Positions 1-37,673 of a DNA stretch of 37,673 nt are shown piece by piece (within the stretch, counting starts at the first letter, position 1; every line of letters begins with the position of its first letter). Both the position numbers and the translations under genes were made by a program. The notes beneath the pieces are model-generated. The model was not told where the DNA came from. It saw only the letters and a program-made list of their open reading frames with translations, and made no database searches. Source of the DNA: a bacterium (lineage in GTDB: Bacteria > JACRDZ01 > JAQUKH01); assembly GCA_040754625.1 (NCBI GenBank), contig JBFMCF010000063.1, forward strand, positions 1 through 37,673, given 5' to 3'.

Positions 1-2
1 CA

Positions 3-176
3 ATAAAATACAATCAATATTTAAGAGGTTTTTACTTTAGACTAAAAGCTAAAAAAGGCAGCGGTAAGGCGATTATCGCGACAGCGAGAAAGTTTCTTAC
101 AATAATTTATCGCACACTTAAAAATAATTGGGTGTTCGATGATTTTAATAAATTCAAATTAGCTGAAGCTATTTAA
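3..176 (+). mobile_element. IS110-family transposase, C-terminal fragment
   Basis: The reading frame is open from the window edge and ends at TAA 174-176. It encodes about 57 residues rich in Lys and aromatics, including ARKFLTIIYRTLKNNWVF, which matches from memory the C-terminal tail of IS110/IS116/IS902-type DEDD/serine transposases (Transposase_20 region). The catalytic parts would lie to the left of the window, so it cannot be told whether the element is whole. These elements lack conventional long terminal inverted repeats, and the right end should fall in the 55 bp before the next gene. Its position beside broken defence genes fits an accessory region. Confidence 0.7.
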
Positions 177-231
177 AAAATAAGTCTTCAGAGTAGAAAA
201 TAATTGACTTTTAACATAGGAGGAGAATAAA

Positions 232-1158
232 ATGGCTTTTAAAGATTGGTTTTTAGAAACTAGACCGCAATTCCTTATTCTATCCGTTGTCCTTGTATTA
301 TATGGAACTGCTGTTGCCTTTTACCACAACAGCTTTAGTTTTCCTGTATTATTTTTGGCCATGGCGGGGTTGCTCTGTATGCATACAAGCTGCAATGTTC
401 TGAATGATTATTATGACTACAAGAGCGGAATTGACCTTCACACAGCGCCTACCCCCTTTTCAGGCGGGAGCGGTTTTTTACCTTCAGGCAAATTAAATCC
501 ACCAGGTGTTTTTATATTAGGAATGTCATCGGCATTAACCGGAGTAATGATTGGCATTTATTTTTGTATTACAGTCGGATGGGGACTCCTGCCTATAGTT
601 ATAACCGGCGCATTCGCGGTCATTTTTTACAATACCATTTTATCAAAAATAATGTTGGGTGAAATATTCGCGGGATTGGGTCTGGGCCTGCTTCCGATCA
701 TTGGCACCTATTTCGTATACACAGGCAGATATGATATACAAGCTGTTTTCGCGGGAATACCCCCATTTTTTTTAGTATTCAACCTTTTGCTTTTGAACGA
801 ATTCCCTGACGCGGAAGCAGATAAAAAGGGCAATAGAAAACATCTTGTTATCGTTTTTGGACCAAAAATTGCCGCATGGATTTACACAATATTCAATCTC
901 TCAGTGTATATATGGGTCTTATTTGGTATTTTATCAGGAATAATGCCGGTCTGGACCATCTTATGTCTTTTTACATTACCATTTGCTTTTAAAGCCATTC
1001 AGGGGGCTTTAAAATTCCGCGATAACAGGGAAAAATTTATCCCCGCCCAGGGGGCCAATGTCGCAATGGTTTTAGTTACCCAGGTACTGTTGTCTATAGG
1101 CTACTTAATTTCACATTGGAGTAATATCAAAATATCCTTCGGTAACTTCCGGATATGA
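232..1158 (+). CDS. UbiA-family polyprenyltransferase (MenA-like)
   Basis: An integral membrane prenyltransferase of 308 residues with about eight hydrophobic segments. The first Asp-rich motif is NVLNDYYDYKSGID (residues 55-68) and the second is NEFPDAEADKKGNRKHL (189-205, D193 and D197). These bind the Mg-diphosphate of the prenyl donor in UbiA enzymes. The spacing and the Asn-rich first motif resemble 1,4-dihydroxy-2-naphthoate prenyltransferases (MenA), but no other menaquinone gene is in view, so the acceptor is uncertain. The start is set by a strong AGGAGGAG just upstream. The stop overlaps the start of the next gene as ATGA, so the two are translationally coupled. Subfamily is inferred; the family is secure. 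Confidence 0.85.
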   Translation: MAFKDWFLETRPQFLILSVVLVLYGTAVAFYHNSFSFPVLFLAMAGLLCMHTSCNVLNDYYDYKSGIDLHTAPTPFSGGSGFLPSGKLNPPGVFILGMSSALTGVMIGIYFCITVGWGLLPIVITGAFAVIFYNTILSKIMLGEIFAGLGLGLLPIIGTYFVYTGRYDIQAVFAGIPPFFLVFNLLLLNEFPDAEADKKGNRKHLVIVFGPKIAAWIYTIFNLSVYIWVLFGILSGIMPVWTILCLFTLPFAFKAIQGALKFRDNREKFIPAQGANVAMVLVTQVLLSIGYLISHWSNIKISFGNFRI

Positions 1159-1553
1159 AAACATATATTGTTCTTATTATTTCAGTCTTCTCATTTATAT
1201 ATTTAAATTGCAGACCTGAAGCAAATCAAAAACTTGAGCCGTCTTTTTCATCCATATCCAGGAATATCTTTATAAAGAAATGTTCTCTTTACACCTGCCA
1301 TTCCAGCGCTTCTTTTGAAAAATCCGGTAATCTTGACCTGTCGGACAAGGAATCATACAATAATTTAATAAACTTCCCGAGCTCGTCTTATCCTGAAATC
1401 AAAAGGATTGTCCCGGGCAAGCCCGACGAAAGTTTACTTCTGCAGAGACTGGAAGGAAAAGTCATTATAGGCGTCCCTCTTGAAAGAAACTGTGTTACCA
1501 AAAAAGAAATTGAGACAATCAGGGAATGGATAAAAAACGGGGCGAAACCGTAA
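1155..1553 (+). CDS. Small cytochrome-c-like (putative) lipoprotein with CX4CH haem motif
   Basis: A 132-residue exported protein. The N-terminus is a hydrophobic signal ending at YLNC (C19), a weak lipobox. The body resembles the planctomycete-type cytochrome c domain: IFIKKC...CH with C43, C48 and H49 gives an unusual CX4CH haem site. It is followed by SGNLDLSD, IVPGKPDESLLLQRLEG, and a C-terminal EIETIREWIKNGA helix, all typical of that family. The usual distal MPP motif after the VG step is replaced by VPLERN, so the normal axial Met is absent. It overlaps the prenyltransferase stop by four bases, suggesting a shared transcript, perhaps for a membrane redox step. Haem attachment is inferred. 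Confidence 0.75.
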   Translation: MKTYIVLIISVFSFIYLNCRPEANQKLEPSFSSISRNIFIKKCSLYTCHSSASFEKSGNLDLSDKESYNNLINFPSSSYPEIKRIVPGKPDESLLLQRLEGKVIIGVPLERNCVTKKEIETIREWIKNGAKP

Positions 1554-1607
1554 AGATGGTTACTACATTGGATGCCAAAAAAAATCAATCCGCCTTTTGC
1601 AGAAGGT

Positions 1608-1814
1608 TTAATCCTCTTCGGATACTTCCCAATACCCGCCTTTATCGAGACCGATACGGCACAGTCGGCTTCCCTTTTTTAACGATCGGACAATCTTTTC
1701 TATACCGGGAATACTCATATCAAGAGCGGCCGCTATTTCCGTAATAGTTACAGACGGATTCCTGGCAATCATCCTGATGACTTTCCCCTTACTTTTCTGA
1801 TCACCCTCGCCCAA
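1608..1814 (-). pseudogene. Winged-helix C-terminal fragment of a larger regulator
   Basis: An open frame of 68 residues starting at a TTG, with an in-frame TAG eight codons further upstream preceded by no start. The sequence KVIRMIARNPSVTITEIAAALDMS...IEKIVRSLKK...RIGLDKGGYWEV is the winged helix found at the C-terminus of Schlafen-AlbA/AAA_4 ATP-binding regulators. The Glu/Gly-rich run just upstream of the TTG also matches the linker of those proteins. The large N-terminal ATPase part is missing. It is therefore probably a remnant, though expression as a small DNA-binding protein cannot be excluded. It lies tail-to-head below the gajB-like gene. Confidence 0.6.
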
Positions 1815-1865
1815 GCCTTCACCTTCTTCCCATTTCGGCTAAAAAAAAGAACTATAAAGCTGGTC

Positions 1866-3820
1866 TTAAGACGGTACATATGGAATGGTTTTACCGAAGA
1901 CGGCCTCTATGCCTTCTTTAAAGCCTGAAATGTCATTTAAATACAAAATTCGTAGATTTTTTATAGCTCGTGAACAAGAAACATAAAGCAGATTCCTTGT
2001 GTTGTTAAATTTTAACATTTCCGTTTCATCAGAAATCGGAGGATTATTCAAATTCTTGAAAAAAGACGAAAATTTATCTTTATTCAACCGGCCAAAATCA
2101 TTCTCCATAACAATAATTACGTTATCAAATTCAGCTCCCTTTGTCCCATGATAAGTATGATACACGACATCTGATTTTCGATCATCGTTTATAAACTCGA
2201 ACCACAGTGTCCACTGCGCAAGTTTTATACTTAAAAGGGTATCCAGTTTTGTTTTTGCGGTCTCGACTTCATCCATATCGATAATGGATAATATTTCATC
2301 TTCAAATAATCTGTCGATTCTTTTCTTAAGCGAATCGATGTCTTTCAGATCGATGCCAAATCCTTTCTGTTCACCAAGAAAATTGTCCAGTCTTTGTTTA
2401 AAAGCATTGACTTCGTTCAGATCCGAATAAGAAAAGAATTCACCATTAAGAAATTGTTCCAATTTTTGTTTGAATAAATCGAAATCTGTTTCTTTTAAGA
2501 AATCGGCCACTGACAATTCATCTGTAAGGCTTACCTTGAAATCATTCAATCTCCCACTTCCAATGTTGAGAAATAATTCGTCAAGGAGGTAATTCGTAAA
2601 GTCATGATACGAGTAACGTTCAAGTTCAAAAAGTTTCTGAATGACTTGTTTATAATAATTATTCCCCGAATTTTTGTACTTATCGAAGATGTCATTAACA
2701 TATTCTCCCAAAGACGCTCCGCCGATACTTTTCATTAAAACAACAAGTTCTCTCATCTTGGAAAATGTCATTCTCGAATAAATTTTTTTATCAACTACGT
2801 GAGCTATAGCGGTATTCGGATTGTTAAGATCGCTGATAAACTTAAGAATCCGATAAAAAAGGTGCGGAATATCTCCAAGTTTCGACAGGTCATTGCTGAG
2901 CAATTCGTTATTAAGCCTGTCATAATTTATTTTATAATACGGCGCATCTGAAAAAGCATTGTAAACATCTGGGAAACCGTTAAATTCGGCGACGAACTTA
3001 TTCAACAAAACTAAACAATGAAGTTTGTTTCCGGAGTCAACGCCAAATTTCTTTCGATATTCTTCAATAAAGATGTTTTTAACCTCTCCTGACCCTGTGT
3101 AAAATTCAACAGACCCGCCGGTGCAGTCATCATAGATTGACTTTTGTTTAATATCATCGTTCCTGATTCTGTTGATAACATCAATTACTTCCGAATGCGA
3201 CCTGCGATTAAACTGCTTATTGATAACCTTCAACCCCGGATGAACCGAAGTCAAATCTCCTCCGACGCCATCTTCGTATATATTCTGTGCAGAATCGCCG
3301 AAATACCCGATGAAGATCTTCCTCTTAACAGTTTTCGCATGATCTTCAATAAGCTTCATTATTTCGACGACACTCCTATTCGTATCCTGATACTCATCTA
3401 TCAGGATATACGGATATGTGTCCAGAATAACTCTTTTAAGCAAATCATAAATTTTAAACATCTTTAGCGCGTACTCAAGTAGTGTATCGTGGCTTATTAT
3501 CATCTTGTGCAGAACGTCGAAATTATATCGGTCGTCATATTTAACTTCTCCATATTTCCGATGACCGTCACTGATTTTCTCAAGACATTCTTTATAATTT
3601 TCAATCCTGTAAATAACACTTATAGTTTTCTTAAAATTTGCCACATTACTAAGCAACCCCGCATAGTTTGTTTTAAACTCTCGGTAAGGGCATAAGTTTT
3701 GCCAGCCCCTGCCCCTGCACTAAAAACGATGCTTTCATCTTTATCTATGTAAGAATTAATTAACTCTTGGACAGATTCCTCCTCTTTTTTAGAAGCAGGC
3801 GATATTTTAGACAAGCTCAT
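1866..3820 (-). pseudogene. gajB: GajB-like UvrD/Rep helicase, frameshifted with internal loss
   Basis: The gene begins with ATG at 3820, directly after the TAA of the upstream gene. The first frame (3820 to about 3665) carries the Walker A motif SAGAGAGKTYALTESLK and then runs out of frame at about 3655-3675. The rest (to 1866) is in another frame: LLSNVANFKK, then motif II LIDEYQDTN, GDSAQNIYEDG (motif III), and near the C-terminus HGTKGAEFDNVIIV (motif V) and NLLYVSCSRA (motif VI). Only about 90 residues separate the break from motif II, and motif Ia (the T-x-T-N segment) is nowhere to be found. Roughly 100 residues therefore seem deleted as well as the frame lost. Together with the neighbouring OLD nuclease this is the Gabija layout. 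It is unlikely to be functional. Confidence 0.75.
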
Positions 3821-5423
3821 TTATTCACCGCCTCCTTCAACCTGCTTTTTTAGTGCGCCCTTGAGCCACGTCAACCCATCGGCAATGTACTTCGGGGGCT
3901 TAGGAATCGACCCCGTATCATCACAGATGACAATTTCGTATAAAAGTTCATTTGAAAAATCACTTTTATTTTTCGAAAGTTTACTCTGAAACTTATATAA
4001 AGCGTCTTTAAGCTTATTTTTATCTTCTGGCGTACCGACGATTTCGTTATACGTATCCGGTTTAATGCTGGCCAAAACTTTATTCAAAATATTGTTATCA
4101 TAGTTTGTCAGGATGAATGATTCTTCAAAACTTGTTGCGAAATAACCTGCCGTTTTTTCATACTGAAAAACGACTTTTATGTTGCCGTCTTCGAAATACC
4201 CATTGATTCCTTCTATCTTCTCTTTACTGGGGTTGTATTTGGCGATAGTCTTGTTCGTAGTAATCTTGTCCTTAAGGTCAGAAACCTGACTACAACTGGA
4301 TTTTTCGGCACCAGTTCTTTTTATATCAAAATCCGTTATGATTAGATTAGGAACTTTAAGAAGCTTTATCAGCGGGTGATAAACAAGTCCATGGGCACCA
4401 TTGATGTTGAAAATAGAAATATAATATCTGCTTAAACTTTCGTCCCGATCAATGTAATAGGATAAAAGAGTCTCCTCTGTGACGCCTTCAACAAAAATAA
4501 CAGCATCGGAAAAAAAGAGCTCTGAAACTTTATATTTAATGTGCTTCTTAAGAAATTTCAAATCCTGAACTACCTTTTTCTTCGTCTCGGCATCTTTGCC
4601 GGAATCCGCCTCTACCTTTTCCTCCATCACGTTTCTGTCATTTAGATTTACCACGTTTGAAAAATTATCTGCGATCGTAATATAACTAATATTGTCAAAA
4701 GAATTACCACTGTGAATTTTGCTATTAAGGATATGGGGAGAATGAGTGGTTATTATGAGCTGGCTATTTATTTCCTTCTTGCTGTCATCCAGCAAAAAAG
4801 AAACCGCATCGTTAATATGTTTAATAAACAGCTCCTGCATCTGCGAATGCATAAAAGCCTCGGGCTCTTCTATGCAAATAAGATTGATCTTGCTGTGGCA
4901 GTCTTGCTTCGGATATTTTTCGATATATTCAATCAACTCACCGATGATAGTCATTAAATTTGAATAGCCAAGCCCGAACTGCCCCTTTTTCTTTCACTTC
5001 ATACTTCAACAGCACCCGAAAAACCCTCTCTTTTTCAGAAGCTTGAACATTTTCAATATTCATAAAAGGCGCAACGTTTGTTACTAAATCACAGTCGCTG
5101 TCAAAATTAATGCTGACAGCCACCTCGAATTCTATCGTAGGTATTTTTTCAAACCTACCGCTCTTGTATTCATCAAGCAGACTATTTAAATAGATAAAAT
5201 TAAAATCGTTAGCATGAAACGCGCCCCCTTTACCCAGAAATTTATTCAATGCTTTAGTAATAGTTGTTTTTCCTGAATTATTTTTGCCAACAATGAGCGT
5301 GGTCGAAGGCGCAATGTTAATGGGGGATTTTGAGTAAATATCCTTGGATCCCACAAATTCGACAGTGTTGTTTTCACTCCCAAATTTTCGAAAATTGGTT
5401 ATCTTTAGACTTTTGAGATGCAT
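3821..5423 (-). pseudogene. gajA: GajA-like OLD-family ATPase/TOPRIM nuclease, frameshifted with internal loss
   Basis: The N-terminal part (5423 to about 4950) starts at an ATG after AAAGGA and has the ABC-type NFRKFG opening and Walker A IVGKNNSGKTT. It ends abnormally after VKEKG. In the next frame the sequence resumes with GLGYSNL (the ABC signature region), Walker B INLICIEEPEAF, the H-loop TTHSPH, and a TOPRIM domain with FVEGVTEE and TDFD acidic residues. Intact OLD proteins have a long stretch between Walker A and the signature. Here about 90 residues remain, so about 100 look deleted at the frame break near 4940-4990. GajA senses nucleotide depletion and nicks DNA in Gabija systems. 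Here it is probably dead. Its stop abuts the gajB start. Confidence 0.75.
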
Positions 5424-5559
5424 TTCTTTTTCCTTTTAAATAAGCAATCCCATCGTGAAATCGTATTTCATATATTTATCAAATAGTTCATCTACACTAT
5501 CATTTTTTTAAACTTCCTTGACATTCTGTTAATATTTCATTTCTTCGAACGTACTTTCT

Positions 5560-5705
5560 CCCTGGCGAAAGGATAGCTTTCGAGCATTTATCAAGAAACC
5601 GTCACTGACCGCCAGCTCGGAAATCAGGGATCTTTTCACCCTGATCAATCTGCGTATTCTATATGAATACAGATGCAAATATTCTGCTATTTCTTCTATG
5701 GTGAA
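5560..5705 (-). pseudogene. Decayed HTH_17 (excisionase/MerR-type) DNA-binding remnant
   Basis: The minus strand from 5705 reads FTIEEIAEYLHLYSYRIRRLIR, the helix-turn-helix of the HTH_17 family. The expected continuation, EKIPDFRAGGQ then RF, appears only after a shift of frame, and a TGA stands where the family has Trp (GGQ-W-RF). There is no start codon in frame. The gene is thus frameshifted and has a nonsense change. The rest of the 380-bp gap between gajA and the restriction gene (5424-5803) shows no other coding sequence. Confidence 0.55.
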
Positions 5706-5803
5706 TGCCTTTGACTAGTTTTTTCATTAAAGGCTTTGCCTGTTATATTTTAAACGCTTAAAATAACTGAGCTTCTATGCGGTGTCGGTTTGATTGATAT
5801 GTT

Positions 5804-6610
5804 TTATAATTTTTTTTTAACTAAATTGTATAAGTTTTTCCAAGCGCTTTGTCGAATTCTAAATTTTGTTCCATGATTATGTCCGGTTCTCGCATCAAAA
5901 TCAACGTATACCAATCCTTCTTGAAAACATCTAAGAAAACCGTTAAAATCAAATCCCGACATAACATATAAATCTTTAAATCTAAAATATTCATGACGAT
6001 TTTCTATTTTTCTTTCCGCTATTATATAAAAACAATTTTTAATTTTTGCTCCTATTTCATATTTTAAATCATCCAACCCCCAATAAGGTTCTGGATTTAG
6101 CGGGCCTAATCCTACTTTTTTTTCGACTCCATTAAGCCACTTTAAAATCATAGGATTGTTCTTATCGGCATATGCAGAATTAAATACAAATTTCAATTTA
6201 TTTTCTTGCTTATCAATAACTATACTAAAACCTCTATTGGTATATCCGGTAGCATAAGTTGTTGAACGAAAACTCATTTCGGTATCTGGATATTTTTTTC
6301 CGGCTTGTTCATGTCTCCAACCATAATTCGGCAATAAAATTTGCGGAACTATTTTTGATGCTCTAGGAGATGGTTCTATATGCTTCAAAGTCATTAAAGA
6401 TGAGCTGTCCGCTCTTTGTCCTTTTAACTCCCATTCCATTGCGTTAGGTATTGGTAAATTATTTTCTTCTATCCCGAGCAAAACTTCAAGAGTATTTCCA
6501 ACTGCTCCGTCATTCCTGATGTCTATTGTTTTCTTAACGCTTTTGTGCCAACCTTGATTTGATAGTTTTCTAATAGCATTTATAAGCTCATCTTTTGTAA
6601 ATAATTTCAT
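5804..6610 (-). CDS. Type II restriction endonuclease, MvaI/BcnI family
   Basis: A 268-residue endonuclease of the MvaI/BcnI fold, which cleaves short CC-N-GG-type sites as a monomer. Visible family marks are GNTLEVLLG (E42), the catalytic E-x-K in WELKGQR (E61, K63), LMTLKHIEPSPRA, and ILLPNYGWRHEQAGKKYP. Length fits MvaI. An in-frame ATG exists 12 codons upstream inside the methylase gene, but the ATG at 6610 is preferred: a GGAGG lies about ten bases upstream, and it starts one base after the methylase stop codon. This makes a tight methylase-first operon. The exact recognition base (W or S) cannot be read from the sequence. It appears intact, unlike the neighbouring defence genes. Confidence 0.88.
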   Translation of the reverse strand: MKLFTKDELINAIRKLSNQGWHKSVKKTIDIRNDGAVGNTLEVLLGIEENNLPIPNAMEWELKGQRADSSSLMTLKHIEPSPRASKIVPQILLPNYGWRHEQAGKKYPDTEMSFRSTTYATGYTNRGFSIVIDKQENKLKFVFNSAYADKNNPMILKWLNGVEKKVGLGPLNPEPYWGLDDLKYEIGAKIKNCFYIIAERKIENRHEYFRFKDLYVMSGFDFNGFLRCFQEGLVYVDFDARTGHNHGTKFRIRQSAWKNLYNLVKKKL

Positions 6611-6611
6611 C

Positions 6612-7571
6612 TTATGCTGGCCTCCAGAAATCCAATAAATATTCAAATGTTACACCCATAGTTATATAGTTGCTCGGCCACCCAAAAATACCTATTGCGT
6701 TTACCACATTTGTTCTGTCCCAAATAATAATGTTTCTAAGTTCATAACCACGTTTTCGTAATTCCTCTACAATATTGATATGTATGGTAATTCTCTTGTT
6801 CTCCCACCACATATCAGGAACATTAATTACACAATGGGCTTTAGGACGTAAAAGGGGCAGTAACTTTTCATATATATCGCCCATTGTTCTTGTATATTCT
6901 TCTATTTCCATAATACCTAAATCGCGTGAGTCTTGTGAATATTGTTCAACTTTACCTAATTGTCCATTATCGCGGTCTCTGCGGGATTTATTTTTCCTTT
7001 CTCTGTTTAATAAATTTGCATAGGGTGGCGACGTCCATATTAAAGAAACTGTCTCTTTATTCAGATAATCAGATATATCCATAGCGTCAGCCTGGATCGC
7101 AATTTGTTTTGTATTTGTAAATAATAAATTTTGGCTTAACCTTTGCTGGCAAAGTTCAATATATTTTTTTTGTAAATCAAATCCCACGGCATTTCTATTC
7201 AAATCGTTTGCAGCAACCAAAGTTGTTCCACTGCCGACAAAAGGGTCTAATACTAGTTCTCCTTCATGTGTAAACAAAGATATAATTTTTTTTGAGAGTG
7301 AAATAGGAAATGTTGCGGGATGAACTGTTTTATCTCGAATATCGCGTTTTTCATAAAAAAATTGCCAAACGCCAATTTGGCTTTTAAGCCATTCTTTTGG
7401 TGTCATGCAGTTTAAATTGCTATTTTTGCAATTACAAGATTTTTTAAAATCGATATTTAATTTTTTTAAAAATGATGAAACAGAGGATGTTGGAGCGGAA
7501 TAAACAGCGAGATTTTCTTTCACACAATTATGTAATGGTTCTTTTTTATTAAATTTCTTTCTTTTGTTCAT
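6612..7571 (-). CDS. DNA N4-cytosine methyltransferase of the MvaI-like R-M system
   Basis: A 319-residue AdoMet-dependent DNA methyltransferase. Motif I is LDPFVGSGTT (residues 108-117) and motif IV is TSPPY (180-184). The SPPY form points to exocyclic-amino methylation of cytosine (N4mC), in line with the MvaI/BcnI partner. Motif I precedes motif IV. A short Cys cluster (C46, C48, C55) sits near the N-terminus. Start is ATG with GGAGGAG upstream, and a matching promoter lies at 7612-7640. It would protect host sites from the nuclease encoded one base downstream. Confidence 0.88.
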   Translation of the reverse strand: MNKRKKFNKKEPLHNCVKENLAVYSAPTSSVSSFLKKLNIDFKKSCNCKNSNLNCMTPKEWLKSQIGVWQFFYEKRDIRDKTVHPATFPISLSKKIISLFTHEGELVLDPFVGSGTTLVAANDLNRNAVGFDLQKKYIELCQQRLSQNLLFTNTKQIAIQADAMDISDYLNKETVSLIWTSPPYANLLNRERKNKSRRDRDNGQLGKVEQYSQDSRDLGIMEIEEYTRTMGDIYEKLLPLLRPKAHCVINVPDMWWENKRITIHINIVEELRKRGYELRNIIIWDRTNVVNAIGIFGWPSNYITMGVTFEYLLDFWRPA

Positions 7572-7611
7572 TTTAATGACTCCTCCGGCATAGCCGACAT
7601 CATTATGATTT

Positions 7612-7640
7612 ATTTTACTTTAAACTAGATTTTTTAACAA
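7612..7640 (-). promoter_or_regulatory. Predicted sigma-70-type promoter of the R-M operon
   Basis: Read on the minus strand, TTGTTA (7640-7635) is followed by exactly 17 bases and then TAAAAT (7617-7612). The start of transcription would be near 7605, giving a leader of about 34 bases that contains the GGAGGAG ribosome site and a small CGGC-ATA-GCCG hairpin. Confidence 0.6.
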
Positions 7641-7858
7641 GCATTTTTATTTTTTAGATTTTTTTCAGGATAATTATATTCTACCACAATACTTTATTTT
7701 ATCAAATTAAAAATCCTATGCGAAATGCGAAAACAAAAAACCTCCACCAGCCATAATAACCAGCGAAGATTTTTTCCAAAAACACGCTTTGCCATAAAAT
7801 ACCTCTACAAAGCCTCAATAGATTTGGATTAGTAGATAGCCTTACACAGACTCATTCA

Positions 7859-7972
7859 GGCTGAGCGAAAAGCCCGAAGCCAAGGCCACAGGAATAAAAT
7901 GCCCGGAGGCATAGCTCTATGCTATGTCGAGGATATTTTATTCCGAGAACGCGGGATTCGGGATTTGCAGCC
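7859..7972. repeat. Long imperfect palindrome with conserved hairpin core
   Basis: This lies in the 414-bp gap (7572-7985) below hydA. Outer arms pair imperfectly (GGCTG / CAGCC and CCCGAA / TTCGGG). GGAATAAAAT (7891-7900) pairs perfectly with ATTTTATTCC (7935-7944), and an inner CATAGC/GCTATG-type stem closes the centre. Read on the minus strand, the core 7939-7896 matches the core at 15512-15556: AAAAT-A-TCCTCGA on one side and GCCTCCGGGCATTTT on the other. It may act as a transcription stop after hydA. No gene is seen in this gap. Confidence 0.7.
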
Positions 7973-7985
7973 AGACTGACATGGA

Positions 7986-9248
7986 TTAATGCACTGAACA
8001 CGATATACACGGGTCATACGACCGCACAAGCATCTGGCACAACAATTCAATCTCCTTATCCGGATAACCCTTCTTTGAGTAATCTTTGACCAGTTTATTT
8101 AAATCTTCCCGTATATTCGCGTGATTCTGCCCGGTAGGAATTATAAAATCGCTATGGACAATCCTCCCTTTCTCGTTATATTCGTTGCAATGATACAAAA
8201 TCCCGCGAGGAGCTTCAACAGCGCCAACCCCTTTCCCTTTTTTGGGTTTTACTTCGACTTTTTCAGGACTTAAATCAAAATCCAGCGCTTTATCAAGAAG
8301 TTCGATTGTTTCATAAACAACATGAAAGCATTCCGCTAATTGCGCGATATTGTTCATAAAAGGATTATAGCAAACCGGCCTGAGTTTAAAATTATCACAA
8401 ATTTTCCTGGCCTTCGGGTGTAGCAGATTGAAATTATTATTAATCCTCGCAAGCGCCCCTACGGCAAAAGAACCGCGGCTTAATTTTGCAAGCTTGGAAG
8501 TTGACCAATCGGCCATGAACTCATTTGTCATACTTTTATAATCATTCTCATTTTTTAAGACGCCGTCTGAAGACACTAATTCCCCGCCAATCCAAGGGTA
8601 ATTTTTTATGCCTTTTAAAGAGACAAATTCCGTTTCTCTTTCAAAAACAGGTATTTTAAAACTCATAAATATTTTTGATGTCTCAATCAAGTCGGATACA
8701 GAATTGTCCAGACTTTTTCTTAGAATCAGAATGTTTTCTTTTGAAGGAAACCTGGTAAATCCGCCGACAATCATAGTCATTGGATGAGTATTCCGCCCGC
8801 CGACAACATCACACATGTCATTAGCCAGTTTTTTTAACCTTAAAGCTATTTCTGCCGCATTTCTGTTTTTTGCGATTATTGGGAATATACTGCCTGCTTT
8901 TAAAAAATCAGGCAGGGCCAGGAAATAAAGATGAAGTATATGGCTTTGAATTGTTTCTGCGTTCATTAGAATGCGTCTGAATATTTCGGTTTTTTCGCTC
9001 ACGGCAACACCAAACGCGCGTTCGGTAGCCCGGATACTCGTGGTAACATGGGCAATCGAGCAAATACCGCAGATCCGCGAAACAATAAGCGAAACCTCAT
9101 CAAAATGTTTATCAACCATCATCGCCTCAAAAAACCTGGGTGTTTCCACAACCTGCCATTCAGCCTTTTCAATCCTGCCGTTTTTTACTTTTATGTCAAT
9201 GGTGCCATGCCCTTCAACCCTGGTAAGATAGTCTTTTTCACTGTGCAT
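7986..9248 (-). CDS. hydA: [NiFe]-hydrogenase large (alpha) subunit, group 3 bifunctional type
   Basis: The catalytic subunit of a cytoplasmic NAD(P)-linked hydrogenase/sulfhydrogenase, 420 residues. Ni-Fe ligands are C60 and C63 in SRICGICSIAHV, and C414 and C417 in DPCISCSVH. The protein ends with that His (H420) followed directly by TAA. The short C-terminal peptide that a maturation protease normally removes after Ni insertion is therefore absent. The start ATG follows the hydD TAA with no gap and uses GGGAG upstream, giving coupled translation. It is the last gene of hydB-hydG-hydD-hydA. No hydrogenase maturation gene is present in the window. Confidence 0.93.
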   Translation of the reverse strand: MHSEKDYLTRVEGHGTIDIKVKNGRIEKAEWQVVETPRFFEAMMVDKHFDEVSLIVSRICGICSIAHVTTSIRATERAFGVAVSEKTEIFRRILMNAETIQSHILHLYFLALPDFLKAGSIFPIIAKNRNAAEIALRLKKLANDMCDVVGGRNTHPMTMIVGGFTRFPSKENILILRKSLDNSVSDLIETSKIFMSFKIPVFERETEFVSLKGIKNYPWIGGELVSSDGVLKNENDYKSMTNEFMADWSTSKLAKLSRGSFAVGALARINNNFNLLHPKARKICDNFKLRPVCYNPFMNNIAQLAECFHVVYETIELLDKALDFDLSPEKVEVKPKKGKGVGAVEAPRGILYHCNEYNEKGRIVHSDFIIPTGQNHANIREDLNKLVKDYSKKGYPDKEIELLCQMLVRSYDPCISCSVH

Positions 9249-10016
9249 TTATTTCTCCCATTTAAAAGCGCTGAAAAGCTCAAATTTGTCCCTGATTTGC
9301 CTTTCAGTAAATCCATTTTTCTTCATTATTTTTTTCATAAATTCTATATTCGGCTCGGCCGCCGGGCCCCGGCATCCTATACAACTATTGCCGTTTGACG
9401 GGCACCTCGCCCCGCATCCCGCCCTAGTAAGAGGCCCCATGCAGATTTTTCCAAGTTCATAAAGACAAATATTCTGTTTTTCTTTGCATCTGAAACAAAC
9501 GGGGTGTTTTAAATATCTAAACTCCCTGCCAAGCGCGATGCTTTGGACTATTGCTTCTACTTCCGGTTTATTAACAGGACATCCATAAATATAAAAATCA
9601 ACTTTTACAACCTCATCAATTGCCAAAACCTTATCATTAGTTTCTACAGGATAGTTGCCATAAACCTCTTTTTTTACCCATTCAATATCATTAAATTTAT
9701 TTTTTAATTTATTTATGCCGCCAAAACACGCGCAGGTGCCAAATGCGACAAGAATTTTCGTTTTTTCCCTTATATTCTTTACCCTGTTTATTTCATCATC
9801 ACGGGTAATGCTTCCTTCAATGAATGCTATTTCATAATCATCTTTACCCCCCGTCAATATTTCACGGAAATTAATTACCTCCATTAAAGATATAAAATCC
9901 AAAAGATTGCTCTCGTTATTGGCAATTTGAAGCTGGCATCCTTCACAACTGGAAAAATCAAAAAATGCCGCTTTTGGTTTAACTAAATCGACGCCTAAAT
10001 ATTGCATATTTTTCAC
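9249..10016 (-). CDS. hydD: [NiFe]-hydrogenase small (delta) subunit
   Basis: The electron-relay small subunit of the group 3 hydrogenase, 255 residues. Iron-sulfur ligands include SSCEGCQLQ (C24, C27), AFGTCACFGG, the GCPVNKPEVE motif, and the Cys-rich C-terminal part with CFRCKEKQNIC, GCGARCPSNGNSCIGC. These fit three [4Fe-4S] clusters. Two starts are possible: GTG at 10016, or ATG three codons later at 10007. The latter has GGTGA five bases upstream and may be the true one. A 27-bp palindrome lies immediately upstream, over the expected ribosome-loading region. Confidence 0.92.
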   Translation of the reverse strand: MKNMQYLGVDLVKPKAAFFDFSSCEGCQLQIANNESNLLDFISLMEVINFREILTGGKDDYEIAFIEGSITRDDEINRVKNIREKTKILVAFGTCACFGGINKLKNKFNDIEWVKKEVYGNYPVETNDKVLAIDEVVKVDFYIYGCPVNKPEVEAIVQSIALGREFRYLKHPVCFRCKEKQNICLYELGKICMGPLTRAGCGARCPSNGNSCIGCRGPAAEPNIEFMKKIMKKNGFTERQIRDKFELFSAFKWEK

Positions 10017-10021
10017 CGTTT

Positions 10022-10048
10022 AAACGGTTCAAACCGTTTGAACCGTTT
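10022..10048. promoter_or_regulatory. 27-bp near-perfect palindrome between hydG and hydD
   Basis: AAACGGTTCAAAC is followed by one base and then its exact reverse complement GTTTGAACCGTTT, centred on 10035. The flanking ACCGTTTAAACGG adds a further overlapping palindrome on the hydD side. It fills the whole gap between the hydG stop and the hydD start region. In RNA it would be a 13-bp stem next to the hydD start; in DNA it could be an operator. There is no U-run, so it is not a normal terminator. Confidence 0.65.
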
Positions 10049-10959
10049 TATATCGCCTCTTTCAAATTCATGACTGTCCAATAATCAAAAACAGGTCCGG
10101 ACAAACAGGTATACGTCGAGCCTACATTACAGCGGCAGCATTTTCCCATTCCGCAATGCATTCTCCTTTCCAGTGAAACAAACATCTTTTCCATAGGTAT
10201 GCCAATATCATTAAGTTTATTACAAACAAATTTAAACATTACCGGAGGGCCGCAGACAATGGCATGAGTATTGGACGCATCAATTGTTATTTCCTCAAAC
10301 AGGTCGGTAATAAGCCCAACCTTTCCTTCCCACTTTTTATCGGGATTCTGCACAATTGTAAAAAGTTTTATGCCGTCAATCTTTTTCCATGTCTCATATT
10401 GATATGTAAAAAGCATCTGGCCGGGAACATTTGTTCCATACATGATAGAAATATCTTTAAACATGTTGCGGTTTTCTTCAACATAGTAAATCGCTGACCG
10501 CAAGGGAGCAAGCCCCAGACCGCCGGCAATAAGAAGCACATTTTCGTTTACAAACTTTTCCATGGGGAAACACGTCCCGAAAGGGCCTTTAATGCCGACA
10601 TGCGAACCTCTCTGCATTTTGTGCAGGAAATTGGTAACACGCCCGCTTTTGCGTATACAAAGCTCAACCACACCGCGGCGTGAGGGAGATGAGGATATTG
10701 AAATGGGAATTTCCCCGAAGCCGGGGACCTCGAGCATCAGAAACTGCCCGGGTTTAAAAGAAAACCGTTCCCTTTCATCATGGTTGATAATTTGGACCTG
10801 AAATAGCTTCTCCAATGGTGTAAGCTCAATCACGCCGGTTATTTCGGATTTGAAAGTTTTCTCAAAATTTCCAAGATCTGTTTTACGGTTCAGCCGCCCC
10901 CCGGGCTTTATTTTTTTACTCTCGCTTAATACATCCTGGTACTTCAATGAATATTCCAC
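10048..10959 (-). CDS. hydG: Hydrogenase gamma subunit, FAD/NAD(P)-binding with [2Fe-2S]
   Basis: The diaphorase subunit, which passes electrons between the iron-sulfur chain and NAD(P). It has 303 residues and belongs to the ferredoxin-NADP reductase fold. The N-terminal FAD barrel contains KPGQFLMLEVPGFGEIPISIS, and the nucleotide-binding half contains LIAGGLGLAPLRSA and VCGPPVMFKFV. The C-terminal [2Fe-2S] ligands are C269, C274, C277 and C285 (CX4CX2CX7C). The start is GTG with a strong AGGGGGG upstream. This is the sulfhydrogenase gamma subunit and should not be confused with the [FeFe] maturase that shares the symbol. It is second in the operon. Confidence 0.9.
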   Translation of the reverse strand: MEYSLKYQDVLSESKKIKPGGRLNRKTDLGNFEKTFKSEITGVIELTPLEKLFQVQIINHDERERFSFKPGQFLMLEVPGFGEIPISISSSPSRRGVVELCIRKSGRVTNFLHKMQRGSHVGIKGPFGTCFPMEKFVNENVLLIAGGLGLAPLRSAIYYVEENRNMFKDISIMYGTNVPGQMLFTYQYETWKKIDGIKLFTIVQNPDKKWEGKVGLITDLFEEITIDASNTHAIVCGPPVMFKFVCNKLNDIGIPMEKMFVSLERRMHCGMGKCCRCNVGSTYTCLSGPVFDYWTVMNLKEAI

Positions 10960-10986
10960 AATCCCCCCTTACAACTTAAAATTATT

Positions 10987-12021
10987 TCATTCTCTAATCG
11001 ACGATATGACCTCCGGCACTGTTATCCCCGCAAGACATGCCTGGCCGCACCTGCCGCATCCGACACATAATGATTCTTCATAAGCTTCAACAAATCCGCG
11101 GTGTTTATGGTAATACCTGTATTTCAGACGTATATGCTTTTCAGGCCTGAAATTAAAGCCTCCTGCAACCTCGGCAAAATCAACCAGGGTACAGGCATGC
11201 AAAATTTTCAGCTTCCCGGCGTTCTGGAATTTTAAGTCGATTTTCTCCTCGATTCCATAACAATAACAGGTCGGACAAACCCTTGCGCAGCTTCCACAGC
11301 CAAGACATCTATCACCCCACTCTTTCCAGACATCTGATTGAAACTCCATATCAAGGATTTTAGTTAAATCAGTTACATCCACTTTTGCGGAAAATTTTTC
11401 TGTTTTTAATTTTCTTATTCTTTTATATTCATCATCATCCGCTTTAGTAGTGTCTTTTGTTTTAACTTTTTTTAAAAAATCGAAAGCTATATTGCTGAAT
11501 ATTTCCATAAAGTAGCTGTCCCCGATTTCTATCAGGAACAAATCGCAGCCGTGCTGGACCGTATGGGTCCCAACCGAACGGCAAAAACAAAAAGGTTTCG
11601 GTTCACAATCCATGCCGATAATAAAAGTATTTTTTCTCCTGATGGCATAATAAGGCGAAGGGTAATCTCCGAGCAATAAAACCTTATCCAGCTTATTTAA
11701 AGAATTAATATCGCAGGGATGCAGACCCAGGAGGACACGCGGGACTTTAGTTTCATAACCAATATTTTGCTCCCAGGTATTATTCTCTATTTTAAAACTC
11801 GAAATCACTTCGCGGTAGGGAAGAAAAAAACGCCTTGGGGGATATTTTATAATATCATAGTTGAAGTCAATATCGCCGATATTTTTAATTTCCCTGAGGT
11901 CATAGATAGGCTTCTTATTCTTGTCCTTTGCTATTTTTTGAGGGGCAAAAAAATTATTATTTTCAATAAGAATTTCCAGAAATTTATTAAAATCTTTTTT
12001 GCTTATTGTTTTAAAAATCAC
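10987..12021 (-). CDS. hydB: Hydrogenase beta subunit, two [4Fe-4S] clusters
   Basis: The first gene of the operon, 344 residues. It belongs to the sulfhydrogenase beta family (also anaerobic sulfite reductase A-like). Two ferredoxin motifs are seen: C239, C242, C245 and C249 (CLGCGSCARVCP), and C319, C322, C325 and C329 (CVGCGRCGQAC). A middle Cys group (GMDCEPKPFCFC) may be structural. It links the small subunit to the flavin subunit. The apparent start is GTG with only a weak ribosome site. A possible promoter lies just upstream (TTGATT, 17 bases, TTAATA, minus strand). HydG follows after a 27-base gap. Confidence 0.9.
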   Translation of the reverse strand: MIFKTISKKDFNKFLEILIENNNFFAPQKIAKDKNKKPIYDLREIKNIGDIDFNYDIIKYPPRRFFLPYREVISSFKIENNTWEQNIGYETKVPRVLLGLHPCDINSLNKLDKVLLLGDYPSPYYAIRRKNTFIIGMDCEPKPFCFCRSVGTHTVQHGCDLFLIEIGDSYFMEIFSNIAFDFLKKVKTKDTTKADDDEYKRIRKLKTEKFSAKVDVTDLTKILDMEFQSDVWKEWGDRCLGCGSCARVCPTCYCYGIEEKIDLKFQNAGKLKILHACTLVDFAEVAGGFNFRPEKHIRLKYRYYHKHRGFVEAYEESLCVGCGRCGQACLAGITVPEVISSIRE

Positions 12022-12066
12022 TGGTATTTTATCGGTCTTTATTAAACATTCTTTAGATTATTAATC

Positions 12067-12086
12067 AAATTCAATGAATTGAATTT
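12067..12086. repeat. AT-rich inverted repeat upstream of the hydrogenase operon
   Basis: AAATTCAA (12067-12074) is separated by TGAA from TTGAATTT (12079-12086). It overlaps the stop codon of the preceding gene and lies about 45 bp upstream of the hydB start, next to the possible hydB promoter. It could be an operator or a weak stop signal. There is no clear U-run. Confidence 0.35.
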
Positions 12087-13366
12087 AAAACCGGTTTTTC
12101 CAACCCGAATTTTAATATTTTATTGTTCAAAGGGTCCGAAACATATATATTCATTTTGCTGTCCACTGCAAGCCAGCTCACAGCCTTAATTCCTCCCTTA
12201 TAATCTCCGGGATTTCCAAAACTCGCCAATAAATTACCTTCCCAGTCATAAATATACACATTTTTCCCGTCAGAGCCGTAAAAATTGCCCTTCCGGTCAG
12301 AAACTATTAAGTGGCACGAAAAAAGCGGAATTCCCTCCTGCGGTAATGGTATGGGATAATTATTAATTAAATATTTATCAGAGGTATAAACCCTGATTTC
12401 GTATTTCATTTTAAAATCTTCTTCAATCGACTTTTTAATTCTTTGTTTTTCATCATTTAAACGGGCATACTCTTCCCTATCCTCTGTCTCTTTTGATTTA
12501 AGTTCTCTTTCTCGATTTAATAAAAGCAATCTTTTCCTGTAATTTAAATCATCAATGTCTTTTGCGATGAATGCCAATCTATCCTGGACCCTGAGCATCC
12601 GGTTTAAGGTATCATCCGCTTTTTGCCTTATATTTACCCTTGTGGCGGCGGATGTCTCAAATTCAAGCGCCTTCCATAAATTAGAGTTTTCAATTCTAAG
12701 GCTCTCAAGCGCATATGTCGAATCCCTTGCCTCAAGTTTGTAATCATACAATCTTCTGTCAATGGCGTCAACATCTCCCATATCTGTGATTTCTCCGGGA
12801 ACAACAACATAGTTATATCTTTGACTGACTTTTCTTAATTCATCGGCCACCCCTGCCGGATATGTCAGTTCTCTCTGTTTTTCTTCGATTTTTCTTAATT
12901 CTTCATTATATTCGTCGGTCTTAAATTCTTTTCTAAGCGAAATAAAATAATAATTGCTTTTATCATCTATATGGACCAGACGCGAATCCTCATCTATCGG
13001 GAAACTTGATAATAATTCTTTTTGTGGAGACATTTTTTTTATTTTATTTTCCTGCAAAATGTAAATATTGCCAAAACTGTCCGCCTTTAGCGGGATCTGA
13101 ATACGCTCAGCCATTTTATTGACCAATTCAGCTTTACTGTTATAGAGGAAAGTCCCTTCGGAATCCACGATGTACAAATTATCTTCCCAATCGATAAAAA
13201 TCTCCCCTTTTTTATTTTCGACATTTGTAAGAAAATGATAAATGGGCGCATTGCTTGCATAAAATCTATAACCTATGTTTTCCTGAAGTTCTTCACGGCC
13301 TTGCCCTGAAACAACTCTGGTTACGCAAAATGCAATTAAAATTAAGATAAAAATATTTCTATTCAT
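12071..13366 (-). CDS. Exported NHL-like beta-propeller protein with central coiled coil
   Basis: A 431-residue protein of unknown role. Residues 1-20 form a signal peptide ending near VVSGQ. Propeller-like repeats flank the middle: FIDWEDNLYIVDSEGTFLYN, KADSFGNIYILQENKI and HIDDKSNYYFISL on one side, and SDRKGNFYGSDGKNVYIYDWEGN and AVDSKMNIYVSDPLNNKILKF on the other. The centre (about 150-320) is charged and heptad-like (RKIEEKQRELTY, NYRKRLLLLNRERELKSKE), suggesting coiled coil. The start is well set by AGGAGG upstream. It stands alone between the hyd operon and the divergent bioF-like gene. Function is not assigned. Confidence 0.75.
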   Translation of the reverse strand: MNRNIFILILIAFCVTRVVSGQGREELQENIGYRFYASNAPIYHFLTNVENKKGEIFIDWEDNLYIVDSEGTFLYNSKAELVNKMAERIQIPLKADSFGNIYILQENKIKKMSPQKELLSSFPIDEDSRLVHIDDKSNYYFISLRKEFKTDEYNEELRKIEEKQRELTYPAGVADELRKVSQRYNYVVVPGEITDMGDVDAIDRRLYDYKLEARDSTYALESLRIENSNLWKALEFETSAATRVNIRQKADDTLNRMLRVQDRLAFIAKDIDDLNYRKRLLLLNRERELKSKETEDREEYARLNDEKQRIKKSIEEDFKMKYEIRVYTSDKYLINNYPIPLPQEGIPLFSCHLIVSDRKGNFYGSDGKNVYIYDWEGNLLASFGNPGDYKGGIKAVSWLAVDSKMNIYVSDPLNNKILKFGLEKPVLNSIH

Positions 13367-13501
13367 TTTTATTCCTCCTTAAAACCTTCTTTTAATAATA
13401 TAGCTTTATCAAAAATTTTGCAACAATTAAATTTTTTCCCAAAAATTTACTTTTCCTATTTATATTTACCGGTTTTTGTATAAAATAGATTCCTCTTGTG
13501 A

Positions 13502-13507
13502 TATAAT
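13502..13507 (+). promoter_or_regulatory. Consensus -10 box placed for a leaderless bioF-like transcript
   Basis: TATAAT ends seven bases before the ATG at 13515, so transcription would start at or next to the start codon. The -35 side is weak (TTGTAT about 20 bases upstream). No Shine-Dalgarno sequence precedes the ATG. Confidence 0.5.
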
Positions 13508-13514
13508 TTGTCTT

Positions 13515-14714
13515 ATGCCTGCTTCCCCTTTATACAGTTTTATCGAAAATTCTATCAAAAATATCGATGTAGATAACCTCAGAATACTCCGGAAAATCAA
13601 CTCGGCACAGGAAAAATATTTATTAATCAATGGCCGAAGGATGCTTAATTTGTCCTCGAACAATTATCTCGGATTGGCCAATGACAAGAGGATTATAAAA
13701 GCGGCCGTTGAAGCATTGCAAAAATACGGAACGAGTTCCTCAGCCTCAAGACTGATCTCAGGGAACATAAAAATACACGAGGATCTCGAAAACGCCCTTG
13801 CGGAATATTTCCAATCTGAAACATGTCTTTTATACGCAAGCGGTTACCAGGCAAATCTTGGTGTAATCCCTTCATTAATGGACAAAAATGATGAAATTAT
13901 CTGCGACCGGCTGTGTCATGCGAGTATTATTGACGGGGTCTTGCTTTCCGGGGCAAGATTCAGGCGTTTTCCGCATCTTGATTATAACATATTAGAAAAT
14001 ACATTAAAAAATACCGCGCGCAGGTCAAAAAAATTAATTATTACTGAAAGCATATTCAGCATGAATGGCGATATTGCCGATATTCCGTTGTTATTAAATC
14101 TCGCCGACAGGTACGGATGTCTGCTGTATATTGATGAAGCTCACAGCCTTGGGATACTTGGAAAAAAGGGGAAAGGTGTTTTAGAATATTTTAATATTAA
14201 TCCCGATAATAAATATATAATCAGGTTAGGCACGCTTGGCAAAGCGTTTGCAAGTTTCGGCGCCTTTTTACTTGGAAACAAAAACCTGCGTGAATTTTTA
14301 ATAAATAAATCCCGCAGTTTCATTTATTCTACGGCCCTGCCCCCCGCGGCATCCGCTGTAAGCCTTGCTTCATTAAAAATAATTGATTCTGAACCCGAAA
14401 GAAGAAAAAAACTTTGGGATTCGTCTTCCTATTTTATTAAAAATTTAAAAAAATCGTTATTCGACACGCTGCGGACCCAAAGCCCGATAATACCTGTTCT
14501 CTTAAGAGACAACAAATTAACTATGGAATTCAGCCAACGCCTCATGGAGGAAAGTATATTTATCCCGGGAATAAGGCCGCCTACTGTCCCACAGGGACAA
14601 AGCCGGCTGAGAATTTCATTAACCTCGGATATTTCAAAAAAGGATATAGATTTTGTTATCGGCAAATTAAATTTTTTAAAAAAGAATTTAAGAGCTTCTG
14701 CCGATAAAAACTGA
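13515..14714 (+). CDS. bioF: 8-amino-7-oxononanoate synthase / alpha-oxoamine synthase (BioF-like)
   Basis: A PLP enzyme of 399 residues that condenses an acyl-CoA with an amino acid: alanine in biotin synthesis, or glycine in the closely related KBL enzymes. Marks are LSSNNYLGLA, GTSSSASRLISGNIKIHEDLE, IDEAHSLGILGKKGKG, and the PLP lysine K243 in GTLGKAFASFGAFL. An open frame extends 13 codons further upstream, but the ATG at 13515 is chosen because family proteins start there and because a TATAAT lies seven bases before it. No biotin partner gene (bioA, bioD, bioB) is near, so bioF against KBL is not settled. A sigma-like gene follows after 15 bases. Confidence 0.82.
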   Translation: MPASPLYSFIENSIKNIDVDNLRILRKINSAQEKYLLINGRRMLNLSSNNYLGLANDKRIIKAAVEALQKYGTSSSASRLISGNIKIHEDLENALAEYFQSETCLLYASGYQANLGVIPSLMDKNDEIICDRLCHASIIDGVLLSGARFRRFPHLDYNILENTLKNTARRSKKLIITESIFSMNGDIADIPLLLNLADRYGCLLYIDEAHSLGILGKKGKGVLEYFNINPDNKYIIRLGTLGKAFASFGAFLLGNKNLREFLINKSRSFIYSTALPPAASAVSLASLKIIDSEPERRKKLWDSSSYFIKNLKKSLFDTLRTQSPIIPVLLRDNKLTMEFSQRLMEESIFIPGIRPPTVPQGQSRLRISLTSDISKKDIDFVIGKLNFLKKNLRASADKN

Positions 14715-14729
14715 TAAAATACTCATAAT

Positions 14730-15446
14730 ATGAAAGAATTATATCACCAGGCAAATCAGGGAAATAAAAAAGCAATTGAAGAAGTCCTGAAGGAAATAGA
14801 GCCGGTACTGAATCAAATAGCCGCGCATTACTTTTCTCCCGGCATGGACAAACAAGACATCAAACAAATACTGCTTACTGGCGCATGGCAGGCCATGATC
14901 AGGTTTAATCCCAAAAAGGTGTCAGATAAAGGCAATGTGGAAAAAATATTCCTCATGTGGACAATTAAACTGGCTGAACAATATCTATGGAGAGATTTTC
15001 GCTCACGCGACCCTGACAGGCGCGGGCATATGGCCACCAAGGAATTATCGGAATGTATTTCCCTGGGTGAAAAAATAGACAGCTCCCGTGACACGTCCAT
15101 GAATATCGACGAAATAATTCCCGACAGCAAGATAAAAATGCCTTTAGATTTAATCTCTGAAAAACAAGAAGCGGAAATCATAAATTCTCTTATTGACCGT
15201 TTAAGCAAAGATGAAAAAATCGTAATTGAACTGCACTATGTCAAAGGATTAAGTTTTTCTCACATTGGCAGGAAACTTTCTAAAAGCAAACAGTGGATTT
15301 TTATTATACATCAAAAGGCAATTAATCATTTAATAAGATGGTGGAATTGGCAGAAAAAGTATAGTTTTAAATTAACCAATGATAATGAATTGCTGTCATC
15401 AAGAAGGAAAGCACTGGAACACCTGCTTAAAAAAGAAGAGCAATAG
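14730..15446 (+). CDS. RNA polymerase sigma-70-family factor (sigma-2/sigma-4 regions)
   Basis: A 238-residue protein. The N-terminal part (YHQANQGNKKAIEEVLKEIEPVLNQIAAHY, then MDKQDIKQI) resembles sigma region 2. Residues about 145-205 (IINSLIDRLSKDEKIVIELHYVKGLSFSHIGRKLSKSKQWIFIIHQKAINHL) are a region-4 helix-turn-helix, with IGRKLSKSKQW as the recognition part. The core-binding part is divergent, so it may be a specialised or non-canonical sigma. No Shine-Dalgarno site is seen before the ATG; a TAAAAT lies nine bases upstream. The stop codon TAG is the first three bases of the inverted-repeat element at 15444. No anti-sigma gene is adjacent. Confidence 0.75.
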   Translation: MKELYHQANQGNKKAIEEVLKEIEPVLNQIAAHYFSPGMDKQDIKQILLTGAWQAMIRFNPKKVSDKGNVEKIFLMWTIKLAEQYLWRDFRSRDPDRRGHMATKELSECISLGEKIDSSRDTSMNIDEIIPDSKIKMPLDLISEKQEAEIINSLIDRLSKDEKIVIELHYVKGLSFSHIGRKLSKSKQWIFIIHQKAINHLIRWWNWQKKYSFKLTNDNELLSSRRKALEHLLKKEEQ

Positions 15447-15625
15447 AAGCGGTTTCATAAGTCCCTTCTATTGCAGTTGGCTGTAGGACTTATGCACTGC
15501 GTTATCGGCACAAAATGTCCTCGATGTCCGCTGCGGCGGACGCCTCCGGGCATTTTGCGCCTGCTGCCTTGTTCATAAGTCCTTCGCTCAACTTCATGAC
15601 GAACCGACTTATGAAACCGCTTCTA
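15444..15625. repeat. 182-bp palindromic element with perfect 20-bp terminal inverted repeats
   Basis: The left end TAGAAGCGGTTTCATAAGTC (15444-15463) is the exact reverse complement of the right end (15606-15625). CATAAGTC/GACTTATG recurs four times in alternating direction: 15456, 15487, 15574 and 15606. The centre is a hairpin: GCACAAAATG pairs with CATTTTGCGC (9 of 10), and GTCCGC pairs with GCGGAC around TGCG. The outer TAG on each side is the stop codon of both convergent genes. It holds no open frame of note. It may be a MITE-like element with TA ends, and probably serves as a two-way transcription stop. Confidence 0.85.
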
Positions 15626-16690
15626 GTATTTTAATTTTGGGTCAAATATATCCCTTAAACCATCCCCTAAAAAATTAAACGCCATAATCGCGATAAAAAT
15701 AAACATGCCGGGGATAAGAACCCATGGAAAATTTGTCAAAACATTAACACTTTTTGCCACAGAAAGCATATTCCCCCAGCTTGCCTGTGGTTCCATAATC
15801 CCTAATGACAAAAGGCTTAAGGCTGATTCTCCAAGTATATAACCCGGAATGCTTAACGTGGCGGATATAATGGCGTAAGACATAGTATTGGGCAGGATAT
15901 GGCGGTATATAATCCTCCATGGACTTGCTCCAATGGACCTGGCACCCAAAACATACTCTTCTTCACGCAATGAAAGGACCATTCCGCGGACAACACGTGC
16001 CATACCGGCCCACTCAATAAAGCTCATGGCAATTATTATTAAAATATAAATAATAACTGAAGATAAAGCCGGCGGAAAGGTGGCCCTGAGCGCCAGAAGA
16101 AGATAAAAATGCGGGAAAGACATTATTATCTCGCAAAAACGCATAATGAAATTATCAACCCATCCTCCAAAATATCCTGAAATCCCTCCAACAATCATAC
16201 CGATAATAAATGATATAAAAACACCAATCAGCCCTATTGAAAGCGATATCCTGCTTCCATATAAAATCCTCGTAAATATGTCCCGGCCCAGGTAATCGCT
16301 GCCGAAAATAAAAATTTTAGCCGGTCCATCAACACCAAAAAGATGAATGTTGGCTTTAAATATTCCCAGAAATAAATGTTCTTCCCCTTTAACAAAGAAA
16401 TGCATAAAATACTTTTCCCGATCGTTTATTATATAACTTTTCTGGAATGTTTCACTATTTATCTCTCCTGACGTCCCATAAATAAACGGCCTGATATAAA
16501 ATTTCCCGCCTTTATCAAAAAAATGAATTTTTGTGGGCGGATGATAGCTTTTATCCCTGTTCTGAATATAATAACTGTAAGGTGAAATAAAATCCGCGAA
16601 AACAGCGCAGAAATAAAGGATAAAAAGTATTCCCGCGCCAAAAACCGCTAATTTATGTTTTTTGAATTTTTTTAAAAACATATATGTCAT
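15623..16690 (-). CDS. Peptide/nickel-type ABC transporter permease (OppC/DppC-like)
   Basis: An inner-membrane permease of 355 residues. An N-terminal membrane segment (KLAVFGAGILFILYFCAVFADFI) is followed by a long external stretch to about residue 140, longer than in typical OppC. The BPD_transp_1 core then follows, with GSDYLGRDIFTRILYGSRISLSIGL and the ATPase-contact EAA loop EEYVLGARSIGASPWRIIYRHILPN. It pairs with the OppB-like permease 25 bases upstream. No ATPase subunits follow: the gene ends in the palindromic element, whose TAG is its stop codon. Two ATGs (16690 and 16681) are possible starts, and neither has a strong ribosome site. Confidence 0.88.
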   Translation of the reverse strand: MTYMFLKKFKKHKLAVFGAGILFILYFCAVFADFISPYSYYIQNRDKSYHPPTKIHFFDKGGKFYIRPFIYGTSGEINSETFQKSYIINDREKYFMHFFVKGEEHLFLGIFKANIHLFGVDGPAKIFIFGSDYLGRDIFTRILYGSRISLSIGLIGVFISFIIGMIVGGISGYFGGWVDNFIMRFCEIIMSFPHFYLLLALRATFPPALSSVIIYILIIIAMSFIEWAGMARVVRGMVLSLREEEYVLGARSIGASPWRIIYRHILPNTMSYAIISATLSIPGYILGESALSLLSLGIMEPQASWGNMLSVAKSVNVLTNFPWVLIPGMFIFIAIMAFNFLGDGLRDIFDPKLKY

Positions 16691-16715
16691 ATACGACTTA
16701 TAAGACCTGTAAAAA

Positions 16716-17678
16716 CTACTGTCTTATCCTCGGGTCAACAATCAGAAGCAAAATATCGGCAATTAAATTTCCCACAAGCAAAAGAACCGCGCTCATCAAA
16801 AGACTTCCCATAACAAGGTATAAATCCTGGCTGAACACCGCATCAAGCATTAAACGCCCCAGACCCGGCCATGAGGTTACTGTCTCTATTAATGCCGCGC
16901 CGCTCAAAAGCCCCGAGATTTCATATCCGAAAATTGTGACTAATGGATTAATCGCGTTTCTCAACGCGTGTTTATAAATTACAAGGTATTCCGGAAGCCC
17001 CTTCGCGCGCGCTGTAATAATATACTGGCTTCTCAAAACCTCAAGCATATTCGCTCTCATCAAACGCATGAGCCCGGCCAATCCACCGATAACGAGCACA
17101 CTAATCGGAATAATTATATGTTTCAGATAATCCGCTATCCTGCCCGGTATACTCAAGGTTTCATGGTCGATGCTAACTACCCCTCCGATCGGCAGCCAGC
17201 CTGTTTTTGCCGCCGCAAATATTAATAGAAAAGCAATAAAAAAGTTCGGTATTGACATCCCTAAAAATGCAATTATTGAAAAAAGCTTATCCGGTATTTT
17301 TTCTTTTTTAACAGCTGAAACTACTCCCATCGGAATTGCCAATAACCAGATAAAAACTATACTTAAAAAAGATAACGAAAATGTGTTCCATGCTCTTTCC
17401 TTAATCAGGTCAAAAACAGGAACATGATAAGTAAAAGAATATCCAAAATCGAGTTTTAAAATATTCTTCAGCCAATTAAAATATTGGACAATCCACGGCC
17501 TGTCCAGTCCAAACTCCTGCCGCATCTTTTCCAAAGTAATTTTGGAAATCTGGGGATTTAATTTTAACTGGTCAAAATAGTCGCCGGGGGCCATCTGTAT
17601 TATCAGGAAGGAAAAAAAAGTGATCCCCAGGAGAAGAGGAACCATATGGATTATTCTTTTACGAATATATGAAAACAT
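16716..17678 (-). CDS. Peptide/nickel-type ABC transporter permease (OppB/DppB-like)
   Basis: A 320-residue inner-membrane permease. The OppB N-terminal domain is clear (MFSYIRKRIIHMVPLLLGITFFSFLIIQMAPGD), followed by LGLDRPWIVQYFNWLKN-type sequence (here FGLDRPWIVQ) and five further membrane helices. The EAA loop is LRSQYIITARAKGLPEYLVIYKHALRNAI, and the C-terminus has PGLGRLMLDAVFSQDLYLVMG. It starts one base after the TGA of the SIMPL gene, so it is translationally coupled to it. It forms the channel with the OppC-like protein downstream. Confidence 0.9.
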   Translation of the reverse strand: MFSYIRKRIIHMVPLLLGITFFSFLIIQMAPGDYFDQLKLNPQISKITLEKMRQEFGLDRPWIVQYFNWLKNILKLDFGYSFTYHVPVFDLIKERAWNTFSLSFLSIVFIWLLAIPMGVVSAVKKEKIPDKLFSIIAFLGMSIPNFFIAFLLIFAAAKTGWLPIGGVVSIDHETLSIPGRIADYLKHIIIPISVLVIGGLAGLMRLMRANMLEVLRSQYIITARAKGLPEYLVIYKHALRNAINPLVTIFGYEISGLLSGAALIETVTSWPGLGRLMLDAVFSQDLYLVMGSLLMSAVLLLVGNLIADILLLIVDPRIRQ

Positions 17679-17679
17679 A

Positions 17680-18381
17680 TCATTTAATAATCTTATACCG
17701 CACTAAGATATTCATGGACATCTTTTTAAGTGGCATTTCTTTAATGTCTTCGTATTCTTCCAGGGGCTCGGAAAAATATTTGCCTTTTGTATTTTTTTCC
17801 AGATATGTATGAATTTCATTTTCACTGCCCGGGATTTCATCAAGCGACAGTAATTCCAGTTTAACTTCAAAAGATTCTTCATACCATTCTTTCTGCCGTT
17901 TTGCTTTTTTTGCCGCCATGTCTATCAATTCTTTTTTTGCCGGTTCTTTATTTTCAATATCATATTCAATATTTTCTATTGAAATATCCGGATCAATTTT
18001 CCGTATTAACTCAAATATATTGTTAATAAATTTTAAATCTTTAATTTTTAAATCAACATATCCCCTAACAACATAATCCTTGCTGAAAAAACCGCTCGAC
18101 ACATATGAATTTAAATTGTAAACCTTTATGTCTTTTTCATCTATCCCGACCTTTTTAAGTTCGTCCTTCGTCTTGTTTAATGCTTTATTGCAATCCGATG
18201 ATGCGGAGGCGAAAGTGCCCGATTTTTTATCGATTTTCATCTTAATAATAAGGACATCCGATTCAACTTCCTTTTCAGAGGTGATCATAAATTGCACACT
18301 TGGATTTTCCGGCAATTCAGCTTTAACAGTATGAATAGAACACAGAAAAATAAATAAAGGAATTAATAAAACTTTTTTCAT
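17680..18381 (-). CDS. SIMPL-domain (DUF541) periplasmic protein
   Basis: A 233-residue exported protein. The signal peptide ends at HTVKA before ELPENP. The SIMPL fold (two BON-like halves) is seen in VQFMITSEKEVESDVLIIKMKIDKKSG, DCNKALNKTKDELKKVGIDEKDIKVYN, FINNIFELIRKIDPDISIENIEYDIEN and AAKKAKRQKEW. Known members are periplasmic or surface proteins of poorly defined role, some in stress protection. It has a strong GAGGAGGAG ribosome site. It is unusual in sitting inside an ABC peptide-transport operon between the binding protein and the permeases, which suggests a link to the transporter. Confidence 0.8.
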   Translation of the reverse strand: MKKVLLIPLFIFLCSIHTVKAELPENPSVQFMITSEKEVESDVLIIKMKIDKKSGTFASASSDCNKALNKTKDELKKVGIDEKDIKVYNLNSYVSSGFFSKDYVVRGYVDLKIKDLKFINNIFELIRKIDPDISIENIEYDIENKEPAKKELIDMAAKKAKRQKEWYEESFEVKLELLSLDEIPGSENEIHTYLEKNTKGKYFSEPLEEYEDIKEMPLKKMSMNILVRYKIIK

Positions 18382-18434
18382 TTTCTCCTCCTCTGTTTAA
18401 TAAGGATCTCTGCCCTGTGTTTGGACTATTCGTT

Positions 18435-18451
18435 ATCCGCCTTAGGCGGAT
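18435..18451. repeat. Small GC-rich hairpin just after the binding-protein gene
   Basis: ATCCGCC (18435-18441) pairs with GGCGGAT (18445-18451) around TTA. It lies four bases below the binding-protein stop and upstream of the SIMPL gene. Like hairpins after malE-type genes, it could protect the upstream mRNA from decay or reduce read-through, giving more binding protein than permease. There is no U-run. Confidence 0.5.
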
Positions 18452-18454
18452 TCC

Positions 18455-20158
18455 TCATTTATTTATATATATTTCCCAGATGTTATGCAATGCATGCCCG
18501 TAAGCGGTAGGATGGATATTCCCGAATTTGTTTCTGACTGCGTAAATGGCGGCGGGATTAACTGTATAAATTAAAGGAAGCTGTTCGGCGGCTACCTCCT
18601 GCCAGCGGAAATAAATTCCTTTGCGCTTTTCTTCGTTTAACTCGCTCGCTCCGCGGGTAAATAAATCATCAATTTCTTTTTCCCATGATGTCGCGGGTTT
18701 TTCCTGGCGGGGATACCACATATGCAATTGGCCGGAGGACATCCATACATTCATTCCCCCGTGAGGTTCAACTCCGCCTGTCAGCCCTATGATTATCGCG
18801 TCCCAGTCAAAGGGCGGGTTGTCAAGTTTATTAACCAAAGTATTAAACTGGATTGGCGCGAAATGCGCATTAATACCCGCTTTCCGCAGGTCATCCGCGA
18901 TAATATTACCCATTTGTTCACGCTCTTTATTTTCGCTGTTTGTGAGTATCGTAAATTCCACCATATTTCCGTTTTTATCCTCGATAAATCCGTCATTGTT
19001 TTTATCTCTGAATCCAGCGTGTGACAAAATTTCTTTGGCTTTGGCAATATCATAATCATATTTTTTAACATTATCATTAAAGAAAAACACAGCGGCCTTT
19101 TCCATTGCCGAGTGCTGGGGAAACGCAAGCCCGGACATAACATTATTAATAATTGAATTTTTGTCTATCAAATGAGCCACAGCACGGCGAAATTCAACAT
19201 TTGTGAACCAATCAATCTTAGGGCGCTTGACCGTGCCAAGGTTCTGGTTAAACACTAAAAAATTAGTCCCAAATGTCGGCCCGCAGTTAAAAAGCGTAAA
19301 ATTTTCTTCTTTTTCTTTTGCTTTCAGCAAGGCAAAATCCTGGCCCCGCGGCGATAAAATATCTATCTCTCCTGACTGGAATTTTAAAAGCTCAGCATCC
19401 TGATCCGGGACAATCAAAATTACAAGCTGTTCCAGATAGGGCAGTTGTTTCCCATCTTTATTTTTTCTCCAATAATACGGGTTTTTCTCCAAAACAATTT
19501 TCTGGCTGGGAATATATTCTTTAAGATAAAACGGGCCCGTTCCTACAATTTCCGAAGGATTTGCATTTACTCCCCATGTTGAAGTAAACTTTTTTTCCAG
19601 GACTGCTTTTTCAAGGACATGTTTCGGCATTATTTCCTGCCCAAGCTGGCGCAGAAACGGCGCGAATGGTTTTGGCAATATGAATTTTACAGTAAAATCA
19701 TCGATCTTTTCGGCCTTTATTTCCTTACCGTCGATTGTAAAAATATCCCGGCTTGAAGAAGGAATATCGTCATTATAAATCAGTTTTTCAAATGTAAAAA
19801 CCACGTCATCGGCTGTAAACGGCTTGCCGTCAAACCATTGGACATCTTTGCGAAGCTTAAATATCCATTCTAAACCGCCGGGCGAAATATGCCAGCTTTC
19901 GGCAAGACACGGTCTTACTTCTGTAGTTACTCCGTCTGTTTCAGTAAGGCCTTCAAAACACCATCCGATTGCCTGTGTAGTAGATGTCTCTTTTGCCATA
20001 ATCGGATTAAAAGATTTCGGGTCGCTTATCGAACTGATAATAATTTTGCCGCCAGACTGCTTTTCAAACCCGGTTTTTGTTTCATTATCTTTTTTCGAGC
20101 ATGAAAACATTAATGCGGCTGCAAACAAAACGATAACGAATTTTACTGTATTTTTCAT
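18455..20158 (-). CDS. ABC transporter peptide-binding lipoprotein (SBP_bac_5)
   Basis: A 567-residue extracytoplasmic solute-binding protein. The lipoprotein signal ends at LMFSC (C20). Family marks are GLTETDGVTTEVRPCLAESW, FKLRKDVQWFDGKPFTADDVVFTFEKL, VGTGPFYLKEYIPSQKIVLEKNPYYW, EFRRAVAHLIDKNSIIN, and a C-terminal LPLIYTVNPAAIYAVRNKFGN. This is the OppA/DppA type, binding peptides or similar ligands. It starts one base after the secG stop (TAAGATG) and lacks its own ribosome site, so its translation probably depends on secG. The permeases follow downstream. Confidence 0.92.
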   Translation of the reverse strand: MKNTVKFVIVLFAAALMFSCSKKDNETKTGFEKQSGGKIIISSISDPKSFNPIMAKETSTTQAIGWCFEGLTETDGVTTEVRPCLAESWHISPGGLEWIFKLRKDVQWFDGKPFTADDVVFTFEKLIYNDDIPSSSRDIFTIDGKEIKAEKIDDFTVKFILPKPFAPFLRQLGQEIMPKHVLEKAVLEKKFTSTWGVNANPSEIVGTGPFYLKEYIPSQKIVLEKNPYYWRKNKDGKQLPYLEQLVILIVPDQDAELLKFQSGEIDILSPRGQDFALLKAKEKEENFTLFNCGPTFGTNFLVFNQNLGTVKRPKIDWFTNVEFRRAVAHLIDKNSIINNVMSGLAFPQHSAMEKAAVFFFNDNVKKYDYDIAKAKEILSHAGFRDKNNDGFIEDKNGNMVEFTILTNSENKEREQMGNIIADDLRKAGINAHFAPIQFNTLVNKLDNPPFDWDAIIIGLTGGVEPHGGMNVWMSSGQLHMWYPRQEKPATSWEKEIDDLFTRGASELNEEKRKGIYFRWQEVAAEQLPLIYTVNPAAIYAVRNKFGNIHPTAYGHALHNIWEIYINK

Positions 20159-20159
20159 C

Positions 20160-20525
20160 TTATTTATTAATTAATGGTGTTACTGATTCCGGCAGGGCCG
20201 GCAAAACAGCAGAATCCATCAACGGCTGAGGGTGGCTGGAACGCATTTTTCCCGCTTCTTCCTGGGCGGCCTTTTCCATCAGAGAAGCTTTTGAAACTTT
20301 CTGCCCGGTTGTCGAAAGATAAAGAGAACTTGCCATAAAAATCGCTGCACAACCCACTGTTACCTTCCCGATAAAACTCGCGGCCCCGCGGCTCCCCAGT
20401 AACGGATTTTGCCCGCCCCCCCCGAAAACAGAACTGATATCAGTCCCCTTGCCCTGTTGAAGTAAAACAATAAAAATCATTCCGATACAAACTATTACAT
20501 GGATAATAAGAACTAAGGTATACAC
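20160..20525 (-). CDS. secG: Preprotein translocase subunit SecG
   Basis: A 121-residue membrane protein of the SecYEG channel. The SecG features are an N-terminal helix (LVLIIHVIVCIGMIFIVLLQQGKG), the FGGGGQNPLLGSRGAASFIGKVT loop, and a second helix (GCAAIFMASSLYLS), then a polar C-terminal tail. The start is GTG with AGGAGG six bases upstream. It sits between the pgk-tpi fusion and the peptide-binding gene; the gap-pgk-tpi-secG order is common in bacteria. Confidence 0.93.
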   Translation of the reverse strand: MYTLVLIIHVIVCIGMIFIVLLQQGKGTDISSVFGGGGQNPLLGSRGAASFIGKVTVGCAAIFMASSLYLSTTGQKVSKASLMEKAAQEEAGKMRSSHPQPLMDSAVLPALPESVTPLINK

Positions 20526-20552
20526 TCAAATCCTCCTTTTAATGCTCACTGG

Positions 20553-22502
20553 TTATAAATTATTTGCTGTTTTCAATATATCAGTAAAAGTATCAATTTT
20601 TATGCTCGCGCCTCCAACGAGCGCACCGTCTATATTTTCCTGTTTGAGAATATCCTCCACATTTTCAGGAGTCACGCTGCCCCCGTATTGGATACGGACA
20701 TTTGAAGAAATCTCTTCATCATAAATCACAGAAAGCCTGTTCCTTATAAATTTATGCATTTCTTCCGCCTGTTCAGGGGTCGCATTTTTGCCGGTGCCAA
20801 TCGCCCATACCGGCTCATACGCAATTGTTACTTTTTTAATTTCATCCCTGTTTATTCCTGCTAAACCGTTAATCAATTGTTTTTCAACAACTTTCTGGTG
20901 CAAATTTTTATCCCTTTCATCCTGTGTTTCCCCCACGCAAAAAATCGGATATAACCCGTGTTTCAAGGCGGATATTACTTTTTTATTCAACAACTCATCT
21001 GTTTCGCAAAAATATTTCCGCCTCTCCGAATGCCCTATAATTACATAGTTACAGCCTAAATCCTTAAGCATTAAAGGCGATATCTCTCCCGTAAAGGCCC
21101 CCTTTTCCTCAAAATACATATTTTGGGACCCAAATTTAATATTTGAATCCTTAAGCAGGTCCTGCATTAAAAAAAGATGAGTGTAAGGCGGTATAAAAGC
21201 TATATCGATGTTCTTAAATCCGTTTGTTTTTTCCTTGATCCCGTTTATAAGTATTCTCGCGTCCTTCTGCAGTGTGTTCATTTTCCAATTTCCCGCGATA
21301 AACAATTTTCTTCCTTCAATATCGCTGAGTGCCTCTATTCCCGGGAGTGATTTTCCTTCAAGAAATTCCAGTGACGCGCCGCCTCCGGTGGAAATATGTG
21401 TAATTTTATCTTCCACATTGCTGTCATGTATCGCCGCCGCTGAATCGCCGCCCCCGATAATTGTTGTCGCTTTTGATTCAGCTAAAAGTTTCGCGACCGC
21501 GATTGTCCCGTTTTTAAACTGGGGTATCTCGTAAACCCCGACCGGACCGTTCCAGAGAATTGTATTCGCGTTTTCAATTTCTTTTCTAAAAATCTCAATG
21601 GTTTTGGGCCCTATATCCATTCCGCGCCAGCCGTCAGGTATTGATTTTTCGTCCTGCACCCTGCTGTGCGCTGTTTTTGAAAATTCATCGGCAATGATAT
21701 GGTCTACAGGAAGGATTATTCTGCTGTGGTTCTTTTTTACAGTTTCAAGAATTTCATTAGCTAAATCCAGTTTATCTTTTTCCACCAGAGAATCGCCAAC
21801 CAGAATTCCCTGTGATTTTAAAAAGGTATAGGCCATTCCCCCGCCGATCAAAAACGCGTCAACTTTATGCAGAAGATGTTTAAAAATCTCTATTTTATCT
21901 GAAACCTTGCCGCCTCCAAGAATAACCAAAAACGGCCTTTTTGGATTTTGCACGGCCTGCCCCAGGTATTTAATTTCTTTTTCCATTAACAGCCCCGCGG
22001 CAGATTTGGAAACAAACTTAGTCACACCAACAACCGATGCGTGAGCCCGGTGAGAAACACTGAACGCGTCATTCACATAATAATCACAAAGTTTCGCAAG
22101 TTTCTGGGCAAATTCGGGGTCATTGTCTTCTTCTTCACTGTAAAACCGGACATTCTCAAGCAGGATGACATCCCCGTCTTTCATGCCGGCAACCGACATT
22201 TCAACCGATGTCCCGATACAGTCGTTTAACTTTTTTATTTTTCTGCCTAACGCGGCCTCAAGTTTTTCCGCGACCTTGTTCATCCGGAGGCCCTCAATTA
22301 CTTCTCCTTTGGCCCTGCCCAGGTGAGAAATCAATACCGCCCGGCCCCCGCGGTCAATAATATTTTTTATGGTAGGGATAGAACTTGTTATCCTGATGGT
22401 GTCTATAATTTCGCCTTTTTTATCAAGAGGCACATTGAAATCCGTACGGATAAGGACCTTCTTCCCTTTTACATCCAAGTCTTTTACTGAAAGCTTTTGC
22501 AA
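20553..22502 (-). CDS. pgk-tpi: Phosphoglycerate kinase / triosephosphate isomerase fusion
   Basis: A single 649-residue glycolytic enzyme. Residues 1-395 are PGK: RTDFNVPL, SHLGRAKG, the GGGKVSDKIE loop, and nucleotide-binding WNGPVGVYE and GGGDSAAA. Residues 397-649 are TIM, with catalytic K407 (GNWKMN), H491 (IIGHSERR) and E563 (AYEPVWAIGTG). There is no stop or shift at the junction, so the fusion is real; a similar fusion is known in Thermotoga. All catalytic residues are present in both halves. The start codon is TTG, with GGGAGG upstream. It follows gap and precedes secG. Confidence 0.95.
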   Translation of the reverse strand: MQKLSVKDLDVKGKKVLIRTDFNVPLDKKGEIIDTIRITSSIPTIKNIIDRGGRAVLISHLGRAKGEVIEGLRMNKVAEKLEAALGRKIKKLNDCIGTSVEMSVAGMKDGDVILLENVRFYSEEEDNDPEFAQKLAKLCDYYVNDAFSVSHRAHASVVGVTKFVSKSAAGLLMEKEIKYLGQAVQNPKRPFLVILGGGKVSDKIEIFKHLLHKVDAFLIGGGMAYTFLKSQGILVGDSLVEKDKLDLANEILETVKKNHSRIILPVDHIIADEFSKTAHSRVQDEKSIPDGWRGMDIGPKTIEIFRKEIENANTILWNGPVGVYEIPQFKNGTIAVAKLLAESKATTIIGGGDSAAAIHDSNVEDKITHISTGGGASLEFLEGKSLPGIEALSDIEGRKLFIAGNWKMNTLQKDARILINGIKEKTNGFKNIDIAFIPPYTHLFLMQDLLKDSNIKFGSQNMYFEEKGAFTGEISPLMLKDLGCNYVIIGHSERRKYFCETDELLNKKVISALKHGLYPIFCVGETQDERDKNLHQKVVEKQLINGLAGINRDEIKKVTIAYEPVWAIGTGKNATPEQAEEMHKFIRNRLSVIYDEEISSNVRIQYGGSVTPENVEDILKQENIDGALVGGASIKIDTFTDILKTANNL

Positions 22503-22607
22503 TCTGACCTCCCGGTATTTTGAAACACCATTTTATACTTAAGACACTTTTACTTATTGCTATTGACAACTTTTTAATTAACAATTGAAAATTGTCAATT
22601 TTATTAC

Positions 22608-23615
<1,008 letters not shown>

Positions 23616-23664
23616 TTAACCTCCTGTTATAATGATTTTGTTAATACATCACAAAAGATTATAT

Positions 23665-24702
23665 TCATTTTTCAAAAATAGTCAACCCTTTTTTGCCTTC
23701 CTGCCTTCTTTCATAAAGCATCTCGGCAAAACTCTCTAATCTCAATTTTGTCCTCGCGTCAAGGTTTCCCGGCCTGTCACCTTCTATGCTTAAAAAAGGA
23801 ATGTCAATCTCATGCCTGAAAACCATGTCCTCGATCTGGCGGAAACAAAAACTCTGGGTATAATGAATAACACCGTCAACTCTCCGCCTTTTCAATTCTT
23901 TTTTAATGTCTTTCAAACGGAAATAAGCGCCGTAAGGATATGAAAAAGAACCGTATTGTTCAACAATATTTTTCTTTAAGTACGGCATGCTAAACTGGCG
24001 TTGTATTTCATTATAAACCACATGCACGCCCAGCCCTTCAAAATAAAGGTAAAAGTCTGAAAATATCGGCGGGACGCCTATATAGGCGATTCTCGGAAAA
24101 TTTTGATTTATTTTTGGAGATTTTTTCGCTATATCCAGGAATCTTATAAGTTTCTCTTCAAACTGTTCAAAACTCCCGTTAAAATCACTGCTTGCCACAA
24201 GATACAAGTGGTTAACAAACCCGCTTACCCTGTTTTCTCTCCACGTGAGATTGTCCAATTCAACAAGAAGTTTTCTTATCTCATCCAACCGTTTTTTTAT
24301 CTTGTTGACCTTGTCCCATGTCGTCCCGAAATAATCAATTAATTTTTTAATTTCATTTTTTAGATGTTTTTTATCGAGGTGGTCATACGGGTATGAAAAC
24401 GGGATTATATCAAGACCCTCAAGCTTCCATGTTTCCATCAGGGCATGCGTATTGCTGCAATCTCCCTGTATAACACCTATGATTCTCTTCATTTTAAGCT
24501 TTAAAGCAGTTGAATAAATGCCTTTTATCCAACTGCAGGTATTGCGGGGAAAACCCGCTTCCTCGGCAAATTCAACAAGTTTATCTTTATTGAGGTGATT
24601 AATAAAAATATTATTTAAATCAAGTGGGACAAGGCCTGCGGCAAAGATTACCTCGACAGGAATAGATGTGGTAAAACCTACGCGTTTGTCAGCTTCTTTC
24701 AA
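23665..24702 (-). CDS. 2-hydroxyacyl-CoA dehydratase-family protein (HgdB-like), single subunit
   Basis: A 345-residue protein of the HgdB/BcrC/BadD family. N-terminal RVGFTTSIPVEVIFAAGLVPLDLNN is diagnostic. Three likely iron-sulfur cysteines are in RNTCSWIKG, VIQGDCSNTHAL and HYTQSFCFRQIED. The LSIEGDRPGNLDARTKLRLESFAEML end is also typical. In known systems two such subunits and an ATP-driven activator (HgdC) act together, or a single protein carries a double-cubane cluster. Neither a second subunit nor an activator is in the window. The start is TTG with AAGGA six bases upstream. Its substrate is unknown. It stands between leuD and gap, with a REP-like hairpin region above it. Confidence 0.8.
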   Translation of the reverse strand: MKEADKRVGFTTSIPVEVIFAAGLVPLDLNNIFINHLNKDKLVEFAEEAGFPRNTCSWIKGIYSTALKLKMKRIIGVIQGDCSNTHALMETWKLEGLDIIPFSYPYDHLDKKHLKNEIKKLIDYFGTTWDKVNKIKKRLDEIRKLLVELDNLTWRENRVSGFVNHLYLVASSDFNGSFEQFEEKLIRFLDIAKKSPKINQNFPRIAYIGVPPIFSDFYLYFEGLGVHVVYNEIQRQFSMPYLKKNIVEQYGSFSYPYGAYFRLKDIKKELKRRRVDGVIHYTQSFCFRQIEDMVFRHEIDIPFLSIEGDRPGNLDARTKLRLESFAEMLYERRQEGKKGLTIFEK

Positions 24703-24733
24703 TTTTGATCCTTATAATTAAATGAGCGAACCT

Positions 24734-24793
24734 GCCTGCGGCAGGCTGGCACATGGGTTTGCCCCTGTCAATTGGGCAAGGCAAGCCTTGCCC
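24734..24793. repeat. Two REP-like palindromes between leuD and the dehydratase-like gene
   Basis: GCCTGC-G-GCAGGC (24734-24746) and GGGCAAGGC-AA-GCCTTGCCC (24774-24793) lie 28 bases apart in a 98-bp gap. TTGCCC before the second can also pair with its GGGCAA, giving an alternative fold. They sit after the leuD stop on the minus strand and may end or stabilise the leuCD message. Confidence 0.6.
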
Positions 24794-24800
24794 CTACAAT

Positions 24801-25283
24801 TTATTTTTTAATCCACTGCATCAGCCCGCCGGCTGAAATCAACTCCTGCATAAATGGAGGGAAGGGAGCCGTCTGAAACATTTTACCGGTTGTCAGATTT
24901 TTTATCCTGCCGAGATTAAAATCAATTTCAATTATATCGCCTTCTTTAATATCAGAAGCCGCGTCATTTGATTCCAAAATCGGGAGCCCGATATTTATCG
25001 CGTTACGGTAAAATATTCTCGCGAAAGAAGGCGCGATAACCGCCGCGATTCCTGAAAATTTTATTGCGATCGGCGCGTGTTCGCGGGACGAACCGCACCC
25101 GAAATTTTTGCCCGCGACAATAATATCGCCGGGTTTTATTTTCTTAACAAAATCAATATCAATATCTTCCATACAATATTTCGCCAGCTCTTTCGGGTCT
25201 GATGTGTTCAATCTCCTCGCCGGTATAATTTCATCCGTATTGACATCGTCCCTGAATTTCCAAACTTTACCTTGTATAACCAT
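24801..25283 (-). CDS. leuD: 3-isopropylmalate dehydratase small subunit
   Basis: A 160-residue swivel-domain subunit that, with LeuC, isomerises 2-isopropylmalate to 3-isopropylmalate in leucine synthesis. The pattern [25 protein letters not shown] and [18 protein letters not shown] is characteristic of the archaeal/bacterial short LeuD. The substrate loop reads RLNT where YLNT is more usual, a small difference that could bear on specificity. The homoaconitase subfamily is close, so substrate is inferred. The start ATG has GGGGA upstream and follows leuC by 45 bases. Confidence 0.9.
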
Positions 25284-25328
25284 AAATTTCCCCTTCCGTT
25301 CTTCAGCCTTCAGCCTGAAACCTTCAGC

Positions 25329-26588
25329 CTATTTAACTATTTCCCCCGGGTCCGTTATTTTCCCTTTTATCGCGCTCGCGGCCGCCACCGCGGGGCCTGA
25401 TAAATAAACCTCGCTTTTTGGGTGCCCCATCCGGCCTATAAAATTCCTGTTGGTTGTCGCCAAAGCCCTCTCCCCTGCCGCAAGAATTCCCATATGCCCG
25501 CCGAGGCACGGCCCGCAGGTCGGCGTCGATACTGCCGCGCCCGAATCTATAAATATCTCAAGCAGCCCCTCCTTCATAGCCTGCCTGTAAACCCTCTGCG
25601 TAGCAGGAATAACAATCAGCCTTATATAAGGATGAACTTTCCTGTTTTTTAAAATACCCGCCGCTATCCGAAGGTCGGATATGCGCCCATTCGTGCAAGA
25701 ACCGATTACCACCTGGTCGATAGCGACATTTTTATATTCCCGCGCCTCTTTTACATTACTCGGCAGATGCGGCGCCGCCACCTTCGGTTTCAATTTGCTT
25801 ACATCATACTCATACACGCTTACATATTCAGCATCTTTATCGCTTTTAAATATTGGATATTTTCCCCTTGTTTTATCTTTCAGGTATTCGATTGTTTTTT
25901 TATCAACATGGAATATACCATTTTTCCCCCCGGCTTCAATCGCCATATTTGCCATAGTTAAACGGCCTTCAATCGACAAATTATCTATCGCGTCCCCTGT
26001 AAACTCCATTGAGTTATAAAGCGCCCCGTCCACACCTATGTCCCCGATAGTATGCAGAATCAAATCCTTTCCGCCAATCCATTTCGGAAGCTTCCCGCGG
26101 TAAACAAACTTCATTGAGGCGGGAACTTTAAACCAGCATTTCCCCGTTACCATCGCCGCAGCAAGGTCGGTACTTCCCACACCGGTGGCAAAAGCGCCAA
26201 GCGCGCCGTAAGTGCAGGTATGAGAATCCGCCCCTATAATGACCATCCCCGGTTTTATCAATCCTTCTTCCGGTAAAAGGGCGTGTTCCACACCCATTTT
26301 GCCAACCTCAAAGAAATTAGTGATTTTCTGTCCTCGTGAAAAATCGCGAAGGATTTTACACTGTTCCGCCGAAGCGATATCTTTGTTCGGAGCGAAATGG
26401 TCCGGTACCAAAACCACTTTATTCCGGTCAAACACTTTTTTCGTCCCGGACTTTTTAAATTCGTTTATAGCGAGAGGAGCAGTAATATCATTTCCTAAAG
26501 CTAAATCGACTTTTGCCAGGATCAATTCACCCGGCACAACTTCTTTTTTCCCGCAATGCTTCGCCAGAATTTTTTCAGTAATAGTCAT
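25329..26588 (-). CDS. leuC: 3-isopropylmalate dehydratase large subunit
   Basis: A 419-residue aconitase-superfamily subunit carrying the [4Fe-4S] cluster. Marks are [38 protein letters not shown], and [29 protein letters not shown], which include the cluster cysteines (GSC and CGPC). The length is that of the LeuC/homoaconitase type rather than of long aconitases. It forms an operon with leuD below. Its start has AGGGGTG upstream. No other leucine or lysine genes are in the window, so the pathway assignment rests on the family alone. Confidence 0.9.
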
Positions 26589-26651
26589 GATTACACCCCT
26601 GATTCTTAATAATTCAATTTATTGATTTTTCTTTTTCTGCCATAAATAAAT

Positions 26652-26675
26652 AATAGGGCCTTAACGCCCTATTTT
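26652..26675 (-). terminator. Hairpin terminator after the Rad50-like gene
   Basis: AATAGGGC (26652-26659) pairs with GCCCTATT (26666-26673) across a six-base loop, with T/A-rich runs on both sides. It lies about 100 bases after the Rad50-like stop and before the leuC start, so it probably separates the two minus-strand operons. It could work in either direction. Confidence 0.6.
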
Positions 26676-26771
26676 AAACATAATATATCTTATTTATCCC
26701 TGTTTCGTCAAGTATTTTCTGATTTCAATTTTTGCAAGACAACTTAGAAATGCAGCAAAACACCGGGAAAT

Positions 26772-29700
26772 TTACTGTTTAATTCTTCCGTCAACCATTT
26801 CAATTTTGTTGGAAAATTCTTCTTCCAGTTCTTTAAAATGACTGATGACAAAAATCTGGTCGAAGGCATCAGATAATTCACCGGTTATAAGCAATTTAAC
26901 CAAAGCGTCTCTTCTTTCCTCATCAAAGGCGCTTATCGGTTCATCAAGAAATATAAAAGACGGTGCCGCTCCAAGTTCTTCGGGCAGTGTCGCAAGTGCA
27001 AAAGAAAGCCTTAAAGCCAATGAAAGCTGGTCTTTTGTGCCCCCGCTGAACATTTTTTTTGGAATATATGAATTTGCCTGGTCATCAAATATTTCAAGCC
27101 TGTAATCAGAGGGGTCAATTCTGACATCCATATACCTGTCAGCCGTCATAAACGGGATCAGCCGGGCCATGTGCAGTTCACATCTCGGCAGGACATTCTC
27201 AAATATCCCTTTTCTTGTAGAAGTTAATATTTCACGCGCTTTAGATATTATTTCCGCCATTTTTTTCTTTTGTTCCAAACCTTCTTCACCCTCTTCTATT
27301 TCTTTTTTTGTTAAACTAATCCCTTCATTTCGCAGTTCGTCCCTTTTTATAGTGTTAAATTTAATGATCCCGATTAGATCTTCTCTTTTTGCCATAAATT
27401 CGTCTTTTTTCGTTCCGTCAATCTTCTGCCCATGCAATTTCCCGTTAATATATTCCAGCCGTTTTTCATTAATACTTATGTTCGATATTTTTTCTTCCTG
27501 CCTTGCTTTTTTCTGCTGTTTTGATTCCCTCAATTCATTTTTTGATTCCAATTCCGCACGGTCCTTTTCAATTTCTTTCATTAAAGAACCCATCTGGGTA
27601 ATGATTTTTTCAGGGTCATTGCCCAATTTATATTTTTCACTGAATATATTAAGTTTTTTAAATAACTCATTTTTCTCCTCTTCTATAAACGCAATATCTT
27701 TTCCCAGGGTTTCGATATCTACCTGGAAATCCTCCCCGACAATTTCCTGCGCTTCTTTTTTAAACCCTTCAACGATAAATTTATGGTCTTTTATCTTGGA
27801 TTCCAAAAGTGCAATATTTTTGGAAGTATCCATTAAAGAACCCGGCATGTAAGTGCTTTGAAGGGAGATAACCTTACTCTTTACATTTGCCAGCATTTCA
27901 TTATTTTCAGTTACATTTAATAAATCCAGGTCTTTTTGAGGTAAAAATGATTTCAGCACGGGATGCTCAAGCACCATTCTTTCAAGGTCTTTTTTATGCG
28001 CCGTATATAATTTATTTTTTTCCTCAAATTGCGACTCAAAAATTGATATTCTCCCCGTATCTTCGACCTTTTTTTCAATTTCTTTTTCAACACGGACTAT
28101 TTCTGCCTCTATTTTTCCCATGTCATCATTTTTCACTAAAGTTTCTTCCATGAATTTAGATATATTCGCATTTATTGATTGTTCCTTTTCCAAATATTCC
28201 TTTAATTCATCCTCAATTTTTTCAGGAGTTATTTCGCCGGAGTTTTCGCTTAAAATAAAATCTTCTTCAATCCTTCGGACCTGGGATTCTACTTCAATAA
28301 GATTTTCCTTAATCTGATTTACTTTTTCTTCTATTTCATCCTTTTTTAAACCGCCGAAATTATTTTCTATTTCTTTTAACCTGTTCTGGGCTTCTTCTAA
28401 ACTTGACGGCAGTTTGACCCCCTTTTTCTTCATCAAATCCTCCAGCTCATTTTTTGCTTCGGAATCACTTACCTGCTCGCTGATATTTTGCTTCCTTCCT
28501 TCCAGTTTCATTAAATTATCTTTAACGCCGCCAAGGCTCTTTTGTTTTTTATAAATCTCTGAATTGCAATTATAAACCATTTTTTTACTTACATATATCC
28601 TTTGCATTATGATTAATGTTACGGCCCCGCAAATTAAACGCAAAAACAACGGAATAATTTCTAAAGGAGTAAGAACTATTACCAGGCTCATGATTGTTAT
28701 TATTGTAAACATATAAACATTTTTATTTATATTTTTCTTTTCTGTTTCTAATTTTTCCAAATCCGCGTTAGAATCTGTAATTATTTGCCTTGTAGCACTG
28801 ATTTCTTTTTCTATTGATTCTTTTTTAGCCAGGGAAGAGCTTATCTTTTCCCATAACACAAGCAAATCCTTCTCTTTAAATTCATCCACTCTTCCTCTTA
28901 TATTTTTTAACTCAATAAGAAGTATTTCTTCTTTTTTCTTCATCTGCAATAATTCTTTTTCTTTATTTTTTCTCAGTATTTTTCCCTCAATAAAATATTT
29001 TTCTTTTACATTTGCCTTTAAATCCAGAAGGCCTTTTAACCTGGCCTGCAAATCTGTGTCATTTTTACTTTTATTTGACCAGTTTTCTATGTCTTTTTTC
29101 CTTTCAGCCAAATCCAGCTTTTCTTCCAGAAGCCTTTCAATTAACGGGAGCACCTTTTCCAAAGCGTCCTTGATTTCCCTCATTTCCCTGTATGCATCTT
29201 CTTTGTCCTGCAGTTCATCTTTTACAAGGGAAAGCTCCTGTATTTTCTTTTCCTTGTTTTTCATCTCTTTTGTGTTTTCATCTATCATTTCTTTTAAATA
29301 TGATAATTTTTTTATGGATGCGTCTTTTTTATCAATTGAAGCTATAATATTTTTCATCTCTGCCATTGCCTGGAGGTCTTCCTGTTTCTTTTCCAAATTA
29401 ATTTTATCTATAATATTCAGATTCTTATCCAGATCAAGCAAATCGCTTTCCAGAAATTTAACTTCAGATTTTTCCTGTTTAATTCTTTCAATAAGTATTT
29501 CTTTTTCGTCCTGGAGGCTTAAAAGATCCAGATAATTATCCAAATCATCCTTTTCTTTTGTAATTACAGGCAATTTTTTAAGTATAGACATTAATTCCTT
29601 TTTCTTTTCCAGCACTTTTAAATCATTTTCCAATTTAAGGATTTCTTCCTTAAGTTTCTCTTCGAGATTTACAAATGTGTCCATGTTTAAAAGTTTGGCG

Positions 29701-30179
29701 ATTGCTTTTTCTCTTTGCTGCGGGCTTATATTTTCAATTTTATCCAGGTTCTGCTGTTCAACAAAACAGCTGTTCAGGAGTGATTCACTGTCTAATCCTA
29801 TTTCCTTTATTATTCTGTTATTAACTACAGTCACTTTTTCTAATACTTCTTTTTTGCCGTCAGCATATGTTATTTGCAGGTGGTGGTAACTTTCGCCTTC
29901 ACGGTTAAATTTTCTGTTAATAACCATATAAGAATCTTTTAACGCCACCCCGAGCTCAACCTCTGCCTCGTCGCATGAATAGGATATAAGAGAAATATTC
30001 CCCCCCTGTCCGACTACTAATCCTCTCCCAAAAAGCGCAAAAAATATTGCCTCAAATAACGTGCTTTTCCCGGACTCATTTTTCCCCACGATCAAGATTG
30101 AACCCTTTTCAGGGAAAGAAAGCTTGTCTATGTCCAGGTGTTTAAATCCCTTTGCTTTCAGGGTCAATATTTTTACCAC
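26772..30179 (-). CDS. SbcC/Rad50-like ATPase with membrane hairpin in place of the zinc hook (YhaN-like)
   Basis: A 1135-residue SMC-type ATPase. Walker A is ILIVGKNESGKSTLFEAIFFALFGRG near the N-terminus. The C-terminal lobe has MFSGGTKDQLSLALRLSFAL (signature), FIFLDEPISAFDEERRD (Walker B, D-loop) and VISHFKELEEEF. Between are long charged coiled coils. At about residues 482-528, at the tip of the arms, there are two hydrophobic segments (FTIITIMSLVIVLTPLEII and FLRLICGAVTLIIMQRIY) and no CxxC zinc hook. This resembles Bacillus YhaN rather than true Rad50. The start GTG overlaps the end of the nuclease gene (GTGGTAA), so both are made together. Confidence 0.88.
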   Translation of the reverse strand: MVKILTLKAKGFKHLDIDKLSFPEKGSILIVGKNESGKSTLFEAIFFALFGRGLVVGQGGNISLISYSCDEAEVELGVALKDSYMVINRKFNREGESYHHLQITYADGKKEVLEKVTVVNNRIIKEIGLDSESLLNSCFVEQQNLDKIENISPQQREKAIAKLLNMDTFVNLEEKLKEEILKLENDLKVLEKKKELMSILKKLPVITKEKDDLDNYLDLLSLQDEKEILIERIKQEKSEVKFLESDLLDLDKNLNIIDKINLEKKQEDLQAMAEMKNIIASIDKKDASIKKLSYLKEMIDENTKEMKNKEKKIQELSLVKDELQDKEDAYREMREIKDALEKVLPLIERLLEEKLDLAERKKDIENWSNKSKNDTDLQARLKGLLDLKANVKEKYFIEGKILRKNKEKELLQMKKKEEILLIELKNIRGRVDEFKEKDLLVLWEKISSSLAKKESIEKEISATRQIITDSNADLEKLETEKKNINKNVYMFTIITIMSLVIVLTPLEIIPLFLRLICGAVTLIIMQRIYVSKKMVYNCNSEIYKKQKSLGGVKDNLMKLEGRKQNISEQVSDSEAKNELEDLMKKKGVKLPSSLEEAQNRLKEIENNFGGLKKDEIEEKVNQIKENLIEVESQVRRIEEDFILSENSGEITPEKIEDELKEYLEKEQSINANISKFMEETLVKNDDMGKIEAEIVRVEKEIEKKVEDTGRISIFESQFEEKNKLYTAHKKDLERMVLEHPVLKSFLPQKDLDLLNVTENNEMLANVKSKVISLQSTYMPGSLMDTSKNIALLESKIKDHKFIVEGFKKEAQEIVGEDFQVDIETLGKDIAFIEEEKNELFKKLNIFSEKYKLGNDPEKIITQMGSLMKEIEKDRAELESKNELRESKQQKKARQEEKISNISINEKRLEYINGKLHGQKIDGTKKDEFMAKREDLIGIIKFNTIKRDELRNEGISLTKKEIEEGEEGLEQKKKMAEIISKAREILTSTRKGIFENVLPRCELHMARLIPFMTADRYMDVRIDPSDYRLEIFDDQANSYIPKKMFSGGTKDQLSLALRLSFALATLPEELGAAPSFIFLDEPISAFDEERRDALVKLLITGELSDAFDQIFVISHFKELEEEFSNKIEMVDGRIKQ

Positions 30180-31354
30180 TCTTTCATCTCCTCAAATCTC
30201 TTTTTGATTAACTTTACAGCTTCGTCGATAATTTCTTTATCATTGGCGGATTTCGCAGTAATTTTCATTTCTTCGGCCACCCGGTTAACCTCTTCTTTTT
30301 GGCTCAATCTTCCCCTGCTTATTTTATAATATTCTCTTTCAGTATCAATAATATTAAACCCGTCTCTTGATAATTCGAAATAAAAATTAGATTTTTCACC
30401 TATGTGCCAGATATTATGAAATTTTATTTTTTGATATATATCCCGGTTTATATCTCCAGCCATTGTTAATTTTAACATTTGTTTCGTATCTGACGCCTTT
30501 ATTAACTGGTTAATTATAAATGTGTTTGGGTCTTCTTTATTGTAGAAATTATTAAAATCAATAGTCACCTCGCTCCTTTTCTGGAAAGCAACAGGAATAA
30601 ATTCTATATACGGTTGTTTTTTGTTATCAATTTCAAGATAATAAAATCCGGTTTGTTTTTCTTCCGAAAATTCAAGCTTTTCTGTTGCTCCCGGCATAAC
30701 AAATAATTTTTCATTATGATAAAAATGATTTGCAGTATGAACATGTCCTGAAAATATGTAATTAAAAGGATAATTGTCAAAAAATTTTAAAGGAATTACC
30801 GGTTCATTGGCTTTTGGATGTAAATAACCTTCCAGGCCGTAATGAATCATTAAAATATTTAAACCGGAAGAATTTTTGGGAAGGTTATCCAAAGCGGGCT
30901 TTAACGGATCAGTATCACGGCATAAAAGAGGATTAGTCGTCAAACCTGAAATATTAATATCTATGCCTTTTATGTTAAGCACGGTATTTTCAGCAGCATC
31001 CTGCTTGTAGAACACATTAACATTTTCCTGCCGCGCAAAAATCAATTGCGGAATAATCCCGGTACCTTTCGGAGTGTCATGTGTCCCTCCGATAAGAAAT
31101 GCTTTGATTCCCGCCTTTTTCAAATCATTCAGTCCTTCAGCAACTACAAGCAATGCGTCATTCCTGGGATTGGATACGTCAAATAAATCACCCACATTAA
31201 TATAAAGATCGATCTTGTTTTTTAATGAATAGTCAATCGTTTTTCTGAAATTTTCTTTTAACCTTTTGCGGCGTTCCTCTATCTGGAACGGCCTCATTCT
31301 CGATGAATAAGCATTTAAATGGTTATCCCCTGTCAAAACTATTTTTATTCCCAT
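30173..31354 (-). CDS. Mre11/SbcD-like metallophosphoesterase nuclease (YhaO-like)
   Basis: A 393-residue DNA-repair exonuclease-type phosphoesterase. Metal-binding motifs are GDNH (D10, H12), VGDLFD (D56), GGTHD (H92, D93), MIHYG (H171) and SGHVHTAN (H204, H206). The usual GNHD motif reads GTHD: the metal-bridging Asn is Thr91. All other ligands are kept. The C-terminal region would contact the partner ATPase, as in Mre11-Rad50. It overlaps the partner gene by seven bases. DNA-end processing is inferred from the family. Confidence 0.88.
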   Translation of the reverse strand: MGIKIVLTGDNHLNAYSSRMRPFQIEERRKRLKENFRKTIDYSLKNKIDLYINVGDLFDVSNPRNDALLVVAEGLNDLKKAGIKAFLIGGTHDTPKGTGIIPQLIFARQENVNVFYKQDAAENTVLNIKGIDINISGLTTNPLLCRDTDPLKPALDNLPKNSSGLNILMIHYGLEGYLHPKANEPVIPLKFFDNYPFNYIFSGHVHTANHFYHNEKLFVMPGATEKLEFSEEKQTGFYYLEIDNKKQPYIEFIPVAFQKRSEVTIDFNNFYNKEDPNTFIINQLIKASDTKQMLKLTMAGDINRDIYQKIKFHNIWHIGEKSNFYFELSRDGFNIIDTEREYYKISRGRLSQKEEVNRVAEEMKITAKSANDKEIIDEAVKLIKKRFEEMKEW

Positions 31355-31442
31355 ACTGGCCCCTTTTTGGCGATTATATATTTCGAGCTTGGCAAAATTT
31401 TTAATTTCAAAATTTCTTTTCGCAAAGTTATATATTGTCTAA

Positions 31443-34400
31443 CTATTTCCCCTTAAACGGCCAAATTATCTTAAAAACCTCCCCGATTACATTTATTCCT
31501 ATACGCACTGTCTCCCTTAAAACCTTCCCGCCCATTAAGACAGTGGTTTCAATCGTTTTTTTGCCAAAATTCAATGTAGTTTCCAATGTTTTTCCCGCGG
31601 CGCTTTCCAAAAATTCAATACTGTTCTGCAGGCCTATTTTTATAACTACTGCTGTAATTAATCCCCAATCACCTTTAATTTCAGGGTTTTCAATCTTCCC
31701 TGTTATTTTCAGATTAAGACTGACTTTATCATCTTTATCTTTGAGAGAATAAAATTTCTTGACAATATTCTGTCCTTCCGGCGTATCGGTTATTATCATT
31801 TTTAATTCCGGGTAAAATATTTCGCCGGCCAAACTCAAATCTAGGACCGGTTCATCATCTATTTTGTCGATTTTACCATAAAAATCCAAACTGGAATTAT
31901 TCCATGTAAATTTTAATGTATCAAAAGCAATACTGTCATCCTTATTGACAATCTTAAAAAAGACTTTGTTGTCCAATCCTTCAGGTTTGGCAATAATGTC
32001 CTTATAAGATATGTAATTATCTTTTAAATCTATATCACCCTGGCAGTTAACTATTTTACCATCATTTTCTATTATTAGATTAATTTTACTTGCACCCCCT
32101 ATATTTAAATCCTCCAGTTCGCCTGCCATTTTTGGAGAAAAATACGGAATAATTCCTTTCAAAAAAAGCTTATCGCAATTAATGTCCAAATATACATTTA
32201 TATTATTTTCCCGCTTCTTTATATTCCCTTTTATTTTGAAAACTGACTGGTCAATCGTATACTGCCCCGAATCAATATAAATAACGTTATCTTCAGTATC
32301 CATTAACCATACCAGGTTATCCGTTATACCATTAATTTTATATGAATGATTTTTGTAATAAACATCCACGTTATATAAATCAAATTTCCCTTTTAGTTTT
32401 TTGGTATTATTTTCTTTATACACACTTGTTTCGCCTTTCAATAAACCCTTGATTTTTATACCCTCGAGCCATTTTAATGAAGGCATAAAACCTGTTACTG
32501 AACTCCCTCTAAAATCATTTGTTTCCCATGTAAAAAACAATTTTCTATTATCTATATTGTAATTTTCAATCTTTCCGCCGGCATTGATTTCAAAATCCCC
32601 CAAAGTTATCCCTAATTTATTTATAATAAAATTATTCTGCCCGATCAAAAAATCAAAATTAATTATATGATTTACATTCCTGGGTTTATATAAAAATCCC
32701 TTCCAGCGCGTCTCACATTTATTGAGGTCCAATTCTCCCTTAAGATTAAGAAACTTCTTCTGGCCTGAGATATTTATTCTCATGTTAGATTTACCTGATA
32801 ATTTATAATCATCCAGGCCCTGAACGTAGTCAGGTGTCAATTCACCCCAATAAAAAGAATTAGAAGCAACCGTTAAATTATACTGGGGCTGTTCTTTATC
32901 ATAATCCATAATTTCGCCGTTAAGTGAAAATTTATTTTTTGACGATTCCAGTTGTAATTCCTTTACAATAAATGTATTTTCTTTCCATGATATATCAAAA
33001 AGCAGGTTACCGGGGATTTCCTGTTTTTTTTCAATAAAATTTCCATATTTTAATTTTGAGTCGTATATGTCTGCTTTGCCTTTGAGATTTACTTCATCTT
33101 TCAGGGAATTCACATTAATTGACAAACTGCAATAACCACCAAGATCGATAATTTCCCTGTTAAATAAATTTGATATTTTACGCGCATCATCATATTTCAA
33201 TTTTTTAAAGTCCAGTTTCATATTCAATTCATTCTCATTCCCGAAATCAATTTCAATTAATTTCGAAGTCACTTCGGATTCCCCAAAAGTCAATCTGGGG
33301 TCCACTATCATTATTTTACCGTTTTCAGGAACAAGGTTAAAATCTATTTTGCTTTCCATCCCGTAAGGCTTATTAAACAATTTTGCGTACTGCCACATTA
33401 ATGGTGTCCCGTTGATGCTTACCGAATAGATTGTTTTAGAAGGTTCCCCGTTGAATATTCTTACTTTTACCTTATCTGTTACTCCGAAAAACCTTATTTC
33501 CCTGGGCCAGGGCGGCAAAAATGCCATTAATTCCTCAATCCGGCCGTTTTTTTGTGAAATATTTAAATCCATTTTTTGCTGTTGATCTGCCAGGTCGTTA
33601 ATTCCCCCTTTCCCTTCAACAACCAAAGAATTCGAAATAACTTTAAAATCTCCCCATATTTTTTGATCTTTTAAATAATTTATGTTAAAAACAAGGCTGC
33701 AGCTTTTATCTTTAGGTTTATACAGTACCTTTCCCCAGTTCAGTTCAACATTTTTCAAATCTGAAGCCCCTTCATATTTGAAATTATCTCCGTCAACAAA
33801 AAGTCGGAAATTCAGCCTCCCGTTTCCTTTAATATCAAGATCTCTTTTCAAGCCTTCCTGGCGGATATAACGTTCTTTGCCTAAAAAATAATTCAAATTT
33901 TCCAACTCAATTAGAAGCTCATATTTGTCTTTTCCCTCTACCGCAGGCCACACCTTTCCGGAAACCTTGAAGGAGGAGCATTCATCTAAAGCCCCGGAGA
34001 TGTTTTCCAGGACAACAATATTAGGGCTCGAGGCAAAAACTACTCTCCCGTTTACCGCGTGGACCGGTTTTTGGCCGTCAAAATATCTAAAATCCAAATC
34101 TTTAAAACTTATATCTCCTTTATTCCGATAATTATTGCCGTCCCCTGTCAATGTTAAAGAAATATCTGTTACTGTTCCGGTTTCAACCGGATAATTAAAA
34201 TACTGCCTGTAATATGGATTATTTTTTACCGCATCCAGGTTTTTACCGCTAAAATGGACCTTATATTTATTTGTTGCTGTCTCTATAGAACCTAATATTT
34301 TAATCTCACTTTTTTTATTCTCCGCAAAACCGCTTATTTCATAATTAATTTTCTTTCCCAAATTAAAATATCCGTTTACCATTTTTAAATCAGTAACTAC

Positions 34401-34880
34401 TCCCGGAACAGTCCTGTCATCTATTATCTTCATTTCCCCATTTTCAACAGATATCTTTTTTAATTCAATTTTAATTTTCCCCTTTTGGCCTTCTTTCTCT
34501 TTCCCGGTATATACAGGCGATATCCATTTGCCGTCAGCCTGATGATAAAAATTCGTTTGCGGGTTAATCAACCGTATATGATCTATTATAAATTCTTTGT
34601 CCAATAAAGGCCTTAAAGAAAAATAAATATAAATTTTACTACATTTAAATATTTCAGTGTTACTTTCATCTTTTAATTTTACACCATATATCTTTATGCC
34701 ATAAGGCCCCAGGCTGATGCCGGATATTTCTATTTTTTTATTCAGGTATTCCTCTACCGATGGAAGAATTTGCCTCAAAACAACTTTATCAAGATAAATG
34801 TTAACAATAACAATACTTGTTAATAAAACCAGCAAAATAATAAAGGTTATAGAAAAAGGAAATTTTTTCTTTTTAGACAT
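31443..34880 (-). CDS. AsmA/TamB-like giant envelope protein
   Basis: A 1145-residue protein with one N-terminal membrane segment (FSITFIILLVLLTSIVIVNIYLDKVVL) and a very long periplasmic beta-rich body. The start LPSVEEYLNKKIEISGISLGPYGIKIYGVKLKD is an AsmA_N/DUF748-type opening. The repeated short strands, such as VKLKGKADIYDSKLKYGN and LNLKGELDLNKCETRW, fit a beta-taco groove of a bridge-like lipid-transport protein. It ends with an amphipathic VLRETVRIGINVIGEVFKIIWPFKGK. Such proteins carry lipids to an outer membrane, supporting a diderm host. No strong ribosome site; it follows the M50-like gene by nine bases. Confidence 0.75.
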   Translation of the reverse strand: MSKKKKFPFSITFIILLVLLTSIVIVNIYLDKVVLRQILPSVEEYLNKKIEISGISLGPYGIKIYGVKLKDESNTEIFKCSKIYIYFSLRPLLDKEFIIDHIRLINPQTNFYHQADGKWISPVYTGKEKEGQKGKIKIELKKISVENGEMKIIDDRTVPGVVTDLKMVNGYFNLGKKINYEISGFAENKKSEIKILGSIETATNKYKVHFSGKNLDAVKNNPYYRQYFNYPVETGTVTDISLTLTGDGNNYRNKGDISFKDLDFRYFDGQKPVHAVNGRVVFASSPNIVVLENISGALDECSSFKVSGKVWPAVEGKDKYELLIELENLNYFLGKERYIRQEGLKRDLDIKGNGRLNFRLFVDGDNFKYEGASDLKNVELNWGKVLYKPKDKSCSLVFNINYLKDQKIWGDFKVISNSLVVEGKGGINDLADQQQKMDLNISQKNGRIEELMAFLPPWPREIRFFGVTDKVKVRIFNGEPSKTIYSVSINGTPLMWQYAKLFNKPYGMESKIDFNLVPENGKIMIVDPRLTFGESEVTSKLIEIDFGNENELNMKLDFKKLKYDDARKISNLFNREIIDLGGYCSLSINVNSLKDEVNLKGKADIYDSKLKYGNFIEKKQEIPGNLLFDISWKENTFIVKELQLESSKNKFSLNGEIMDYDKEQPQYNLTVASNSFYWGELTPDYVQGLDDYKLSGKSNMRINISGQKKFLNLKGELDLNKCETRWKGFLYKPRNVNHIINFDFLIGQNNFIINKLGITLGDFEINAGGKIENYNIDNRKLFFTWETNDFRGSSVTGFMPSLKWLEGIKIKGLLKGETSVYKENNTKKLKGKFDLYNVDVYYKNHSYKINGITDNLVWLMDTEDNVIYIDSGQYTIDQSVFKIKGNIKKRENNINVYLDINCDKLFLKGIIPYFSPKMAGELEDLNIGGASKINLIIENDGKIVNCQGDIDLKDNYISYKDIIAKPEGLDNKVFFKIVNKDDSIAFDTLKFTWNNSSLDFYGKIDKIDDEPVLDLSLAGEIFYPELKMIITDTPEGQNIVKKFYSLKDKDDKVSLNLKITGKIENPEIKGDWGLITAVVIKIGLQNSIEFLESAAGKTLETTLNFGKKTIETTVLMGGKVLRETVRIGINVIGEVFKIIWPFKGK

Positions 34881-34889
34881 TATATTATT

Positions 34890-35588
34890 CTATTTTTTCA
34901 TCAGTTCATTTAACTTGTTTCCTAATTGATATAAAAGTGAGATAGCAAGCAAATATACCTCTTTTGCCTTGTAATAGGAAATTTCGATGAAGTCCGTATA
35001 TCTGATTTCCAGCGGAAATATCATTTTCAGGACCAGCATTATTATCAAAATATTCACAACATATATAAAACTCATTGAAAACACATATCCGACTTCATGC
35101 ACGTCAGATTGCTGCTGGCGGAGTGCGAAAAATGTAAGGGCTAAATGAAATGCCAGCGAAAAACCGGTAAGAAATAAAAAGATACCAAAATATTTTTCGA
35201 CATAAAACAGAAAAGAAAAAATCCAGTATGATAAAAAAATTATAAAGGTATATATGGGAAAAAAATAAGGGGCAAGATTTATCAAAAAATTTGATTTAGT
35301 CACAACAACACGCCCGCCGCTTGAAGACACCCTCATTGATTTCACACTTCCTCCAAACATAAATGTCCAAAGCGCATGGGTAAGTTCATGCCCGAAAACA
35401 TACATTGAAAGGGGTCGGTAAAGCAAAATGTGTATTAAAAAATACCCAAAAAAACCTGCCAGAAAATAATAATGCTCACGGGTTAATACTGATACGCCGG
35501 ATAAAATTTTTACAAAAGAAAAGGTGGCACCTATTCCAAAGGGAACGAGCAGCAAACCCGCGATTAAAAAAATAATTGAAATAATCAT
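34890..35588 (-). CDS. M50-like membrane zinc metalloprotease
   Basis: A 232-residue polytopic membrane protein. The zinc motif is FGHELTHALWTFMFGG (HExxH), with a conserved GG-R region after it (SSSGGRVVVTKSNFLINLAPYFFPIY) and a later Asp in QQQSDVHEVG as the probable third ligand. This fits the M50B-like family of intramembrane or membrane-embedded proteases. No Shine-Dalgarno sequence precedes the ATG. A palindromic element begins only eight bases upstream, so its promoter must lie inside or beyond that element. It probably shares a transcript with the AsmA-like gene. Confidence 0.8.
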   Translation of the reverse strand: MIISIIFLIAGLLLVPFGIGATFSFVKILSGVSVLTREHYYFLAGFFGYFLIHILLYRPLSMYVFGHELTHALWTFMFGGSVKSMRVSSSGGRVVVTKSNFLINLAPYFFPIYTFIIFLSYWIFSFLFYVEKYFGIFLFLTGFSLAFHLALTFFALRQQQSDVHEVGYVFSMSFIYVVNILIIMLVLKMIFPLEIRYTDFIEISYYKAKEVYLLAISLLYQLGNKLNELMKK

Positions 35589-35596
35589 AGTTTAAC

Positions 35597-35763
35597 TAGA
35601 AGTTGTTTCATAAGTTGGTTTCGTAGTGAAAAAGTAATATTTGAGGCGAAACAAGGAAGTCGAGCCGAGCATATCAGCCTTGATCTGTAAGGCGAGACTG
35701 ACGCAGTTGCAGCCCAAATATTACTTTTGTAATAGAAATAAGACTTATGAAACAGCTTCTCTA
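35597..35763. repeat. Second palindromic element of the TAGAAG...CTTCT family
   Basis: The left end TAGAAGTTGTTTCATAAGTT (35597-35616) pairs with GACTTATGAAACAGCTTCT (35742-35760), with a few mismatches. Inside, AAAAGTAATATTTG (35630-35643) pairs perfectly with CAAATATTACTTTT (35715-35728). The ends match those of 15444-15625, while the interior is different. It lies between divergent genes, touching the M50-like start region and leaving only 72 bases to the cysteine desulfurase start. Confidence 0.8.
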
Positions 35764-35798
35764 ATAGTATAAACTTTTTCGGCAATAAATGCAATTAC

Positions 35799-35827
35799 TT
35801 GACATTTTTCACTTTTTATGATGTAAT
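35799..35827 (+). promoter_or_regulatory. Strong promoter for the cysteine desulfurase, giving a leaderless mRNA
   Basis: TTGACA (35799-35804), a 17-base spacer and TGTAAT (35822-35827) form a near-consensus sigma-70 promoter. The -10 box ends eight bases before the ATG at 35836, so the transcript would start at or within two bases of the start codon. No ribosome site is present. Confidence 0.65.
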
Positions 35828-35835
35828 GATTTTCA

Positions 35836-37011
35836 ATGAAACGTATTTATTTAGACCATAATGCCACTTCACCAACAAGGACTGAAGCCGTGGAAGAGAT
35901 GCTGCCATATTTTACTAAATTATACGGCAATGCTTCCAGTATCCACTCTTTCGGAAGAGATGCAAAAAAGGCCCTGGAAGATTCCAGAAAAAAAGTTGCC
36001 GTTTTAATCGGTGCCGAGGACCCCGCTGAAATAATTTTTACAAGCGGGGGGACTGAATCCGATAATCTTGCAATTAAAGGAACCGCATATAGAAATCAAA
36101 AAAAAGGGAACCACATAATTACGACCCAGATTGAGCATCATGCGGTATTAAATTGCTGTAAAATTTTGGAAAAAGACGGTTTTGAAACCACATATCTTCC
36201 AGTAAATAAATATGGCGAAGTTGACCCTGATGAATTAAAAAAATCTATAAGAAAAAACACGATATTAATGTCAATTATGCACGCAAATAATGAGATAGGA
36301 ACAATTGAACCTGTATCAGAACTTGCAAGGATTGCAAAAGAAAACGGTATTTATTTTCATACAGACGCGGTACAAACAGCCGGGAAAATACCTATAAACG
36401 TAAAAGAAATGAATGTCGACCTTTTATCTTTATCAGGCCATAAATTTTACGGGCCTAAAGGGGTCGGAGTTCTATATATCAGGAAAGGGACTAAAATAAG
36501 TGTTTTGCAGCACGGGGGCCATCACGAGAAAAATAAAAGAGCGGGTACAGAGAACATTCCCGGGATAATCGGCCTTGCAAAAGCATTAGAGCTGGATGTT
36601 AATGAAATAAAAACAGAGACCCAGAGGTTAATCTCTCTGCGTGAAAAATTGTGGGAAGGATTATCCGCAAATATTCCTGAAATAATCCGTAACGGCTCCA
36701 GTAAAAATTGTCTCCCGAACACCTTAAACATATGCATAAAATATATCGAGGGTGAATCGATGCTTCTTTCTCTGGATAATGAAGGCATCGCAGTTTCATC
36801 AGGTTCAGCATGTACATCAGCAAGTTTGGAACCGTCTCATGTTTTATTGGCAATCGGCCGGTCTCCTGAAATAGCCCACGGTTCCATAAGGTTCTCATCA
36901 GGAAAAGATACAACTGAAGATGATATAAATTATGTAATAGAACGTTTATCGGGTATTGCTGACCGGCTGCGTAAAATGTCACCGTTATATACTAAACCAA
37001 ATAAGGAATAA
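35836..37011 (+). CDS. nifS: Cysteine desulfurase (NifS/IscS type)
   Basis: A 391-residue PLP enzyme that takes sulfur from cysteine as a persulfide. Features are YLDHNATSPT at the N-terminus, TSGGTESDNLAIKG, IEHHAVLN, HTDAVQTAG, the PLP lysine K203 in SGHKFYGPKG, and the sulfur-carrying C326 in SSGSACTSASLEPSHVL. The long active-site loop belongs to group I (NifS/IscS). No IscU scaffold follows; instead a NIL-domain ferredoxin starts five bases downstream. This suggests delivery of sulfur to another acceptor, perhaps in thiol amino-acid synthesis. Confidence 0.93.
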   Translation: MKRIYLDHNATSPTRTEAVEEMLPYFTKLYGNASSIHSFGRDAKKALEDSRKKVAVLIGAEDPAEIIFTSGGTESDNLAIKGTAYRNQKKGNHIITTQIEHHAVLNCCKILEKDGFETTYLPVNKYGEVDPDELKKSIRKNTILMSIMHANNEIGTIEPVSELARIAKENGIYFHTDAVQTAGKIPINVKEMNVDLLSLSGHKFYGPKGVGVLYIRKGTKISVLQHGGHHEKNKRAGTENIPGIIGLAKALELDVNEIKTETQRLISLREKLWEGLSANIPEIIRNGSSKNCLPNTLNICIKYIEGESMLLSLDNEGIAVSSGSACTSASLEPSHVLLAIGRSPEIAHGSIRFSSGKDTTEDDINYVIERLSGIADRLRKMSPLYTKPNKE

Positions 37012-37016
37012 ATAAA

Positions 37017-37445
37017 ATGGTTTCCCATCGTATTGTTTTGATTTTTCCAAAAGATATAGTCGACAAACCTTACACTTATCACCTGGTGAAAGACTTTAAC
37101 CTGGTAATTAATATATTAAGGGCAAAAATATCTCCTGAAGAAGAAGGCCTCCTGGTTTTAGAAGTGGATGGCAAAAAAATTGATTTTGAAAACGGCATGA
37201 AATACCTGAAGGATTTTGGAGTTAAAATTTTGCCGCTTCTTAAAGAAATAAACCGGGACAAAAAGCGTTGTTATAACTGCGGGGCATGCCTTGCGGTATG
37301 CCCGAGCGGCGCCTTGTATATCGATAGAAATAACTGGCTTGTAAATTTTGATGACACCAAATGTGTTTTATGTGAAGCATGCATAAAGGGCTGTCCAACC
37401 AGGGCCATAAAAATATTATTCCAGGACTTTGTAAAAAAAGAGTAG
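37017..37445 (+). CDS. NIL-domain ferredoxin, two [4Fe-4S] clusters
   Basis: A 142-residue protein. Residues 1-75 form a NIL domain (RIVLIFPKDIVDKPYTYHLVKDFNLVINILRAKI), the fold found at the C-terminus of methionine importer ATPases. Residues 80-135 are a 2[4Fe-4S] ferredoxin with C85, C88, C91 and C95, then C116, C119, C122 and C126. In archaea and anaerobes such NIL-ferredoxins work with a COG1900 (DUF39) protein to make homocysteine from aspartate semialdehyde and sulfur. That partner is not in view here. It is probably co-transcribed with the cysteine desulfurase just upstream. Confidence 0.88.
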   Translation: MVSHRIVLIFPKDIVDKPYTYHLVKDFNLVINILRAKISPEEEGLLVLEVDGKKIDFENGMKYLKDFGVKILPLLKEINRDKKRCYNCGACLAVCPSGALYIDRNNWLVNFDDTKCVLCEACIKGCPTRAIKILFQDFVKKE

Positions 37446-37474
37446 TGATCTGGCAAATTAATTTAACAATGTAG

Positions 37475-37490
37475 TAGAAGCGGTTTCATA
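37475..37490 (+). repeat. Isolated end of the TAGAAG palindromic element
   Basis: TAGAAGCGGTTTCATA is identical to the first 16 bases of the left end at 15444, then diverges into TACAAGC. No matching right end follows in the window. It is a truncated or rearranged copy. The following 100 bases contain CTGTCAAGTT and AACTTTGACAG as a loose inverted repeat (about 37506-37566) but no gene. Confidence 0.65.
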
Positions 37491-37595
37491 TACAAGCTGT
37501 AAGTCTGTCAAGTTTATTTTTAAAGTTTCTTTTTGTGAAAGTCAAGTTTTAACAGAACTTTGACAGTTAAACCCTAAAAAATCGCAAAAGAAGCG

Positions 37596-37634
37596 AAAAG
37601 AACCGCATAGAAATAAGGGGCGGTTCTTTTTTTT
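37596..37634 (+). terminator. Intrinsic terminator after the nifS/NIL-ferredoxin operon
   Basis: AAAAGAACCGC (37596-37606) pairs perfectly with GCGGTTCTTTT (37620-37630) across a 13-base loop and is followed by further T residues to 37634. This is a textbook 11-bp stem with a U-tract, placed about 150 bases after the last stop codon. The final 39 bases of the window show nothing recognisable. Confidence 0.8.
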
Positions 37635-37673
37635 GGCCAAAGTGTAGTGCCATGTTTGATTAAAAATAATTAA

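Follow-up and report, generated by a model that had tools for sequence, protein, structure and literature searches.

A MITE-like fold-back element whose ends hold the stop codons of two convergent genes

The 182-bp element at positions 15444 to 15625 of the window (the whole stretch of DNA analysed, 37,673 nucleotides long) is best explained as a MITE, with a probability of about 0.72. It would be a transposase-less sequence moved by an end-recognising DDE transposase and inserted at TA, with the stop codons at its two ends arising as a by-product. The element, to which no strand is assigned, is a MITE-like fold-back without coding capacity or any protein-like ORF. Several features expected of a MITE were found here: a short, non-coding sequence with terminal repeats, dispersed copies and empty orthologous sites. 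Below, G000 is the genome that carries the window, G001 a sister genome of the same genus and G071 a distant genome. C63a denotes the element at 15444 to 15625 and C63b a second element in the window; all other copies are named by their contig in G000.

The left 20-bp terminal inverted repeat, TAGAAGCGGTTTCATAAGTC, occupies 15444 to 15463 on the forward strand, and the right one, at 15606 to 15625 on the reverse strand, is its exact reverse complement; this confirms the perfect 20-bp ends with an outer TAG that had been described from the letters alone (hereafter, the sequence-only reading). The outer TA of the left repeat fits a target TA, and the element proper starts inside it with GAAGC. 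The same repeat carries stops in two of the three frames, TAG at +0 and TAA at +14. Further inward, the inner left arm (GGACTTATG, 15486 to 15494, forward strand) pairs in the predicted fold with the inner right arm (CATAAGTCC, 15574 to 15582, forward strand). The apical hairpin region (15522 to 15545, forward strand), identified from the alignment and the folds, has the stem GTCCGC/GCGGAC, in whose place three other near-full copies carry the unrelated and likewise paired CATAGC/GCTATG. The fold closes nearly end to end with a minimum free energy of -91.5 kcal/mol (z = -12; 0 of 200 shuffles as stable), and other copies fold alike. The sequence-only reading had regarded four alternating CATAAGTC/GACTTATG sites as possible transposase-binding sites. 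All four are present, at 15456 to 15463, 15487 to 15494, 15574 to 15581 and 15606 to 15613; however, since they make up two nested arm pairs in a single predicted fold-back, four separate protein sites are not needed to explain them.

On both sides, the element is entered by a gene, and the two genes are convergent. The ECF-sigma-like gene (14730 to 15446, forward strand, 238 aa; Pfam matches Sigma70_r4 and Sigma70_ECF) stops at the TAG of 15444 to 15446, which is the left outer TAG. The OppC-type permease gene (15623 to 16690, reverse strand, 355 aa; Pfam matches BPD_transp_1 and OppC_N, with a complete permease domain that extends to residue 354 of 355) stops at the complement of 15623 to 15625, the right outer TAG. 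The ORF coordinates thus bear out the use of the outer TAGs as stop codons by both neighbours.

The element belongs to a family and is not a chance structure: three more near-full copies (C90, C93 and C66, 87-88% identity) occur in G000 together with partial ones, and the genome-wide search for the end pattern proposed in the sequence-only reading returned 23 matches in G000 to the 18-bp end (up to 3 mismatches) versus 1 for a reversed-pattern control. The family end pattern is TAGAAGCNGTTTCATAAG. C63b (35597 to 35763, no strand assigned) and C96 are full elements with family ends and another core; the ends of C63b, TAGAAGTTGTTTCATAAGTT...GACTTATGAAACAGCTTC, are related to those of C63a. Lone ends or part-copies were found on C19, C60, C71, C122, C136, C33 and C23. 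Placement in G000 is mostly intergenic, and C90, C93 and C63b are located upstream of genes. In G071, an 83-bp element with the same ends occurs at about 10 places. Searches of plasmid and phage sequences gave no match to the element. Several candidates were set aside: two ends 1.6 kb apart on C60 have the wrong orientation for one element; the end matches on the viral contigs L084, L102 and L103 and on L104 are isolated matches due to chance that seem to lie in coding sequence; the 3-mismatch matches on L037 and L039 are ordinary sequence; and, at C60 and C96, the start codons that seem to lie within the end (ATGAAACC..) probably reflect mis-extended ORFs. Elsewhere in the window, the stretch at 7881 to 7952 (minus strand), between two ORFs, is 79% identical to the core hairpin and has no ends; cores and ends may be exchangeable modules.

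Comparison with the sister genome supports insertion of a mobile element. On contig JAQUKH010000024 of G001 (L014), the sigma and OppC genes are convergent with 21 bp between their stops and no element. The other orthologous loci in G001 were located by one concatenated protein search, and all the orthologous sites examined there lack the element, namely C63a, C63b, C96, C66, C33, C136 and C90 (7 sites). The best empty sites are those of C63b, with collinearity on either side in L123, and C96, where the sister reads CACAACTAAGATTT. On L123, the element-free collinear site for C63b lies near 2055. At C63a itself, the sister genes for sigma and OppC have divergent tails (DPKQ-stop for OppC there versus DPKLKY-stop in G000), and the ancestral stop is not readable from them.

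Most copies in G000 and G071 fit the border rule xTA[GAAG...CTTC]TAy, in which x and y vary. C and G predominate at x and y in G071, giving CTAG; the usual x in G000 is a pyrimidine. The G000 copies that contradict a 4-bp duplication are C63a (ATAG/CTAG), C90 (TTAG/CTAT) and C93 (CTAT/CTAA). Because the outer bases vary around a mostly constant TA, the borders suggest that TA is what is duplicated or required at the target, and they speak against a 4-bp duplication. On the other hand, C66 is bordered by CA/AA rather than TA/TA, and small changes have eroded the borders of C63b and C96; for this reason, a 2-bp duplication is something we infer. Insertion at TA, as originally proposed, stands on the TA at most borders and the empty sister sites, with C66, C63b and C96 as its exceptions. 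The C63b flanks, AGTTTAAC and AGTATAAAC, look alike, and a longer target duplication is possible there. It is also conceivable, but doubtful, that the preferred target is a palindrome centred on TA, with C-TA-G in G071 and chiefly Y-TA-R in G000, and that target and end together would be pre-adapted to land harmlessly on the shared stops of convergent genes, as at C63a. Such a target, if real, would hold a TAR stop on both strands, and the G of the element would rebuild TAG on both sides.

The sequence-only reading had gone further and suggested that the element lands near gene ends and itself supplies the stops, as a low-cost strategy that leaves a stop codon on either side. Six G000 genes do end inside an element end, which has stops in most of its frames as described above. 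Four of the six stop at the outer TAG (sigma, OppC, an HD-domain gene at C19 and the cNMP-binding gene at C96, C96R); the remaining two, a glycosyltransferase-like gene at C122 and a GATase gene at C136, use the inner TAA. The proposed tally of outer TAGs was thus made, and four of six versus the one-third expected by frame is not a significant excess (P = 0.10). The Pfam domains that reach the C-terminus (OppC and glycosyltransferase) are complete. At C96, the sister reads AAATCT-TAG-TTGTGAAAA, and the cNMP-binding-domain gene has the ending AAATCT-TAG whether or not the element is present, the same TAG being formed in G000 with the first base of the element. Since the element-free gene ends at the same codon, an outcome that the sequence-only reading had named as counting against its proposal, the C96 element sits exactly in a pre-existing stop. 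The C136 orthologues end K-I-I-E-N-S-K-stop and K-I-L-E-A-V-S-stop and are equal in length. When the flanks of C63a are joined at a single TA, the sigma stop is unchanged (CAA-TAG), whereas OppC reads on through a further 39 codons; either the element or an unseen change in the flank therefore did supply the present OppC stop. One may speculate that a C or T, found at this place in most other copies, once preceded the TA; both stops would then have pre-existed. Based on these results, stop supply as a favoured strategy is weakened and now looks unlikely. The most plausible view is that target sequence, end sequence and purifying selection together produced the stops at 15444 and 15625 as a by-product, and the stop-codon idea is mostly accounted for in this way, with OppC as a possible exception.

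The identity of the mobiliser bears on another part of the sequence-only reading, in which a mariner/IS630-type transposase inserts the element at TA. The TA borders agree with this, and RUP of Streptococcus pneumoniae is a bacterial TA-inserting MITE tied to IS630 (PMC2229807). However, no DDE_3 (IS630) transposase was matched in G000, G001, G002 or G071, the DDE_3 matches in G003 and G139 lack ends of this kind in their vicinity, and the ends are more like those of IS1182-type elements, which makes the IS630 link improbable. That the sequence is instead a non-mobile cellular element, a bidirectional terminator or RNA structure kept for its function between convergent genes, would suit its very stable fold on both strands, its convergent neighbours and the replacement of the apical stem with pairing kept. 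Against this, the sister locus lacks it, copies also lie upstream of genes, an Rfam search left the element unmatched and a terminator scan found no terminator-like site, and we regard such a role as very improbable. The nested palindromes and the mostly intergenic location might also recall REP/BIME elements moved by a TnpA-REP (RAYT) Y1 transposase. DDE-moved MITEs typically have long perfect terminal repeats, TA borders and discrete ends, and the element shows these DDE-type traits, which leaves the REP/BIME origin with hardly any probability.

For the preferred reading, a MITE moved by a DDE transposase, the most likely mobiliser is of the IS1182 group, the best candidate and not a proven one. 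This rests on comparison of an IS1182 remnant, end likeness and borders. G000 retains an 83-aa C-terminal IS1182 transposase remnant on L090 (C28; NF033551, E = 1.5e-15), and G001 holds a near-complete IS1182 transposase relative truncated at a contig end; the putative right end of its element starts GAAGCTGT and, taken as its reverse complement, is GAAGCTGTCGAAAAACTC. PF13751 was used to collect IS1182-type elements; in one of them, L153 (its transposase matches NF033551 at E = 4.8e-90), each end carries AGAGGCTGTCTAATAAGT, which matches the MITE end AGAAGCTGTTTCATAAGT at 15 of 18 positions and is not identical to it. Both matches fall exactly at the terminal repeats of L153; in a shuffle control, 4 of 200 shuffled MITE ends gave at least 2 such places anywhere in IS1182-type loci. 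L086, an IS1182 element from the same phylum, has the borders TA[GGAGGCTG...]TA, and the PF13751 loci L152, L154 and L167 have CTAG on both sides. Unlike the IS1182 family, which is related to IS5, the element has no transposase, and its borders fit 2 bp rather than the 4-bp repeat listed for ISPse1, a Paracoccus IS1182 member (PMC3281130), which C63a, C90 and C93 do not show. The search for a full-length copy with the same ends and a transposase found none, either in G000 or among the roughly 290 genomes sampled, and transposase loci collected with PF01609 and PF13358 do not carry such ends. An autonomous partner is not a strict requirement for a MITE, and such partners are often lost.

The course of events may then be pictured as follows. 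A DDE transposase, most likely of the IS1182/IS5 group, would recognise the terminal repeats and move the element to TA dinucleotides, which would often fall inside TAA or TAG stop codons. With G as the first base of the element proper, an insertion into the TA of a stop would rebuild TAG; gene-end insertions would therefore cost little and survive, while selection would presumably remove those inside genes. The TA within TAA/TAG stops and the first base G together would give a simple reason for accumulation at gene ends. In Coxiella burnetii, the insertion lies at the 3' end in every functional annotated gene affected by QMITE1 and QMITE2, where it overlaps the gene by 1-50 bp and occasionally creates a new C-terminus; the cause of this pattern was called unknown, and TA termini were noted for most bacterial MITEs (PMC5896051). 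QMITE1 and QMITE2 are likewise short fold-backs with the same 3'-end bias, but they belong to another family and host and are likened here by description. RUP resembles the element in size (about 100-200 bp), terminal repeats, TA target and lack of coding, but differs in having a matching IS630 (IS630-Spn1) in its genome, whereas here no IS630 was found in G000 and the ends are IS1182-like. The element is thus real, mobile and ordinary in kind, MITEs at gene 3' ends being already known; the finding adds a MITE family from an uncultured lineage of which few genomes have been sampled, with ends shared by a distant genome.

Three further observations concern repeats in G000. In the partial C23 copy (L005, 1458-1520), the junction with what looks like a terminator hairpin (AAAATGCCCACTTT..AAAGTGGGCATTTT) falls exactly on the element-shared GGGCATTTTG, which suggests recombination or template switching. 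L006 (end of C19) and L008 (start of C118) carry the same truncated element and following sequence on two contig ends, which would fit an assembly break at the repeat. In addition, another long inverted repeat (CCCCGTTAGAG..CTCTAACGGGG) at 1740-1890 of L090 (C28) adjoins the IS1182 remnant and is possibly a further MITE family.
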